Assembly (NCBI RefSeq): GCF_003130405.1
Contig: NZ_QEAS01000009.1
Span: forward strand, 1-64,000
DNA: 64,000 nucleotides
Reading direction: 5' to 3'
Origin: Pararcticibacter amylolyticus
GTDB lineage: Bacteria; Bacteroidota; Bacteroidia; Sphingobacteriales; Sphingobacteriaceae
Position numbers and translations under genes: made by a program. Under the pieces are notes generated by a model. The model did no database searches. It saw only the letters and a list, made by a program, of their open reading frames with translations, and had not been told where the DNA came from. Shown piece by piece: positions 1-64,000 of this stretch (its first letter is position 1; the number at the start of each line of letters is the position of its first letter).

Positions 1-173
1 ACAGGATTACCAAATTGCAGTGTATAATTCAACCAGGAATAACAAATCATCGTGTATAATTAATTCAGGATTTATTCAGTAAGGTGTATAGCCATTCTAG
101 GATAAGACAAGGATAAGACCGCTTCCGGGACAATACCGGGAAAGTATCGGGATGATTAGCAGTGTTCTGCGAC

Positions 174-255
174 TTTTCTGCGTGTCCTCTGCGAGTCGGC
201 TGCGACTCCAACCCGAGGCCGACACGAGCACGACTCGCGGAAGACACGCAGAAAA
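174..255. repeat. Large imperfect inverted repeat (hairpin) in the leader region
   Basis: Two 25-base arms at 174-198 and 231-255 are reverse complements with only two mismatches. Their core is TTCTGCGTGTCC against GAAGACACGCAGAA, and the loop is 32 bases. Outside them a second, weaker pairing is visible: CCGGGACA (125-132) against TGTCCCGG copies near 275-293. The nested symmetry resembles REP/BIME-like intergenic palindromes. There is no T-run after the stem, so a simple intrinsic terminator is less likely. Whether it recurs elsewhere in the genome cannot be seen here. Confidence 0.7.
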
Positions 256-413
256 CACGTAGCCTCCCGCCTGTTGTCCCGGAACTGTCCCGGAAAAGAA
301 CCGGAACAGTCCCGTGCAAAAACAGACAGAAAAACAAATCGCTAGCCCTGATTGAGGCTACTTTTATATTTTATACTTTATGATTTCTTAATAAAGAAGG
401 AATATAACCAAAA

Positions 414-421
414 TATCTTTG
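414..421 (+). promoter_or_regulatory. Candidate -7 promoter element of the first sigma factor gene
   Basis: TATCTTTG matches the Bacteroidota primary-sigma -7 consensus TANNTTTG at every fixed position. I see no good -33 TTTG/TTG at the usual 19-21 base spacing. If it is used, transcription begins near 427, which argues that translation starts at TTG 439 rather than further upstream. Confidence 0.45.
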
Positions 422-438
422 GCGCAAACGAAGTATTA

Positions 439-987
439 TTGGAAAAGGATTTACTTTTAGCGTTAAAGGAAAATGAGCCGGGCACTATGGAGGCAATCTT
501 TCAGGAATACTGGGAGGATGTCTTTTCCCTGGCAATGAGTAAAACGGGCAATTCAATTCTTGCCGGGGAAATAACACAGGATATTTTTGTATCCCTTTGG
601 GAGAACCGGCACAGGATAAATCTTACAGGACAGTTGAAGCATTATCTTCTGGGCTCGGTCAAATTCAGGGTGATTAATTATTACAAATCGAACACGGTTA
701 TACAGGCCCATCAGCAAAAGTTCTCGATGCTGCTTGAATCGGGATATGAAGGGGCTGCTGATGAACAATTGCTATACCGGGAGCTGAGCTCTGAAATTGA
801 ATGTGCGATATCTGCATTGCCTGATCGGATGCGGGCAATTTTTTCCAAGAGCAGGAAGGAAGGAAAATCGAATCGTGAAATTGCTGCAGAAATGAAAATT
901 TCTGTTCAGACAGTAAAAAATCAGACAAGCTCCGCACTTAAAATTCTAAAAGAAAAGCTTCCTCACCTAACCTGTTTCTTTCTCTGA
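439..987 (+). CDS. ECF RNA polymerase sigma factor (module 1)
   Basis: A sigma-70 family factor of the extracytoplasmic-function type, about 182 aa. Region 2 is visible in the first third (a YWEDVFSLA stretch, then EITQDIFVSLWENR). Region 4 lies at the C-terminus (LPDRMRAIF, then a helix-turn-helix in SNREIAAEMKISVQTVKNQ). The open frame extends upstream to a TTG at 352, but that part overlaps the putative promoter and encodes an unlikely hydrophobic leader. I therefore prefer TTG 439 (LEKDLLLALKENE), and an ATG at 487 is too far inside region 2. The protein ends in a short hydrophobic tail (LTCFFL). It is followed by its FecR partner and a SusC/SusD pair on the same strand, so its target is probably the downstream susC promoter. 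The family call is firm; the start is uncertain. Confidence 0.85.
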   Translation: MEKDLLLALKENEPGTMEAIFQEYWEDVFSLAMSKTGNSILAGEITQDIFVSLWENRHRINLTGQLKHYLLGSVKFRVINYYKSNTVIQAHQQKFSMLLESGYEGAADEQLLYRELSSEIECAISALPDRMRAIFSKSRKEGKSNREIAAEMKISVQTVKNQTSSALKILKEKLPHLTCFFL

Positions 988-1189
988 GGCCACCCGATAT
1001 CCAAGGCTCTATTTATTTCCGGACACGGAATATATTCGTGTTTGGCGTTCCTGCCTGGTGGTGACAAACTCACTAATGCTCTGATAATGTTACGGCACCT
1101 TTACCGCTCCTTACCACTTAACCTAAATTTAATAAACGCTTAACGTCTTTGGATAGTACGATCCGGTTTTTGAATTGACCTGTCTGTGA

Positions 1190-2143
1190 ATGAACGCAGA
1201 GAAGTTAAAACGCATGTTCTCCCGCTATCTGGCAGGAAAGTTGAAGCCGGAGGATGCCGATCTTGTTGACCGCTGGTATGAGCAGCTGACATTTGATTAT
1301 AAGCCGCTTTCTGAGGATCAGAAGCAGGCTATTGCCTCCCGGATAAGCCAGAAGCTGAACAAGCTTGAAAATCCGCCAAAGGGAGTATTTCAGCTTAAGA
1401 CCATGATCCGAGCGGCGGCGGTGGTACTGGTATGCTCTGCCATTGCCTTCATTTTATATTACGCAGGCTTGCCTGGAAAAAGCCAGAGCCTGGTAACCAT
1501 AGAAAACACCTCACCCAAGGATTCGACAGTTCGCCTGGCGGATGGGTCTGTTATTGTGTTAAAACCGGGTGCCCTTATAAGCTATTCGAAGTCCTTCGCC
1601 ATAGAACACCGCAGGATCAAACTGATGCGGGGAAATGGATTTTTTGATATTTCACCCCGGAAGAACACTCCTTTCATCGTCCAGTGCCTTTCAGGAATTG
1701 AAGTTAAGGTATTGGGGACAAGCTTTGATATTGAGCAGCCGCAAAGCTCAGGCAATTTCATCATAAAGGTGGCTACCGGCAAAGTCAGAGTAAGCAAAGG
1801 ACCACGTTTGCTGGCAACGCTGACAAGGGGGCAGGGAATCCATTTTAACAGCGACGAAAACAGGATCTTTCCGGTCACGGCAGCCTGTAAACGTGTAGTT
1901 GCTATAAATTTTGAAGGAAGCAATCTCGCAAACACGGCACAACGGCTCTCTTCCATTTATAATGTCAGCATCGTATTGTCACCTGAGGTCAATGCTAAGC
2001 TGAGAACTACCGCCAGGTTTAACAGCGGGCAGCCCGTTAAAGAGATCCTGGATCTGCTTTGCAGTCTTCATCACCTCCGCATCAGGGAATCAAAAGATAA
2101 GTCTGCTTATCATATCTATAACGCAACATCTCCGGAACAATGA
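1190..2143 (+). CDS. FecR-family anti-sigma factor (module 1)
   Basis: An inner-membrane regulator that holds or activates the neighbouring ECF sigma factor and receives a signal from the STN domain of the cognate TonB-dependent receptor. Architecture: a cytoplasmic N-terminal domain (about residues 1-68), one membrane helix (about 72-92, AAAVVLVCSAIAFILYYAG), a periplasmic FecR domain (about 100-215, with RLADGSVIVLKPGALISY and EVKVLGTSFDI), and a C-terminal DUF4974-like domain that resembles STN (about 235-310). At 317 aa it is shorter than the three other FecR proteins of the window (about 390-400 aa). A gap of about 200 bases separates it from the sigma gene, and 54 bases separate it from susC. 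The gap before it contains the palindrome GAATATATTC at 1028-1037, a possible operator. Confidence 0.92.
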   Translation: MNAEKLKRMFSRYLAGKLKPEDADLVDRWYEQLTFDYKPLSEDQKQAIASRISQKLNKLENPPKGVFQLKTMIRAAAVVLVCSAIAFILYYAGLPGKSQSLVTIENTSPKDSTVRLADGSVIVLKPGALISYSKSFAIEHRRIKLMRGNGFFDISPRKNTPFIVQCLSGIEVKVLGTSFDIEQPQSSGNFIIKVATGKVRVSKGPRLLATLTRGQGIHFNSDENRIFPVTAACKRVVAINFEGSNLANTAQRLSSIYNVSIVLSPEVNAKLRTTARFNSGQPVKEILDLLCSLHHLRIRESKDKSAYHIYNATSPEQ

Positions 2144-2197
2144 TTTATAAATGAATCCCATTATTCAAAAGTATCATCACAATCAAGAACACATTAA

Positions 2198-5100
2198 ATG
2201 AAAACAACTTTAAAAACTTTACAACCGCCGGGACGCAGGATAAGGCATGCTTACGTGCTCACCTTTTTACTATGTGTCATTGGTCATGCACTCTTTGCAT
2301 CAGCAGGTATGGCACAGCGCCTAAAAGAAAGCCGCCTCAGTATGAAGATCAGGCGGGGAACGCCGATAGAAGAAGTAATCAGGGAAATTGAGATAAAAAC
2401 AGGAGTAAAATTTGTTTACAATCCTGATGCTTTACCGTCCGGAAATGCAATGGGAGACACTGATTTCAAAAACGAGCCCCTCCTTTCAGCCTTAGATAAG
2501 CTTGGCTTTAGTACCCTTGAAAAGGGTGACTACGTTTTGCTTGGTAAAACAGTGCAAACCAGGGAAGACAGGGTCATCAGCGGAGTGGTCAGGGATTCTT
2601 CGGGAGCAGGCTTACCCGGTGTTTCAGTAAAAGTAGTAGGTGGAACAAAGGCAACGTTAACAGATGTAAAAGGGGCTTTCAGGATCCAGGCTGATGAAAA
2701 TGCAGTTCTTTCATTCTCCATGATCGGGTTCGAAACGCAACAGGTCAGCACCGGCGGACAATCATCTCTTACAGTGGTTTTGAAGCTGTCACTCAACCAG
2801 CTTCAGGATGTGGTAGTTGTTGGTTACGGATCGCAGACAAAAGCAAGCCTCACCGGGGCTGTAAGCACAGTTTCTCTGGATAAGCTGGGATCAAGATCTT
2901 TAAATAATGTGGGAGAGATCCTGGCTGGAAAATCGCCGGGCGTAATCGTCACTAATGAAGGCGGAGACCCCACTTCTGCGCCAAGAGTGAACATCCGGGG
3001 GATGGGTGGAATAACCGGAGAGAGTGTATTGTATGTGGTTGACGGTTCTCTTTATCCCGGAACTCCCCAGCTCAACCCGAATGATATTGAAAATATCTCG
3101 GTACTTAAGGATGGGGCAGCAGCTATTTACGGTGCACGCGCCTCAGGCGGGGTTGTACTGATCACCACCAAAAAAGGAAAAAACGGAGAGTCGCAGATCT
3201 CATTTGATGCGAAGCTGGGGCAGCAGAGCTTATGGAAGAAAGTGAAACCTCTGAATGCCGAACAGAGAGCTTTTGTTGCAAAGGAAGCAGCGAAGAACGG
3301 GGGAACAACCATACTTCCAGCTTTTGATGCGGGTCTTTATCCTGAGGGGCAGATCACACGGACAAACTGGATTGACGAGGTTTTCAGAAACGGGCTTCTT
3401 CAGGATTACAACACCTCCCTGAATGGCGGCAGCGATAAATCCAGCTATTTTATAAGTTTCAATTACCGGAACGCTGAAGGGATCGTGCTGAATACAAAGA
3501 CTCAACGGTATAATTTCAGGATCAATTCTGAGCATAAACTTAACAACTGGCTTACCGTAGGAGAACAACTTTCCTATAGTTCTACCAACGGAAACGGGGC
3601 CAATACAAGCAGTGACTACACGGGAGCTTTGCTAAGCGCCATCTACTACCCTACCAACGGCACTCCCTATAATGCTGACGGAACTTTCGCTGGTTTGCCT
3701 GGCGGCCAATATGCGGGTGACTACGGTGATATCATTAATCCGGTTGCAGAACTCCTGCGCATGGACATTGACAACCCGGTGAACGTGCTGACAGTGAACC
3801 CCTATGCTAAGTTAAATATTGCCAGGGGTTTAACTTTCCGGTCGAACCTAAGTCTGACTAAAAAAGATGCGTTCTTCAAGAGCTTTACTGCAAAACGCCC
3901 CGAGGTTGGAAAACCGGTCCTCAGCAACAGCCTCGTAGAGAATACAGACCGGGTAGACGATCTTCTGGCCGAGCAGGTACTGAATTATAAGCTGAATATC
4001 AACTCCCATCAGCTCGATTTTACCGGGGGCTTCAGTTTTCAGAAAACAAAAAACAGGGGACTGGATGCCTCAGGTGCGGGATTTGATGATGAATCAAAAC
4101 AATATCGCTATCTCGATAACGCAACCATAATCCAGCCATCCAGGAGTTCATACGAAGCAACAGCGATATCCTCCCTGTTCTTAAGGGCTAATTATAATTT
4201 CCGCGAAAAATATATGCTCTCGCTTATTGGCAGAAACGACGCAACGTCTATGCTTTTCCGGGGGAAGCGTTCCCGTTATTACCATTCGGTGTCAGCTGGC
4301 TGGTCTGTGGGCAGAGAGCAGTTCCTCGCAGACTTAAACTGGCTGGATGAACTGAAGATCAGGGGAAGTTACGGAGTATTGGGTAACCTTGCCAGCCTGG
4401 ATCCAGAGGATGTTAACCCGCTTCTGAAACCTACCCAGAGCTACTTCGGGCAAAACCCGGTTTTGCAAACCGGATATGTTCAAACTGTTCTGCCTAACAA
4501 GAACCAGACCTGGGCCGAATCCAAACAGACAAATATTGGCTTGGACATCGGAGTGCTTAAGAGATTGAGCATGACCGCAGATTACTTCGAAAAGGAAATA
4601 AATAAAATGATCTTCACCCGCCCGTTACCGGGAACGGCAGGTCTTGTTTCGCAAACTATTAATGCCGGAATTGTAAGAGACAGGGGCATTGAACTGGGAC
4701 TGAACTACAACAGTAAACCCGGTGCGGCATTCCACTACTCTATTAATGCTACGCTTACCAAGCTTAAGAATAAGGTAATAGAACTGGCTCCCGGAATGCA
4801 GAATATGGCGGTTTCAACCAATTTCAGAAATGAGCTGGCTCCGCTTACGATTGCCATAGGGCAGCCTTTGTATAGCTACTATGTGCTGAAAACCCAGGGG
4901 ATCTTCCAGAGCCAGGCAGAAGTTGACAGTTATAAAAATTCAGCTGGCGGGCTGATTCAGCCAAAGGCCAAACCCGGCGATTTCAGGTTCGCTGACCTTG
5001 ACGGAAATGGATCTATTGATTTGAACGACCGCTACTACGCAGGCAACGCTTATCCTGATTTTTCATACGGGCTCAGTTTCAACGCAAATTATAAAAGATT

Positions 5101-5542
5101 CGATCTGAATATCTTCGCCCAGGGGGTGCAGGGCAATGAGCTGTTTAATGCTGTGAAGAGAACCACCTACAGTGCAAGCGGTCCTTCATACAATAAACTC
5201 GAGGGAATCCTGGATGCCTGGTCACCGGAAAACCCGGGCGGCAAAGTGCCCATCCTGTCCACATCCGATAACAACGGAAATTTTAACGCTTCTGACTTTT
5301 ATGTAGAAGACGGTTCTTACTTAAGGATCCGTAATGTAACGCTTGGTTATACATTGCCGGGTTCGTTGAGCGGCAAAATGAAAGCAAGGACTCTCCGGGT
5401 CTACGTCTCTGCAAACAACCTGTTCACGTTCACGAATTACTCGGGTTTTGATCCGGAAATCGGTATGGACAATAACGGGCTTGATGTTGGGAGATACCCG
5501 CAGGCGAGAAGTTATTTCGTAGGACTAAGCTTAAATCTATAA
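2198..5542 (+). CDS. SusC/RagA-family TonB-dependent receptor with STN domain (module 1)
   Basis: An outer-membrane active importer of 1114 aa. Order of parts: signal peptide (ending near ASAGMAQ, about residue 40), an STN signalling domain (about 45-120, with IEEVIREIEIKTGVKFVYN), a carboxypeptidase-regulatory-like domain (about 126-200, ISGVVRDSSGAGLPGVSVKV), the TonB box/plug start (LQDVVVVGYGSQ), a plug domain with YVVDGSLYPG and a typical SusC block (IENISVLKDGAAAIYGARAS), and a 22-strand barrel ending in an aromatic YFVGLSLNL. It is followed after 16 bases by a SusD gene and then by a secreted phosphodiesterase-phosphatase. I therefore infer that the cargo is a phosphorylated glycan, glycerophosphodiester or similar organophosphate. 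The substrate itself cannot be read from the sequence. Confidence 0.95.
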   Translation: MKTTLKTLQPPGRRIRHAYVLTFLLCVIGHALFASAGMAQRLKESRLSMKIRRGTPIEEVIREIEIKTGVKFVYNPDALPSGNAMGDTDFKNEPLLSALDKLGFSTLEKGDYVLLGKTVQTREDRVISGVVRDSSGAGLPGVSVKVVGGTKATLTDVKGAFRIQADENAVLSFSMIGFETQQVSTGGQSSLTVVLKLSLNQLQDVVVVGYGSQTKASLTGAVSTVSLDKLGSRSLNNVGEILAGKSPGVIVTNEGGDPTSAPRVNIRGMGGITGESVLYVVDGSLYPGTPQLNPNDIENISVLKDGAAAIYGARASGGVVLITTKKGKNGESQISFDAKLGQQSLWKKVKPLNAEQRAFVAKEAAKNGGTTILPAFDAGLYPEGQITRTNWIDEVFRNGLLQDYNTSLNGGSDKSSYFISFNYRNAEGIVLNTKTQRYNFRINSEHKLNNWLTVGEQLSYSSTNGNGANTSSDYTGALLSAIYYPTNGTPYNADGTFAGLPGGQYAGDYGDIINPVAELLRMDIDNPVNVLTVNPYAKLNIARGLTFRSNLSLTKKDAFFKSFTAKRPEVGKPVLSNSLVENTDRVDDLLAEQVLNYKLNINSHQLDFTGGFSFQKTKNRGLDASGAGFDDESKQYRYLDNATIIQPSRSSYEATAISSLFLRANYNFREKYMLSLIGRNDATSMLFRGKRSRYYHSVSAGWSVGREQFLADLNWLDELKIRGSYGVLGNLASLDPEDVNPLLKPTQSYFGQNPVLQTGYVQTVLPNKNQTWAESKQTNIGLDIGVLKRLSMTADYFEKEINKMIFTRPLPGTAGLVSQTINAGIVRDRGIELGLNYNSKPGAAFHYSINATLTKLKNKVIELAPGMQNMAVSTNFRNELAPLTIAIGQPLYSYYVLKTQGIFQSQAEVDSYKNSAGGLIQPKAKPGDFRFADLDGNGSIDLNDRYYAGNAYPDFSYGLSFNANYKRFDLNIFAQGVQGNELFNAVKRTTYSASGPSYNKLEGILDAWSPENPGGKVPILSTSDNNGNFNASDFYVEDGSYLRIRNVTLGYTLPGSLSGKMKARTLRVYVSANNLFTFTNYSGFDPEIGMDNNGLDVGRYPQARSYFVGLSLNL

Positions 5543-5558
5543 TCTAAAACCGACTAAA

Positions 5559-7079
5559 ATGAAAACACTATTCAAATATATGATCTTCACTGCCTGCTCC
5601 TTTCTGGCGGCCTGCAGCAATCAGCTCGACATCATCCCCGAGGGCACACCGTCGGCACAGAATTTTTGGAAAACGCGCGAAGATGCAATAAAAGCCCAGG
5701 CGGGGATGTATGAAAACTACAACCAGGAAGACTTTTATGGCCGTGGGATGTTCTGGTTTATAAATGCCAGCGATGATATGGTTACCGGCAGGAACAAGCC
5801 TGAAGGCGACAATATCAAGAATTTTAACCGCAATTATATCGGTGGCGGCTATACCGAATCACAGTGGAGTATGCGGTATGCCACTATCAAACGTGCTAAT
5901 GATATTATTACCAATGTTCCGCAGATCCCAATGGACGAAACATTGAAGAAACATATCATCGGCGATGCTTATTATAATTCAGCTCTTGTATACTTTCAGC
6001 TGGCATCCAACTACGGGAATGAGAAGGCGGGGATCCCGATCGTTTCTCCTGATGCAGATCCTGCTGTGGCAGTGCCACGCGCGGCAAACGTCAATGAAAA
6101 CTATGATTATATCATTGAACTTCTGAATAAAGCGGCTGATAATCTGCCTCTGTTCTCAGAGATGGCAGCAACGGATTATGGCAAAGGACACAAAACCGCT
6201 GCCTGGGCCTTAATGTCAAAAGCGTATCTTTATAAAAAGGACTATGCCAACGCTGCAAAATATGCCGATATGGTGATCAACTCCGGACAGCACGCCCTGC
6301 TTTCATCTTTTGCGGATGTTTTTAAAGCAGCTAACAACTGGTCGAAAGAGTATATCTGGTCGGTAGTGTGCACCCCCAACGGCGGCGGCACAGGCTGGGG
6401 AAGTAAATTACCCGGCGTTATGCTGACCAATAAAGCCTGGGGCATTTACAATGGATGGGGGTATTATCTTCCAACGAAAGAATTATATGATTCGTTTGAA
6501 GCGGGAGACCAGCGCCGGGAGGTAACGATACTGAAACCGGGCGATAAGTTTATGTTTTTTGGTGCAGAGCGCAGCTTTACGAAGGACGGAGGTGCTACGT
6601 CTGACTACCAGTTTAATAAATATATGGAGCCATTCTCTTATGCCAATCCGATTCCTTCACACGTAAATCCAAATGGTGATAACGGCACAACAGATCTGAA
6701 TGTTCCTTTAATGCGTTATGCTGAGGTTCTGCTGATCAAGGCAGAAGCCGCTATTGCACAAAGCGGAGCGGGCGCAGGAGATAAAGAGCTTAACCTGATC
6801 CGCAAACGCGCCGGGCTCATCGAAAAATCGGGAATGACAATGACAGATCTGAAAAGGGAACGCCGTAATGAACTGGCTGGAGAATGGCCCGACCGTCATC
6901 GTGACCTGGTACGCTGGGGGGATGCGCAAGCAGCCTACGCAAAGCCCTTACATGATTCCCAGGGTAAAGTTATCTGGCCCGCCCGTGAGTTCAATCCTGC
7001 TGTTCACGATGTTTGGGCTGTACCTAAACGCGAAATCGACAATAGTGCCGGTGTCATTAAACAAAATCCCGGATGGTAA
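5559..7079 (+). CDS. SusD/RagB-family nutrient-binding outer-membrane lipoprotein (module 1)
   Basis: The surface lipoprotein partner of the preceding SusC, forming the lid of the importer; 506 aa. A lipoprotein signal ends in the lipobox FLAAC with Cys19 as the lipidated residue. The N-terminal SusD fold shows the usual LDIIPEGTPSAQNFWKT beginning. The C-terminal RagB/SusD half has the typical RYAEVLLIKAEAA helix, a RRNELAGEWPDRHRDLVRWGD segment, and the family's characteristic end KQNPGW. Its stop codon lies inside the first codons of the next gene (7-base overlap), so the enzyme downstream is translationally coupled to the importer. Confidence 0.95.
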   Translation: MKTLFKYMIFTACSFLAACSNQLDIIPEGTPSAQNFWKTREDAIKAQAGMYENYNQEDFYGRGMFWFINASDDMVTGRNKPEGDNIKNFNRNYIGGGYTESQWSMRYATIKRANDIITNVPQIPMDETLKKHIIGDAYYNSALVYFQLASNYGNEKAGIPIVSPDADPAVAVPRAANVNENYDYIIELLNKAADNLPLFSEMAATDYGKGHKTAAWALMSKAYLYKKDYANAAKYADMVINSGQHALLSSFADVFKAANNWSKEYIWSVVCTPNGGGTGWGSKLPGVMLTNKAWGIYNGWGYYLPTKELYDSFEAGDQRREVTILKPGDKFMFFGAERSFTKDGGATSDYQFNKYMEPFSYANPIPSHVNPNGDNGTTDLNVPLMRYAEVLLIKAEAAIAQSGAGAGDKELNLIRKRAGLIEKSGMTMTDLKRERRNELAGEWPDRHRDLVRWGDAQAAYAKPLHDSQGKVIWPAREFNPAVHDVWAVPKREIDNSAGVIKQNPGW

Positions 7080-8929
7080 GATGTAAGAAAATCACCTGCT
7101 TTGTCCTGGCCTTCGGGCTGGGGCTAAGCAGTATTGCCCAGCAGCGGCTAAACGCGAACCATGGACACAGTCATAATGACTATAAACAGGATGTACCCTT
7201 TCTTACTGCCTATAACGCCAGAATGGGTTCTATTGAAGCAGATATCTTCCTGAAGGATGGAATCCTGTATGTCGCGCACGACAGCTCGGAGATCAGTAAA
7301 AGTCGGACACTCTCAAAGATGTACCTGGATCTGCTCTTTGAGAAATTCAAAGAGAACGGAAACAAAGTATACCCGGAAGAGCAGAACAGTCTTCAATTGG
7401 TGATAGATCTTAAACAACATTATAGTACGGTTCTTCCTTCCCTGTTAAAGGAGATCGATCGTTATAAAATCATGTTCGATCAAAGTAAGAATCCCGGGGC
7501 TGCCCGGTTATTACTGAGCGGAGAAGTGCCGCCGCCGGAAAAATTTGACGAAGTTCCGGAACCTTTCATGATTGACGGGCGGCCGGAAATACCCTATACA
7601 GATCAACAGCTCAAAAGGGTTGGCATGATCAGCCAGGCTTTGGATACCTATACCAGGTGGAACGGTAAAGGGAATCCGGTAGCGGAGGACGAGAAAAAAC
7701 TAAGGGGGGTAATTGACGCCGCACACTCCCGTGGTAAAACATTCAGGTTCTGGGCATCTCAGGACAGTCCCAATACCTGGCTCGTACTGGATAAACTAGG
7801 TGTCGACTGGATTAATACCGACGTTCCGGTCCGCTTGTTTGACTTTTATAAGAATAAGGATAAACTCAACTTTGAGCTTCCCAAACCTTACAAAACGTAT
7901 CAGGTTACCCACAAAAGGGACGCCACCGAGGTACGGCCGAAGAACATCATTCTTTTAATCGGGGATGGAATGGGACTGGCCCAGATTCATGCAGCTCTGA
8001 TGGCAAACCACGGAAGCCTGAATATTTCTAACTTTACGAACATCGGTTTCGCCACTACCTGTTCGGCAGATGCGGGCAACACCGATTCTGCGGCCGGCGG
8101 AACGGCGATTGCCACTGGTCACAAAACTAATAACCGGGCAGTTGGCGTGGATCCGAAGGGAAATAAATTAACCAACCTGGCGGACACGCTGGCAGGAAGA
8201 GGCATAAAATCGGGCATCATCAGCAGCGGTGATATTACGGATGCAACCCCCGCAGCATTTTACGCACATAATGCAGAGCGGTCTATGTCAAAAGCGATCG
8301 CAGCCGACTTTCTTAAAAGTAAGGCGAGTATTCTTGTCGGGTCCAATCAGCGGAGTTTCAGCGAATCTGCCAATCCGGGTCTTCTGGCCCATTTGAGGGA
8401 GAAAGGATATTCTGTTCAGCATTCGCTGGAATCATTTGAATCGCAAAAATCTGACAGACAAGTCGTATTGCTGCCCGACTCCGCAACCAGGCCGGTTAGA
8501 GAAGGCCGTGGAGAGATGCTTGGCCGCTCCTTACGTAAAACCATTGACCTGCTGGACAAGAACAAACCGGGCTTTTTCATTATGGCTGAAGGGGCTCAAA
8601 TCGACTATGGTGGACATGCAAATAATTTACCTTATGTCATCACAGAACTACATGACTTCGACCGGGTAGTGGGTCAGGCCTTAGAATTTGCTGATATTGA
8701 TGGTGAAACCCTGGTAATAGTAACTGCTGATCATGAAACCGGGGGACTTTCCCTACTGGACACTGATCCGGCGAGGGGAATGGTCATGGGGGAATTCAGT
8801 ACAAACGACCATACCAACATTGTTGTTCCTGTTTTTGCGTATGGTCCCGGAGCCCAGCTCTTCAGAGGGTTCTTTGAAAACAATCAGATATTCTTTAAAA
8901 TTCTACAAGCGCTGGCCTACCAGAAATGA
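7073..8929 (+). CDS. Secreted bifunctional GDPD/PI-PLC-like phosphodiesterase and alkaline phosphatase fusion
   Basis: A two-domain secreted enzyme of 618 aa. A signal peptide ends near residue 22 (SSIAQ). The first domain (about 25-275) is a TIM-barrel phosphodiesterase of the GDPD/PI-PLC superfamily: HGHSHND at 30-36, the acidic pair in EAD at 55-57 and HD at 69-70 match its metal and acid/base residues. The second domain (about 288-615) is an alkaline phosphatase: metal Asp298 in LIGDGMG, nucleophile Ser339 in TDSAAGG, then EGAQIDYGGH (506-515), DHETGG (553-558) and His580. The inferred reaction series is cleavage of a phosphodiester followed by release of phosphate from the monoester, feeding the adjacent SusC/SusD pair. 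Its start overlaps the susD stop, and a strong hairpin follows about 30 bases after its stop. Individual domains are certain; the sequential chemistry is inferred. Confidence 0.92.
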   Translation: MVRCKKITCFVLAFGLGLSSIAQQRLNANHGHSHNDYKQDVPFLTAYNARMGSIEADIFLKDGILYVAHDSSEISKSRTLSKMYLDLLFEKFKENGNKVYPEEQNSLQLVIDLKQHYSTVLPSLLKEIDRYKIMFDQSKNPGAARLLLSGEVPPPEKFDEVPEPFMIDGRPEIPYTDQQLKRVGMISQALDTYTRWNGKGNPVAEDEKKLRGVIDAAHSRGKTFRFWASQDSPNTWLVLDKLGVDWINTDVPVRLFDFYKNKDKLNFELPKPYKTYQVTHKRDATEVRPKNIILLIGDGMGLAQIHAALMANHGSLNISNFTNIGFATTCSADAGNTDSAAGGTAIATGHKTNNRAVGVDPKGNKLTNLADTLAGRGIKSGIISSGDITDATPAAFYAHNAERSMSKAIAADFLKSKASILVGSNQRSFSESANPGLLAHLREKGYSVQHSLESFESQKSDRQVVLLPDSATRPVREGRGEMLGRSLRKTIDLLDKNKPGFFIMAEGAQIDYGGHANNLPYVITELHDFDRVVGQALEFADIDGETLVIVTADHETGGLSLLDTDPARGMVMGEFSTNDHTNIVVPVFAYGPGAQLFRGFFENNQIFFKILQALAYQK

Positions 8930-8959
8930 GCCGGTAAATGAAGAAAGTAGAGCAAAATA

Positions 8960-8986
8960 AAGCCCGGGCATAACCTGCCCGGGCTT
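8960..8986. terminator. Bidirectional hairpin terminator between module 1 and the GH130 gene
   Basis: A perfect 11-base-pair stem, AAGCCCGGGCA (8960-8970) with TGCCCGGGCTT (8976-8986), and a 5-base loop, sits between convergent genes. No long T-run follows, so termination may be weak or assisted. The same stem core recurs at 51074-51114. Confidence 0.7.
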
Positions 8987-9064
8987 ATAAAGGACCTTCA
9001 TTTCAAGGCCGTAAAAAATGAATCACTATTGATGACCACTTTATAGTGACAAACTGGTTCAGTT

Positions 9065-10192
9065 TCAGTTTTTAGGGTCAAAAACAGCTACTGCCACTCT
9101 CGAGTCTGCACAACCGTAATAAAGGAACCATTTTTGCTTAAACCAAACCAGACCCTGGGTAAACACGGTACCTGCGGCATACTGTCCTCTTTTCTCAAAG
9201 GCTTCAGTAGGTTTAAAAAAGGGTTTTTCCAACCGGCCGAGGACCTTCGCCGGATTCTTGATATCAAACAACAACTGGCCAGCCGAGTAGATACCTGCAC
9301 TTAGGGTTGTGTCACCTTTACTACCGGGGGCGTTTTTACCGTTATATATCAATAGAATACCATTTTTTGTCACGATGGCGGGAGGCCCGCATTCAGTGAA
9401 ACTGCTATCGAAATATCCCTTTCGGGGAGCAATCAACACCTTCAGGTTACCTTTGTCATCCACCAGGGGTTCCCAGTTCACCAAATCGGTTGAAGTTGCA
9501 AGATAGACATTTGATTCACCCCAATACATCCAGTACTTCCCGTTAATGCGGGCAATGACCTGCTTTCCTTTTTCAACCTTAGTTACGATAGAAGCCGATT
9601 TTGACCAGATATCATAAAACTTTCCGCCGTAAGCTTTTTTAAATATTGCTCCGTGCTTGGTCCAGTTGACAAGGTCACGGGAAGTGGCGACTGCAAGCCT
9701 TGCATTTTTTCTGTTCCACTGCGTATATACGATCACATAAGTTCCATCGCTGGTAACGGCGACCCTGGGGTCTTCACAGCCTCCCGGCCACTCCACGTCT
9801 TTCTGGCTGTCGTTTGCCGGGTATAAAACCGGCGTTTTCCTGCGGGTAAAATGAATGCCGTCGGAGCTTTCTGCATATCCAATCCGCGAAGTTCGCTTGC
9901 CTATCCCCTCACCGAAGCGGTCTTCTGCCCTGTATAATACTACCGCCTTACCATTCTTCACAACGGCACCGGGATTGAAAGTATCGTTGGCTTCCCAGTT
10001 TACCGATTTGTTATCTATAGGAGAGATAAACGAAGTGGAACTGTCGGGTGAAATAATTGGATTAACACCAGCTGGCCGTGTAAAGGGACCAAGCGCCCAG
10101 GCTGGTAACTCCTTTTGATGGCTTTGCTGGCCTTGAACCGATGTAAAGAAAAAACATAGAACAATAAAAAAAGCTTTCATAAAATACTTCAT
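9065..10192 (-). CDS. Secreted glycoside hydrolase/phosphorylase of family GH130
   Basis: A five-bladed beta-propeller enzyme expected to act on beta-mannosides, 375 aa with a signal peptide ending near VQG-QQ (about residue 21). Family features include RPAGVNPIISPD at the start of the fold, FNPGAVVKNGKAVVLYRAED, RIGYAESSDGIHF, the strongly conserved GGCEDPR, and a C-terminal GTVFTQGLVWFKQKWFLYYG blade. GH130 contains both mannoside phosphorylases (usually cytoplasmic) and beta-1,2-mannosidases (often exported). The export signal here favours a hydrolase. It stands alone on the minus strand, convergent with module 1 and upstream of the terminator at 8960-8986. Family assignment is firm; the exact linkage is unknown. 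Confidence 0.88.
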   Translation of the reverse strand: MKYFMKAFFIVLCFFFTSVQGQQSHQKELPAWALGPFTRPAGVNPIISPDSSTSFISPIDNKSVNWEANDTFNPGAVVKNGKAVVLYRAEDRFGEGIGKRTSRIGYAESSDGIHFTRRKTPVLYPANDSQKDVEWPGGCEDPRVAVTSDGTYVIVYTQWNRKNARLAVATSRDLVNWTKHGAIFKKAYGGKFYDIWSKSASIVTKVEKGKQVIARINGKYWMYWGESNVYLATSTDLVNWEPLVDDKGNLKVLIAPRKGYFDSSFTECGPPAIVTKNGILLIYNGKNAPGSKGDTTLSAGIYSAGQLLFDIKNPAKVLGRLEKPFFKPTEAFEKRGQYAAGTVFTQGLVWFKQKWFLYYGCADSRVAVAVFDPKN

Positions 10193-10267
10193 TTTCCTAT
10201 TAATTAGAGCCTGATTTGAAATTCAAAACATGCTCAGTCTGATATTTTGACCTTCTGTTGCAGCCCC

Positions 10268-10528
10268 TCAATCTAAATTGTCAAGCTCGGGGGAAGCATT
10301 TACGCGGGATACAAAATGTGACAGCCCAAATCTTTTTTTGATCCTTTTCGTTATCAGGACCGATGTTATTAAGCCAATCACTATTATAACTGCGCAAAGG
10401 ATATCAGCCTTTATTGTTTTATTTAACGTAAACCAAACGAAAAACCCAAATCCAAGAAAAACCAGGAAAGGCGATATAAATACTCGTAACCAGATTAAGA
10501 TATCCACTAACGCTTTAGCAAGTTTCAT
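10268..10528 (-). CDS. Small two-helix membrane protein, unknown function
   Basis: I do not recognise this 86-aa protein. Two hydrophobic helices are clear: about residues 12-34 (WLRVFISPFLVFLGFGFFVWF) and about 42-60 (ADILCAVIIVIGLITSVLI). They are followed by a basic stretch (TKRIKKRFG) and an acidic, non-hydrophobic tail (SPELDNLD). The arrangement fits a small inner-membrane protein with its charged end in the cytoplasm. It lies 75 bases upstream of the GH130 gene on the same strand, but nothing links the two functionally. The amino-acid composition is coherent, so I think it is real. Confidence 0.6.
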   Translation of the reverse strand: MKLAKALVDILIWLRVFISPFLVFLGFGFFVWFTLNKTIKADILCAVIIVIGLITSVLITKRIKKRFGLSHFVSRVNASPELDNLD

Positions 10529-10809
10529 GACAGTAATAAATTTAAGTTTATCAACGTAAAATACAGGTCAACAATTTCAAAAATTCAATAACTACTTCAA
10601 TATGAAATCATATGTCAGGAATTCGGCTTATAAGTACTATTTAAGCTTGTAAGCGAAAATAGATTTTAAAGAAACGGAATGTCATCTGCATAATCTATTC
10701 ATTCCTTTGTCGATTTATCTCAATTTGCTCTTGGTGCTCACGTGCGATTGGAGCGGAAAATTAATAACAGGACAAGAGTTTTTAATATAAATCAACTATT
10801 ATTAAGAAA
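10529..10809. other. AT-rich intergenic region with no gene seen
   Basis: I see no open frame of protein-like composition and no RNA-like structure apart from the terminator that begins at 10810. The region upstream of the small membrane protein should hold its promoter, but I find no exact TANNTTTG on the minus strand. Confidence 0.5.
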
Positions 10810-10847
10810 GGCGCTTTCTGTTTTAAACCAAATTAACAGAAAGCGCC
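10810..10847 (-). terminator. Intrinsic terminator of SusC/SusD module 2
   Basis: A perfect 13-base-pair stem, GGCGCTTTCTGTT (10810-10822) with AACAGAAAGCGCC (10835-10847), has a 12-base loop. Read on the minus strand it lies about 50 bases after the SusD stop and is followed by TTTCTT, as expected for an intrinsic terminator. Confidence 0.85.
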
Positions 10848-10897
10848 CGCCTGATGTTGATTCACTCGTTTAACGAGTTTCTTTATATTCCGGCCTT

Positions 10898-12547
10898 TTA
10901 GTAGCCGGTATTCTGAGGATACTTAGGACCGGAAATTACCCTGTCTATCTGCGTTTGCGGTATTGGCCTCAATAGGTGTTTTTCCTGAATATTAGCACCT
11001 GCATCCGGATTATGTTTTTTTACGCGTTCAATCAGCTTATTGGTTCTCACCAGGTCGAGCCAGCGTGTTTGCTCACCTGCTAACTCGCGCGACCGCTCAT
11101 CCAAAACATAATCCAGGGAGACTTTGTCCGGAGTAATAGTCATCGCAGCGACATTACCGGTTGGATTTGCAGCCCGTTCACGTACGGCATTAATGTATTT
11201 GGCAGCATTGGCATTATCTCCAAGATTCACAGCAGCTTCTGCAGCCAGCAGGTAGGTTTCTGCCAGGCGATATACGATAACCGGTCTGACAGACGGATCA
11301 TTAATACCTGCTCTTCTTGTGTCCTGATACTTCAGCATGGTAGGAAATAATTGCAGGGTATAATTACGTGGAGGCACAAGTAAATAGCGGGTCGCATTTA
11401 TTTTAGTATCGGAGACATCGACTCCAGGCATATAGATTGCGGTATCACCAAGCGCATATTTGGGAACACCATTTACTTTCGGGATCTTATCGGCGGAGTT
11501 AGATAACCATACAGATTGGAACGTTTTGTAATACCGGGTGTCGTTTGTTTTGTCAGCAAAGCAGGTATCGCTCATCCAACGGGTTAATTGTACGCGTGCA
11601 TAGGGGCGACCATAAGCCATAGAGCGTACAAGCCCGGGAAAGTTCTCATAACCCATAACGTAATAAAAATTCAACTCATTACTGTTGTTGTTATAGGTTA
11701 GGTTAGACGTATGCTGAACACTCCATAAAATCTCTTTACTTCCCTCGTTACCCTCTGCATAAACCGATGCAAAATCGGGCAGCAAGCCGAGTCCCAGGGT
11801 GCCAATATTATCAATTAAGCCTTTGGCGGTATTGTAAGCATTCAGAAAATCATCAGATTGTTTGGCCGATGAGTATGCCCGTGTCAGGTAAACCTTTGCC
11901 AGCAAGTGTGATGCCGCAGCAGCGGTCGCTTTTCCGGGCAACACGCCATTTTTTACCGGACTTGGCGGTAATCCGTCGATAGCATCTTTCAGGTCCTGAA
12001 TGATGAAATTATAAACGTCGGCAATAGGAGCCCTTTCTGCACTTGTAATCGGTTCGGCAATAAAATGGGTATTCAGCGTCACTGGCCCCCAGAAACGTAC
12101 CAGTAAGAAGTAGTAGTTTGCCCGCAGGAATTTAGCCTCAGCAATTTTTTGCTTAACAATAGCAGGATCCAAGCCGGTAACCAATGCGCCGTTATCAATC
12201 ACGCCGTTACAGTCATTAATATAGGTATAACAAGCATTCCACACCCGTGGGACGAAAGTGTTGTTGGCGTCGAAACTGCTGGAATAGATATTCATATCAC
12301 TATTTCCACCGCCGCCTGACTTAAACTCGTCTGTGCCGGGGGTAGTCATAGTCATAAGGCCTTCGTTTCCCCATATATCACGGTTGCCTGCATAGGCTGC
12401 ATCCAGACCTGATTGAAAACCCTGTGCTGTTTGAAAATACTGGGGTGTCAGCCCCGAACGGGGTTGTTCTATTAACTGCTTCTTACAGCCTAATCCAGAG
12501 AAAATGATCGCTGCCAGGATGAAATATTTATATATGATAGATCTCAT
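10898..12547 (-). CDS. SusD/RagB-family outer-membrane lipoprotein (module 2)
   Basis: The substrate-binding lid lipoprotein of a SusC/SusD importer, 549 aa. The lipobox is SGLGC with Cys21. It shows the SusD-like N-terminal region (IEQPRSGLTPQYFQTAQG), a TPR-like block (AEAKFLRANYYFLLVRFWG), and the C-terminal RagB half with RLAETYLLAAEAAVNLGD and RSRELAGEQTRWLDLVRT, ending in YPQNTGY. It follows the susC of the same module after 11 bases and is the last gene before a strong terminator. No catabolic enzyme is part of this transcript; the nearest carbohydrate-active gene is the GH130 beyond the terminator. Confidence 0.95.
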   Translation of the reverse strand: MRSIIYKYFILAAIIFSGLGCKKQLIEQPRSGLTPQYFQTAQGFQSGLDAAYAGNRDIWGNEGLMTMTTPGTDEFKSGGGGNSDMNIYSSSFDANNTFVPRVWNACYTYINDCNGVIDNGALVTGLDPAIVKQKIAEAKFLRANYYFLLVRFWGPVTLNTHFIAEPITSAERAPIADVYNFIIQDLKDAIDGLPPSPVKNGVLPGKATAAAASHLLAKVYLTRAYSSAKQSDDFLNAYNTAKGLIDNIGTLGLGLLPDFASVYAEGNEGSKEILWSVQHTSNLTYNNNSNELNFYYVMGYENFPGLVRSMAYGRPYARVQLTRWMSDTCFADKTNDTRYYKTFQSVWLSNSADKIPKVNGVPKYALGDTAIYMPGVDVSDTKINATRYLLVPPRNYTLQLFPTMLKYQDTRRAGINDPSVRPVIVYRLAETYLLAAEAAVNLGDNANAAKYINAVRERAANPTGNVAAMTITPDKVSLDYVLDERSRELAGEQTRWLDLVRTNKLIERVKKHNPDAGANIQEKHLLRPIPQTQIDRVISGPKYPQNTGY

Positions 12548-12558
12548 GTCAAAAACAA

Positions 12559-15500
12559 TTAAAATGTAACATTTAAACCAAACAATAACGATTTAGTAGG
12601 AGGCGTATCCACACCGAGCGTACCTGCCGACTCCGGATCTATACCCGGGAACCGGTCATGTAATTTAGAGAACAGGATTATGGCGTCATTGAAACTACTG
12701 TAAACATGAAGGGATTTCACTCCTATTTTATTAACGATAGCGGGCGGCAACGAATACCCTAAATTGATGGTTTTGATCTTTAAATAGGATGCATTATAGT
12801 AGCCAAGAAGATCCCCGTAGGCCGGACTCTGTACATTAAAGTTGGGTTTGGGATAAGTATTTTCATGGTTATCGGGGGTCCAGTAATTTATGTTTAAATT
12901 ATTCTCTTTCCCGTTCAATGCATTTACTTTACTGCCAGGCTGAAGCCAGTAGGCAATCTGTGTGCCTCCTACCCGATAAGTAGACACCACATTCAGGTCA
13001 AAGCCGTAATAACTGAAGCGGTTGGTAAAACCTCCAAGGAACTTCGGGTCACGCGAACCAACAATCGTCCGGTCGTTCGAATTGATGACACCATCGCCGT
13101 TCAGGTCGGCTACCTTTATAGTACCGATGACAGACGCGGCTCCGGTCATTGTAAGTTTAAGATCCCTCGCAAGGGCCGAATCGGCTGCCGTATTTTGCCA
13201 GATGCCGAGCCTGACGTAATTATAAAGTGAATTGATAGGCTTCCCTACGAAGCGATTATTGCCAACGTCTTCAGTCACGCCATTTTGCAGCGCAACGATC
13301 TTATTGCGGTTAAACGTGATATTGAAATTAGTAGTCCAGCCAAAATCTTTTCTGGAAGCCGCCACGATATTGGTTGAAGAAATGCTTAACTCCAGCCCTT
13401 TATTCTGTGTTTTACCAACGTTCGCAAGGAATTGCTTGGTATAACCCGTGGTAATGGGTAGGTTTTGCGGAAGAATGAGATCGCTGGTATTCTGTTTGTA
13501 AACATCAACAGATCCGGTAATCCGGTCATTCAACAACCCAAAATCGAGGCCCAGGTTCAGTGTCGACGTATATTCCCAGCCTAACTGTGGATTAGGTACA
13601 TTATTAGGATAGGTACCTGTAACGTTTGTGGTCCCATAATTGTAATTAAGCAGTTCCAATCCGCCGAGTGTCTGGTAAGGGCTTACCGCAGCGTTTCCTA
13701 CAGAACCGTAACCGGCACGTAACTTAAGATTGGACAAGAATGAAATGTTTTTCATAAAATCCTCCTGTGCGATATTCCATCCGAGGGCTACCGACGGGAA
13801 CAAATGATATTTATTGCCTGGAGCAAGCGTCGACGAACCGTCCGACCGCATGGTAAGTGTCAGCAGATACTTGCTCATGTAGTCGTAATTAATACGCCCC
13901 ATGAATGAAACAATGTCGAATTTTTTATAATCGCCCTTCCCACTCAGATTAGCACCTAATGCCGGATTGAAATATTGAATATCATCAGCGAGGATGTTGT
14001 TATAAGAGAATTCTGTATTCGCTTTATAATCTTCCTGGAAGCTAAAAAGACCGGTAGCGGTTACGTGATGTTTTTTAGAAAAGGTATTTTCGTAAGTCAG
14101 CAGGTTCTCCAGAGTGTAGTCGTAATAATCATAATTCTTGTTTTTGCCAGTAGAGGGACCGCTGAGGTTCTTAAAGGTAGCGCTGCCGTAGAATTCACCA
14201 AAAGTCTCCGGGGTAAGTTCCAGACCGCCGTTAAACCGGTATTTCAGGTGCGGTAAAATCTGCGCCTCGGCATACAAGGTTGTGAAAGTGTTATATCGGG
14301 AACGTCTTTGAACTACTGCCCCGGGCACCAGGTTGGCCAAAGGGTTATACGTCAGGGAGCCGCCGCCTGGGAAGGGAATGAGATTTCCTTTATCGTCATA
14401 CGGAACGGTAAGCGGACTGGAGATCAGCGCCTGGACTACCGGGTTAATATCTTCACCATAGATCTTGCTGATCGTGTTTAATGAACTTACGCCGACTTTA
14501 ACGTACTTACCCAGTTCCTGATCTACACTCACTTTGAAACTGTAGCGTTTGAACGACAGGCCGGGAAATAAGCCCCCTTCATTATAATAACCAGCCGATA
14601 CGGCATATTTTGTAGTAGGTGTTCCGCCTGAAACACTAAGCTGATGATTGGTTTTAAGCCCGTTTTTAAAAATAAGCTTTTGCCAGTCTGTTGCAGTTCC
14701 GTTTTCCATACCGGCCAGTTCAGCAGGAAGGAAAGTTATACCATCCGTATAGAACTTAGGATCGTCAATTCCACTATAACGATTAGGCGCGCCGATGGTG
14801 TTCGGGTTGTTTGCATTATAATTCCCCCATTTTTTGTACGTCTCGTAGGCTTTTACATCCATCACGTCATAATGGCCCAGCGCTGTTGATGCGCCGCCAT
14901 AGCCGCTGTAGGTAATTACCGGGGCGCCGGTTTTTCCTCTTCTTGTGGTAATAAGAATCACACCATTTGCACCTCTGGAACCATAAATAGCGGTCGCAGA
15001 TGCGTCTTTCAATATTTGTACGGATGTTACATCATCCTGATTAAGATCATTAATGTAGGTACTGTTGTATGGAATACCGTCTACAACATAAAGCACATCG
15101 CTGCTTGCACCCGCATCCAGGGAGCGCTTCCCCCTGATGGCGATGGATGGCGTGGCGCCAGGATGGCTGTTGCCACCGGCCTTCTGGATATCCAGGCCTG
15201 GTGCCTGGCTTTGCAACGCGCTTATCAGGTTACTTGCCGGTACACTTTTGATAGCTTCTTCACTTACAGAGGCAATTGAACCAGTAACATCCACTTTCTT
15301 TTGCGTTCCGTATCCCACCACGATCACCTCTGACAATCCTGTCGTAACAGGCTTAAGAACAATGCTCATAATGCTGGCGCTGCCCACCTTTCTTTCCAGG
15401 GGCTCAAAACCTATAAAGGTGAATACCAGTATAGCATCGGTATTATCAACCGATATTGTAAAAGAGCCGTCATTAGCTGAGACTGTTCCGGTGGCAGATC

Positions 15501-15963
15501 CTTTAATCTTTACACTAACTCCGGGAAGTGCTTCCCCCTTTTCATCGGTTATTTTACCTTTAATAACCTTCCTGAGTTCCCGTTCTGCAACAGCTTCCAC
15601 CCGTTTACTTTCAATCAGAACGGTAGTATTTTCGATATAATAATTTACCGGCTGGTTCTTGAAACACCGGTCGAGAGCCTCCGTTAAAGACATATCCTTA
15701 ACAGACAGACTCACTGGTTTTGTGTTGATAAGATCCTTAGAGTTATAAAGGAAATTATAACTGGTTTGCGATTGTATTTGCTCGAGCACCTGTACAATGG
15801 AAACATTCTTCACATTGATAGACACCTTCTGAGCTAAGCCAGTTGCGCTGGCATGTAATAAAGTCACTGTCAGCAAAACAATAGTCAGTTTCATCACGAG
15901 CAGAAATCTTTTGGTACAGCAGTATCCGTTATTGCAAATCTTTGCAGTAAAAATTTTATACAT
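12559..15963 (-). CDS. SusC/RagA-family TonB-dependent receptor with STN domain (module 2)
   Basis: An outer-membrane importer of 1134 aa. It opens with an unusually long basic pre-signal segment (MYKIFTAKICNNGYCC...) before the hydrophobic signal core (about 25-45, ending ATGLAQ). Next come an STN domain (about 46-115, QVLEQIQSQTSYNFLYN), a regulatory beta-sandwich (about 135-205, IKGKITDEKGEALPGVSVKI), the TonB-box segment LSEVIVVGYGTQKKVD, a plug with VLYVVDGIPYN and ILKDASATAIYGSRGANG, and a barrel ending LLFGLNVTF. The start is preceded by a context shared with two other SusC genes of the window (ATTCAAATGTATAAA). The STN domain and upstream fecR and sigma genes imply trans-envelope induction by the substrate, which is unknown. 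Confidence 0.95.
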   Translation of the reverse strand: MYKIFTAKICNNGYCCTKRFLLVMKLTIVLLTVTLLHASATGLAQKVSINVKNVSIVQVLEQIQSQTSYNFLYNSKDLINTKPVSLSVKDMSLTEALDRCFKNQPVNYYIENTTVLIESKRVEAVAERELRKVIKGKITDEKGEALPGVSVKIKGSATGTVSANDGSFTISVDNTDAILVFTFIGFEPLERKVGSASIMSIVLKPVTTGLSEVIVVGYGTQKKVDVTGSIASVSEEAIKSVPASNLISALQSQAPGLDIQKAGGNSHPGATPSIAIRGKRSLDAGASSDVLYVVDGIPYNSTYINDLNQDDVTSVQILKDASATAIYGSRGANGVILITTRRGKTGAPVITYSGYGGASTALGHYDVMDVKAYETYKKWGNYNANNPNTIGAPNRYSGIDDPKFYTDGITFLPAELAGMENGTATDWQKLIFKNGLKTNHQLSVSGGTPTTKYAVSAGYYNEGGLFPGLSFKRYSFKVSVDQELGKYVKVGVSSLNTISKIYGEDINPVVQALISSPLTVPYDDKGNLIPFPGGGSLTYNPLANLVPGAVVQRRSRYNTFTTLYAEAQILPHLKYRFNGGLELTPETFGEFYGSATFKNLSGPSTGKNKNYDYYDYTLENLLTYENTFSKKHHVTATGLFSFQEDYKANTEFSYNNILADDIQYFNPALGANLSGKGDYKKFDIVSFMGRINYDYMSKYLLTLTMRSDGSSTLAPGNKYHLFPSVALGWNIAQEDFMKNISFLSNLKLRAGYGSVGNAAVSPYQTLGGLELLNYNYGTTNVTGTYPNNVPNPQLGWEYTSTLNLGLDFGLLNDRITGSVDVYKQNTSDLILPQNLPITTGYTKQFLANVGKTQNKGLELSISSTNIVAASRKDFGWTTNFNITFNRNKIVALQNGVTEDVGNNRFVGKPINSLYNYVRLGIWQNTAADSALARDLKLTMTGAASVIGTIKVADLNGDGVINSNDRTIVGSRDPKFLGGFTNRFSYYGFDLNVVSTYRVGGTQIAYWLQPGSKVNALNGKENNLNINYWTPDNHENTYPKPNFNVQSPAYGDLLGYYNASYLKIKTINLGYSLPPAIVNKIGVKSLHVYSSFNDAIILFSKLHDRFPGIDPESAGTLGVDTPPTKSLLFGLNVTF

Positions 15964-16038
15964 TTGAATGTTAGATTAGTCGTTAATTGGTCGTATTTCA
16001 TCAATTAATTATCTGGCACAGCTTTCAAAAGCTGACAT

Positions 16039-16063
16039 CCGGGGGCGGAGCCAACGCTCCCGG
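16039..16063 (-). promoter_or_regulatory. Conserved hairpin between fecR and susC, module 2
   Basis: A stem of nine pairs, CCGGGGGCG (16039-16047) with CGCTCCCGG (16055-16063), has one wobble pair and a 7-base loop. It sits 76-100 bases upstream of the SusC start. A second small hairpin (CAGCTTTCAAAAGCTG, near 16019-16034) follows it on the minus strand. Equivalent hairpins at the same distance precede the SusC genes of modules 3 and 4, so this is a candidate leader or attenuator element. There is no T-run directly after the stem. Confidence 0.55.
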
Positions 16064-16098
16064 TTTTAGATAATTCATTAAGTCGTCGTGAGGTAAAT

Positions 16099-17277
16099 CT
16101 ATGGTGTCACAATAACCCTCCTTCCTTCAATCTTAAAATGCAGAGAACCGAGTTTTTCCAGGTAATGAAGCAGTTCGCTAAAGCTTTTCGAACGGTAAAA
16201 GGTGCCTCCAAACTTCTGTTCCTCTACATTTCCACGGTACTCAACTTCTATATCATACCAGCGGGAGATCTTCTTCATAATACTTTTAATATCCTCGTCG
16301 CGAAACAGAAAATAGCCGTTCTTCCAGGCCATTATAGCAGGAATATCAGCAGATGATACATTGATGTGATCAGATGTCCGGGTTACAACAGCCTGCTGTC
16401 CCGGTTTTAATAAGGTCTGGTGCCCGTTTTTAGTAACATTCACTGATCCTTCCAAAAGAGTGGTGGTCAGATTTGATTCGTCGGAATAAGAAGTAATATT
16501 GAAATGTGTGCCTAAAACTTCGATGGTAGTTCCATTTACCTGAACGAAAAAGGGTTTATTCCTGCTTTTGGCTACTTCAAAATAAGCCTCACCCGTTAAC
16601 CGCACTTCCCTCTTACTGCCATTAAATGCAGTTGGATAGCTAAGAGATGAGGCGGCGTTTAGCCAAACGCGGGTGCCGTCAGCTAATATCACCTGATATT
16701 CACCTCCCCTTGGCGTTTCTATTTTATTAAAAGCCACTGTTTCTGATCTCCCCATACGAGGTGCATCATAGATAATCTCTCCTTTTCTTGTCTTTTTTAT
16801 CTGAACGCCCGATTCTTTTGTGAGGGCTTCTGTTCCTAACTGATCCAGAGCGACCTTCTCCCCGTTTGAAAGCGTCAGCACAGCCTTGTTACCCCCGGGT
16901 ACAATAAGCGCCTTCAGATCTTTGCTTTCGGGATTTGCGTTTGAATGCAGATCAATTTTTCCGGTATTAACAAAATAGAAAAGAAACGACAGGAACACGA
17001 CCACAACAGCAGCAATACGAAACCAGTTTTTGTGATAAAGGTTAAGTGACCTCCGGGAAAAACGTTTATCAGATGTGATATTTTCATACACCTTTTCTGC
17101 CTGTATGCCTTCGAAAGCCGGCCCCTCTTCATTATCCTGCACCAGCTTGTCGATCATTTCCGAGAATAATCCGGGATCCGTCTGTTCTATATACTTCAAC
17201 AATTCATCGCAATCCTCATTGCCAATGGTATTGTTAAAATATTCTTCTAATAAGTTTTGGAGCCTTTCTTTATCCAC
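16099..17277 (-). CDS. FecR-family anti-sigma factor (module 2)
   Basis: A single-pass inner-membrane sigma regulator of 392 aa, starting with GTG. The cytoplasmic part (about 1-78) contains LQNLLEEYFNNTIGNEDCDELL. One membrane helix (about 86-104, WFRIAAVVVVFLSFLFYFV) follows. The periplasmic FecR domain (about 185-290) shows ETPRGGEYQVILADGTRVWL, NAASSLSYPTAF and IEVLGTHFNI. A DUF4974 domain (about 315-390, FRDEDIKSIMKKISRWYDIEVEY) closes the protein and is the expected contact for the STN domain of the receptor. The gene lies 90 bases after the sigma factor gene and 135 bases before susC, and that gap holds the conserved hairpin. Confidence 0.94.
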   Translation of the reverse strand: MDKERLQNLLEEYFNNTIGNEDCDELLKYIEQTDPGLFSEMIDKLVQDNEEGPAFEGIQAEKVYENITSDKRFSRRSLNLYHKNWFRIAAVVVVFLSFLFYFVNTGKIDLHSNANPESKDLKALIVPGGNKAVLTLSNGEKVALDQLGTEALTKESGVQIKKTRKGEIIYDAPRMGRSETVAFNKIETPRGGEYQVILADGTRVWLNAASSLSYPTAFNGSKREVRLTGEAYFEVAKSRNKPFFVQVNGTTIEVLGTHFNITSYSDESNLTTTLLEGSVNVTKNGHQTLLKPGQQAVVTRTSDHINVSSADIPAIMAWKNGYFLFRDEDIKSIMKKISRWYDIEVEYRGNVEEQKFGGTFYRSKSFSELLHYLEKLGSLHFKIEGRRVIVTP

Positions 17278-17367
17278 GTTTTCCTGGTTTTATAACAGCC
17301 GTTAATTGGTTTTATATAAGGAGAACACAGAACAGCGCGGGGAGGACTAGTGGTGTTGCAAATTTTT

Positions 17368-17931
17368 TTAACGAAAAATGAGAATGATGAAATAGATTAG
17401 ATCAGTATACTTTAAGTGTGCCCTTAAAGTTTTCAGGGCTTCCACCATGTGGTTTTTAACAGTATTAGGTGAAATGGAAAGTCTTTCAGCTATCTCCTGA
17501 TGAGACAGGCCCTCGGCCCGGCTTAACCTGAAGATCAGCTGCTGCTGCTTCGGTAATTTACTAACAATCTCTTCTGCAAGCCTTCCGATGTCCGCAGCAA
17601 GGATTTCTTCCTCAGTTACATTACTGGCCTCTTTGATATTAGACAATAACCTGTTAAACAAGTCGGTTGATTTATGAATTTCCCTCAGTGCGTTCAAACA
17701 CAATCTTTTGGCGATTACATAAAGATACAACCACATATTGCCGTTTTCGTCCAGTCTGCACCGGCTCAGCCAAAGGTTTAAAAACACTTCCTGAACGATC
17801 TCTTCACTTTGCTCTTTATCTTTTAAAAAGCGGAAAGCCAAGCGGTATACCCGTTCGCTGAATTGCTCGTAGGCAATTCTGAATGCAGCTTCGTCACCTT
17901 CAATTAAGCGTTTGATATCTCTACTATCCAT
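17368..17931 (-). CDS. ECF RNA polymerase sigma factor (module 2)
   Basis: A 187-aa ECF sigma factor. Region 2: AFRIAYEQFSERVYRLAFRF with SEEIVQEVFLNLWLSR. Region 4: LPKQQQLIFRLSRAEGLSHQ and EIAERLSISPNTVKNHMVEA. It ends in a strongly hydrophobic tail (TDLIYFIILIFR) after the DNA-binding helix, a feature shared with other sigma factors of the window. It is the first gene of the sigma-fecR-susC-susD unit, with a good candidate promoter (17999-18028) about 70 bases upstream. Its likely regulon is the adjacent importer. Confidence 0.93.
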   Translation of the reverse strand: MDSRDIKRLIEGDEAAFRIAYEQFSERVYRLAFRFLKDKEQSEEIVQEVFLNLWLSRCRLDENGNMWLYLYVIAKRLCLNALREIHKSTDLFNRLLSNIKEASNVTEEEILAADIGRLAEEIVSKLPKQQQLIFRLSRAEGLSHQEIAERLSISPNTVKNHMVEALKTLRAHLKYTDLIYFIILIFR

Positions 17932-17998
17932 GACGTTGTATACTACGAAAGCGTTGTATCGGCCTATAAATCTGGTTAGATTCTAAATCGATTTTGCA

Positions 17999-18028
17999 CA
18001 AATATAACCAAGCCTTTTAAAATGTCAA
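17999..18028 (-). promoter_or_regulatory. Candidate promoter of sigma factor gene, module 2
   Basis: On the minus strand a TTG (-33 type, 18026-18028) lies 19 bases before TATATTTG (17999-18006), an exact match to TANNTTTG. Spacing and position, about 70 bases before the ATG, fit a housekeeping-sigma promoter of Bacteroidota. The rest of the gap up to 18259 shows nothing further. Confidence 0.6.
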
Positions 18029-18259
18029 TTAAAAAGATCCGGGGGATAGTAAACAGATTTTCATACAATGACTTAAACTTAAAACCGGGCCACCGGTTAT
18101 TACTATCGCGTTTTGATTGATCTTCAAAGTCTTGTCATTATATATTGTTAGCCGCCAGCTTGAATTCAGTAAAAAAGTAATGTCATATCAGCAACGACTA
18201 AGGAACAAATATAAAACAGTGGAAAGCAGCATGAGTATACCGGAATATTTCGGCAACAC

Positions 18260-19105
18260 TTACTGATCAAATGTTGACGGCAACGCCAGTAACTGATATT
18301 GGATGGCTTTAGCAAGCCGATAATTTCCGCTTTTGTTAAGATGCAAAAGATCTGTGTCCTTGTTCCGGAAATAGCCCGATTGTGAAGAAGCAAGGGGATA
18401 AAGGCCGGATATAGAAAAAAGATCGATGACAGGGATTGACCAGTTTTCTGATGCCTGTTTAAGCGCGTGCACATAGTCGTTAATATAAAGGCCCTGGGCA
18501 TTGGCAAAACTCTCGTCAGGCTGAATGTTCTTATCATTAAATTTTGCGTATCCCCGGTGGATGGGAGTCATCACGACAATCTGCTGCCTGGGAAATTTCT
18601 CTTTCAAATAAGATAACACGGTATTAATACGGCCACAGAAAGTAGTGGATGTTATAACAGGCTCCCGATATTTACGGGTGACTTCTTTGCCGTTATGATT
18701 CGTTGTTTTAGTGGTTTCCTCATAAAATCCCCCCAAAGGAACACCATGGTTGTAGTCATTGGTACCAGCAAAAATAATGATAGCGTCAACGTCACGGGGA
18801 TGTTCCTGTGAAAGTTTGACAGCTTGGTTATAAATGCCATCCCATTGATTTCCACTGATACCATATACATAAGGCTGCAATCCAAGCAGCGCGGCCAGGT
18901 ATTCCCAATATACAAAAGAAGTATCACCGGTCTTTTTTTCAGTCATTGAATCGCCGAGGAATGCTACGCGTTTTCCATTCCATTGGGTATTTACAGATCT
19001 TTCGTGTTTGTCTATTCCGGCTTTACGAACATTTTGTCCATACGACCGGGATACATGCAAACATGTAAAGAATATTAAAGCGACTGATAATAAAGCTCTT
19101 TTCAT
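18260..19105 (-). CDS. Secreted SGNH/GDSL-family hydrolase
   Basis: A secreted esterase or lipase of the SGNH fold, 281 aa, with a signal peptide (about 1-23). Block I is FLGDSMTE with nucleophile Ser53; block III is AGTNDYNHG with Asn116; block V is TDLLHLNKSGN with Asp251 and His254. All catalytic elements are present. Bacteroidota enzymes of this type often remove acetyl or other acyl groups from polysaccharides. The gene ends about 330 bases upstream of the sigma factor of module 2 on the same strand. A second SGNH gene stands in the same relative place before module 3. A role in deacylating the glycan imported by module 2 is inferred from position only. Confidence 0.9.
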   Translation of the reverse strand: MKRALLSVALIFFTCLHVSRSYGQNVRKAGIDKHERSVNTQWNGKRVAFLGDSMTEKKTGDTSFVYWEYLAALLGLQPYVYGISGNQWDGIYNQAVKLSQEHPRDVDAIIIFAGTNDYNHGVPLGGFYEETTKTTNHNGKEVTRKYREPVITSTTFCGRINTVLSYLKEKFPRQQIVVMTPIHRGYAKFNDKNIQPDESFANAQGLYINDYVHALKQASENWSIPVIDLFSISGLYPLASSQSGYFRNKDTDLLHLNKSGNYRLAKAIQYQLLALPSTFDQ

Positions 19106-19195
19106 TTTTTAAAAATTGTATTTGCGGATGATCATTCTCATGAAGTGAACGAATATAAAATATTCAGGAAAAACACCCCTATTGCCCATAATGTA

Positions 19196-20137
19196 TTACC
19201 CAAACCTTTGCTCCAACCTCCTGGCCAAATCTAAAATGTCATCCAGCCTCGCCAACTGACTGATCCATTTTTCCGGAATAGATTCATGACCGTAAAGTAT
19301 TCCTGCGAGTCCTCCAGTGACAGCCCCGGTTGTATCTGTATCACTGCCCAAATTAACAGCTTTCAGAACAGCGGCGGAGTAGCTTTCGGTAGTAAGCAAA
19401 CACCAGATACTTGCCTCAAGAGTGTGCAGTACATACCCGGAACTAAAAATATCTTTCTCTTCCAGGGCAGAAATATCTCCATGGAAAAGACGCTTAAAGA
19501 CATTTATTTCTGCTTTATTAATTCCGATTGAATTAAGATAAGACGGGACAGTTTCCTGAAGCAAATAATACGTTTTGATCATGTCTTTGCTCTCTCTTAA
19601 TACCCTTGCAAATTCCAGATAATAAAAACAAGCGATGACTGACCTGATATGCCCATGGGTAACGGAGGATACTGCTCTTGTTAATGTAAATCTTTCTTCT
19701 ATTGGCTTATCCTTCACGTAAATGAGGAGAGGCAGAATTCGCATGAGCGAGCCGTTTCCATTTTCCTCTTCATAAAAGCCACCGGCCAGGTCAGGGCGTA
19801 CACCTGTTTTCAACCTGTTAATTGCCTCCTTCGTGGCAATTCCAATATCGAAAACTGAACCATATGGGGTCCAATAGTTATTGTACGCCCAGTCTTGGAA
19901 TTTCGAAGAAATCGTTTCCATGGAAAACCCTTCAATCAGAGCTTCCGCGAGACAAAAGGTCAGTGAACTATCATCAGACCAGGTACCTGGAGGTAAATTA
20001 TACGTACCGTTTCCAGTCATCTCCGTTACCGGTCGTTGCGCAATATCTTCTCTATCTTTAAATTCTACCGGAACCCCCAGAGCATCACCGGTAGCAACCC
20101 CCAGGAGGAAATCTTTATAAATATTATCCTTTGTCAT
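19196..20137 (-). CDS. ADP-ribosylglycohydrolase family protein
   Basis: A DraG/ARH-type enzyme expected to cleave ADP-ribose from proteins or small acceptors, using two metal ions. With the longer start the protein is 317 aa and shows GDALGVP (21-27), TWSDDSS (56-62), and the C-terminal metal-binding LGSDTDTTGA (267-276). I choose the ATG that opens MTKDNIYKDF; a GTG 12 bases upstream is also possible and would leave only 2 bases after the NadR stop. It is the last gene of an eight-gene overlapping run. Next to NAD salvage genes it could recycle ADP-ribose or reverse ADP-ribosylation. The family is clear, the substrate is not. Confidence 0.9.
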   Translation of the reverse strand: MTKDNIYKDFLLGVATGDALGVPVEFKDREDIAQRPVTEMTGNGTYNLPPGTWSDDSSLTFCLAEALIEGFSMETISSKFQDWAYNNYWTPYGSVFDIGIATKEAINRLKTGVRPDLAGGFYEEENGNGSLMRILPLLIYVKDKPIEERFTLTRAVSSVTHGHIRSVIACFYYLEFARVLRESKDMIKTYYLLQETVPSYLNSIGINKAEINVFKRLFHGDISALEEKDIFSSGYVLHTLEASIWCLLTTESYSAAVLKAVNLGSDTDTTGAVTGGLAGILYGHESIPEKWISQLARLDDILDLARRLEQRFG

Positions 20138-20151
20138 GCGTAAATTCACTT

Positions 20152-21168
20152 TTAAGAACTGCCTGAAGCAGCATAAAGTTCAGAGTTATTTCGAGCCAGC
20201 AAGCCATCAATGCATCTGACGGCGTGTTCAAACCTTGCATTCCAACCTCCTCCTATCTCTATAAATTTCACACCTGCTTCCTTCAGGATCATTCTGTGTG
20301 AAATATCCAGCCCGTTACGGTCTTCAAGATTCATTCTTGTTCCGTCCTGGACAAATGGAACATCATTACTGAGGTATAAATAAAGTTGAGCCTTGTTGTC
20401 CTTCAAAACCGAATCATCCACATACAAATCCTTCTGAAAGACGAACCTGGAGTAAGATCTTATAATATGAATATCGGTATCTATGATGATCAGCGGATGA
20501 TCGCCGCCTGCTGCATTATTTATTCTACAAGCGTGTTCTTTTGCAACTAAGATCAAGTCTTCATAACAAAATTCCTTTGAGTCAGGAATAAGCTCCCTTC
20601 CTGCTTCTGAAACCAAATTACATTGATAGTGAAGGGAAAGCCTTTCTGCGAGAGTAGATTTGCCGGTAGACTCAGTACCTAGTATCACTACTTTCAATGC
20701 GAAGAAATGTCTGGAAGCTTTTGCCAGGAACTCCCAGTTTTCAGATGGATTCGTTCTTATCTGCGACGCCGAGATAGGTATAAGCTTTCTTTCCCTGTCG
20801 AACAGAATATGCCGGATATTCATAAACGCCGCAACGTAATCACCGTAAGGCTCAGAGGTAACAACGAGACTGTAATCAGGAAAGATCTCTTTGAAACGAA
20901 CAGACCAAAGCTGTGAGACGTGCTCTGAGGATTCCGAGGTATTCGGCAGTTCGCTTTCTTTGTAGTTCAATATATGTACATCCATATTGGGCACATCCTT
21001 GAAAGTACTTCCAATCCAGGCCTTTCTTATTGTACCCTCCACCTTTTCCTTATCACTACAGCATACTAATACAGAAAGAAAATCACATTTTGTCAAGGCG
21101 AAACGAATAAGTGCTTCGTGCCCTTTGTGAAAAGGAAGAAATTTTCCGAAAACAAATGCTTTAATCAT
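20152..21168 (-). CDS. nadR: NadR-like bifunctional NMN adenylyltransferase / ribosylnicotinamide kinase
   Basis: A two-domain NAD-salvage enzyme of 338 aa. The N-terminal nucleotidyltransferase (about 1-155) has GKFLPFHKGH (8-17) and ISASQIR (132-138), the ATP- and NMN-binding motifs of NMN adenylyltransferases. The C-terminal kinase domain (about 158-330) carries a Walker A loop GTESTGKST (164-172) and a DTD motif in IIIDTDIHII. Together they would convert nicotinamide riboside to NMN and then to NAD. The N-terminal DNA-binding domain of enterobacterial NadR is absent, so this form should be purely enzymatic. The gene overlaps pnuC by 8 bases, the classical transporter-enzyme pair. Confidence 0.92.
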   Translation of the reverse strand: MIKAFVFGKFLPFHKGHEALIRFALTKCDFLSVLVCCSDKEKVEGTIRKAWIGSTFKDVPNMDVHILNYKESELPNTSESSEHVSQLWSVRFKEIFPDYSLVVTSEPYGDYVAAFMNIRHILFDRERKLIPISASQIRTNPSENWEFLAKASRHFFALKVVILGTESTGKSTLAERLSLHYQCNLVSEAGRELIPDSKEFCYEDLILVAKEHACRINNAAGGDHPLIIIDTDIHIIRSYSRFVFQKDLYVDDSVLKDNKAQLYLYLSNDVPFVQDGTRMNLEDRNGLDISHRMILKEAGVKFIEIGGGWNARFEHAVRCIDGLLARNNSELYAASGSS

Positions 21169-21793
21169 TACTTACCTGTTTTTTCCAATACAGGAGTCCA
21201 TAAATTGCCATTCCCAAAAATACAAGGTATTCCAACGCTAAGAAATAAATTCCTTTAACGGAATAAAGTACCACACAAATCAGGTCTATAGCAATCCAGA
21301 AATACCAATTATCCAGCCTTTTGCGCGACAAGAGCAGGGTTGCGGCGATGCTTCCAACCATAACCAGGGAATCAACATACGGAAATGCGGCTGGCATCTT
21401 AAAGTGCTGAGGCATATAAACGTGCAGATTTTGCACCATAAAGCCTGCCGGCAGCGACAACAGCAGAATGAGGAATATTGTTATAACAAGAGACTTCCTG
21501 CGCAGAGTAGTGATTCTGCTTTCTGTTGTTTTTGAGTTCCAGTGAAACCAACCATATAATGTTACTATAAAAAAGTAAACCTGCAGAAACATATCGGCAT
21601 ATAGCTGAACCTGGAAAAAGAGAATGAACAGAAAAAGCTCGTTGATGACCCCTGAGGGCCAGGTTAGGATGTTCGCTTTCGATGCATAAAATACAGATAG
21701 CAACCCGAAAAGAGTGCCTATTAACTCTACGTAGCTAAGCGGATAATTCCAAATGTTAAAGGCAATACTTTCAATATCAAAAAAAACACTCAT
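21161..21793 (-). CDS. pnuC: PnuC-type nicotinamide riboside transporter
   Basis: An inner-membrane facilitator for nicotinamide riboside, 210 aa with about seven hydrophobic helices. Early in the protein is the family's WNYPLSYVELIGTLFGLLSV beginning. Near the end, DNWYFWIAIDLICVVLY carries the conserved W-x-x-W-x-x-x-D pattern that lines the PnuC binding pocket. It overlaps the upstream adenylating-enzyme gene by 4 bases (ATGA) and the downstream nadR-like gene by 8 bases. Uptake is driven by phosphorylation of the riboside by the kinase domain of that partner. Confidence 0.93.
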   Translation of the reverse strand: MSVFFDIESIAFNIWNYPLSYVELIGTLFGLLSVFYASKANILTWPSGVINELFLFILFFQVQLYADMFLQVYFFIVTLYGWFHWNSKTTESRITTLRRKSLVITIFLILLLSLPAGFMVQNLHVYMPQHFKMPAAFPYVDSLVMVGSIAATLLLSRKRLDNWYFWIAIDLICVVLYSVKGIYFLALEYLVFLGMAIYGLLYWKKQVSND

Positions 21794-23160
21794 CGGGATC
21801 CTAAACTTGAAAAATCACTGGTATAGGCGACAACCTTTTCTGAAAGATCACTTCCTGCACTATTCAATTTTATACTTATTTGAACCTGGCCGAATATATC
21901 CAGTAAATCAGATGAGATCTGCCCGCAAACATCTTCATTTGTCCAACCTTCGAACTGAAGCGAGAGGTTTTCAGACTGATGCAGTCTGAATCCGGAGAGC
22001 GGATAGCTGGTCATTTTTCTTGAGATGTCAATAGTGTTGACCACCGCCCCTTCCAAAGAATAGAAGATTGTTAGTTTGCGTGCTCCCAGGTCTTCTAAAT
22101 AAGGTACTCCGTCTTCAATTTTCAGGCAGCAGAAATCTCCGGTCCGGTATCTTATTAGCGGAAGAAAGGGATTGTTTCCTCCGCTAACCACCAGTTCTCC
22201 CCTTTCACCGTAAGGCAAGGGTTCATCCTTTTCAGGATGGAATATCTCCAGGTAAAGCTCCGGGCGAATAGCCCGGTATTTATTACCGACGGAAACTGCA
22301 ATATTACGGCATTCAGTTAAGGAATAAACATCAAGAACCGGAGCATTAAAATAACCTTCCAGCTTTTCTTTTATCCCATCATTTAATTTCATAGCGGATG
22401 AGATCAATGCTTTAGGAGAGATCCCAGGCTTAAGTTTTAGAAGTGCCATAAAAGCAAAGGGATCGCCCGTTAAAACTTCAGGGTTGTATTTTTCCAGATA
22501 TTTGACAGGGTGAGAAGGATCCTTCCATTCTGCAGTGTTAAGATTCAGTTTCAAAATACCCGCCCCATTCAGGTAAGTGGATAATGAAGCGTAGGTTAGG
22601 GTTGTTGCCTGAGAACAGATAAGTGCTATAGCTACTTTCCGTCCCTGCTCTCCGATAAATACACCGTACTCGTCCAAGATACTCTGCATTTGAGGGAGCC
22701 AACACGCCTGTGAAACGGGATCAAAAAGAACATCCAGAGGAGCTCCGGTAGTTCCTGAAGTTTGATATACCAGAAGGTCATTTAACTTTGCTTTTTCCGA
22801 CACAAACAACCAGGGCTGCCTCCTGATATCCTCCCGGGTAATGCATGGCTGTGAGCGAAACTCCCCTGACCGGTATTTATAGAAAGGAACCTCTGCTGTA
22901 CAGGATTCCCAATACTCCTCAAGCCAGTCAGGCTGCTGGTTTTCATCCCAGAACCTGCGTGCCGCCCTGATGTTCAATGCATACTGTTCTACTTCCTGAA
23001 GATGATGAGCGGTTATGCGGTCGCCACTCATAAAGTTGAAGTTAGGAGCCCATTCATCCTGTCTCAGCTCATGCAGCAAAGAGATGTCATTCAAAAGCGG
23101 AAATCTCTCTGTATCGCTCAACCCTATCCGCGGGCCTTTATTATTCTCTTCCATAAACAT
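21790..23160 (-). CDS. PaaK-like adenylate-forming enzyme
   Basis: A member of the acyl-adenylate superfamily resembling phenylacetate-CoA ligase, about 456 aa. The ATP-binding P-loop is YQTSGTTGAP, the central motif is YSLTECRN, and the late motif is IRYRTGDFCC; a smaller C-terminal lid follows. The open frame runs upstream to 23226, deep inside the preceding gene. I prefer the ATG at 23160 (MFMEENNKGPRIG), which leaves a 20-base overlap typical of this run of genes; an ATG at 23154 is equally possible. The acid it activates is unknown. PaaK-like enzymes are unusual partners for pnuC and nadR genes, so its role here is an open question. It may make an acyl-AMP or acyl-CoA used by the same pathway. 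Confidence 0.82.
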   Translation of the reverse strand: MFMEENNKGPRIGLSDTERFPLLNDISLLHELRQDEWAPNFNFMSGDRITAHHLQEVEQYALNIRAARRFWDENQQPDWLEEYWESCTAEVPFYKYRSGEFRSQPCITREDIRRQPWLFVSEKAKLNDLLVYQTSGTTGAPLDVLFDPVSQACWLPQMQSILDEYGVFIGEQGRKVAIALICSQATTLTYASLSTYLNGAGILKLNLNTAEWKDPSHPVKYLEKYNPEVLTGDPFAFMALLKLKPGISPKALISSAMKLNDGIKEKLEGYFNAPVLDVYSLTECRNIAVSVGNKYRAIRPELYLEIFHPEKDEPLPYGERGELVVSGGNNPFLPLIRYRTGDFCCLKIEDGVPYLEDLGARKLTIFYSLEGAVVNTIDISRKMTSYPLSGFRLHQSENLSLQFEGWTNEDVCGQISSDLLDIFGQVQISIKLNSAGSDLSEKVVAYTSDFSSLGSR

Positions 23161-23716
23161 TCGCTGCTTCACGTGCTTTCTGCTCAGCCATTTTTCGACG
23201 GATCTCCACCATTCGCTCAAAAGCATCGGAAGATTCTTTTAAAACCTGCTGGCGCTTGATGGTACTTAAGGCATCCAGCCGGTCTGCTGCTTCAATTTCA
23301 GATTCTCCGTCCGGCAAAATACCACAACAATCCAACGCTGCACGGACAAACTCTTCGTTACGGTCTTCATCCTCAATCCACTGTCCCGTATCAACATAGT
23401 CTGCTAGTTCAGGTAATTTCCTCAACATAAAAGTCGTGATACCTGCAAGTAATCCCGGCTGCCTGTGAAAAGCCTCATAGGAGAAAAACCAACAGGAAAC
23501 TTGAATGGCAGTACGCGACTTCTCCTCCAGCTTACTCAGTATCTCCTTATCAGGGATCGCATTCTCTTCTAAAAGTAAATCACCCGAAACCAGCCGGAAA
23601 CAATCTGCAACTAAAGCATAAGTATGAATACTCCCATGCTGGAACTGTGAAGTTCCAGCAAAAAACACTTCAGGACAGCTCCTAAGGTGGGATAAAAGGG
23701 AATAAAGATCAACCAT
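23141..23716 (-). CDS. Unrecognised 191-aa protein of the MoxR/vWA operon
   Basis: I do not recognise this protein. It appears soluble, with no signal peptide and no membrane helix. The N-terminal half mixes predicted strands and helices (EVFFAGTSQFQHGSIHTYAL). The C-terminal third is rich in charged residues and probably a long helix (about 150-191, TIKRQQVLKESSDAFERMVE and onwards), compatible with a coiled coil. It overlaps the metallopeptidase-vWA gene by 8 bases and the adenylating-enzyme gene by about 20 bases, so it is surely co-translated with them. Its size and position suggest an adaptor or small subunit of the MoxR/vWA complex, which is inference only. Confidence 0.8.
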   Translation of the reverse strand: MVDLYSLLSHLRSCPEVFFAGTSQFQHGSIHTYALVADCFRLVSGDLLLEENAIPDKEILSKLEEKSRTAIQVSCWFFSYEAFHRQPGLLAGITTFMLRKLPELADYVDTGQWIEDEDRNEEFVRAALDCCGILPDGESEIEAADRLDALSTIKRQQVLKESSDAFERMVEIRRKMAEQKAREAANVYGRE

Positions 23717-25472
23717 GGCCCTGATTTTTGATCTGCTTTGAATGGTAATTGGCAGCTGAAAAGCTACGTGCGAAATCCAGCAACTCTTTTTCGTTAGTTA
23801 CATAATAAATCTCCCAGCCCATTTGCACCAAACGCTTTACTTCGTTACGGTGCCAATCAGGCCGGGAATGCAGAACCAGTGTCCCATGCCCACCGGCGTT
23901 TTTTAGAGACTGTTCAATGATATCCCAATTACTTTCCCCTGTTTTTGTTTCGGCAGAAAGCATACTGAAAATATCGTCATCAGTTACGACAATAACATGG
24001 GATTTGTCTTTCACCGGAAACCCGAAAGGCGTTTTAAGGCGAGGTATTCCATAGGCATACCCTGTTCCAAGATATGAGGTAAGAACAGTAAGCACCTCTT
24101 TTTCAGATGTACTATACCCCTCACTCTCCAGAAAACTACCCGGTTCGCCGGAAAGGCAGGCCATCACTTTTGCCCCGGCTCTTAAAGCCGAGAGCCCGAT
24201 AATGGCAGCTGCCAGCACAGGCCAGGAAAAAGTAAATCTGGGATTGCCCATGGATCCTGAACAATCTACACCAATATACACATTCAGGGGACTTGAGACA
24301 CTTGAGCTATCATTATCCGGGCCATAAACTCTCTTAACAGTACTGTATCCCGGAATAAACTCGGGAGATTGAACAGCTGATTCCAGCCAGTCTATTTCAT
24401 CAGGGGAATCTCCGAAATCCCAATTACCTGTCCCCTCAGGGAGATTATAGGATACCGGATTGATTTGCTCTACCGGAAAATCAACCAGATGAGGGAGTGC
24501 AATTTCCCGGTAATAATTATTTAACAGCTCCTGCTCATCCAATACAGGATTAATTTTTCTGAGAAGGTCAATATAAACACCAGGTTCCAGGTATCGCTGT
24601 TGAGGACCGGTTCCTCCCCGTTCTGATATTCCTATACCATTTGCTGGAATTTTATCTTCACCCCTGATCCCCAAGGCCTCTCTTCGGGGATCTACATTTC
24701 CCTTGACGGCTTCATCGTCGATTTCTGTAATTCCCGCAATTATACTGCCATTTAAACCGGCGGCTTCTGCATCCAGATAGATCAACATAGACAATCTTGC
24801 CTTCTGATATTCTTCATCTTCCAGGATATAGGGGAATAATAAAGCAGTAAAACGACCGGCTCCATCGAGCCAGTTCCGGGAGTAGCTTCTTATCAGCGAG
24901 GCAAGCAGTGACGCATCGGCGTCGATAGATGGACTTTGAAAATGGGAGGATCCCGTCAGCATTCCACGGCTGAGTCTCCACAAATACTCATAGGTGCGCA
25001 TCAGCAATGTCCAAAGCTTCGAAAATTCGATGCCTTTATTCACCTTCTGATATACGACCGCCATATCCAGGCCTTTGGACCTCTGAAGCATATCGTTGAT
25101 CAGGAAGTCGGAATATATATTGGCCACAAAAGCAGTCCGGTTTTCTATACCCGCCAGTCCCCATTGAATGCGCGACAGTAGGATTGCATTATCATGAAGA
25201 TTGGCGGGAGTGTAAATATGATGACCAATTTCATGTGCCAGTACCTGCAGTGCACATCCGCCTACGTCAAGCTTTAATACTTCTTCCAGATCAATCACGA
25301 TCCGGTGATCAGATAAACGTATCATGGCAAAACTACCTGTTAGGCCTTCTTTTCTTGCTTCCGATGAACTAAGGCACCAAACAGGCTCCCTAAGTTTTAC
25401 AAAAGGGCTCCAGGTTGTGCGGGCCTTATCCCACTTGGATTGCCAGTTCTGCTTAAGAATCTCTGCTGTCAT
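23709..25472 (-). CDS. Metallopeptidase-like / von Willebrand A domain fusion protein
   Basis: A 587-aa cytoplasmic protein. The N-terminal part has a zinc-protease signature AHEIGHH (His80, Glu81, His84), followed 35-50 residues later by FVANIYSDFLINDML, which may supply the third ligand. The C-terminal part (about 395-575) is a vWA domain with an intact MIDAS: Asp403, Ser405 and Ser407 in DCSGSMG, Thr470 in LGTGYAYG, and TDDD at 497-500. This order resembles proteins described as putative metallopeptidase (PF13203-like) plus VWA-like domain (PF09967-like), which often neighbour MoxR ATPases; that is recalled, not searched. It shares one base with the upstream gene stop (TGATG) and overlaps the next by 8 bases. 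A MoxR-driven, metal-dependent protease or chaperone is inferred. Confidence 0.85.
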   Translation of the reverse strand: MTAEILKQNWQSKWDKARTTWSPFVKLREPVWCLSSSEARKEGLTGSFAMIRLSDHRIVIDLEEVLKLDVGGCALQVLAHEIGHHIYTPANLHDNAILLSRIQWGLAGIENRTAFVANIYSDFLINDMLQRSKGLDMAVVYQKVNKGIEFSKLWTLLMRTYEYLWRLSRGMLTGSSHFQSPSIDADASLLASLIRSYSRNWLDGAGRFTALLFPYILEDEEYQKARLSMLIYLDAEAAGLNGSIIAGITEIDDEAVKGNVDPRREALGIRGEDKIPANGIGISERGGTGPQQRYLEPGVYIDLLRKINPVLDEQELLNNYYREIALPHLVDFPVEQINPVSYNLPEGTGNWDFGDSPDEIDWLESAVQSPEFIPGYSTVKRVYGPDNDSSSVSSPLNVYIGVDCSGSMGNPRFTFSWPVLAAAIIGLSALRAGAKVMACLSGEPGSFLESEGYSTSEKEVLTVLTSYLGTGYAYGIPRLKTPFGFPVKDKSHVIVVTDDDIFSMLSAETKTGESNWDIIEQSLKNAGGHGTLVLHSRPDWHRNEVKRLVQMGWEIYYVTNEKELLDFARSFSAANYHSKQIKNQGHG

Positions 25473-26440
25473 CAGTTAATCTCAGGATAATTATAAATAA
25501 ATAAGTAATGGGACGAACTTCTGGTAATAACAACGCTTGAATTGAGGGTTACACAGGATGTCATGTCGTCAAAACACAAACGAATGTTCAAATCCTTTTC
25601 GGTGAATGGCTTTGCAGGCAGAACTGAGGCGGAAGTTGTTACCCTTTCGGTCGCTAGCGGAACATCCCTGATCAAAACAGTTCCCAGTGCATCGGCAAAA
25701 AGGGCACAGCAGGTATTTCCGTCTGAAGCCACGATCCGGCCATTTAAACCGGCAACTAAAGGAGGACGGGTAAATGCATTTCCATAACCGTGAAAACCAC
25801 CTGCCACTCCTTGAAATTTAAATTTCGCCGCGTCAGTCCAGGGGTGATTTAAAAGATCATCGGGAGAAGCTGGAAGCTTCTCACTCTTCATGACAGTCTT
25901 TATTTCTTCGGCAAGCCCAGGGTATATCATAATCGCCTTTTCACGAAGATGAGACATCCCGCACAGCCATGCTGTTATCCGTCCGCAATTTAAAAACTCA
26001 ACTGTAGTTTTACAGTAAATCGCGGTTTGGCCCATTAATCGGATCCAGTCTCCCACCCTTCCTGGCTGGTACTGCCTCAGAGAGAGTAAAGCCGAATTCA
26101 GGGCATTGATCATCCTCTGAGGTTGCTTTGCAATCAACCCGGGAACCAGGCCGCAGAGTGACCAGGCCTCCTCGTACTGCCGTTCATAAGTTAAAGAAAG
26201 GTTACCTGTGAGCAAAGACAACAAGCTGACGTAAAAAGACTTAAACACAACAGGAAGAGATTCGGGAGAAACCTCAGCAGCAGCAGCAACGATTGGTTCT
26301 ACCACCCGGACAATCCATCTAGATAACAGAACGGGATCCATCTTTCCCGACTTCAACTCCTGCTGATAATACAATTGATTATACTCAGCGGCGTTTTCCC
26401 TAAGATATTCAACAAGCGGAGGAAATGTTATTTTTTCCAT
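25472..26440 (-). CDS. Unrecognised 322-aa protein between MoxR ATPase and vWA genes
   Basis: I do not recognise this protein. The first two thirds (about 1-195) look all-helical with many leucines, possibly a repeat or scaffold fold (ALLSLRQYQPGRVGDWIRLM). The last third (about 205-322) turns to glycine-rich strands (FQGVAGGFHGYGNAFTRPP and GRIVASDGNTCCALFADAL) and could be a small beta domain. There is no signal peptide or membrane helix. It overlaps the ATPase gene by 13 bases and shares one base with the vWA gene. Its place between MoxR and vWA partners is where MoxR-vWA-associated proteins are often found, but I cannot show homology. Confidence 0.82.
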   Translation of the reverse strand: MEKITFPPLVEYLRENAAEYNQLYYQQELKSGKMDPVLLSRWIVRVVEPIVAAAAEVSPESLPVVFKSFYVSLLSLLTGNLSLTYERQYEEAWSLCGLVPGLIAKQPQRMINALNSALLSLRQYQPGRVGDWIRLMGQTAIYCKTTVEFLNCGRITAWLCGMSHLREKAIMIYPGLAEEIKTVMKSEKLPASPDDLLNHPWTDAAKFKFQGVAGGFHGYGNAFTRPPLVAGLNGRIVASDGNTCCALFADALGTVLIRDVPLATERVTTSASVLPAKPFTEKDLNIRLCFDDMTSCVTLNSSVVITRSSSHYLFIYNYPEIN

Positions 26441-28017
26441 TGCAGCCAGCGTTTGTAGTTACTGTATCGCTGATAGTAATATTTCAGTTTAAGAATGTCG
26501 TCGGCACGGTATCCATATAGTTTTTTCTCCTGCGACCATTTATACAACTGTCTTTCAATATCCTGGAGGCGCTGTTCAACCTCCCTCAGCGTGACATTTT
26601 CAAGGCCTTGTTTAAAGTGTACATCAAACTTATCCATCGGATCATTCCGGTCGAGATCCATACTCAGGTACTCCTGGCAGGAGATATCGAATATCTTCCG
26701 GAGCCAGACAATTTTGTCTACCCGGTACTTTTCATTACCCGGCTGATCGAAAAAGGGAGATTCCAGATGAGGAGAGAAAGTGTCATGCAGTACAAAAGGT
26801 AAGATCTGCCGGATATCTTCCAGTTCCACCTGCTTATTGCCCCGGAAATAGGCCAACGCTTTGGAGAAGATCAGAAGAGTGGTGATTTTGCGCACGGAAA
26901 CACCATTCAGAGTTTGAGAGCCCAAATCTTTCACCTGGTCTTTTCCTGTCTCCTGCCGGAACAATGTTTTGAAATCCATCGCGGAAAGCTTCACAGTGTC
27001 CTTCGTCATATATTCGAGCCTGTCAGAAGCGGGCTCAAAGAACTCAAACTGCCGGCAGAAAAATTCAATCCGTTTACGCAACTCATCGGAAATCCGGATA
27101 GCCCTTAGCTCTTTATTGATCTGGTTTAATTCCTCCTCCGAAAAGATGATCTCCTCAGGGATCATTGACTCAGGCTTAAAATTAAGTTCTATCCGTTTAA
27201 GCAGGTCGTCAATGAAACGTGTATTGAAATGAAAAGCCCGGATAACAATATCAATCCTGTCTTTCAAGGCCTCGATTACCTGGTAAGTTCCTCCTCCCGC
27301 ATCATCATTTGCTGTAAGATACCATGCCGAAGGGGGACATTCAAAGATCTGGTCGAATATTTCAGCATAATTGTCGGAAAGAACTGTCAGTAAAGCCGAT
27401 TGAGTTCTTGTGGGAATACGGTTATATTCATCAATGATTTTCACATTCATGCCCAGCCATTTTCTCCAGGCGATACGGATGTCGGAGGTTTTTTCTGCCT
27501 TTACCATGTCCGCCGGCAGAGGATGCCCTAAAAGATCTGCTATTGTCATTTGCGGCTGACCATGCTGAATAGCACGCATTACATCAGTTTTTGTATATCC
27601 GGCCAGCAAACCCATCAATACACAGGTTGCTGTCTTTCCCCTTCCCGGACCACCTACTATGAGGCATTTGCCTCTTACTATTAAATTTAAAAGCGGAACC
27701 AGCACAAAGCTGGAATAACTTTGCCCTTTAGGTAAGCTTAGTTGTACCTTGCTATCTCCGAAGCTAAACTGCCTGGGGTCTCCTTCATCGTACTCTATAT
27801 CGTAAAAAGGACTGATAATGGCGGTATTGCTTATCCAAAAGTAAGCTTGCCGCAGCTTCTCATCCAGTACTGTTCCTGTGTGTTCCTCAGCATAGCCCTC
27901 CTCTCCGGAATATAGATCCTGAATATCGAAACGTTCCGGAGCCGGGGTTTCCTGCGGGTTCGTTGGAGCAGAGGGGACCTTTTGAAAGATCCCTAATGTT
28001 TTATTTAGAAAGTCCAT
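26428..28017 (-). CDS. MoxR-type AAA+ ATPase
   Basis: A 529-aa AAA+ ATPase of the MoxR branch and the first gene of the eight-gene run. Walker A GGPGRGKT (122-129), Walker B VKIIDEYNR (192-200, Asp196-Glu197), sensor 1 YLTANDD (Asn237) and an arginine in LKDRIDI (Arg254) are all present. An unusual N-terminal extension (about 1-95) and a long C-terminal helical part (about 380-529) make it larger than typical MoxR proteins of about 330 aa. The C-terminal segment is rich in charged helices (LREVEQRLQDIERQLYKWSQ). MoxR ATPases work with vWA proteins as chaperones or metal-insertion and activation machines, and a vWA partner lies two genes downstream. Confidence 0.9.
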   Translation of the reverse strand: MDFLNKTLGIFQKVPSAPTNPQETPAPERFDIQDLYSGEEGYAEEHTGTVLDEKLRQAYFWISNTAIISPFYDIEYDEGDPRQFSFGDSKVQLSLPKGQSYSSFVLVPLLNLIVRGKCLIVGGPGRGKTATCVLMGLLAGYTKTDVMRAIQHGQPQMTIADLLGHPLPADMVKAEKTSDIRIAWRKWLGMNVKIIDEYNRIPTRTQSALLTVLSDNYAEIFDQIFECPPSAWYLTANDDAGGGTYQVIEALKDRIDIVIRAFHFNTRFIDDLLKRIELNFKPESMIPEEIIFSEEELNQINKELRAIRISDELRKRIEFFCRQFEFFEPASDRLEYMTKDTVKLSAMDFKTLFRQETGKDQVKDLGSQTLNGVSVRKITTLLIFSKALAYFRGNKQVELEDIRQILPFVLHDTFSPHLESPFFDQPGNEKYRVDKIVWLRKIFDISCQEYLSMDLDRNDPMDKFDVHFKQGLENVTLREVEQRLQDIERQLYKWSQEKKLYGYRADDILKLKYYYQRYSNYKRWLQWKK

Positions 28018-28186
28018 ATCCGTGTTAAGATGTCATTTGCTCATGAAACGAATGACTATTGCAAACCTTTACTTAAGGGCTGCGATAAGTCACCAGTAGA
28101 GCCGGCAGGCAATTTAGTAATTTGATACTTAAATTGCTTATTTATCAGGATGCCCTTCAACATCATTTAAATTCTGCGACAAAGCG

Positions 28187-28194
28187 CAAATCTA
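28187..28194 (-). promoter_or_regulatory. Candidate -7 element for the MoxR/vWA-NAD operon
   Basis: On the minus strand, TAGATTTG matches TANNTTTG about 170 bases upstream of the ATPase start, in the only long gap of the run (28018-28254). A -33 element is not clear at the expected spacing. No other gene lies in this gap, so the whole eight-gene run probably depends on a promoter here. Confidence 0.4.
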
Positions 28195-28254
28195 TCTTTA
28201 CTCCGCAGGTTTTCTTTTGTAAACCTAACTCTAGTGATCAACAAATACGGGGGT

Positions 28255-29517
28255 CTAATGGCCCTCGTGTTCTTCACTGTTCTTTAATTTTGACAAGAGG
28301 TCGTAGGTTCCTTTCAAAACTATTGTTCCCTTGTAATCTCTGCCTGCGGGAAGATCCACCTGCACCAGCTCTCCGTCCGCGTTCCCGGTTGTCACCGCAA
28401 CCATCTCGAAGTAGAACATTTTTTCTTCTCCGGCAGAAGGCTCTGCTTTTTCAGCAGTTTCTTTATCGTCATCACCATCCCGGTGTGTTCCGTTTTCGTG
28501 TTCCGGAGCGTCCGTTGCTACAAAAATGTATTTCTTACCCTGAAAATCCGTTACTGCGCTTTGAGGCAGGGTTAATGCGCGGATTTCGCCAGTTTCAATG
28601 AATGCCTTCAGGTAAGTGTTTGGAATGAATGAGTTGCCTCCATCGGCAATAGCGTGTACAGTTATGGTCTTATCCGGTCTGATTTCACGTCCTGCCAGTT
28701 GAATCCTGGCATAGCGTTCAGTCGTCTCTCCAGCCAGTGTAAACCGAACGCGCTGTCCCGGTTTCACGAGTTCCGCATCCTTTTCAAAAACATTCAATTC
28801 AACATGGAGGTCGGATCCATCTACGATTTCAAACATCACATCGTTGGGATTGACAAACTTTCCTGCATTTACATTCACTTTCGTCACATAACCGGTTGCA
28901 GGAGAATAAATATTAATCCAGCTGCGAATACCGGAAGCGGTGAGCGACGAAGCCTGAATATTGATCAGTTTCAATCGCTGACGCAACGCACTTTCTCTGG
29001 CCTGAGCGATCTGGTATTGGGACTTTGCCTGCTGTAATGTCTTTTGGGAGTTCACATTCTGGCTAGCGAGGGTCTGTTGCCGCTGGTATTCTGCTTCTGT
29101 AAGAGACAGCTGGCTTTTGCTCTCCAGGTAATCCTGCTGAAGCTGCACATAATCCTGGTTCTCCAGAACAGCAATTACCTGTCCTTTTCTGACAGAGCTT
29201 CCCTGCAGCAAGGGGGTTGATTTTACAATCCCTCCCATTTGTGTGGTAATACTTATCAAGCCCTGAGGCGGCACGTCGATATAACCTGTCACTTTAAGCT
29301 GGCCGCTGATCGCTTTCATTTCAGCGGAGCCCAGCACAATACCGATTGATTGATACTGGGCCTTTGTAATTTCAGCGACATTTTCGTTCTCAGTATGATT
29401 TTCTTCTGCAGCTGTCTCCCCGGAGTCAGCAGTATTCCTGTTTCCGCAAGCCTGCAGGAAGAGCACTAAGATCAATACAGCTGCAAGTGTTAAACGTTCA
29501 TTAATTTTCTTCTTCAT
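28255..29517 (-). CDS. Heavy-metal efflux RND periplasmic adaptor (CzcB/CusB-like lipoprotein)
   Basis: The periplasmic membrane-fusion subunit of a tripartite metal exporter, 420 aa. A lipoprotein signal ends in FLQAC (Cys24). A lipoyl-like half motif (ITTQMGGIVKSTPLLQGSSV), an alpha-helical hairpin (about 125-195, rich in Q, S and A), the second lipoyl half (INIYSPATGYVTKVNVNAGK) and beta-barrel domains follow. Near residue 330-360 is an inserted acidic, His-containing stretch (EHENGTHRDGDDDKE), and the protein ends EEHEGH; both could bind metal. It lies 10 bases after the CzcA-TolC fusion gene and is the last gene of that operon. Confidence 0.9.
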   Translation of the reverse strand: MKKKINERLTLAAVLILVLFLQACGNRNTADSGETAAEENHTENENVAEITKAQYQSIGIVLGSAEMKAISGQLKVTGYIDVPPQGLISITTQMGGIVKSTPLLQGSSVRKGQVIAVLENQDYVQLQQDYLESKSQLSLTEAEYQRQQTLASQNVNSQKTLQQAKSQYQIAQARESALRQRLKLINIQASSLTASGIRSWINIYSPATGYVTKVNVNAGKFVNPNDVMFEIVDGSDLHVELNVFEKDAELVKPGQRVRFTLAGETTERYARIQLAGREIRPDKTITVHAIADGGNSFIPNTYLKAFIETGEIRALTLPQSAVTDFQGKKYIFVATDAPEHENGTHRDGDDDKETAEKAEPSAGEEKMFYFEMVAVTTGNADGELVQVDLPAGRDYKGTIVLKGTYDLLSKLKNSEEHEGH

Positions 29518-29527
29518 TGTGTTTTCA

Positions 29528-32500
29528 TTATATACCAGCCAGATACTTGATCCGGTAAACTGATTGATTGTATTGATTGACAGCCTGTAAATAACCGAAA
29601 CGGATCTCTGAGGAGGTCCTCAGGGCCTGCAGATACTCTACATAGCCAATCTCTCCGTTCATGAAAGCGACCTGGGCCTGTTTCAATATCAGGGAAGCGT
29701 TCGGCAGAGCATTCTTTTCATAATAGCTGATGCTTTGCGAATTTTTCAATACTTCCTGATATGCCTGTGAATATTCGCCCTGCAGATTGGTTTGCATCAA
29801 TCCGAGCTGACTCCTGGCAATATCCCTCTCAATATTTGCTGCCCGGATCCTGGATGCAAATGGCTTGAAAAATAATGGGATAGCAATGCCTGCCTGTACT
29901 CCCTGAAACCGCTTGCCTGCTCCGAAATAAACTTCCTGGCCATCGATACTTTGAGTACCTATAATAGATTGATTGAAATACCCCACGCTGAAGTCGGGTG
30001 CAGCAAGCGAACGTTCGAGCCGCATGGCATTATCTGCAATCTTCACCAATTCCTGTTGCTGAACAAGCAGAGGATTACTCAAAACAACGCTGTCCGTTAG
30101 TACCTGTACATCCCTTTCAGCTTTAAACTCCCCACCGGCCGGGAGGATGTCTTCTGTTGTGTTCAGCAATCTCCGAAGCTCTGCCTGCCACGAGCGTATA
30201 TCAGCCTGGTTCTTGACGAGTTGGTTTCCGATTTCATTGCGCTGTGTTTCAGCAGTTGTAGCCTCCAGCAGATTAGACTCGCCTGTTTGATAGCGGAGCC
30301 TGGCAGCTTTCTGAAAGCTCGCATAAATTGAGTCCTGCTGCTGATAGAACGAGAGGAGAGCACGATAGTAAGACAGTTGAGTATACGCCTGACGTACCTG
30401 GTACGTTAGCTCATTCCGGCTTACTGCTAATCCGGCTTTAGCCTCTGCAACTTCTGCTTCAGCTAGTTTGCTCCTGCTGCTGAATACTCCCGGATAGGGA
30501 ATGGATTGTGATATCGTGATGCTATTATCCCGCTTGCGGCTGTTAAACTGGCCGTACTGGAGGTCTACATTCGTCTTGCCTAAATCCATCGCTGTTCCTT
30601 TAAGTACCTGGCGGCGATTGATCTCCAGCGTAGAAGACCGGATTGTCTGGTTGTTCTGTAAAGCGCGCTCCACAGCCTGTTCCATCGTCAGGGTTCTGCC
30701 CGCCTCCTGTGCTTTGATTTGAGCAGGGGACAACAAAAGGACAGCAATAATAAGCGTGGCAATTGTACCTCCCGCTTTTCCCCCCTTCCAGCCTTCGAAG
30801 TAGGTGTAAAGAACCGGCAATACAATGAGTGTAAGAATGGTGGAAGTGATCAGTCCCCCGATGACTACTGTAGCAAGCGGCCTTTGAACTTCAGCACCTG
30901 CCGCCGTTGAAATTGCCATCGGCAAAAAGCCCAGGGAAGCCACCATGGCAGTCATCAGCACAGGCCGTAACCGCACCTCTGTTCCTTTCAGTACGATTTC
31001 CCGGATGGAATATTTGCCCTCTTTCTTCAGGCGGTTAAATTCGGTGATCAGCACAATTCCGTTTAACACCGCTACGCCGAACAAGGCGATAAATCCAACG
31101 CCCGCCGAAATGCTGAAAGGCATTCCCCGTAAAAGGAGCGCGAAAACACCTCCGATAGCCGCCATTGGAATTGCGGTGAAAATCAACAGTGACTGTTTAA
31201 CCGACCCGAAGGTAAAGTAAAGCAGCGTCAGGATCAGCGCCAGGGCAACCGGCACCGCCATTGATAGCCTCGAAGTTGCCGCTTTCAGGTTCTCAAACTG
31301 GCCCCCGTAGGTTACATAGTAGCCGGCAGGTAGTTTGATCTGGTTATTAATTTTGCCCTGGATCTCGTCTACAACACTCTGAATATCCCTGTCTCGAACG
31401 TTTAGCCCTACAATAATCCTGCGTTTGGTGTCTTCACGCTGGATCTGGTTCGGTCCAAGCTTAAAACTGACCTCAGCCAACTGCTCGAGGGGAACCTGCA
31501 CTCCCGAGGGGGAGGATATAAAAATATTCTTAACATCATCTATGCTGCGGCGATTTTGCTGAGAAAGACGAACCACCATGTCATAACGCTGCTCTCCTTC
31601 ATATACCAATCCTGCTGACTGACCGGCGAAAGCTGCGTTAACTGCCTGGTTCACACTTTCCACGCTCAGGCCATACTGCGCGATCTGGTCGCGGTTGATA
31701 TGTACCACGATCTGAGGAAGGCCTTCAGCCTGCTCCAGGTATAGATCTTTCGCTCCCTGCACGCCAGATACGATCTTTCCCACCTTCTGTGACAGCTCTG
31801 TAAGTTTTTCCAGATCGTCTCCGAATATTTTAATCCCAATATCCTGCCTGACACCCGAAATGAGTTCATTGGAACGCAGCTGGATGGGCTGTGAAAAACC
31901 AAAACTTACACCGGGTACCTGCTTCAGGGCTACGCTCATTTTTTCCGCAAGTTCTTCTCTGGAGCTTGCAGATGTCCATTCACTTTTATCCTTCAAAAGA
32001 ATGGTAAGGTCGCAGGCCTCCATAGGCATAGGGTCGGTAGGGATTTCAGCGGCTCCTATCTTACCTACAACTTCTTTTACTTCTGGAAATTGTTTTACCA
32101 GAATCACCGAAGCCTGATTAACCTTGTCTACAGTTTGCGACAGTGAACTGCCGGTAAGAAGACGTGTTTCAACGGCAAAATCTCCTTCCTCCAGCGTAGG
32201 AATAAACTCGCCTCCCATGCGGGTGAAGACGAAGAGACTTACAACAAGCAGAACCAGGGCAGATACAGTTACCAGCGCCCTTTTTTTAAGAGCAGTGGTA
32301 ATAAACGGATAATACTTCCGGTGCAGAAAGCTCATCATCCGGTCAGAGAAGTTCTTTTTATGCTCTGTATTCTTACTTAGAACAATAGAAGAAATCATTG
32401 GCACATAGGTCATAGAAAGCAGAAATGCACCCAGGATAGCAAACGAAACTGTTTGCGCCATTGGGCCGAACATCTTTCCCTCAATCCCCACAAGGGCCAG

Positions 32501-33895
32501 GATGGGCAGATACACGATCAGGATAATGATTTCCCCAAATGCTGCGGCAGACCGGATCTTGACGGCAGATTCATAAACCTCTTCATCCATCTCCTTCTGT
32601 GTCAGCCTGCCACCATTTCTCAATCCAAGATGGTGCATGGAGGCTTCTACAATGATCACGGCACCATCGACTATCAAACCAAAGTCTATCGCCCCCAGGC
32701 TCATCAGATTACCGGAGACGCCAAACACATTCATCATCCCGATAGCAAATAACATCGCCAGCGGAATGACAGATGCCACCACCAGGCCAGCCCGCAGATT
32801 GCCCAGGAAAAGTACCAGTACGAAAATTACGATCAGTGCACCTTCGATCAGATTTTTAGCGACGGTTCCGATGGCACGATCGACCAGTGCACTTCTGTCG
32901 AGAAAAGCCTCTACCGTGACTCCCTCAGGCAATGTCTTGCTTATCCGTGAGATCCGGGACTTGACTTCCTTCACTACCTGGTTGGCATTAGCTCCCTTGA
33001 GCATCATCACGATGCCCCCTACTGCTTCACCATCACTCTCCCTGGTGGCCCTTGTCAGCGCTCCATACCGGATAGAGCTGCCGATGGTGACAACAGCAAC
33101 ATCCCGGATCAGTACCGGAGTGCCGGCAGCACCGGTTTTAATAACGATCTTACCGATATCATCTAAATTTCCAACCAGCCCTTCGGTACGGATAAAATAA
33201 GCATTTGGCTTTTTATCGATATAAGCACCACCTGCATTGCGGTTGTTGCTTTGGAGTGCGTTGAATACATCGGTAATACTAAGGTCGTAGCTGCGCAATT
33301 TATCGGGATCGAGGCTGATCTCATATTGCTTCAAAAGTCCGCCGAAACTGTTTACCTCGGCAACACCGCGGGTACCCAGCAACTGCCTTCTTACAATCCA
33401 GTCCTGTATACTCCGTAGTTCACGTGCGCCATATTTTTCCTCATAACCGGGTTTTGCGTGTACTACATACTGGTAGATTTCACCCAGCCCTGTCGATATC
33501 GGAGATATCTCAGGATTGCCCAGATCTTCCGGAATATTGTTTTTAGCCTCCGCAAGCTTCTCATTCACCTGCTGCCGGGCCCAGTAAATATCTGCGTTAT
33601 CTTCGAAAACGATCGTGACAACAGAAAGTCCGAACCTGGATATAGAACGAACCTGTTCGATTTTCGGAATGGTGGACATCACCTGTTCGACAGGGAATGA
33701 AATGAGCCGCTCCACTTCCTGGGCGGCGAGAGACGGAGATAATGTAATTACCTGTACCTGATTGTTGGTAATATCAGGGACTGCGTCTATCGGCAGTTTT
33801 CGCAGGGAGTAAATCCCCCATACGATCAGGCCAACAGTAAACAGGCCGATAATCAACTTGTTATCTATGGAAAATTTAATGATTTTATTTAGCAT
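29528..33895 (-). CDS. CzcA-family heavy-metal RND transporter fused to a TolC-like outer-membrane domain
   Basis: A 1455-aa fusion. Residues about 1-1032 form a complete RND pump: N-terminal helix with the DAVPDITNNQVQV motif, PISTGLGEIYQYV, a transmembrane helix 4 with LIVDGAVIIVEA, and EFIPTLEEGDFAVETRLLTG as in CzcA. The CusA-type methionine at the EEGD site is absent, which favours divalent cations such as Co, Zn or Cd. After a hydrophobic linker resembling a signal peptide (about 1038-1056, ending QIKAQ), residues about 1060-1455 are an outer-membrane-factor domain (LTMEQAVERALQNNQTIRSS, long coiled helices). Only the adaptor is separate. Similar fusions are annotated in other Bacteroidota, as far as I recall. 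Confidence 0.92.
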   Translation of the reverse strand: MLNKIIKFSIDNKLIIGLFTVGLIVWGIYSLRKLPIDAVPDITNNQVQVITLSPSLAAQEVERLISFPVEQVMSTIPKIEQVRSISRFGLSVVTIVFEDNADIYWARQQVNEKLAEAKNNIPEDLGNPEISPISTGLGEIYQYVVHAKPGYEEKYGARELRSIQDWIVRRQLLGTRGVAEVNSFGGLLKQYEISLDPDKLRSYDLSITDVFNALQSNNRNAGGAYIDKKPNAYFIRTEGLVGNLDDIGKIVIKTGAAGTPVLIRDVAVVTIGSSIRYGALTRATRESDGEAVGGIVMMLKGANANQVVKEVKSRISRISKTLPEGVTVEAFLDRSALVDRAIGTVAKNLIEGALIVIFVLVLFLGNLRAGLVVASVIPLAMLFAIGMMNVFGVSGNLMSLGAIDFGLIVDGAVIIVEASMHHLGLRNGGRLTQKEMDEEVYESAVKIRSAAAFGEIIILIVYLPILALVGIEGKMFGPMAQTVSFAILGAFLLSMTYVPMISSIVLSKNTEHKKNFSDRMMSFLHRKYYPFITTALKKRALVTVSALVLLVVSLFVFTRMGGEFIPTLEEGDFAVETRLLTGSSLSQTVDKVNQASVILVKQFPEVKEVVGKIGAAEIPTDPMPMEACDLTILLKDKSEWTSASSREELAEKMSVALKQVPGVSFGFSQPIQLRSNELISGVRQDIGIKIFGDDLEKLTELSQKVGKIVSGVQGAKDLYLEQAEGLPQIVVHINRDQIAQYGLSVESVNQAVNAAFAGQSAGLVYEGEQRYDMVVRLSQQNRRSIDDVKNIFISSPSGVQVPLEQLAEVSFKLGPNQIQREDTKRRIIVGLNVRDRDIQSVVDEIQGKINNQIKLPAGYYVTYGGQFENLKAATSRLSMAVPVALALILTLLYFTFGSVKQSLLIFTAIPMAAIGGVFALLLRGMPFSISAGVGFIALFGVAVLNGIVLITEFNRLKKEGKYSIREIVLKGTEVRLRPVLMTAMVASLGFLPMAISTAAGAEVQRPLATVVIGGLITSTILTLIVLPVLYTYFEGWKGGKAGGTIATLIIAVLLLSPAQIKAQEAGRTLTMEQAVERALQNNQTIRSSTLEINRRQVLKGTAMDLGKTNVDLQYGQFNSRKRDNSITISQSIPYPGVFSSRSKLAEAEVAEAKAGLAVSRNELTYQVRQAYTQLSYYRALLSFYQQQDSIYASFQKAARLRYQTGESNLLEATTAETQRNEIGNQLVKNQADIRSWQAELRRLLNTTEDILPAGGEFKAERDVQVLTDSVVLSNPLLVQQQELVKIADNAMRLERSLAAPDFSVGYFNQSIIGTQSIDGQEVYFGAGKRFQGVQAGIAIPLFFKPFASRIRAANIERDIARSQLGLMQTNLQGEYSQAYQEVLKNSQSISYYEKNALPNASLILKQAQVAFMNGEIGYVEYLQALRTSSEIRFGYLQAVNQYNQSVYRIKYLAGI

Positions 33896-33901
33896 ATTGC
33901 T

Positions 33902-34111
33902 TTACTTGAAATGTGGAATTGGATGCTGAAGCACTCCAAAAACAGCTGCTACAATCAGTATACTCAGGACTACTACATCAACCTTGTCATTAACCCGTCC
34001 GGAATGACCGGAGTCACAGGTCTCCTGGAGTAGATACTGGTTTTGCTGAACGCATGATACATGTGCTTTACGGGACGTCCTTTTTGGGAGAACATACCCC
34101 AAAAGCATCAA
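33902..34111 (-). CDS. Possible small membrane-anchored peptide upstream of the RND pump
   Basis: A doubtful 69-aa frame. The N-terminal 40 residues look unstructured and basic, with three cysteines. The C-terminal 25 residues contain a plausible membrane helix (VDVVVLSILIVAAVFGVLQH). It ends 6 bases before the pump start and follows the Cys-rich protein gene by 49 bases, so it would fit the operon. The composition of its first half is not convincing, and it may be chance. Confidence 0.3.
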   Translation of the reverse strand: MMLLGYVLPKRTSRKAHVSCVQQNQYLLQETCDSGHSGRVNDKVDVVVLSILIVAAVFGVLQHPIPHFK

Positions 34112-34160
34112 TGAATTAGAAGGGAAATAGCATCGCCAGACGGGCTGACACTATTAAAGA

Positions 34161-34490
34161 TCAGGCCTTAAGCTTAGGCGGCTGCCAGATCGAAATGGAA
34201 ATTCCGAGATATTCGGATGAGATATACTTCTTGTATACACGGGGAAAATTTGCCAGTTTGACTACCAGACCTGCCGGTGGATACATGATTACCGGTGTTG
34301 CACAGCAATGGCATTGGCAAAACGGGCTGCATTGGTCTGCCGCCTTGTGTGGCTCGTCTTCTGAGTGCGACGCCTCCGAAGCAGATATATGGGAATAAGA
34401 CGCTGACGGAGCTTTGTCTCCACATGGTATTACTACCTGGATAAAAACAATAAGACTACAAATCAGCGAAATTATTCTCATTTTTTGCAA
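34161..34490 (-). CDS. Small exported Cys/His-rich protein (DUF6660-like), first gene of metal-efflux operon
   Basis: A 109-aa protein with a hydrophobic export signal (about 4-22) and a cysteine cluster, DQCSPFCQCHCC, preceded by a His-rich and acidic stretch (SYSHISASEASHSEDEPHK). I associate this pattern with the DUF6660 family, which often opens metal-efflux operons in Bacteroidota; that is from memory. The cluster could bind soft metal ions in the periplasm and act as a sensor, scavenger or delivery protein for the pump encoded downstream. Its start could also be the Met at codon 4. A good candidate promoter lies 60 bases upstream. Confidence 0.75.
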   Translation of the reverse strand: MQKMRIISLICSLIVFIQVVIPCGDKAPSASYSHISASEASHSEDEPHKAADQCSPFCQCHCCATPVIMYPPAGLVVKLANFPRVYKKYISSEYLGISISIWQPPKLKA

Positions 34491-34552
34491 TTATACAATA
34501 ATCCACTTATTATTCAATGAGCCCAGTCTGGTTTTAAGCTAAACAGATAAGA

Positions 34553-34583
34553 CAAAGTTATCATCTGGTAGTGTGCAACTCAA
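34553..34583 (-). promoter_or_regulatory. Candidate promoter of the metal-efflux operon
   Basis: On the minus strand, TTG (34581-34583) lies 20 bases before TAACTTTG (34553-34560), an exact TANNTTTG match. The start codon of the Cys-rich protein follows about 60 bases later. I see no obvious metal-regulator palindrome next to it. Confidence 0.55.
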
Positions 34584-34795
34584 TTGCAAAGTATATGTAA
34601 TCGAATCAGTCAGTTTCTAACTTCCTATCTCTGTCTATTACAGGGTTCCTGACTCCCACTCTTATTCTTGCCGTATTCCCTTCTATTGATTTTACATACC
34701 CGAATGGATAGCTTGTATCAAAGGAGTTATAGCAGGTAATAGAACAAAGACGTTGTGAGCGATTATTCTGTTTCTCTTCAGGAATGAATTAATAC

Positions 34796-34803
34796 TATAT
34801 TTG
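34796..34803 (+). promoter_or_regulatory. Candidate -7 element of the LURP-one-like gene
   Basis: TATATTTG matches TANNTTTG exactly, 17 bases before the ATG. A weak -33 candidate (TTTC, 34771-34774) is 21 bases upstream. The following GGCGCAAA is nearly the same as the sequence after the candidate -7 box at 414-421. Confidence 0.5.
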
Positions 34804-34820
34804 GCGCAAAAAAACAGAGA

Positions 34821-35468
34821 ATGACTGAAGAAAACCAAATCTTACATCAGCAAAATACTTCCCGTATTGAACTAACAAAGCTTGAATTCCCTATCTCCTT
34901 TCAGTTCAGGATAGGAACCTTTGCCAATGATTTTATTGCAAAGGATGCTTCCGGCCGGACAATCGCTTATGTGCGGCAGAAGATGTTCAAACTCAAAGAA
35001 GCCATCATGATCTATTCCGATGAGAGCAAGACGGAGCTGCTTTATCAGATCAAAGCGGATCGCTGGATAGATTTCAATGCGAACTATGCCTTTTCTGATA
35101 GCAAAGGTGCAATGATCGGCAGCGTAGGCCGTAAGGGGATGAAATCCATCTGGAAGGCGAGCTACCAGATCTTCGACTCAGGAAAAAATCTTGATTTTAA
35201 TATCCGTGAAGAAAACCCCTGGGCGAAAGTTTTCGATTCCCTGCTGTCCGAAGTTCCCCTGGTCGGGTTGTTTACCGGTTACTTGTTTCATCCCAGATAT
35301 GCCGTTACAAATGCTCATGGAGCAGCTATTGCGTGCTTATCAAAAGAATCATCATTCTTCGGAAGAAAATTCAGAGTGGACAAACTGGCTGACATAGATT
35401 CGCGCGACGGCGAGCGCATCCTGCTTGGATTGATGATGATGATCTTACTGGAGCGGCGGAGAGGATAA
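34821..35468 (+). CDS. LURP-one / phospholipid scramblase-related protein
   Basis: A 215-aa protein that appears to belong to the tubby-like LURP-one-related (scramblase-related) fold. It shows repeated short strand-turn units: FRIGTFANDFIAKDASGRTI, MIYSDESKTELLYQIKADRW and YQIFDSGKNLDFNIREE. They end in a hydrophobic helix (LLGLMMMILLERRR) like the buried C-terminal helix of that family. There is no signal peptide. Bacterial members are poorly characterised, so a lipid- or membrane-associated role is only suggested. It stands alone on the plus strand and converges with an AraC regulator. Confidence 0.7.
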   Translation: MTEENQILHQQNTSRIELTKLEFPISFQFRIGTFANDFIAKDASGRTIAYVRQKMFKLKEAIMIYSDESKTELLYQIKADRWIDFNANYAFSDSKGAMIGSVGRKGMKSIWKASYQIFDSGKNLDFNIREENPWAKVFDSLLSEVPLVGLFTGYLFHPRYAVTNAHGAAIACLSKESSFFGRKFRVDKLADIDSRDGERILLGLMMMILLERRRG

Positions 35469-35506
35469 AATTTCATTAAGCAATAGATCACCAAAGGGAA
35501 ACTCAG

Positions 35507-36427
35507 TTAACGAGAAGTAAACGACTGGCGAAACTGAACCGGCGACAAATTAGTTTTCGCTTTGAACAGTTTACTGAAAGACTGCGAGTGCTCGAAGCCT
35601 AACTCAAACGCAATCTCGCTGACTGAAAGACCGGTGACAGATAGTTTTTCTTTGGCCTTTGCAATCAGTTTCTCATGAATGTGCTGCTGTGTATTCAAGC
35701 CCGTGGTAATTTTCAACAATGAACTCAGATAATCTGGAGACAGGTTTAGCTGTTCAGCTAAATAGTTTACCGTAGGAAGGCCTTGTCGATTCAAAGTGCC
35801 ATTGAAGTGATTATCCAGCAGTTTTTCCAGCTTATCCACGACCTGATGATTCGCAATCCTGCGTGTCAGAAACTGCCGGTGGTAAAACCGGTCGGCATAG
35901 TTCAGCAACACCTCTATCTGCGACGCGATGATCTGCTGACTGAACCGGTCAATATTAGCCCTGTATTCACGGCTGATATGCGCCACAACATCCAGCATGA
36001 CAGCTTCCTCCTGCTCTGATAAAAACAAAGCTTCCCTCGTAGAATAACCGAAGTACTCATAATTACTGATAGCTTTGGAGAGAGGGAGATTCCAGAAAAA
36101 GTCCGGATGGATCAGTAACATCCATCCGGACCTGTCTGGCGCATCCTGAGTGATTTCTATCCGGATCAATTGACCAGGCGCGATAAAAAACATCGTACCC
36201 CCGTCAAAATCATAATACTGCTGACCATAGCGGAATTTGCCCCCCATGTTCTTTTTTAAGGCAATCATATAAAAATCAAAGCCCCAACTGACGGCCGTGA
36301 TTTCTGAAGAATGCCTGATTTCTCTGTAGTCGATCAAACTGACCAGCGGATGGGCGGGCTGAGACAGTCCCCGGGTCCTGTGATACTCGGTGATTGTTTT
36401 TACCCGCTGAATTGGATTATTATTCAT
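35507..36427 (-). CDS. AraC-family transcriptional regulator
   Basis: A 306-aa activator-type regulator. The N-terminal ligand-binding cupin-like part is about 1-190 (YDFDGGTMFFIAPGQLIRIE). The C-terminal double helix-turn-helix is about 205-303, with LAEQLNLSPDYLSSLLKITT and VSEIAFELGFEHSQSFSKLF, then TNLSPVQFRQS. It lies about 110 bases downstream of an oxidoreductase gene on the same strand. In Bacteroidota this type often controls a neighbouring oxidoreductase or efflux gene; the target here is not evident. Confidence 0.9.
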   Translation of the reverse strand: MNNNPIQRVKTITEYHRTRGLSQPAHPLVSLIDYREIRHSSEITAVSWGFDFYMIALKKNMGGKFRYGQQYYDFDGGTMFFIAPGQLIRIEITQDAPDRSGWMLLIHPDFFWNLPLSKAISNYEYFGYSTREALFLSEQEEAVMLDVVAHISREYRANIDRFSQQIIASQIEVLLNYADRFYHRQFLTRRIANHQVVDKLEKLLDNHFNGTLNRQGLPTVNYLAEQLNLSPDYLSSLLKITTGLNTQQHIHEKLIAKAKEKLSVTGLSVSEIAFELGFEHSQSFSKLFKAKTNLSPVQFRQSFTSR

Positions 36428-36538
36428 ATTGCCGGCTTGTTACCCAGATGAATTGGATCTTTGCTGTTCATACAAATATACGCACGGAGCAATGCATTTG
36501 ACAGCATATGGATATCAATACCATATAGTGTTATAAGA

Positions 36539-37432
36539 TTAACTTTTAAAATAAACCGTTTCAATATCCCGGATAAGATCCGGACCCGCCGGCTGCCAAC
36601 CCAATACCCGCTGTGTCTCTTCGCTGGAGGCCTGTACATCCATAGCCGCAAAGTGAGCGAAAGATCCAAAATGACGTGCTGCTTCTTCTTTAGTTTTACC
36701 GGTCACTGGAATATTCAATCCCCGGCCAATGGCAGCGGTAATTTCCTGAAAAGCAATCCCCTGCTCGGCTGACGCATGGTATCGGATACCTGCCGTAACC
36801 GCTTTTTCTAAGGCCAGCCGGTAAAGTCTGGCAGCATCCAGACGATGTACTGCGGGCCAGTAGTTTGGAGATTCATCCTGATAAACAGAAATCCCTTTCT
36901 GTCGTGCGATACCGATAAGCATCGGGACAAAACCGTGATCGCCCTCTCCGTGTACGGTAGGGGCAAGACGCACTACCGATATATTCACACCCCGTGCTGC
37001 CACTGCGTCGGCTGCCTGTTCGGTTGCGATCCGCGGATTTGGCCCCGCAACTGCCTGATCGCTCTCGTAAACTACACGACCGCGGGGTAACAATCCCAAA
37101 GCAGAAGTTATTACCATGGGCCGCCCGTCACCGGCAAATACGTCGCCGAAAGCTTCAATAATGCGGCGATCATTTTCGCAGCTTTCTTGAAGAACGGTAA
37201 AATCATCATGGTTAAAAGCTGTATGAACAAGCCCGTCAGCCTGCTCTGCTCCTTTGCGCAAGCTGTTCAAATCAGTCAAATCTCCGAAACAGGCCTCCGC
37301 TCCCAGTGCTTTAATAGCCTTTTCACCTTCTTTCGAGCGAACCAATCCTAAAACCTGATGGCCTGCATGCAATAATTCATTAACAAGGGCCGAACCGATA
37401 AACCCGGTAGCACCAGTTACAAATACTTTCAT
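36539..37432 (-). CDS. NAD(P)-dependent SDR oxidoreductase (atypical extended type)
   Basis: A 297-aa Rossmann-fold enzyme. The nucleotide-binding motif GATGFIGSALV (7-17) follows the first strand. Downstream are FGDLTDL (acidic adenine-ring contact), a VVYESDQAVAG segment where the classic YxxxK is not evident, and VVRLAPTVHGEGDHG. These are typical of the atypical extended SDRs that resemble epimerases but reduce other substrates. An AraC gene lies on each side. A tandem 14-base repeat, a likely operator, lies about 100 bases upstream of its start. Confidence 0.88.
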   Translation of the reverse strand: MKVFVTGATGFIGSALVNELLHAGHQVLGLVRSKEGEKAIKALGAEACFGDLTDLNSLRKGAEQADGLVHTAFNHDDFTVLQESCENDRRIIEAFGDVFAGDGRPMVITSALGLLPRGRVVYESDQAVAGPNPRIATEQAADAVAARGVNISVVRLAPTVHGEGDHGFVPMLIGIARQKGISVYQDESPNYWPAVHRLDAARLYRLALEKAVTAGIRYHASAEQGIAFQEITAAIGRGLNIPVTGKTKEEAARHFGSFAHFAAMDVQASSEETQRVLGWQPAGPDLIRDIETVYFKS

Positions 37433-37531
37433 AAAATACGATCGAATTAAATAAGCTGAATATTCATTTGTAAATCATCATGATATTCATGATTTCCTGT
37501 ATTACAAAGATCTTATCAAGTTTTCTAAAGC

Positions 37532-37566
37532 TTGTAGCTAAAACCCTGATTGTTGTAGCTAATACC
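37532..37566. promoter_or_regulatory. Tandem direct repeat, candidate AraC-type operator
   Basis: TTGTAGCTAAAACC (37532-37545) and TTGTAGCTAATACC (37553-37566) agree in 13 of 14 bases and are 21 bases apart centre to centre, two helical turns. This is the usual geometry of half-sites bound by AraC-family activators. The site lies between an AraC gene and the SDR gene. Binding is inferred. Confidence 0.5.
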
Positions 37567-37567
37567 G

Positions 37568-37601
37568 TGCAGGATATACCCTGGTACGGGTTTATCCTGC
37601 A
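37568..37601 (-). terminator. Hairpin just after the AraC gene (possible terminator)
   Basis: A 14-base stem, TGCAGGATATACCC (37568-37581) with GGGTTTATCCTGCA (37588-37601), has one mismatch and a 6-base loop. It begins 7 bases after the AraC stop on the minus strand. No T-run follows, so it may be a Rho-aided terminator, or part of the regulatory site next to it. Confidence 0.5.
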
Positions 37602-37608
37602 GATTACC

Positions 37609-38571
37609 TCAGCGATCCATGCTATATTGTTTGGGCTTCATTCCTGTATGTTCCCGAAACACCCTGGTAAAGTGGCTTAGGTTGGTAAAGCCCAGTTGGT
37701 ACCCTACTTCAGAAACGGATAACTGTTCTTCTTTCAGCAGACGGGCAGCCTCTTTCATTCTGAACGTCTGATAATAACTGAAGATACTGTTGCCAAATAT
37801 CTGTCTGAATAAACGTTTAAGCTTAGTGGGGCTCATGCCAGCGTTAACGGCTAATGTATTGATCGACGGCGGGATTTCAAGATGTTCAAGAATCTGCTCC
37901 TTTACCTGATAAATAACTTGTATATCAAGGCTATTTAAAGAATATACTTGTTTTTCCTGCCGCTTTTCCAGTTCCATTAATAACCGGCAAACGAGTTCCT
38001 CTGCTTTAATCCTCAGAAAGAACAATTTGAAAGTCCCGCTGGCCGATTCAGTCAGGATTTCGTTTGCAATTTTTTGTAAAGAAGGAAAAACCAGTTGTTC
38101 AAACAGCAGAGGCTGTGCGTTTTGTAATAAGCTATGCAAAACCGTGGATTCTGTCAAAGAATCAAACAGCCTGTTAAGATAGGCGGCGTCCACTTCTATA
38201 TTTATAGTAGCCGTATTGGTATGGATGGCAATGATATCATCGGTATTCACACGACTGGTTCCTATCAAAACAGAAGGCGTCCCCGTTGACTGGCTCGCCA
38301 CTGGTGGGGATATTTTTTTAGGGAAGATATTCTGAAACTTAAAAAACAGGTATCTTCTGGCTGTATCCATATCAGGATTCTTTACCTCTAAATCCTTATT
38401 CAGCTCATAGTTGGAAATGAGCATCCGGATATGCTCACTAAAAACAAATCCGGCACAATAGCCAGTCCCAAAGCCTTCCGGTATCTCTAATCTCCGGTCG
38501 TTTATTTCTGTCCCTAACAGATTCGAAAGCGAATATAAAATTCCCGGAACTGTGCGATCGGCCTTCTCCAT
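37609..38571 (-). CDS. AraC-family transcriptional regulator
   Basis: A 320-aa regulator with a C-terminal AraC DNA-binding domain (about 220-318): INTLAVNAGMSPTKLKRLFR and VSEVGYQLGFTNLSHFTRVF, closing with HTGMKPKQY. The N-terminal part (about 1-200) has no recognised motif and may sense a ligand. It is divergent from an MFS exporter gene 93 bases away and upstream of the SDR gene on its own strand, so either could be its target. The tandem repeat at 37532-37566 favours the SDR gene. Confidence 0.9.
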   Translation of the reverse strand: MEKADRTVPGILYSLSNLLGTEINDRRLEIPEGFGTGYCAGFVFSEHIRMLISNYELNKDLEVKNPDMDTARRYLFFKFQNIFPKKISPPVASQSTGTPSVLIGTSRVNTDDIIAIHTNTATINIEVDAAYLNRLFDSLTESTVLHSLLQNAQPLLFEQLVFPSLQKIANEILTESASGTFKLFFLRIKAEELVCRLLMELEKRQEKQVYSLNSLDIQVIYQVKEQILEHLEIPPSINTLAVNAGMSPTKLKRLFRQIFGNSIFSYYQTFRMKEAARLLKEEQLSVSEVGYQLGFTNLSHFTRVFREHTGMKPKQYSMDR

Positions 38572-38664
38572 AAAAGTCTTTCACGACTAATTTTCAGTCT
38601 AATCTAACTATTTTACTTTAAAAATGACAGGCAATTTTGCATCATCACTTAACAATAATAAAAC

Positions 38665-39897
38665 ATGTTACTCAAGTATAAAAAAACAACAGGAGATTCA
38701 ACCGAAATAAATCCTCATAAAAATTCATTGTGGATCATTATCGGAATTATCGCCCTTAACTCCATTGGAATGTCAGTAGTATTGCCACTTCTCCCCTTCC
38801 TGGTAGGCAAATATCTGGGTCCCGGCCAGGTTGTCGTAGGCATGAGTGCTCTCTTATCCGTATACGCAGGCTGTACCTTTTTTGCCGCACCGGTTCTGGG
38901 AGCATTAAGTGACAGATATGGAAGGAAGCGTATCCTGATTATCAGTTTGTCGGGATCTGCCATTGGATATATCCTGTTTGCAGCAGGAGGTTCTCTATGG
39001 ATGCTTTTTCTCGGGCGTATTATTGACGGACTTACAGCTGGAAATATCAGCACCTTGCTTGCCTGTATATCGGATAGTACTGAGTCAAAAGAACGCACGA
39101 AATGGTTTGGCTATATGGGCGCTACCATGGGGATAGGAAAGATCGGCGGGCCAGCCCTGGGTGGGCTGCTGGGAAGTATCTCTATATCCCTGCCTTTCTA
39201 TGTTACTTCGGCCTTCATATTGATCTCCGGATTAGCTGTATATTTCCTGCTTCCTGAGTCTTTGCCGCCTGAAAAGAGGATCAAACGACTGACTTTAGAA
39301 AGCGTCAACACCTTTTCTCATTTTAAAGATGTATTCATTCTGAAGAATGTCAGATTACTGCTTGTACCTGGTTTGTTTTTCTATGCAGGCATGGGTATTT
39401 TTCAGTTCAATTTTACTGTCTTTCTGAAAGATATTTATGAATGGGGACCGGAACCGGTTGGAATGTTGCTTACAGCAATTGGGGTGTGCGAAATAGTTAC
39501 ACGGGCATTGCTGCTCCCCCGCTTACTGAGACGTATGAATGAAAAAAGGATAGGAATAACCGGTCTGTTTAATCTTTGTATTGGCTTGGGCTTAATAGCG
39601 GCAAGCACAGGCATTCATTCTATTGTTATGATCATACTTGCCATCCTGTTTATCATTTCCGGGGAAGGTTTATTTGAGACTTCTTACAATGGTAAACTAT
39701 CGCAATCAGTCAGCGAGAGCGAACAGGGCAAGTTACAGGGTGTGAATCAAAGCCTGCAGTCGGCGAACAATGTGCTTATTCCGCTGGCTGCAGCTGCCAT
39801 TTATGTCCACAGCCCGGGGATCTTATATGCAACAGCAGCATTGATTATATTTGTGGGAGTTATGATATACACATATAGTGCCGATACCAACAGGTAA
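38665..39897 (+). CDS. MFS transporter of the TetA-like drug:H+ antiporter type
   Basis: A 410-aa inner-membrane exporter with about 12 hydrophobic helices. The helix 2-3 loop holds the MFS motif A (GALSDRYGRKR), preceded by PLLPFLVGKYLG. Helix 5 contains a motif C-like GATMGIGKIGGPALGGLLG, typical of antiporters. Overall resemblance is to tetracycline- or multidrug-efflux proteins, but the substrate cannot be told. It is divergent from an AraC gene and ends at a strong bidirectional terminator. Confidence 0.88.
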   Translation: MLLKYKKTTGDSTEINPHKNSLWIIIGIIALNSIGMSVVLPLLPFLVGKYLGPGQVVVGMSALLSVYAGCTFFAAPVLGALSDRYGRKRILIISLSGSAIGYILFAAGGSLWMLFLGRIIDGLTAGNISTLLACISDSTESKERTKWFGYMGATMGIGKIGGPALGGLLGSISISLPFYVTSAFILISGLAVYFLLPESLPPEKRIKRLTLESVNTFSHFKDVFILKNVRLLLVPGLFFYAGMGIFQFNFTVFLKDIYEWGPEPVGMLLTAIGVCEIVTRALLLPRLLRRMNEKRIGITGLFNLCIGLGLIAASTGIHSIVMIILAILFIISGEGLFETSYNGKLSQSVSESEQGKLQGVNQSLQSANNVLIPLAAAAIYVHSPGILYATAALIIFVGVMIYTYSADTNR

Positions 39898-39917
39898 ATG
39901 ATGTGCCAATAAAACAG

Positions 39918-39960
39918 TGAAGGGAATAGATGCAAACCAATGGTCTGTCTATTCCCTTCA
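39918..39960. terminator. Bidirectional terminator between MFS and alpha/beta hydrolase genes
   Basis: A perfect 13-base stem, TGAAGGGAATAGA (39918-39930) with TCTATTCCCTTCA (39948-39960), has a 17-base loop and lies between convergent genes. There is no long T-run on either side. Confidence 0.65.
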
Positions 39961-39984
39961 GGATTATGCTATAAAAGTATAATC

Positions 39985-40893
39985 TTACGATCTGGCAAAT
40001 TTCTCAAGCTCGGTGTTAAACTTATCCATCTCTTCCAGAAACAGAGCGTGTCCGCTGTTCTCAAATTTAACAATATAAGAGTTTTTAATGCCTTTATGTA
40101 ATTGTTCGGCGAAAACAAAATCACACAGTTTATCTTTCGTACCATGAAATATCGCTACCGGAACTTTTATCCTGGCGAGTACCGGGCGCAGGTCTAAATC
40201 ACGTAATGCGGTAATAGATTGCGTAGTAGCGTAAGGAGATGCATCGGCGTTGATACTGGCAAGCCAGTTTGATGCAGGAGCAGAAAGACTGGTCTCTGTA
40301 GCGCCGAAGCCCTTGCCAAAATCCTCTATTAGTTGTTGCCTGTTAGTTTTGGTGGTCTGAATCAACCCGGCTGCAGCCTCTTCTGAGATGCCGTAAGGAT
40401 AATCTTTGCGTTGCTTCCACGATGGTGCCGCAGCTGCAAATAATGCAAGCTTACTGATATGAGCGCCGTTATATTTGGCCATGTAATGGGTAACTACTGC
40501 CCCACCCATCGAAAAACCACCCAACACTGCATTCTCTATTCCCAGTTTCTCCAGGACCACTTTGATGTCATCCGAGAAAACATCAAAGTCATACTTACCA
40601 TAAGGTCTGTCGGATTTCCCGAAACCTCTTAACGATATGCCTATTACCCTAAAGCCTTTTTGAACCAGGTATTGGTACTGGTACTCATACATAGCGTTAT
40701 TGAGCGGCCAGCCGTGAATAAGCACAATGGGCTGCCCTTCACCGAGGTCTATAACATGAAGTTTTACATTCTTTTCAACCTCAATATATTCGGCCCTTCC
40801 GGCTGAGGCGGGAGTTCTTTTTACCTGGGCAAAGATTAACTGGTTTAATGACAACGCGATTAGCAGACTGATTGTTGAGATGATTGTTTTCAT
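39985..40893 (-). CDS. Exported alpha/beta-fold hydrolase
   Basis: A secreted serine hydrolase, 302 aa from the chosen ATG. The frame continues 30 codons upstream, but the signal peptide (MKTIISTISLLIALSLNQ, cut near IFAQ) begins at this ATG. The oxyanion segment is LIHGWP (59-62), the nucleophile elbow is GGFSMGG (Ser128), and the late histidine lies in NSGHALFLE. It resembles non-heme chloroperoxidase/esterase-like members of the family. It sits between an MFS exporter and an AraC regulator, and a role in detoxification is a guess. Confidence 0.85.
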   Translation of the reverse strand: MKTIISTISLLIALSLNQLIFAQVKRTPASAGRAEYIEVEKNVKLHVIDLGEGQPIVLIHGWPLNNAMYEYQYQYLVQKGFRVIGISLRGFGKSDRPYGKYDFDVFSDDIKVVLEKLGIENAVLGGFSMGGAVVTHYMAKYNGAHISKLALFAAAAPSWKQRKDYPYGISEEAAAGLIQTTKTNRQQLIEDFGKGFGATETSLSAPASNWLASINADASPYATTQSITALRDLDLRPVLARIKVPVAIFHGTKDKLCDFVFAEQLHKGIKNSYIVKFENSGHALFLEEMDKFNTELEKFARS

Positions 40894-41064
40894 TGTTTTA
40901 GTGTTTGGATTATGATCTGTTTGTATTACTATTGGATTAACAATACAAAGGTGAGCAAAACCACATGCCCGGAGAATGGACAAAAGGAGGAGTGTCTTGC
41001 ATATTTTTCCCGGCTTCAGAAAGTTGCGCCAGGTATGAGATAAAATCAGTTAACCTATCGTTTC

Positions 41065-41916
41065 CTAAACCAGGTATTTAGTCCGGAACCCTGACGGAGA
41101 GTCACCTGTCTTAATGAAAAATAAACGGCTGAAATAAGCAGGGTCATCATAACCCAACTCGTAGGCGATTTCCTTGGCCGTCATGGCTGTATGTACCAAA
41201 AGCCGCTTAGCTTCCAGAATAATCCGGTTTTTGATGACTTCATTTGGCTGCGGCAGATTCATCCGCTTAAATTTGTGCGTAAGCGTTTTAGGGGCAACCA
41301 GCATCAGATCAGCATAATCGGCAACGGTATGCTTTTGTTTATAATATGCCTCAACTAATTGCGTAAACCGGCGGAAGGACTCGGGGTCATTATTCTGGTC
41401 AGCAAGTACACCGTCCAGGTGCTGCTGTTTCCAAAGCCTCGTGGATTTAATGAGCAACTGCTTCAGATAAGTGCGAAGCATTTCTTCCTGTGACGAGTCT
41501 TTCAGTTTAAATTCGCTTTCGATTTGTGTAAAAAGATAGTTGATGAAAGCCGCCTCCTGCTCAGGTACAGCAGTCATGGGCATATTGTGGATGTTATTAT
41601 ACAATAAACCGTCGCAGGCCACTTCTTCGTCGTGAATCTGGATGCAATAAAAATCACGATTATAGAATATAAAAGAGCCGGATTCGGCACATAGGTTTTC
41701 AATGCGAAGCACCTGGTTTGGACTGACGAAGAAGAGAGCCGGCCCTTCTGTATGGTAAACGCTGAAGTCTACTTTTATCTTACACCCTTTTGGCAGATAC
41801 ATAATCTTAATATACGACTTATAGGTGTCAGAATTTATCATCTCAAGGCTATCGTTACTGACTGGCATTAAACCTATAGTCTTCAGGCTGACGTCAAAGA
41901 TATTGTTCATCATCAA
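41065..41916 (-). CDS. AraC-family transcriptional regulator
   Basis: A 283-aa regulator. The N-terminal half contains GPALFFVSPNQVLRIENLC, a cupin-like sensor segment. The C-terminal AraC domain (about 180-280) has VADYADLMLVAPKTLTHKFK and AKEIAYELGYDDPAYFSRLF with a TGDSPSGFR end. The start is one of three consecutive-looking methionines (MMMNN). It lies upstream of the exported alpha/beta hydrolase on the same strand and may control it. Confidence 0.9.
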   Translation of the reverse strand: MMMNNIFDVSLKTIGLMPVSNDSLEMINSDTYKSYIKIMYLPKGCKIKVDFSVYHTEGPALFFVSPNQVLRIENLCAESGSFIFYNRDFYCIQIHDEEVACDGLLYNNIHNMPMTAVPEQEAAFINYLFTQIESEFKLKDSSQEEMLRTYLKQLLIKSTRLWKQQHLDGVLADQNNDPESFRRFTQLVEAYYKQKHTVADYADLMLVAPKTLTHKFKRMNLPQPNEVIKNRIILEAKRLLVHTAMTAKEIAYELGYDDPAYFSRLFFIKTGDSPSGFRTKYLV

Positions 41917-41970
41917 ACAGCTTTTTTGATTTCGTCGGTGATTTTCATAGTACTAAAATAATCAAATCTT

Positions 41971-42522
41971 TCAATGGATGTACTTCTTTGGCGGATAGAC
42001 GAAGTTTTGCATTCCGGCGGATAATACGCATTTTGCAATGCTCCTCAGCTCCTTACCGGCCTCGTTCTCCAAAAATTCTTCCAGCAAAGATTTTGACTCT
42101 TCGACCGGAAACTGAACTAGCGCTGAAAGAACGAGGTATTTAATGTCAAAGTCCTCGTTCTCCAATAGATATTTAAACAATGGCAACAGCTCGGCTGAAG
42201 GGTAATGCGCGGCTATCAGAACGCTCCAGTAACGAACGCTATATTCATTGCTTAGTAATGCTTGTTTTAAGTGAGGGATCACATCTTCCGGCGGAAATTG
42301 CAAAATCACCTCTTCAACTAACTGATAAATACCTGATCCGTTAATGGATCCAAAGGAATTTAAAAACAGGGGTACACAGTTTTTATTCTTATTAGCAATA
42401 AAAAAACATCTGACCTCATCGTATACGCCTGCCAGGTCTGAAGACAGGTATTCATCAACCGGCATCGGTTGATGACTTCTTAAGAAAGCAAGAGCTTCTT
42501 CCTCTGTTAAATTTGTTGTCAT
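41971..42522 (-). CDS. HEAT-repeat-like protein, unknown function
   Basis: A 183-aa soluble, acidic protein. Helical pairs repeat from about residue 75 onwards: PEDVIPHLKQALLSNEYSVR, LLPLFKYLLENEDFDIKYLV and ESKSLLEEFLENEAGKELRS. This is the pattern of HEAT-like repeats. There is no signal peptide. Small HEAT-like proteins of this kind are sometimes immunity or scaffold proteins, but no toxin gene is next to it. I do not recognise a specific family. Confidence 0.65.
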   Translation of the reverse strand: MTTNLTEEEALAFLRSHQPMPVDEYLSSDLAGVYDEVRCFFIANKNKNCVPLFLNSFGSINGSGIYQLVEEVILQFPPEDVIPHLKQALLSNEYSVRYWSVLIAAHYPSAELLPLFKYLLENEDFDIKYLVLSALVQFPVEESKSLLEEFLENEAGKELRSIAKCVLSAGMQNFVYPPKKYIH

Positions 42523-42763
42523 TTAAACACCCGGCTGTCAGCGACAAGAATTGAACAGTTTAAATTCTCATGTATTCAACGCAAACCGGAAAGGCTCTAT
42601 CCAATTTTTGCATTTTCTGCTGCAACAGCATTTCGGTGATAATGTAGTGATAAGAGTAATTGATCTGCTCAAAAAATGACGAATGAGAGTTTTGTATAGA
42701 CAAACGAAACTTCATGACATTTTTATGACCGTAATTAGATAGAGTTGAAAGCCTGGTTAAAAG
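42523..42763. other. Intergenic region, no gene supported
   Basis: A 71-codon minus-strand frame (42560-42775) runs into the terminator stem and has no protein-like composition, so I do not call it. I see no further structure before the terminator. Confidence 0.5.
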
Positions 42764-42796
42764 AAGCCGCCTCACACTTCAGTTGTGAGACGGCTT
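42764..42796 (-). terminator. Intrinsic terminator of SusC/SusD module 3
   Basis: A 13-base stem, AAGCCGCCTCACA (42764-42776) with TGTGAGACGGCTT (42784-42796), has one wobble pair and a 7-base loop. On the minus strand it lies 30 bases after the SusD stop and is followed by CTTTT. Confidence 0.8.
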
Positions 42797-42826
42797 TCCC
42801 GGTATTAATGAATAATCGCCGTCTTC

Positions 42827-44398
42827 TTATTGATATCCGTTATTTTGAGTTAAAGACGGGTTGCGCTGTAATTCATCTAAAGATACCGGCCATACAAGAT
42901 CCGTTTCCTTAAATACAGCACCAGAACCATTAGTAGCTCCAATTAAGTTTTGATAGGTTACGGAGCCTTTGACGGTAGCAGAGATCACCGGGAATTTACC
43001 GGTACGGAGGCAGTCATCCCACATCTTGAATTCCAGCGGCAGTTCGCGGAGACGCTCCGTCCATACCTCTTCAACGAAGGCATTTGCGGTCATCCCCTGA
43101 AGCTCCGTTGTAAATTGAGCTATCGTTTTCCCGCTGGTGTTAGCACGGGCTTTGATCTGTGCCAGATAACCGGCAGCCTCAGAAGTTACAGAACCGGCAG
43201 ATCTGACGGTGGCTTCGGCAGCGATCAGAAGTGCTTCTGCGTAGCGGTAAAAATTCCAGTCTTTGGTACCTCTTCCGCTGTTTAACAAGGCATCCTCGTC
43301 GTAGAAATACCACACCCCGGCGACGTCAGAAGTCCATTTCCTCCCATTATTTGGATTAGTATATTCCCAATGAAAGAACTGGTTGGCCTGAATGCGCAGA
43401 TCGTCAGCAGTATACACATTCAGGAAGCGATTGGTAGGCCCGTATACTCTTTCAAAAATCGAGTAGGTGGTGAACACAGAGGTGGCAGAAGAACTAAACG
43501 CATAAGTAGGCCACCAGCTGCTGTTGCTGATAGTGCCATCATACTCATAAGCATAAATAACCTCCGGAAGGTCATCTGTTTTCCGCAATTTATTGTAAGC
43601 GCTGCTCATAGCCAGGTCATCGTTCGGGGTAAGACTATGAGGTGAGTTCACCACAATCCTGGCGTAGGTTGCTGCATCTGCAAACTTTCCCTGCTGCAGG
43701 TACACGTTAGCCAGGGCCATTGCAGCTGCAAACTTTGTTATGCGATGGCCACTAGCTGCGAAGGTTACTGCAGGCAGTACCTCTGCAGCCTCCTTCAGAT
43801 CTGCCTCCATTAAAGCATAAATCTCCGGAACGTCTGTACGCGGCAGATAGATATTTTCGAGACTTTCGTAAGGGGCTGTCGATAAGGGGACCGCACCAAA
43901 CGTTTTTACCAGGTAGAAATAATTAAATGCCCTGAAAAATCGAGCTTCAGCCACAAGCCGCTTTTGCAGATTTGCGTCATTCATTGAAATCCGGGGAATA
44001 TACTGAATAGCGCCATTAGCCACGTTGATCGCCTGGTAGCACTCGTTCCAGATGGTGTTCATGGTGTTCGACACGATACGGGTATTCTGCTGACGGGTAA
44101 GCTGCCGGGCGTATAAGGTTACCAGCTCCTGCCCTTCGTAGGAGTTGGTAAAATATCCCGTCAGCATGGTATTGATGGAGGCCGTAGGACCAATGTAAGC
44201 ACTGGGAGCCGAGGCATATCTTACCGGCGCTCCCATCCGGTACAGCGTATTGACGTTTTCCTGCGCCTGCGCTTCATTCTGATAATATACTCCTGATGTT
44301 ACCTTGTTTCTGGGTTCCTCATCAAGAAATCCTTTGCAGGAACTTAGCGCTGTCATCCATCCAAGAATCAAAACAATTATTATATTTTTAGTTTTCAT
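42827..44398 (-). CDS. SusD/RagB-family outer-membrane lipoprotein (module 3)
   Basis: The lid lipoprotein of the module 3 importer, 523 aa. The lipobox is ALSSC with Cys21, followed by KGFLDEEPRNKVTSGVYYQN. The TPR-like core includes VAEARFFRAFNYFYLVKTFG. The C-terminal half has FYRYAEALLIAAEATVRSAG and WTERLRELPLEFKMWDDCLR, and the protein ends LTQNNGYQ. It follows susC after 17 bases and precedes a strong terminator; no enzyme gene is in the transcript. Confidence 0.95.
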   Translation of the reverse strand: MKTKNIIIVLILGWMTALSSCKGFLDEEPRNKVTSGVYYQNEAQAQENVNTLYRMGAPVRYASAPSAYIGPTASINTMLTGYFTNSYEGQELVTLYARQLTRQQNTRIVSNTMNTIWNECYQAINVANGAIQYIPRISMNDANLQKRLVAEARFFRAFNYFYLVKTFGAVPLSTAPYESLENIYLPRTDVPEIYALMEADLKEAAEVLPAVTFAASGHRITKFAAAMALANVYLQQGKFADAATYARIVVNSPHSLTPNDDLAMSSAYNKLRKTDDLPEVIYAYEYDGTISNSSWWPTYAFSSSATSVFTTYSIFERVYGPTNRFLNVYTADDLRIQANQFFHWEYTNPNNGRKWTSDVAGVWYFYDEDALLNSGRGTKDWNFYRYAEALLIAAEATVRSAGSVTSEAAGYLAQIKARANTSGKTIAQFTTELQGMTANAFVEEVWTERLRELPLEFKMWDDCLRTGKFPVISATVKGSVTYQNLIGATNGSGAVFKETDLVWPVSLDELQRNPSLTQNNGYQ

Positions 44399-44415
44399 AA
44401 CCTGTCTCCGTTTGA

Positions 44416-47400
44416 TTATAAAGTAAGGTTTACTCCCAATAAAAACGTTTTAGCTCTTGGGTAAGAAAAAAACGTTACATTCTGTCCGAATTTATAAGCC
44501 TCTCCTGAAGTGATTTGTGATGTACTTTCGGGATCATAGCCTTTGAAATCTTTGGATGTGAACAACCATGGATTATTGGCACTGGCATAAACGCGCAAAG
44601 CCGAAAAGCCCATTCTTTTTGCGAGTCCCGACGAAAATGTATATCCAAGCTGCAGTAAGTTTACACGCAGATATGAACCATTTGCTACCCAGCGCGAGTC
44701 TACGTTAGTATCCTGGCCCGCATGCCCGCTGTTCGTCAGATAAATTGCCTGCTGCATCGTACCGGGGTTTGCTCCGTTATAGGCATCCGTCAGGATCTCC
44801 TTCAGGCCGTTGGTTATTCCGAAGCGGTCGTAGGTAGAGTGAAAGAACTGCTGGAGGGTTTCCACGCCATAAACGAACTGCAAATCGAGGGTGAGATCGA
44901 AATTACCGTATTTCAATGTATTAATAAAACTGCCTGACCAATCGGGAACCCCCTGCCCCAGTACTTCCTGTTTGGCAGACCGGTTCGGCCGCCCGATCTT
45001 ATCCATCGGGATAACCCCGCCCTGAAAGTCCTCAACCGTATAGATCCCGTTACGTTTATAGCCATAGAAGCTGTTGAGGTTCTCTCCTACCCGGATAATA
45101 CCGTTTGGCCCTCCTACCCAGCCAAGAACCGTGATGTCTTCGTTGTTCTCGCCCAATTTGAGCACTTCATTTTTATTGAAGTTGGCATTCAACGTGGTAT
45201 TCCACGTAAACTTTTCTGACTTTAAAGGTGTCGCGTTGATCATAATATCCACGCCCTGATTGCGCACAGAGCCGATATTTTTCATCACAGAAGCAAAACC
45301 AGTGGAGTTTGGCAAAGGTGCATCCAGCAGCAGATCGGTCGTTTTACGGTTGTAATAGGAAATATCGAAGTTGAGACGGCTGTTTAAAAGGCCCAGCTCA
45401 AAACCAGCGTCATAGGTTCTCGTTTTTTCCCACTTCAGGTCATCGTTCGGCATGGTACTGATATAGGAATAAGGCGCCCGCACCCCGTTCAACAGATAAG
45501 TTCCTGACGTTACATTCGCCAGGGCCTTATAGGGATCAATTTCCGAGTTCCCGGTAATTCCATAGCTGGTGTGCAGTTTCAGGTTATTTATCAGGGCATT
45601 ATCCTTCAGAAAGTCTTCATTCGAGAGGTTCCAGGCAAGCCCTACCGAAGGAAAAAAGGCGTATTTGTTGTTGGCTCCAAACCGCGAAGACCCATCATAC
45701 CGCCCCGTAACAGTAGCAGAATACCGGTCGTTATAGGTGTAAGCAGCCCGAACGAAATAGGAATTCATCGCCCACCTGGTATAATCAGAGTATGGCGAAG
45801 ACGGAATGCTTCCTACCCCCATATTGTACCACTCGAAAAAATCGCTGGTGAAGCCTTCCGTTCTGCCTCCGTCATAGTTATAAGTGCGTTCCTGCCAGGA
45901 CAATCCAGCCATCCCGTTTACGCGGTGCTTCCCAAAGGTTTTGTTATAGGTCACGTATGTTTCCTCCTGCCAGTACAGCACGTCCGTATGGTTGATTTCC
46001 GCCCATCCGTTCGGCATGGAAATATTGTTTAATGTGATAGACGAATATCCTTTGTAAGCCTTTTTATGGTTATCAATACCAAACTGGGTCCTCACATCCA
46101 GACCATCCATCAGGTGAAAGGTCAGGGCAGCGTTTCCAAAGATCTGTGTATTGTAGCGCATGCGTTTCTGCAGGTCCAGAATAGAAACAGGATTCGCCAT
46201 ACCTTCGAAGCCCAGAACACTTGCCACCGTGGAGGAGGCTGAAGAGGTATATTTTCCGTCAGGCTGACGGACCGGCAGCCAGGGAAGCATTTCAATCATC
46301 GTCCGGCGCGCATCCTGGCCGCCGCCGTCTTCAGGTGTGTACCGCCCCCAGGTATGATTAGCAGTGAGGTTAATACTGGCCGACAACCAGTCTTTTACCT
46401 GGCTATCGTAAGCCAGCTTACCATTGATTCTCTTATTATAGGTATTTTGCACAATGCCCTGCTGGTTAGAATAGTTCAAAAAGGCACCAGTAGAAGATTT
46501 TTCATCCCCTTGCTGAACATTGAGCTGATGATTTTGCGACCAGGCAATCCGGGTAGCTTCTTTTTGCCAGTCTGTGTTATACAATGGATTCCCGCTGGCA
46601 TCGAAGTAATTGGGGTCATTAAACCAGGTGGCTTTATTCAGCGACCAGTTCTTACCCTGCCACTTGTTTTCATTTTCCAGACCGATCATGAATGCGTCTA
46701 CCCACTCCTGCGAATTAAGCAGGTCCATATAACGCTGGGCAGAGCTTGGGCCGGCAGATCCCTGGTAACTGATCGTCCTGCGGCCATCTTTATTGCCCCG
46801 CCTGGTAGTCACCAGGATGACACCATTGGCGCCCCGGGCACCATAAATGGCGGCAGACGAAGCATCTTTCAACACTTCGATACGCTCTATGTCATTGGGG
46901 TTCAGCAAATGAAAATCTTCCATTACGACACCATCTACCACATAAAGCGGATTCGAAGAAGAGTTAATTGTTGCTGTCCCCCGGATGATCACGCGGTTGG
47001 CATAGGCACCTGGCTGACTGGAATTAGAAAAAATATTGACACCGGCCGCCTTGCCTCTCAGGTTGTCTAAGGGGCTGAAATTTTGAGACTTGACCATATC
47101 AGCACCTTTGGCAATAGCAATCGAGCCGGTCACGTCAGACTTTCGCATCGTTCCATATCCAACCACTACGACTTCCTCCAGTTTAGTATCAGATTTCGCC
47201 ATCCTGATCTCAATACTTCTTCTCCCGTTTAAAGAGATCCGCTGTGTCTCATATCCCAGGTAGGAAACGACAAGGACAGCATTCAGGTCGGGAACATTAA
47301 GAGTAAAGGCTCCGTTTGCATCGGTGCTGGTTCCCTGACGTGCGCGTTCTACTTTAACGGTGACGCCAGGTAAGGTTTCACCGCTTGAGCCATCCTTTAC

Positions 47401-47823
47401 TGTTCCCGTCACCTCCAGCACCTGCAATGTAGAGGCAGGCGGCTTAACAGCCTTGACCTCTGTCTTCTTTGTTATGAAAATAATGTTGTTCCTGACTTCA
47501 TACCGGAGGGGCTGCCCTTCAAAACACAGATCGAGAACCTTCATAAGATCCTGATCCTTCACCCGGATAGAAATGGGTTTCGCCTCCTTTAGGATGGTGT
47601 TGTTATACAGGAAGTCGAACTTCGTTTGCTTCTTTATCCGGGCGATGACTTCCGTTATCGGTGCGTTGGTTACCGTCAGCGTAATCTTTTGTGCAAACCC
47701 TTCCGCTCTTATTTGACAAAGGGCAGAAATCAGCAAAATAAAGGTAAATTTTAATCTTAGAATGAGATTTGAACGCGCACAGGAGTCCCTCCTGAAATGG
47801 GGTTCAGTAAATTTTTTATACAT
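44416..47823 (-). CDS. SusC/RagA-family TonB-dependent receptor with STN domain (module 3)
   Basis: An outer-membrane importer of 1135 aa from the chosen ATG. The frame is open for 30 more codons, but the start MYKKFTEPHF lies in the same context (ATTCAAATGTATAAA) as the SusC starts of modules 2 and 4. A long basic pre-signal segment is followed by a hydrophobic core ending EGFAQ. Then come STN (ITEVIARIKKQTKFDFLYNN), a regulatory domain (VTGTVKDGSSGETLPGVTVK), the TonB-box segment KLEEVVVVGYGTMRKSD, a plug (YVVDGVVMED, VLKDASSAAIYGARGANG) and a barrel ending FLLGVNLTL. The substrate is unknown. Confidence 0.94.
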   Translation of the reverse strand: MYKKFTEPHFRRDSCARSNLILRLKFTFILLISALCQIRAEGFAQKITLTVTNAPITEVIARIKKQTKFDFLYNNTILKEAKPISIRVKDQDLMKVLDLCFEGQPLRYEVRNNIIFITKKTEVKAVKPPASTLQVLEVTGTVKDGSSGETLPGVTVKVERARQGTSTDANGAFTLNVPDLNAVLVVSYLGYETQRISLNGRRSIEIRMAKSDTKLEEVVVVGYGTMRKSDVTGSIAIAKGADMVKSQNFSPLDNLRGKAAGVNIFSNSSQPGAYANRVIIRGTATINSSSNPLYVVDGVVMEDFHLLNPNDIERIEVLKDASSAAIYGARGANGVILVTTRRGNKDGRRTISYQGSAGPSSAQRYMDLLNSQEWVDAFMIGLENENKWQGKNWSLNKATWFNDPNYFDASGNPLYNTDWQKEATRIAWSQNHQLNVQQGDEKSSTGAFLNYSNQQGIVQNTYNKRINGKLAYDSQVKDWLSASINLTANHTWGRYTPEDGGGQDARRTMIEMLPWLPVRQPDGKYTSSASSTVASVLGFEGMANPVSILDLQKRMRYNTQIFGNAALTFHLMDGLDVRTQFGIDNHKKAYKGYSSITLNNISMPNGWAEINHTDVLYWQEETYVTYNKTFGKHRVNGMAGLSWQERTYNYDGGRTEGFTSDFFEWYNMGVGSIPSSPYSDYTRWAMNSYFVRAAYTYNDRYSATVTGRYDGSSRFGANNKYAFFPSVGLAWNLSNEDFLKDNALINNLKLHTSYGITGNSEIDPYKALANVTSGTYLLNGVRAPYSYISTMPNDDLKWEKTRTYDAGFELGLLNSRLNFDISYYNRKTTDLLLDAPLPNSTGFASVMKNIGSVRNQGVDIMINATPLKSEKFTWNTTLNANFNKNEVLKLGENNEDITVLGWVGGPNGIIRVGENLNSFYGYKRNGIYTVEDFQGGVIPMDKIGRPNRSAKQEVLGQGVPDWSGSFINTLKYGNFDLTLDLQFVYGVETLQQFFHSTYDRFGITNGLKEILTDAYNGANPGTMQQAIYLTNSGHAGQDTNVDSRWVANGSYLRVNLLQLGYTFSSGLAKRMGFSALRVYASANNPWLFTSKDFKGYDPESTSQITSGEAYKFGQNVTFFSYPRAKTFLLGVNLTL

Positions 47824-47895
47824 TTGAATGTCGGGTTTTAATTTAGATTTATTGCAGTTGAATCTATTAAAAGTGCCTGACTCAGCCTTGCTGAG

Positions 47896-47925
47896 GACCA
47901 GGGGAGCTTCCACCTTCCCTTGGTC
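47896..47925 (-). promoter_or_regulatory. Conserved hairpin between fecR and susC, module 3
   Basis: An 11-pair stem, GACCAGGGGAG (47896-47906) with TTCCCTTGGTC (47915-47925), has two wobble pairs and an 8-base loop, 73-102 bases upstream of the SusC start. A second hairpin (CTCAGCCTTGCTGAG, 47881-47895) follows directly on the minus strand. Position and arrangement match those in modules 2 and 4. Confidence 0.55.
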
Positions 47926-48005
47926 TTACTAGTTATTTCATCTTCTTTCTGATAATTTTCCTCCTTTCTTAAAAAAATCAACTGGTTAATTTATTAGTCG
48001 GTTTT

Positions 48006-49214
48006 CTATTGGTTTGATACTACAACTATTCTCCCCTTTACTTTAAAATCCACCTTTCCCAGTTTTTTAAGCACTTCGAGAATATCGTTAAGCTCCGAAG
48101 AACGGGAAAAGGTGCCTCCAAACTTCTCTTCAGTATCCACCGCCTCATATTCGACGTTGACATCATACCATCTGCTTATCACTTTCATTACACTGATAAT
48201 ATCCTGGTTATTGAATATAAAGTATCCATTTTTCCATGAGATAATATTGTCAGTATTCACATTCATCACGTCAATGTCTCTGCCGCCTTTAACAACGCTC
48301 GACTGCTGTCCGGGAGATAATATACGAGACTGGCCGGAATTTAAGTTCCTGGTTTGTATGCGGCCTTCCAGTAAGGTGGTGTTGATCACCGCTTCTTCTT
48401 TATAACCGTTAATATTAAATTGAGTGCCCAGAACGGTCACTTCCTGCCTGCCTGTTTTCACAACAAAAGGATGAGCCTTATCCCCTGCTACTTCAAAATA
48501 TGCCTCTCCCTCAAGTTGCACCCTGCGTTCCCGGCTTCCCCGGAAATTCACCGGGTATATCAGTTTGGAAGCGGCATTCAGCCAGACGGCAGTGCCATCC
48601 GGCAAACGTATCTGATACTGACCTCCTCTGGGAGTTTCGATCGTATTGTATTGCTCCGCATTCATGCCCGATGGCATCTTTTGGGCGGTGTAAATGATCT
48701 GGCCCTCGGCGGTTTTTGAAATCTTTATCCCCGGCTGTACGGCAATATTTCCGTTAGCGGCATCGGTAAGCGATATTTTCTTTCCGTTACTTAAGGTCAG
48801 GAATGCCTTATTCCCGCCTGGACGAACATCGGCAATATGAACGGAGGATGAATTGGTACTACCTTTCCGGTTGTTGAAGAAAAGAAACACGGCCGAGGTA
48901 ATAATGATAACAGCAGCAGCGGCGGAAACGGTCTGCCATACCCTGACTACCCTCATTCGGAAACCAGCCGTACCGGTGTGTTCCGGCAGAAATAACTTAT
49001 TTTCAATCCGTTTATAAATTCGGTCGGTCTCCGCCTCTGTCATGTCGCTTTCCTGGTCAAGCCTGTCGGTATGCCTGGCATCTTCTGAAATCGCTGCCTC
49101 CCATTCCGACTGGTGAGCGCCACCCTTGATTAGTGAAATCACTTCATCCAGCTCGTGCCGGCTGCATTGATTATTGATGTATTTCAGAAACAGGTTTTTA
49201 ATTGAATTATCCAC
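48006..49214 (-). CDS. FecR-family anti-sigma factor (module 3)
   Basis: A single-pass inner-membrane sigma regulator of 402 aa starting with GTG. The cytoplasmic domain is about 1-85 (NLFLKYINNQCSRHELDEVI). The membrane helix is about 92-112 (TVSAAAAVIIITSAVFLFF). The periplasmic FecR domain is about 195-300 (ETPRGGQYQIRLPDGTAVWL, EVTVLGTQFNI). The DUF4974 end is about 325-400 (FNNQDIISVMKVISRWYDVN). It is closely similar in layout to the FecR proteins of modules 2 and 4. The gene lies 93 bases after the sigma factor gene and about 180 bases before the chosen susC start. Confidence 0.94.
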   Translation of the reverse strand: MDNSIKNLFLKYINNQCSRHELDEVISLIKGGAHQSEWEAAISEDARHTDRLDQESDMTEAETDRIYKRIENKLFLPEHTGTAGFRMRVVRVWQTVSAAAAVIIITSAVFLFFNNRKGSTNSSSVHIADVRPGGNKAFLTLSNGKKISLTDAANGNIAVQPGIKISKTAEGQIIYTAQKMPSGMNAEQYNTIETPRGGQYQIRLPDGTAVWLNAASKLIYPVNFRGSRERRVQLEGEAYFEVAGDKAHPFVVKTGRQEVTVLGTQFNINGYKEEAVINTTLLEGRIQTRNLNSGQSRILSPGQQSSVVKGGRDIDVMNVNTDNIISWKNGYFIFNNQDIISVMKVISRWYDVNVEYEAVDTEEKFGGTFSRSSELNDILEVLKKLGKVDFKVKGRIVVVSNQ

Positions 49215-49307
49215 TACGGCCTTTTCTTACTTATACAAATGGCAGAGGCTTTACATATATCGTGAAAATAAAAAATTGTAAAGCACCTGACACAAGTGGT
49301 TATGAAT

Positions 49308-49898
49308 TCAATTATTCATGAAGAATATCAGTAACGAAACAATGGTATTTTTAAAAGTGATATACTCCCTGATCGACCTGAGCGCTTTCACCATCTGGTT
49401 ATTTACAGTCCCTTCAGAAATATCCAGTTCGGCAGCAACCTGCTTGTAAGAAAGGCCCTGAAGCTTGCAGCGGATAAACACTTCCCTGCGCTGGATCGGA
49501 AGTTTAGAGATCGCCTCGGCAAGCAACAAGTTACTTTCGGCATATTCGATCTGCAACTCGGTGGTATTTTCAACCGGATCCATGTATTTCCGGATTTCTT
49601 CGAGAATCCCGGTTTCATGTTGCAGACGTTTCAGCAGGTTGAGCAGATGGCGTTTGGCAATCGTATAGAGATAAGTTTTAAAGGGTTGTTGGGGATCGAT
49701 AAGTAAACGGGTTTCCCATATTTTAATAAAAACATCCTGAACTACATCTTCCGCCAGTTGCCGCGACTTTGCGGTCCTCAAAATGAAATAGTGCAGTTTT
49801 TTAACATGGATATCATAAAGCGACCTTAAAGCACCTTCATGACCCTCCTGAAGAAGGCAGATAAGTTCTTTCTCTGAAAGTCCATCGTAGTTAAACAT
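49308..49898 (-). CDS. ECF RNA polymerase sigma factor (module 3)
   Basis: A 196-aa ECF sigma factor. Region 2: LRSLYDIHVKKLHYFILRTA and LAEDVVQDVFIKIWETR. Region 4: LPIQRREVFIRCKLQGLSYK with QVAAELDISEGTVNNQMVKA. It ends with a hydrophobic tail (KNTIVSLLIFFMNN). It is the first gene of the module. I find no exact TANNTTTG upstream, only a 7-of-8 match near 50006-50013. Confidence 0.93.
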   Translation of the reverse strand: MFNYDGLSEKELICLLQEGHEGALRSLYDIHVKKLHYFILRTAKSRQLAEDVVQDVFIKIWETRLLIDPQQPFKTYLYTIAKRHLLNLLKRLQHETGILEEIRKYMDPVENTTELQIEYAESNLLLAEAISKLPIQRREVFIRCKLQGLSYKQVAAELDISEGTVNNQMVKALRSIREYITFKNTIVSLLIFFMNN

Positions 49899-50214
49899 AT
49901 TTATAATTGTTCAATGGAATAACATTCGGCTTCACTGATAAGTTATGTTGCAAAAAGAAGCAACAGATGCCGGCAGCAGCAAAAAATATCGCTTCTTACA
50001 AGTAACAAATTAACTATTAAACCTTAACACAGTCAATACGAATAAAAGCAACCACTGCAAATCAAAGATAGTGATAGATGGCTAAAATAGAAAAGAATCC
50101 CCGGCAATGTTAGGAGATTATGAGAATCTGCACGGCGGGAGTAAAGGCATGAAGGGTACAGTGACAGGGTTTTCTTAAAATGCTAAAGGAACTTAGGAGA
50201 TTAGTTCAATCCTC
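49899..50214. other. Intergenic region upstream of sigma factor, module 3
   Basis: No gene is seen. The region separates the SGNH esterase gene from the sigma factor gene and should contain the latter's promoter. It has an A-rich middle and a short GTTGC/GCAAC dyad near 49948-49965, of uncertain meaning. Confidence 0.5.
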
Positions 50215-51045
50215 TCATAGTCCCAGTCGTTTAAAGGTTTTTGCAAGACACTCCGCAATAATAGCATTTCCCTTATCTGAAGGATGTAAGCCATCATAAG
50301 TGAGATTGATGGCAGCGGGAGGATAAGGGTACTCATCCTTCATAGGATCGAACGGCACCCGGCTGGATTGGGGGAATCTGTAATTTTTATATCCACCTTT
50401 TTCAGGATCTCTCAGGCGCTTAAAGTTGACAAGGTTTTTCATCCTGAGCAATGGATGGTGATGCAGGTCGACAACTGGAATTTTCTCATATTCACCAATC
50501 GAAATAATGGCATTAGCGAATTCCTCCAGCGCTTGATCATTCTTTTTTTGATAGGAACCAAATGCGTTGTTATTGGGGTCCGCGATATAAACAAAGTCGT
50601 TGCGCTGCATGGGGGTGACCAAAACAATCTTGGCAGCCGGATTCAACTGGCGGATTTTATCCACGATGATCCGGAACGAACCGTATACAGTTTCATTACC
50701 GGCAGCGTTCTGGTAATCTTCCATTTGTCCAACCCGCCTGCCTTGCCACCAGTCGTTTGTTCCTAAAAAAACAGTGTATATATCTGCCCTGACCAGGCCG
50801 AGGTTCCCGATTTCCTGCGCGATAGCACCTGATGTCCAACCGTTATGACCCTGGTTGATATATCGCAGACCGGGCAGCATTTCTGTTACCCGTGTAAGAT
50901 ATCCTTTCTTCACCCGGTTTCCGGTTTCATCCGGATGATCGTTCAGGTATGTAATTGAATCGCCGATTGCGAGCCAGGTTAATTCTCTCTCCCTGAAGGA
51001 CGATAACAGCAACAAGCAGAACAGGATAAAGAAATATTTTTTCAT
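50215..51045 (-). CDS. Secreted SGNH/GDSL-family hydrolase
   Basis: A secreted esterase-type enzyme of about 276 aa. I choose the ATG before KKYFFILFCLLLLSS, the signal peptide; an ATG three codons upstream is possible. Block I is AIGDSIT with Ser30, block III is LGTNDWW with Asn97, and the late Asp/His pair lies in YDGLHPSDKGN. It lies between a strong hairpin terminator (51074-51114) and the sigma factor of module 3, the same position that the other SGNH gene has relative to module 2. Sequence similarity between the two is low apart from the motifs. A deacylase role on the imported polymer is inferred. Confidence 0.88.
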   Translation of the reverse strand: MKKYFFILFCLLLLSSFRERELTWLAIGDSITYLNDHPDETGNRVKKGYLTRVTEMLPGLRYINQGHNGWTSGAIAQEIGNLGLVRADIYTVFLGTNDWWQGRRVGQMEDYQNAAGNETVYGSFRIIVDKIRQLNPAAKIVLVTPMQRNDFVYIADPNNNAFGSYQKKNDQALEEFANAIISIGEYEKIPVVDLHHHPLLRMKNLVNFKRLRDPEKGGYKNYRFPQSSRVPFDPMKDEYPYPPAAINLTYDGLHPSDKGNAIIAECLAKTFKRLGL

Positions 51046-51073
51046 ATTATACATTATAAATTTACAGGTTTGT

Positions 51074-51114
51074 CAATGCCCGGGCTTCAAATAGTCGCTG
51101 AAGCCCGGGCATTG
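51074..51114. terminator. Strong hairpin terminator after module 4
   Basis: A perfect 16-base stem, CAATGCCCGGGCTTCA (51074-51089) with TGAAGCCCGGGCATTG (51099-51114), has a 9-base loop. It lies 31 bases after the stop of the last module 4 gene. Its core equals that of the terminator at 8960-8986. Confidence 0.75.
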
Positions 51115-51145
51115 GCAGGAATAAAATCACACTATAAAGCATATC

Positions 51146-52798
51146 CTACAAATCTGCCAGAGATAACACAATACGCTGGCCTTTGGGTCTGATGCGGAAC
51201 AAACTGCCGTTATCCGTTTTCTCTATCGAGCCATGCGTTGCCCGCAATTGATAACGATGACCATCGAACTCATATTGGGCGCCTTCTCCGGAAACTTCTT
51301 TAAAAGCGGTTACAGCGTTCCCGGCCACATAAAGGTCGAGAAACCAGTTGACGGGGGGATTATTTTTCGCCGCAATGGTTATCGATTTCTCGTCCATTGT
51401 AATCTCGAAACTACCGGAACCCGCCGGCCATGAAGCGAGCGCCTTCGTTTTACTTATATTCTTAAAGACCGGATCGCCACCTTTTACGGGGACTTCGCGG
51501 CCGCCTTCATTCATCATCAAACGAAACCCTTCAGGCTTACCTGCTTTACCCCATTGAAAGCCATCTGCCACCGGCAATGTGTAAAAGAAGCTTTGGTTAA
51601 TGGTGGTGACGTCTTTCAGATATTTATCCGGCACTGTTTCATTAAACAAGTGAATGTCTGTGATCCTCATACTGCCATTCTCCCAAAGCAAGTTGAGCCT
51701 GTAAAAGCGGCTGTTATACCAGATGGTCTTTTTATCACTTTCGCCGAGGTCCCGGCTTACGGTAAAGGTAGTGGCTGGAGTCACCTTATAGGTCTTTTTA
51801 AACCATTCTCCGGATGATTTCATCGTTTCAACCCGGATCTTGCCTTCACTGCGGAGACGGGCAATGATGGGCATCTGAATTTCCAGCCCCTTTTTCATTC
51901 CCTCCCAGGTGAATGAATTCTCCTGGCCTGCCTGCGTATAATTAAACCCGAGTGACGGGTCGCCGGAAAAAGTTCCGAAGAACCAGTTTATCCACTGTTC
52001 ATTTCCCCCGGCATGACTGTATACAGGTTCGAGGGTAGTCACCGTCCGGCCATCAGCGTATTGCCTGATCGGATCACTTCCAAGCATCCTGAACACGGGA
52101 ACAGGAATCTGCTTTTCAGCGTGCTGAGCGGGCATATAAGAATTCAGCCTGCTTGGGTAATAGGCCTGGTTCCAGTAACCGCCCCAAAGAGTAAAGCCGT
52201 CGGTACCTACCTGGTCCTTGCAGTTGGCAGACGCAACGATCTTGTACTTATCGTACATGTAACCCAAAGAATGAGCATCGATCACCCATGAAGCAACCGA
52301 CCTCGGGTAATGTCCGAAAACCTCCCTAAAATCATGGAAATAAACATCGATGATCTTTTCTCGCTCAGCAGGCGTGTAACCCACCGAAAATCCAACATCG
52401 GAATGCCAGTCCCATGCATATTTTCCCCGCCATTTGATGCCGGCTTTCTCGATCAGCGGCTGCGGCAGTTCCCACCACGCGCCGATCTCAAACTCGTCTT
52501 CGGGCAGGGATTTCAGCAAATCCTGATAACGTTTATCAATAAGCGCATCATATTGAAGTAAGAAGGTGCCGCCCAGATGGTATTTCTTCATTAGCTTGAT
52601 CTGGTTGACAACAGTTTCGTACAGAACATCCTTCGTGATATTGCCGTCACGCGGTTCAATTTCCCGGATGAAATTAACGATATTGACAATTTTGGGCTCA
52701 GGTTGAGGGGATAATTTTGTCCGCTGGGCGAATACACCGGATTGGACAAACAGACAGTATGCAATCAGCAGAAAGAAATGTGTGTTTTTATGGATCAT
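51146..52798 (-). CDS. Large secreted protein with probable NodB-like (polysaccharide deacetylase-like) fold
   Basis: A 550-aa exported protein (signal peptide about 1-24, ending GVFAQ). The first 330 residues suggest a TIM-barrel-like deacetylase or GH57-like fold: VNIVNFIREIEPRDG, GGTFLLQYDAL, FEIGAWWELPQPL, WDWHSDVGFS, and RSVASWVIDAHSLGYMYD. A block with NCKDQVGTDGFTLWGGYW and PVFRMLGSDPIRQY follows. The C-terminal 200 residues are beta-rich and may bind carbohydrate. I cannot name a family with certainty. It is the last gene of module 4, 59 bases after SusD, with a hairpin in the gap. A role in modifying or cleaving the glycan taken up by that module is likely but unproven. Confidence 0.72.
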   Translation of the reverse strand: MIHKNTHFFLLIAYCLFVQSGVFAQRTKLSPQPEPKIVNIVNFIREIEPRDGNITKDVLYETVVNQIKLMKKYHLGGTFLLQYDALIDKRYQDLLKSLPEDEFEIGAWWELPQPLIEKAGIKWRGKYAWDWHSDVGFSVGYTPAEREKIIDVYFHDFREVFGHYPRSVASWVIDAHSLGYMYDKYKIVASANCKDQVGTDGFTLWGGYWNQAYYPSRLNSYMPAQHAEKQIPVPVFRMLGSDPIRQYADGRTVTTLEPVYSHAGGNEQWINWFFGTFSGDPSLGFNYTQAGQENSFTWEGMKKGLEIQMPIIARLRSEGKIRVETMKSSGEWFKKTYKVTPATTFTVSRDLGESDKKTIWYNSRFYRLNLLWENGSMRITDIHLFNETVPDKYLKDVTTINQSFFYTLPVADGFQWGKAGKPEGFRLMMNEGGREVPVKGGDPVFKNISKTKALASWPAGSGSFEITMDEKSITIAAKNNPPVNWFLDLYVAGNAVTAFKEVSGEGAQYEFDGHRYQLRATHGSIEKTDNGSLFRIRPKGQRIVLSLADL

Positions 52799-52823
52799 TG
52801 CAAAAATATTTATCGTGTGTAAT

Positions 52824-52851
52824 TAAGGAGACAGGAATCCCTGTCTCCTTA
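52824..52851 (-). promoter_or_regulatory. Intercistronic hairpin between SusD and NodB-like gene
   Basis: A 12-base stem, TAAGGAGACAGG (52824-52835) with CCTGTCTCCTTA (52840-52851), has a 4-base loop. It starts 7 bases after the SusD stop and ends 26 bases before the next ATG. Without a T-run it may be an mRNA-stabilising or partial-termination element that sets SusC/SusD levels above the enzyme. Confidence 0.6.
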
Positions 52852-52857
52852 CGTGCA

Positions 52858-54576
52858 TTACCATCCCGGGTTTTGTTCAAGGGTGTGGCCGTTCGCCTGG
52901 TAAAATGCGACCTCTCTGGTCGGCAGCGGCTGAAGGTAATCTTTTGCGGGATCGAATCTTCTACCCTTTTCGGCAATGAGGAAACCGTTCGCATCTACTT
53001 TACCGGCATAGCCCGGATCGTTATAGGGTGCACGTCCGGCCCAGTCCGTTCCAGTTATTTTAATACCTTTAATGTCCTGCGGCAACTCCGTTTCCGCAGT
53101 TTTCCACCTGCGCAGATCATCGTAGCGGAAACCCTCAAGCGCCAGTTCTACCGTTCTTTCGCGCCGGATCTCCATTTGCATGCTGAGGTTATTCGCCGTC
53201 ACAAAGGCCGTAGTAAGATGAGGCATTCCGACCCGGTCACGCAGCTTGTTGACCGATATATTAAGATCGGCATCGCTGATTGATCCATTCTTTTCATAAA
53301 CTGCTTCTGCGTAATTCAAAAGCACTTCAGCATAACGGATAAGATGCCTGTCGTAATCAAACAAACTATTATCCCCTTCCCGGCCCGAATTATTGGCCAC
53401 AGGATCTTCCGACATGTATTTGTACAGGATGTAGCCGGTATTATAATTACGCTGGGGAACATCCGGCCAGTTAGCAACTTTCGTTACCGGGAAAAACACC
53501 CGGTTGGTTAAGGTCCCCGGGATGATCATCGTCTGTGTCATCCGCGGATCCCGCTCCTGGAATTCAGAGGTAAAAGTGCCGTAACCGTGGAAGACAGTAC
53601 CCGGTGTAGTGATGGGCAACCCATTTTTATCAAGATATAGGTCCACGAGTTTACGGGTCGGATTATAGCCATCCTGGTCGTACATATAGGGGGCATCGTG
53701 TCCAAGGATATTCCTGCCATACCGGCGGTCGAGTATGGATTCTTTAGAGTCATCCCCCGCTTCCAGGAACAAGTACCGGTAACTTTGTGCACCGCTGCCG
53801 GTGTACAAGCTGTAGGCATTGCTGTTGATCACTGCCAACGAGGCCGTCACTGCTGCATCCAGGTATTTAACAGCATTTGCACCGCCTCTTGATTTCTGCC
53901 AGGTTCCTTCAAACAACGCTACCCGCGAAGCCAGGGCCAGAGCCGCTCCTTTAGTGATTCTTCCAATATCAGATGAAGAGATATCCGATTGAACAGGCAG
54001 ATCATTTTTCGCTTCGTCAAGATCCTTCAGTATGAGGTCAGCAGTTTCAGTACGGCCCGACCTGGGAGCGAACAATTCGGGATCATTTGTTTTTAACACC
54101 CTGGTTATGAGCGGCACTCCCCCGTATATTCTGAGTAGTTTCCAATAATACCAGGCCCTGAAAAACTTGGCTTCGGCTACATACCTTTTAATCTCAACAT
54201 CCTCGCTTCCTGCACCTTTTTCTAAGATATTATTAGCAGACCGGATGTATCCGTAGCAAGAATTCCATGTATCGGATGTTTCGGGCGGAACCAGTTGACC
54301 GTTACTTACCGAATTTGGCACATTAAATGCAATATCGGATTCGGTATCCTCTTCGCCAAACCTGTCAAGCCCGTTATAAAGATTGTTAGCAGCCAGCTTA
54401 AAATCAGCGCCTGTTTTCCAGAATGTGGCATCCGTAATACTATCCTGCGATACCAGGTTCAGGTCCTTCTGGCAACTGCTCCAAAGAATAGACATCAGCA
54501 ATAAGGAGACTACAAGGGTTTCCTTACTTATTATTTTATAACGATTTAAATATCTGCGTTTCATACCCTGTTTCAT
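52858..54576 (-). CDS. SusD/RagB-family outer-membrane lipoprotein (module 4)
   Basis: The lid lipoprotein of the module 4 importer, 572 aa. A long basic leader precedes the lipobox ILWSSC (Cys35); the true start may be the Met at codon 5. The core contains AEAKFFRAWYYWKLLRIYGG. The C-terminal half has LIRYAEVLLNYAEAVYEKNG and RRERTVELALEGFRYDDLRR, and it ends LEQNPGW. Its ATG shares one base with the SusC stop (TAATG), so the pair is translationally coupled. Confidence 0.95.
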   Translation of the reverse strand: MKQGMKRRYLNRYKIISKETLVVSLLLMSILWSSCQKDLNLVSQDSITDATFWKTGADFKLAANNLYNGLDRFGEEDTESDIAFNVPNSVSNGQLVPPETSDTWNSCYGYIRSANNILEKGAGSEDVEIKRYVAEAKFFRAWYYWKLLRIYGGVPLITRVLKTNDPELFAPRSGRTETADLILKDLDEAKNDLPVQSDISSSDIGRITKGAALALASRVALFEGTWQKSRGGANAVKYLDAAVTASLAVINSNAYSLYTGSGAQSYRYLFLEAGDDSKESILDRRYGRNILGHDAPYMYDQDGYNPTRKLVDLYLDKNGLPITTPGTVFHGYGTFTSEFQERDPRMTQTMIIPGTLTNRVFFPVTKVANWPDVPQRNYNTGYILYKYMSEDPVANNSGREGDNSLFDYDRHLIRYAEVLLNYAEAVYEKNGSISDADLNISVNKLRDRVGMPHLTTAFVTANNLSMQMEIRRERTVELALEGFRYDDLRRWKTAETELPQDIKGIKITGTDWAGRAPYNDPGYAGKVDANGFLIAEKGRRFDPAKDYLQPLPTREVAFYQANGHTLEQNPGW

Positions 54577-57500
54577 TAAAATTTAACATTTAAACCCATC
54601 GAATAAACCCTGTTGAAGGGATAAGTGCCCTCCTGGCGGTAACCGTCTTCAGGATCGAAGTTGCCGCCAAATGTTCCTTTTGAAATGGTAAACAGATCCT
54701 GGCCGCTCACATAGATGCGGGCAGATTTCATTTTGATAGCCCGGGCAAAAGCATCCGGCAGGTTATACCCGGCTGTAATAACCTTAAAGCGCAGATAGGC
54801 AACATTCTGTATGGTTTTCGTAGATGCACGGTAATTATACCCTCCCACATCGTCCCATCCTAAATTCCCTGGCAGGTATCTTGGAAATTCAGCATCGGGC
54901 CGGTCAGCACTGTAAGTTTTGTTATAAAAATATGCCAGCGAAGGCCAGAAGAAGGTATTAGGCCTGCTGATGTTACTTTCATAAATCACATCTCTTTTGC
55001 CAACTCCCTGTAAGAATACCTGAAAATCAAATTGTTTATATGCAAGGTTAATGTTAGATGAATAAGAGTATCTCGGGGTAACATTACCGAGGTATATCAT
55101 ATCACCATCAAGCCCCTTGCTCCTATCGCCGAAAGCAGTAAGCTTCCCATCTCCGTCTACGTCCTTATACATCATGTCGCCGATAGAAACCCGCGCCGGT
55201 ACACCCTGAAGTTTCTTATATTCATCCAGCTGGGCCTGGGTCCTGATAATACCCTCAGAAACATATCCGAAGTAAGAATTGAGGGCATACCCTTTGCGGG
55301 TTCTGACCATCCCTTCTCCATAAGAATCAGTATTCATCAGCTCAACCAGCTCATTTCTGCTGTCACTCAGCTGCAGAGAAACACTGTACCGGAAGTCTCC
55401 GATCTTATCTTTCCACGTCACAATAGATTCAAAACCCTTCGTCACCAATTTTCCCTGATTGCTGGAAGGCGGTGTGGCTCCGAAGGTTGCCGGCACTGCT
55501 ATATTCACCAGCATATCGTCATTGATCTTGTTATAGTAATCGAAAGAAAAGGCAAGTCTTGAATTCAGCAAAGCAAGGTCGAGACCAATATTTTTATTGG
55601 TGATTGTTTCCCATGTTCTGTCAGAAGAAGCCGGATTGGCGTTAGCTCCGGTAAGGCCTGCATTCGGCGAACCTAAAGGGTAATTACCACTTAGAGATAT
55701 TAATGGGATATAATCATAAAGTCCCAGATTTCCGATCTCCTGGTTACCCATCTTACCATAAGACACTCTCAATTTTAACAGGTCAAACGCGTTCAGCGAC
55801 TTAATGAACTTTTCTTCTGAGACGTTATAAGCTATTGCAGCTGACGGGAAAACCGCGCTCCAGCGTTCCGATGGCGCAAACTTTGAACTTCCGTCGGCAC
55901 GAGCAGTCAGGTCCATGATCAATTTTCCTTTATACCCATACGTTAATCTGCCAAAGTAAGACCCGAGTGCCTGATCACTCAGGTTACCTGTAAAATTTGC
56001 ATAAGCAACTTTCGTCCGGTCAGCCAGGTTCAGTGTAAACAAGCTGTTGTTCGGAAAATTATATCCAGTTGTAGACTGTCCGGAAATATTCGTTTGTTCC
56101 AGTGAAGCACCTCCTGTTAAACTGAACCGGTGATCTGTTCCAAAATCTTTATTATAGTCAAAATAAACCTGGTAGAGTTTATTCAGCGTTTTGCTATTTG
56201 TATAACCGGCAGAGTTCGGCGTATTCCGGATATCCTGAATGCCTCCGGTATAATTGCTCCGGATAATTGTGGGATGAATTGCCGTGCTATTAAGATAATC
56301 CATCCTGACAGCTACCTGTCCCGTAAGTTTAAAGCCGGGCAGAACAGAATAATCTGCTTTTAAGTTCGTTGCAAACCGTGAAAAATTATCCGTAGTGGTT
56401 CCCCCTTCTTCCAGGTATCCGGCCGGATTGGCATACCCCTGGTAACTGTAGAACTGCCCCACCTGGTTATACACCGGAGCATAAGGAAACTGCCTGGTGA
56501 CATTTTTCAGAGGGCTCTCTCCGTTAATTTCTGAAGGTGTTTTTGTATTAGTATTATCAAAATTTGTCCGGGTTTCTACCGATAATTTATTGCCGATACG
56601 AAAGTCGTAATTCATCCGGAGGTTATAGCCATCTGATTTATTCTCGCCAAACCGCAGGATACCATTGTCTCTTCTATACCCTGCAGACATCATATAACTG
56701 TTATTCTCTCCGCCGCCAGAAATGGCCAGGTTATGAATCTGCTGGGACGAACTTTTATATACTACCTTATTCCAGTCGGTATAGCCATAAAATCCCGGAT
56801 AATTTGTCACCCCATAATTCCATCCTTTATCCAGATCCGGTGCAGCATTGGCTTTAATTTTATCAAACACCTCCTGGGGGAATCCGGGCAAACCTGTATT
56901 TCTCAAGCCTTCATCTGCAAATTCCGCATATTGCAGGGTGTTCATCATTTTTCTGAGGTAGGTAGGGGTCTTAATACCTGCATTTGCAGTATAATTTACC
57001 TCCGGAGGTCCTTTTCTGCCGCGCTTGGTTGTTACAATGATTACACCATCGCCTGCACGCGCTCCATATATCGCCGCGGCAGCGTCCTTCAACACGGTAA
57101 CGTCGGCAATATCATTGGTATTGATCGTATTGATATCCCCGGGAATTCCGTCGACAAGAATTAAAGGCTTGTTGCCGTTGATTGACGACTCCCCGCGTAC
57201 TTTCAGGTTGAAGTTTCCACCACCAGGCTGTCCACTGTTTTTCGCTATCGTAAGGCCCGGTATAGTTCCCTGTAAGGCATCGAAACTACTGGTGGTCGGC
57301 CTGTTCTCAAACACTTCAGCTTTAACCGAAGAAATGGCACCGGTAACGGCTCCCTTTACGCGTGTTCCGTAGCCAACCACAACGACTTCGCTCAGCTTCG
57401 CTTCAGATTTAGATATCCGGATGTCAAGAACAGTTTTTCCGTTCAGAGGTACGCGCTGGCGATGATAGCCGATGTAAGTAAATATCAGAACAGAGGCCGG

Positions 57501-58034
57501 CGAGGGAACTGTCAATGTAAACGCACCGTTGGCATCGGATACAGCTCCCCGCGTTGTTCCTTCGATTCCGATTGATACACCCGGAAGGGGCTCCCCGCTT
57601 ATAGAATCCCTTACCACCCCTAAAACCTTCTGATCCGCAGAAACATTGTTTAAGGGGTGTCCGGGTATAGCTTCTTCCTTACGTTTTAGCAAGATGACCT
57701 TGTTTACAATACGATATTCGAAAGGTTGTCCCTTTACGCATTCCTCAAGTACCTTTTTCAGATCAAGGTTACGTGCGTCAAGAGTAATGGGTTTAGCACC
57801 TTCTATAGCTGCATTATTGTAAACGAAGTCGTAATCCGTTTGCATCTTGATCTGAGCAATTACAGCAGAAAGCGGTGCGTTTTTAACCGACAATGTAACC
57901 CGCTGCGCTAATGTCGTCGCCCGCACCTGTATCAGGGCGACAGCTATAAAAAAGCACGTGAGCTTCATTTTTAAGATACGATTGGAAATTACATAGGAAT
58001 CCCACCTAAAGTAATTTAGTAAATTTTTATACAT
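54576..58034 (-). CDS. SusC/RagA-family TonB-dependent receptor with STN domain (module 4)
   Basis: An outer-membrane importer of 1152 aa. It begins MYKNLLNYFRWDSY, a long polar segment before the signal core (about 25-42, ending TTLAQ). STN (LSAVIAQIKMQTDYDFVYNN), a regulatory domain (VVRDSISGEPLPGVSIGIEG), the TonB-box segment LSEVVVVGYGTRVKGA, a plug (ILVDGIPGDI, VLKDAAAAIYGARAGDG) and a barrel ending YSMGLNVKF follow. The context of the start (ATTCAAATGTATAAA) is the same as in modules 2 and 3. The substrate is unknown. Confidence 0.95.
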   Translation of the reverse strand: MYKNLLNYFRWDSYVISNRILKMKLTCFFIAVALIQVRATTLAQRVTLSVKNAPLSAVIAQIKMQTDYDFVYNNAAIEGAKPITLDARNLDLKKVLEECVKGQPFEYRIVNKVILLKRKEEAIPGHPLNNVSADQKVLGVVRDSISGEPLPGVSIGIEGTTRGAVSDANGAFTLTVPSPASVLIFTYIGYHRQRVPLNGKTVLDIRISKSEAKLSEVVVVGYGTRVKGAVTGAISSVKAEVFENRPTTSSFDALQGTIPGLTIAKNSGQPGGGNFNLKVRGESSINGNKPLILVDGIPGDINTINTNDIADVTVLKDAAAAIYGARAGDGVIIVTTKRGRKGPPEVNYTANAGIKTPTYLRKMMNTLQYAEFADEGLRNTGLPGFPQEVFDKIKANAAPDLDKGWNYGVTNYPGFYGYTDWNKVVYKSSSQQIHNLAISGGGENNSYMMSAGYRRDNGILRFGENKSDGYNLRMNYDFRIGNKLSVETRTNFDNTNTKTPSEINGESPLKNVTRQFPYAPVYNQVGQFYSYQGYANPAGYLEEGGTTTDNFSRFATNLKADYSVLPGFKLTGQVAVRMDYLNSTAIHPTIIRSNYTGGIQDIRNTPNSAGYTNSKTLNKLYQVYFDYNKDFGTDHRFSLTGGASLEQTNISGQSTTGYNFPNNSLFTLNLADRTKVAYANFTGNLSDQALGSYFGRLTYGYKGKLIMDLTARADGSSKFAPSERWSAVFPSAAIAYNVSEEKFIKSLNAFDLLKLRVSYGKMGNQEIGNLGLYDYIPLISLSGNYPLGSPNAGLTGANANPASSDRTWETITNKNIGLDLALLNSRLAFSFDYYNKINDDMLVNIAVPATFGATPPSSNQGKLVTKGFESIVTWKDKIGDFRYSVSLQLSDSRNELVELMNTDSYGEGMVRTRKGYALNSYFGYVSEGIIRTQAQLDEYKKLQGVPARVSIGDMMYKDVDGDGKLTAFGDRSKGLDGDMIYLGNVTPRYSYSSNINLAYKQFDFQVFLQGVGKRDVIYESNISRPNTFFWPSLAYFYNKTYSADRPDAEFPRYLPGNLGWDDVGGYNYRASTKTIQNVAYLRFKVITAGYNLPDAFARAIKMKSARIYVSGQDLFTISKGTFGGNFDPEDGYRQEGTYPFNRVYSMGLNVKF

Positions 58035-58102
58035 TTGAATATTAGTTTATTGTGTTAGTGGATAACTGCAATAATTAATCAATTGATAGCATTGCTTATC
58101 AG

Positions 58103-58127
58103 CCAGGAGCGGTTCGAGCGTTCCTGG
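58103..58127 (-). promoter_or_regulatory. Conserved hairpin between fecR and susC, module 4
   Basis: A nine-pair stem, CCAGGAGCG (58103-58111) with CGTTCCTGG (58119-58127), has one wobble pair and a 7-base loop, 69-93 bases upstream of the SusC start. On the minus strand it is preceded by CTAAAACC, as in module 2. The rest of the 208-base gap is AT-rich. Confidence 0.55.
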
Positions 58128-58242
58128 TTTTAGTTCGCTTTTCTGGTCACATTTTTTCTATAGCATCTCCTTTCTTCATTGGTTGTTTGTCCATTTAATT
58201 GTTAGTTTTCAGGTAGTATATAGTGGCTGTTGTTTATAGGTA

Positions 58243-59427
58243 TCAGTTACTGACAATAATTTTTCGTTTATCAATCCTGAACTGAACATGGCCCAGGCTC
58301 TGCAAACTGCCCAGGATGTCGGGCAGGTTGGAGGAACGGGAAAATGTGCCTCCGAACTTCTCCTCATTGTTATGAAAATTCCTGTATTCGACGTCTACGT
58401 CGTACCAGCGGCTTACTGCCCTCATGATATTGGTGATCTTTTGATCGTTGAACATAAAGAAGCCATTTTTCCAGGCGACCACTTCTTCCATGTCTGCCTT
58501 TCCGATGGCCATACTGCCACTGGATCTCTCCAGTTTAGCTTGCTGACCAGGTGTCAGAAGTCCTGATGCGCCCGAAGGCATATCCTTCACCCTCACACTA
58601 CCCTCCAGCAGAGTTGTGCTGATGTTATGCTCATCATCATAAGCCTTAATATTAAAATGGGTACCCAGTACCGTGATCTCTTGTCTGCCTGAAAGAACTT
58701 TGAAAGGCGCCGATTTATTATGAGACACTTCGAAATAAGCTTCTCCCGTAACGGATACCATCCTTGATTTACCACTGAACTGCGTGGGAAAGGTAATGGA
58801 TGAAGCGGCATTCAGCCACACCTTTGAGCCGTCCGCAAGTACAAGTGGGTACGGAGATTGCTCACCACGGCTGGTAACAAGTGTGTTGGTAGAGTTGTTT
58901 AATTCTCGTCCGGTTCCGTTATTTTGATAGGAAACACCATCTGAGGGACTCACATTTACGGTTGTTTGGCCAATCCTGGCCGTTGTGGCAGCCATTGATC
59001 TCTTCAACGTAATTTTTTTCCCATTGGCAAGTGTAAGAGTCGCCTGAAATTCCCCCGGTTTGATATTCACTGCAGTCTGCGCTTTTTCCGCATACGGTTT
59101 CTTACCCGGGTTCTTCCAGAGCAGGATGCCTGATGTGACCGCCACTATGATCGCAGCAGCGGCACTAGATTTATATATAAGTCGCTTTATCCTGTTCCTG
59201 CGCCGGCTGATCTCCGTTTTGACTTGATGGTGAACAGCGTAGAGACGATCTGCTTCTTTTGCGCTTGCAGGAAGCTCAGCTTCCGCTGACAACAATTCTT
59301 CCATGATAAGATCCCTCAGTAAATTCTCATCTGCCGTTCCGAACAACTGAAAAAGATCCGATAAGTCTTCCTTACTGCAGGTATTACTAAGAAATTTCTT
59401 ATACAAAATGGAATGGTTCTCTTTCAA
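58243..59427 (-). CDS. FecR-family anti-sigma factor (module 4)
   Basis: A single-pass inner-membrane sigma regulator of 394 aa. The frame starts with TTG, preceded by an AAAAGGGG-like ribosome site about 10 bases upstream; the next ATG would remove the cytoplasmic domain. The cytoplasmic part is about 1-75, the membrane helix about 86-106 (SSAAAAIIVAVTSGILLW), the FecR domain about 185-295 (LADGSKVWLNAASSITFPTQ, EITVLGTHFNI), and DUF4974 about 318-394 (FNDQKITNIMRAVSRWYDVD). It lies 84 bases after the sigma factor gene. Confidence 0.93.
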   Translation of the reverse strand: MKENHSILYKKFLSNTCSKEDLSDLFQLFGTADENLLRDLIMEELLSAEAELPASAKEADRLYAVHHQVKTEISRRRNRIKRLIYKSSAAAAIIVAVTSGILLWKNPGKKPYAEKAQTAVNIKPGEFQATLTLANGKKITLKRSMAATTARIGQTTVNVSPSDGVSYQNNGTGRELNNSTNTLVTSRGEQSPYPLVLADGSKVWLNAASSITFPTQFSGKSRMVSVTGEAYFEVSHNKSAPFKVLSGRQEITVLGTHFNIKAYDDEHNISTTLLEGSVRVKDMPSGASGLLTPGQQAKLERSSGSMAIGKADMEEVVAWKNGFFMFNDQKITNIMRAVSRWYDVDVEYRNFHNNEEKFGGTFSRSSNLPDILGSLQSLGHVQFRIDKRKIIVSN

Positions 59428-59511
59428 AATATCAAGCCCCTTTTTTGCTAATACGTTTTAAAATCACCTGACATCTACTGTGAGGGAAAAAATTTTAAGA
59501 AAAGATAGAGA

Positions 59512-60129
59512 TTACAGATTCTTTTGAATCAGATGCAGGAAGGCCGGCAAGGCGAGGCCATAGGAAATGTGGTGGGTTTTGAACATGAAGGTTTTGATCT
59601 TCCTGGTTGCCCTCACAATATGTCCGTTAATGGTAGACGTTGAGATCCCCAGCATCTGGCTAACTTCGTCGTAGCTTTTGCCTTCCTGTTTACAAAGCCT
59701 GAAAACAATCTTTTGCTGCTCGGGAAGTTGCTCGATAGCCATCTCCAGGAGCTCATTGGTTTCTTTAAGAAGCAAATGAGCGCCGGCGTCTTCCGTCACT
59801 TCATCTACGGCATATCTTACCTGCTCCTGCAATTCCTGTTCCCTGGCAAGTTTCCGGTAAAAATCATGTACCAGGTTCTGGGCAATCTGGTAAACATATC
59901 CTTTCATTCCCTTTTCGGGATCAATCAGATCACGCTTTTCCCAAACCTTGATAAAAACAGTTTGCAGGATCTCTTCCGCAACAAACTCCACCTTGAGCAT
60001 CTTGAGCAATTTCCGGTAAACGGGCAAGCTGTAGTGGCTATAGAAATAATCGAAGGCTCTTTCATCACCATCACGCAGTCTTTTTAACTGAAATTTTTCA
60101 CTATCCGGTGTCAGCGTTTTCTGGTACAT
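59512..60129 (-). CDS. ECF RNA polymerase sigma factor (module 4)
   Basis: A 205-aa ECF sigma factor from the chosen ATG (MYQKTLTPDSEKFQLKRLRD). The frame continues 64 codons upstream into the preceding regulator gene, but that part has no sigma-like sequence. Region 2: AFDYFYSHYSLPVYRKLLKM and VAEEILQTVFIKVWEKR. Region 4: LPEQQKIVFRLCKQEGKSYD with EVSQMLGISTSTINGHIVRA. It has a hydrophobic C-terminal tail (ISYGLALPAFLHLIQ) like the other sigma factors here. A 7-of-8 match to the -7 box lies near 60169-60176. Confidence 0.92.
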   Translation of the reverse strand: MYQKTLTPDSEKFQLKRLRDGDERAFDYFYSHYSLPVYRKLLKMLKVEFVAEEILQTVFIKVWEKRDLIDPEKGMKGYVYQIAQNLVHDFYRKLAREQELQEQVRYAVDEVTEDAGAHLLLKETNELLEMAIEQLPEQQKIVFRLCKQEGKSYDEVSQMLGISTSTINGHIVRATRKIKTFMFKTHHISYGLALPAFLHLIQKNL

Positions 60130-60250
60130 TGGTAAGTAAACGAGTGTTCTGCAGGTTGAAATTATATAAAAATCTACCGGCAACCGTCCTGTACTGTCTG
60201 GTGAGGGGCAATATTTCAGAAGAGGCAATCGCGCACCCGACCTCTCCCGG

Positions 60251-60838
60251 TCAATGCCTGCCTGCCACGTTTTTCCGGATGCGGCTGAGCGATTTCGGGG
60301 CGATACCCAAATAGTTGGCAATATGGTAAAGAGGTACCTTCTGTATGATCTGAGGCTGCTCCTGCAACAGGTTCAGGTACCGTTCTGTTGCGTCTGATAT
60401 CTGCAGGTTCAGGGTCTGTCTGACCATTCGCATGAATGCATTTTCAGTCAATATCCGGCCCAGTCGTTCCAGCCTGGGAATTCGTTTATACAGATCTTCC
60501 AGAACATTATTTTCAAAAACATACACTTCAGCGGGCTCCATGGCAATGATGTTCAGAAAGGCAGGGGAACGGTTAAGGCGGCTGTAAATATCGGAGACCC
60601 AATCACCGGCAAAAGCAAAATCCGTCGTGAAGCGATCGCCGTTATCAAGGAACGTAGAATAAACAAAACTTCCTGATCTGACGAAAGCAACAAAATCGCA
60701 GATGCCTCCCTGCTGAAGCAGGGAGGCATCCGCTTCTATCTTTCGGTAAAGAGCTTCAGCGTAAACTGTATCCCATTCATTATTATCCAGGGGACAAAGA
60801 TTGAGAACACAATCTTTCAACTCTATGGTGTTTCCCAT
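60251..60838 (-). CDS. Crp/Fnr-family transcriptional regulator
   Basis: A 195-aa regulator from the ATG (MGNTIELKDC); the frame begins three codons upstream at a TTG. The N-terminal cyclic-nucleotide-binding-like beta-roll is about 30-115 (LLQQGGICDFVAFVRSGSFV, FAFAGDWVSD). The C-terminal winged helix is about 140-190 (IQKVPLYHIANYLGIAPKSL, then SRIRKN). No Cys cluster of the Fnr type and no canonical cAMP-contact residues are apparent. Proteins of this group in Bacteroidota often bind no known ligand. It is the gene just upstream of module 4, but its target is not evident. Confidence 0.88.
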   Translation of the reverse strand: MGNTIELKDCVLNLCPLDNNEWDTVYAEALYRKIEADASLLQQGGICDFVAFVRSGSFVYSTFLDNGDRFTTDFAFAGDWVSDIYSRLNRSPAFLNIIAMEPAEVYVFENNVLEDLYKRIPRLERLGRILTENAFMRMVRQTLNLQISDATERYLNLLQEQPQIIQKVPLYHIANYLGIAPKSLSRIRKNVAGRH

Positions 60839-60883
60839 AATAGCCAAAGATAATACTCTTCATCTTTCAGTCATCCACAGGTT

Positions 60884-61489
60884 TTATTTCTTTTCCCAAA
60901 TTCTCCACCCTATACGTATCACAGGAGAAAGGTCGGCCCGGGGAATATCATATCGTTCTCCATTAAAGTCGGCGCTCCCGTCACTCCTCAGGTAGAGATG
61001 CAGCCCGGGCTGCAGGTAGAGATGCCTGCCAAAGAAAAACTGGTAACTCAGCCCACCTCCGAAATCATCACTCCGGAGATCCCGGCTCATCCCGGTCAAT
61101 TTCTGTTCGATCTTAAACGTGTGCATTTCCAAAAATGTGTACACTTCAAGATTTCTCCAAACATTGTAACCAAGGAAGATTCCGGGGGAAGTCTTATAAA
61201 AGCGTTTAAAGGCTTCCCTGCTGTTTTTCACCCCTGCTGGTTCTGCATTGCACTTGCCCCCGTTGATTATGCTTATTCTCAAACGAATCTTGCCGTATCT
61301 GTAACCTATTGCGGCGTGATAGCCGCCGGTAAAAAACATGGGGAATAAAGACTCCACTTCGAATGCCCGTCCCGCCTTAAAATGAGGCATCTTCTGTTCG
61401 CCGGAATCGATCACCGCTGCCTCCTGCGCCAATAAATGATCCTGGAAAACCAGGAGCAATAAGATTACATAAAAAAAATAACGTTTCAT
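60884..61489 (-). CDS. Predicted small outer-membrane beta-barrel protein
   Basis: A 201-aa exported protein. I choose the ATG at the signal peptide (MKRYFFYVILLLLVFQDHLL, cut near LAQ) over one eight codons upstream. The mature part shows alternating hydrophobic and aromatic strands (GGYHAAIGYRYGKIRLRISI, DDFGGGLSYQFFFGRHLYLQ) and ends with a barrel-like IRIGWRIWEKK. I cannot name a family. It lies 45 bases upstream of the Crp/Fnr gene on the same strand. Confidence 0.65.
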   Translation of the reverse strand: MKRYFFYVILLLLVFQDHLLAQEAAVIDSGEQKMPHFKAGRAFEVESLFPMFFTGGYHAAIGYRYGKIRLRISIINGGKCNAEPAGVKNSREAFKRFYKTSPGIFLGYNVWRNLEVYTFLEMHTFKIEQKLTGMSRDLRSDDFGGGLSYQFFFGRHLYLQPGLHLYLRSDGSADFNGERYDIPRADLSPVIRIGWRIWEKK

Positions 61490-61490
61490 T

Positions 61491-61877
61491 TTATCGCACC
61501 TGCCTTGAAGCAAGTTTTACAAAGGTCGATAAACAGCGAAATATGACAGGTCCACATTTGTTACCAAAATCATCTGAAGCCCGCATACAATTATGACGCT
61601 TCTTAAAGGGTGGTACAAGCAAAGCCATAACCGGCCCGCAACAACGCAGTATCTTATCAAAATGGAAGGACGGAAACAGTGAAATTGGGAAACAGGGAAC
61701 TGTTAATCTTGACAGGAATTGCCCCAGGCATTGAATTACATTCTCAATATGGGGATCGCCTGCCCGCATCAGTAAGACCCCTCCTGCTAAAATCAGGATT
61801 AAAAGAAAACACCATTTCCAATAGTATGGTCGGCGCATGTAAATGGACAAAGGAGCTTTTCTTATATTCGCCGGCAT
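61491..61877 (-). CDS. Doubtful 128-aa frame with one membrane helix
   Basis: Weak candidate. The first 60 residues hold a good hydrophobic helix (WCFLLILILAGGVLLM) after basic residues. The second half is rich in Cys, Phe, Pro and Ser and does not look like a folded protein. It ends 2 bases before the chosen start of the beta-barrel gene and is divergent from the esterase gene. It could be a decayed gene or chance. Confidence 0.25.
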   Translation of the reverse strand: MPANIRKAPLSIYMRRPYYWKWCFLLILILAGGVLLMRAGDPHIENVIQCLGQFLSRLTVPCFPISLFPSFHFDKILRCCGPVMALLVPPFKKRHNCMRASDDFGNKCGPVIFRCLSTFVKLASRQVR

Positions 61878-61891
61878 AAAACCACAGGGTC

Positions 61892-62755
61892 ATGCAAAAA
61901 AGTGCTAAAATGCTGTTTCTTCTAATAACTCTTTCCATCAGCAACATTTGCGTTGCTCAAACTGAAACCAACGTTTTAAGTATCGGAAAGTCCGATCTGT
62001 TTCATTCAAGCATCTTAGATGAAGACCGTATTATTAATATTTATCTTCCTGAAGATTACAAATTGAACGATACGACAGCATACCCGGTCATTTATGTACT
62101 GGACGGAGGGATAGATGAGGATTTCATGCATATTGCCGGCATTGTTCGTTTTGATACGCAACCATGGATCGCCAGATTTCCCCGTTCTATTGTTGTGGGG
62201 ATCGGGGGAAATGTAAGAAGACGTGACTTTACATTTGCAGTCAGCAATACAGACTTTATTGAGAAGGAAGGGTTTCGAAAATCCAGCTTCCCGCAGTATG
62301 GAGGCTCTGAAAAATATATCCGTTTCCTGGAAAAAGAACTACAACCATACATTGAAAAAAACTACAGCAGATGCAAAACCAAGACCCTTATCGGAGAATC
62401 GCTGGCTGGGCTTTTAAATACGGAGATCTTGTTAAAACGCCCTGAATTATTTACCCATTATATCATCATCAGTCCAAGCCTCTGGTGGGGCGAACAATCA
62501 CTGTTAAAAAATGCAGAACAACTTCTGAACACAAATTTGAGGCAGAAAGTAAGGGTTTATATCGGTGTTCCGAACAAAGATGAGGATAAGAAAATGTTCG
62601 CAGAGAATGAAATGCTTTATCAAATACTCAGCAAGAACAGAAATATCCATGCAAGTTTCGATTATATGCCAGACGAACTCCATTCGACCGTGATTCATCA
62701 GGCAGTATATAATGCATTTAAAAAGCTTTATCCGAAACCTGCATCTTCGAAATAA
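61892..62755 (+). CDS. Exported alpha/beta-hydrolase, esterase D / IroE-like
   Basis: A 287-aa serine esterase with a signal peptide (about 1-23, ending CVAQ). Family features are INIYLPEDYKLNDTTAYPVI, VLDGG, the nucleophile elbow LIGESLAG (Ser170), and a late histidine in DELHST. This resembles the Fes/IroE siderophore esterase and acyl-esterase group of putative esterases. The position next to a Crp/Fnr regulator gives no substrate clue. The product may be a deacylase of sugars or of a siderophore. Confidence 0.85.
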   Translation: MQKSAKMLFLLITLSISNICVAQTETNVLSIGKSDLFHSSILDEDRIINIYLPEDYKLNDTTAYPVIYVLDGGIDEDFMHIAGIVRFDTQPWIARFPRSIVVGIGGNVRRRDFTFAVSNTDFIEKEGFRKSSFPQYGGSEKYIRFLEKELQPYIEKNYSRCKTKTLIGESLAGLLNTEILLKRPELFTHYIIISPSLWWGEQSLLKNAEQLLNTNLRQKVRVYIGVPNKDEDKKMFAENEMLYQILSKNRNIHASFDYMPDELHSTVIHQAVYNAFKKLYPKPASSK

Positions 62756-63063
62756 GTGAATATAGCGAATTCCTTATATGCGAAATCAGATCTGGTAATT
62801 CATTAATCTTCGATAAACCTACAGTACCGGTCTTCTCCCCCTACCATCTTCCTTCCGGTACTAAATACGGACTTTAAAATCTGAGCAAATTAAAAATTCA
62901 AACGCCTCTTTTGAACATCTGACTAATTGATAAAAATAGTCAATTTACACAATAATGACTCTTCGCATTTTTTTATTGCATTATTTTGCTTCGTGTTCGA
63001 ACACAAACAATATCGTTTACTAATTGCCAGCCGTTTTTCAGGCAGGCCCTAAAATTTAAAAAA
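62756..63063. other. Intergenic region upstream of a beta-barrel gene
   Basis: No gene is seen. The last 100 bases are AT-rich with TTTTATTGCATTATTTTGC near 62970-62990. This contains a TATTTTG that is one base short of the TANNTTTG box, so a promoter is possible but not clear. A reading frame from 62986 is only the extension of the following gene. Confidence 0.45.
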
Positions 63064-63633
63064 ATGAAAAAGGTTATAATAAAAGCAAGTTCATTAGCAT
63101 TTCTATTAGCAGGTCTATCTTTTGGTGTAATGGCTCAGACAACCGATCAGCCAGCCACTTCCCGGGCGATACGCCTGAGCATCGCTCCTGAATTTGGTTT
63201 GCCTGTTGGAAATTTGTCTGATTCTCACGACTGGAGCTTCGGCGGATCTCTACAGGTCGACTACCCGGTTGCAAAAGACCTGTTTGCCACTCTTAATGCC
63301 GGTTACAATAATATCTTTGGTAAGTCAGAAGCAGGCATTGATGTTACCGACCTGCAGTTGATCCCTGTAAAAGCAGGTTTGAAATACTTCCCCACAAAAA
63401 TGTTCTATGTTCAGGCAGAAGCCGGAGCTGCATTCCTTGCCAACAAGTCAGACTTCGTGAGTGGAAAATCTGCTTCCTTCGTCTATGCACCGCAAGTGGG
63501 AGTCCAGCTGCCATTCAGCGATAAAAGCTTTTTGGATGCGGGTATTCGTTTTGAAGGAAATACAAAATTTGTTGAAGGAGGAGACGCTGCCAATTTCTTC
63601 GGCCTTCGCCTAGCTTACTCCTTTCAGTTGTAA
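63064..63633 (+). CDS. Outer-membrane beta-barrel protein (PorT/OmpA-barrel-like)
   Basis: A 189-aa exported barrel protein. The ATG chosen opens a signal peptide (MKKVIIKASSLAFLLAGLSF, cut near VMAQ); the frame extends 26 codons upstream without export character. The mature part has eight or so predicted strands: RLSIAPEFGLPVGNLSDSHD, FGGSLQVDYPVAKDLFATLN, PTKMFYVQAEAGAAF and an aromatic end FGLRLAYSFQL. The C-terminal phenylalanine-rich strand fits outer-membrane insertion. The function is unknown. It ends at a strong intrinsic terminator. Confidence 0.82.
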   Translation: MKKVIIKASSLAFLLAGLSFGVMAQTTDQPATSRAIRLSIAPEFGLPVGNLSDSHDWSFGGSLQVDYPVAKDLFATLNAGYNNIFGKSEAGIDVTDLQLIPVKAGLKYFPTKMFYVQAEAGAAFLANKSDFVSGKSASFVYAPQVGVQLPFSDKSFLDAGIRFEGNTKFVEGGDAANFFGLRLAYSFQL

Positions 63634-63670
63634 GAATCTTATACAATAATCCCAACTATATATAATCCGG

Positions 63671-63709
63671 CACCTGTCTCTATATGATGAAGAGGCAGGT
63701 GTTTTTTTT
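63671..63709 (+). terminator. Intrinsic terminator
   Basis: An 11-base stem, CACCTGTCTCT (63671-63681) with AGAGGCAGGTG (63691-63701), has one wobble pair and a 9-base loop. It is followed by eight T residues (63702-63709), the clearest intrinsic terminator in the window. Confidence 0.92.
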
Positions 63710-63793
63710 GTTATTTACCTGGGCCTTTTTTTTCATGAAATGAACAACATCCGGCCGGAATTGTTGAAAGGAATAAATTTTGAAAGTACATTC

Positions 63794-64000
63794 ATGAGAA
63801 AATTATTAGCACTGATACTAACATTCACACTGTCTGTTTGCCTGGGAAAAACCACTTATGCACAGTCTGATGAGAGCCGTACAAAGATACAGCTGGCCAT
63901 TATGTTCAAAGGGAAAAGCATTATCACAGACCTTAACTCTGTAGCCACGTCCCTCTCCCGTTATTACGACACGTCACCTATGTCTGCTGCGGCAAAGGAT
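63794..64000 (+). CDS. Secreted protein, truncated by the window end
   Basis: The first 69 codons of a gene that continues beyond the window. A clear signal peptide (MRKLLALILTFTLSVCLG, cut near TYAQ) is followed by SDESRTKIQLAIMFKGKSII. Too little is present to assign a family. It lies 85 bases after a strong terminator and so begins a new transcript. Confidence 0.7.
   Translation, partial: MRKLLALILTFTLSVCLGKTTYAQSDESRTKIQLAIMFKGKSIITDLNSVATSLSRYYDTSPMSAAAKD

Follow-up and report, generated by a model that had tools for sequence, protein, structure and literature searches.

The stretch of DNA that we have analysed, hereafter called the window, covers 64,000 nt of Pararcticibacter amylolyticus (NZ_QEAS01000009.1) and contains, at 19196-28017, eight ORFs that all lie on the minus strand and follow each other with junctions of -13, -1, -8, -20, -4, -8 and +2 bases in gene order. 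The last of these values becomes +14 if gene 8 starts at an alternative ATG instead of GTG. Upstream of gene 1 there is a gap of 237 bases, the preceding ORF ending at 28255; recomputation of the gap and of the tight junctions gave the same layout as the original prediction, and profile searches upheld the names it had assigned to the MoxR, PaaK-like, PnuC, NadR and ADP-ribosylglycohydrolase proteins. Across the gene set, internal promoters show no excess over shuffled sequences, and terminator-like sites number 15 against 10.6 expected.

Proteins encoded at the locus

Gene 1 (26428..28017, 529 aa), which opens the core of the series, encodes a MoxR-type AAA+ ATPase. It matches AAA_3 above the curated cut-off (30.9 bits, E 3e-7) and retains intact Walker A (GGPGRGKT), Walker B (IIDEYNR) and sensor (YLTAND) motifs together with the arginine finger, as do 12 of 12 homologues; it also has a long conserved C-terminal extension, and its similarity to the solved MoxR 2r44 is only weak (E 4e-7). 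Gene 3 (23709..25472, 587 aa) combines an N-terminal zincin-like motif, HEIGH at residue 80, with a C-terminal vWA domain in which the MIDAS is intact (DCSGSM...GTGYAYG...TDDDIF). The HExxH and all three MIDAS motifs are present in 15 of 15 homologues, corresponding to the pattern of vWA co-chaperones (DxSxS...T...D), with no profile above its cut-off. The description of this protein as a HEIGH-metallopeptidase plus vWA consequently rests on motifs, because no Pfam family is reached (VWA_2 gives only E 0.09). The protein resembles the zincin-vWA proteins of DUF2201 (PF13203) in its N-terminal zinc-peptidase-like motif, its C-terminal vWA and, in L131, an adjoining AAA gene; its assignment to DUF2201 was not confirmed, given the lack of a Pfam match and an hhalign probability of 37.5% over 51 columns restricted to the region of the vWA motif.

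Genes 2 (25472..26440, 322 aa) and 4 (23141..23716, 191 aa) have no family match, and among the loci read they are confined to cassettes of the type defined below. Searches with gene 2 found nothing in Pfam, NCBIfam, PADLOC, PHROGs or PDB profiles, while those with genes 3 and 4 gave nothing above chance in Pfam, NCBIfam and PADLOC and nothing in PHROGs. The 322-aa protein is kept in 12 of 12 cassettes and is the fastest evolving of the core proteins (about 31% identity between families). Structure prediction for this protein and for the vWA protein, based on the window and L003 sequences, gave no usable models (pLDDT 37 and 34, respectively). The 191-aa protein ends in a tail, AREAANxYGRE, that is invariant in 12 of 12 cassettes; since the last few codons of gene 4 are also read, in a different frame, as part of gene 5, the conservation may be due in part to dual coding. 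A similarity of the 191-aa protein to HetE-N (E 0.0034 in 4 of 12) was taken as chance, as were matches to BLF1, Tcp11 and DUF7432.

Gene 5 encodes a PaaK-like adenylate-forming enzyme. Its ORF opens at 23226 (21790-23226, 478 aa), and homologues favour a start at 23160, which gives a protein of 456 aa (21790..23160). The enzyme matches AMP-binding (E 1e-11) and, by profile, solved PaaK-type ligases (E 1e-15), and its core motifs are kept in 12 of 12 homologues. It misses the NCBIfam equivalog cut-offs for PaaK (85.5 versus 300 bits) and for the DVU_1553 family (35.1 versus 646 bits), and is a relative, not a member, of the phenylacetate-CoA ligase (PaaK) and DVU_1553 families.

Gene 6 (21161..21793, 210 aa) encodes the nicotinamide riboside transporter PnuC, matching NMN_transporter (176.8 bits, E 5e-52), TIGR01528 above its cut-off and the solved PnuC 4qtn. 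Gene 7 (20152..21168, 338 aa) encodes a bifunctional NadR, comprising NMN adenylyltransferase and ribosylnicotinamide kinase, which scores 163.5 bits against TIGR01526, under its cut-off of 341, and matches the solved NadR 1lw7 almost end to end; the HxGH, ISxTxxR and kinase P-loop motifs are intact in 12 of 12 sequences. Few genomes of the phylum, about 12 of 247, have such a full two-domain NadR. As in ordinary PnuC-NadR salvage of nicotinamide riboside (NR), the predicted proteins would provide a complete route of import, kinase and adenylyltransferase steps leading to NAD; the locus differs from ordinary salvage in carrying a second copy within the genome, tied to a MoxR/vWA core. Gene 8 (19196..20149, 317 aa) belongs to the ADP-ribosylglycohydrolases of DraG/ARH fold (PF03747, ADP_ribosyl_GH, 239 bits versus a cut-off of 26.2, E 9e-71), has the binuclear metal motifs WSDDS and GSDTDT, matches Lmo0067 (8za7) with 289 bits and is the sole ADP-ribosylglycohydrolase in the genome of the window.

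Distribution and gene order

The vWA gene is rare. Within the family of the window, 2 of 301 genomes have it, and 395 genomes across the phylum gave five clear cases apart from the window; it occurs in 1 of 349 genomes of family f12, in 3 of 114 from the order to which G341 belongs and in 9 of 249 in genus g37. From their size, with hundreds of genera and hundreds of species, respectively, we take f12 to be Flavobacteriaceae and g37 to be Flavobacterium. The genomes, a capped sample, were nearly all Bacteroidota, other phyla being covered by a scan of GTDB contigs with a strict peptide pattern, the only yield of which was Desertivirga arenae. Of 168 genomes sampled for MoxR proteins of the cassette type, four have one, and all four also carry the vWA gene; indeed, no sampled genome has one of the two genes without the other.

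The core formed by the MoxR, 322-aa, HExxH-vWA, 191-aa and PaaK-like genes keeps the same order in 12 genomes from two families: those of the window and of Desertivirga, and those of ten species in the large genus g37, which belongs to another family. MoxR identity across the two families is 77-92%. In Desertivirga the order is MoxR-322-vWA-191-PaaK-PnuC-NadR, collinear with the window and without the glycohydrolase; in the ten g37 loci it is PnuC-NadR-MoxR-322-vWA-191-PaaK, all on one strand. Hence pnuC-nadR adjoins the core in all 12 genomes, following it in the two Sphingobacteriaceae and preceding it in the ten g37 species. Every cassette has the -13 overlap, and nearly all share those of -8 and of -14 or -20. 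The neighbours of the g37 loci differ, except between close pairs. A search for a shared upstream operator gave no convincing motif other than the promoter-like TATATCTTTA, which most of these ten loci have.

Conservation of both content and order of the core in 12 genomes indicates that the arrangement is not due to chance. The first seven genes are a conserved cassette, patchily distributed. In contrast, the glycohydrolase is found in the window only, being absent from the other 11 cassettes, so that neither its place in the conserved gene set nor ADP-ribose removal as a general part of the pathway, both of which had been proposed, was borne out. In the window it may have been added for its function or may lie there by chance.

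The link between the two halves was to be considered accidental if ATPase-vWA genes usually occurred without NAD genes, and we see the opposite: pnuC-nadR lies in the cassette in 12 of the 15 genomes having the vWA gene. The three exceptions all belong to one distant genus, g89, in which MoxR (59% identity) and vWA (40%) lie on different contigs with no other cassette genes beside either of them. Because g89 keeps both genes in this unlinked form, the MoxR-vWA pair can apparently act without NAD genes nearby.

Two lineages of pnuC-nadR

How did the same core come to have pnuC-nadR at one end in some genomes and at the other end in the rest? Between the two groups of cassettes, identity is 77% for MoxR and 57% for vWA, falling to about 33% for PnuC and about 26% for NadR. 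G485, a genome without the vWA gene, has a stand-alone pnuC-nadR pair in which both proteins are 59% identical to those of the window. In trees of NadR and of PnuC, well-supported non-cassette sequences separate the copies from cassettes into two groups, and the window-type pair is sister to the G485 pair (support 100/100, with short branches inside). Some branches of these trees are long and the exact sister of the ten g37 copies is unsure. Forcing the cassette NadR proteins into one clade costs 83 log-likelihood units (AU test, p 3.8e-39). These two distinct lineages imply that the same core gained or exchanged its pnuC-nadR on more than one occasion: such a pair may have been recruited on two occasions, or a second pair may have displaced the first and settled at the opposite end. 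Both histories point to selection for the pairing.

This evidence needs to be read together with the number of PnuC genes. All 12 carriers have exactly two, while non-carrier relatives in g1 and g37 have mostly one (some relatives in other genera also have two). The second, housekeeping PnuC lies beside a kinase lacking the adenylyltransferase half in 5 of 5 carriers read. Given this second PnuC, the cassette appears to hold a self-contained route from NR to NAD for which its hosts would have no strict need. One might argue that an ordinary vitamin salvage pair shares the operon by chance and has been kept since operons rarely break, a reading consistent with the commonness of free-standing pnuC-nadR pairs and with a possible general usefulness of NAD salvage. 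Yet such hitch-hiking would have to account for two distinct lineages at opposite ends of one core, for carriers that already own another PnuC and for retention of the pair in every cassette, and we regard it as quite improbable. Repeated joining, combined with a second PnuC in all carriers, indicates instead that NAD supply very probably belongs to the system. The sequence evidence therefore makes it likely that the MoxR/vWA core and the NAD-supply half are functionally coupled, as originally predicted.

Relation to known systems and possible function

Pairs of MoxR and vWA proteins are widespread ATP-driven remodellers, few of which have a known target. The cassette shares with RavA-ViaA, NorQ-NorD and CbbQ-CbbO the presence in one operon of a MoxR ATPase and a MIDAS-vWA protein, presumed to act in ATP-driven remodelling or metal insertion. 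It differs from them in adding an N-terminal HExxH zincin-like domain, two unmatched partners, a PaaK-like enzyme and an NAD route. The MoxR-vWA ternary conflict systems also combine MoxR and vWA with further conserved components and have a sporadic distribution, their third component being VMAP, iSTAND, FtsH or a beta-propeller (eLife 2020, PMC7159879). However, none of VMAP (VMAP-C), iSTAND, FtsH or beta-propeller was found in the cassette, in which genes 2 and 4 lack a Pfam match, and the P-loop reads GGPGRGKT instead of the GXXXTAKS variant of those systems. In ARG-centred anti-ADP-ribosylation systems, a glycohydrolase is accompanied by a Nudix/WYL regulator and/or a phosphatase (Viruses 2022, PMC9503650). 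The window resembles these systems in having an ADP-ribosylglycohydrolase near a vWA chaperone, without an ADP-ribosyltransferase, and the cassette departs from them in that it has neither regulator nor phosphatase and leaves the glycohydrolase outside its conserved part; moreover, their published description does not include pnuC-nadR (PMC9503650). As far as its features allow a test, the cassette is thus neither a ternary system of the VMAP/iSTAND/FtsH/beta-propeller type nor ARG-centred, and belongs with the MoxR/vWA kind. The original statement that no described system has this exact composition agrees with our literature search, which found no paper joining MoxR with PnuC, nor any system of such composition.

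Could the cassette nevertheless serve in conflict or stress, answering a loss of NAD or an ADP-ribosylation of proteins caused by phage, toxin or damage, with PnuC-NadR refilling NAD and the glycohydrolase, if present, stripping ADP-ribose? The patchy distribution and varying neighbours would fit this role, as would the glycohydrolase of the window and the proposals of conflict systems for MoxR-vWA modules and for neighbourhoods of ADP-ribosylglycohydrolase and vWA (PMC7159879, PMC9503650). Against it, a PADLOC search of the cassette gave no match, and the flanks of 11 loci hold just isolated defence matches, chiefly to exonuclease, HTH and restriction models, each in single loci or one closely related pair. 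In the rest of the window, two proteins have a weak CARF-type match. The vWA gene is absent from the phage and plasmid records searched, MoxR from the plasmids searched, and the vWA, MoxR and PaaK genes from the viral contigs searched. No effector domain is recognised in the cassette, two of whose proteins match no family, and the glycohydrolase is confined to a single locus. The defence reading of the original prediction is consequently not supported, nor do the scattered flank matches point to a defence island: our data give no positive reason for it, and we consider a conflict or stress role unlikely.

From the composition and conservation of the cassette, its intact motifs, the two lineages and the redundancy of PnuC, all read in sequences, we infer a complex, a target and a consumption of NAD. 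In the reading we prefer, with a probability of about 0.5, the cassette would encode a MoxR/vWA machine for protein maturation, with NAD being used by its target or by its adenylating partner. The products of genes 1 and 3 would pair as AAA+ ATPase and zincin-vWA co-chaperone, as in RavA-ViaA and NorQ-NorD, and remodel or mature a dedicated target, with the 322- and 191-aa proteins acting as family-specific adaptors that help to recognise it, or being targets themselves. The PaaK-like enzyme would form the adenylate of some acid. PnuC would import external nicotinamide riboside, a vitamin B3 compound, which the kinase and adenylyltransferase of NadR would convert to NAD+. The presence of such a private route hints that the target or a partner consumes NAD or something made by NadR: if either the target or the PaaK-like enzyme uses up NAD+ (or material derived from NMN or NAD), the operon would supply its own refill. 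We recognised no domain in the cassette that would consume NAD. The glycohydrolase of the window would be a local addition, perhaps clearing ADP-ribosylated products. In a stricter version, which seems to us distinctly doubtful, the cassette would be a novel type of NAD-coupled machine: the MoxR/vWA-zincin complex would act on a substrate that carries an NAD-derived group or depends on one, for instance the invariant C-terminal tail of the 191-aa protein after activation by the PaaK-like enzyme, and PnuC-NadR would be obligate.

A tentative alternative, of low probability, is insertion of a cofactor or metal after the manner of NorQD or magnesium chelatase, whereby a metal or NAD-derived cofactor would be put into the target and the PaaK-like enzyme would activate a carboxylate, either of the cofactor or of a carrier protein. 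NorQD does insert metal, by a twisting action (PMC13036017), a profile search finds weak BchD-ChlD similarity in gene 1, and an adenylating enzyme shares the operon with an NAD route in 12 of 12 cassettes; but the operon contains no apo-enzyme target, and the C-terminal catalytic lysine of the PaaK-like enzyme could not be placed in the alignment.

For the maturation machine that we favour, the apparently repeated joining of an NAD-making pair to the same core offers a testable clue to its chemistry, namely NAD. The cassette also ties two conserved protein families, neither of them with an assigned role, to a defined Bacteroidota operon.

A junction read in two frames

At 23141-23190 of the window, the last codons of the 191-aa protein's invariant C-terminal tail are shared, in a different frame, with the beginning of the PaaK-like gene, so that this short stretch is dual coding.

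Neighbours of the cassette

Both the window genome (34821-35468) and Desertivirga (L003, 17587-18234) have, close to the cassette, similar LURP-one-like genes encoding 215 aa, reflecting either coincidence or an ancestral neighbourhood. At two other loci, L039 and L040, a DnaE-like polymerase, a Y-family-polymerase-like gene and an XRE/LexA-like regulator adjoin the cassette (1-7.2 kb); McrBC-like genes are also present downstream in L040, and PAAR and VgrG-like genes in L039. One further cassette copy has IS3-type transposase-like genes immediately downstream (L041, 12981-14218).

Relatives of the components outside the cassette

In g37, a genus with ten cassette carriers, the kinase adjoining the housekeeping PnuC, which lies outside the cassette, carries a fused large unassigned domain, with ORFs of 706-773 aa (L082, 6580-8901; L083, 3794-5914; L084, 4085-6349).

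The pnuC-nadR pair of the window shares 59% identity with the stand-alone pair of G485, a genome lacking the vWA gene (L126, 9812-11429), and pairs of this type are a likely source of it. A TonB-receptor-like gene immediately precedes that stand-alone pair.

The distant genus g89 keeps MoxR and vWA proteins of the cassette families on separate contigs (L047-L049 and L015-L017), which suggests an older two-protein system existing without the cassette.
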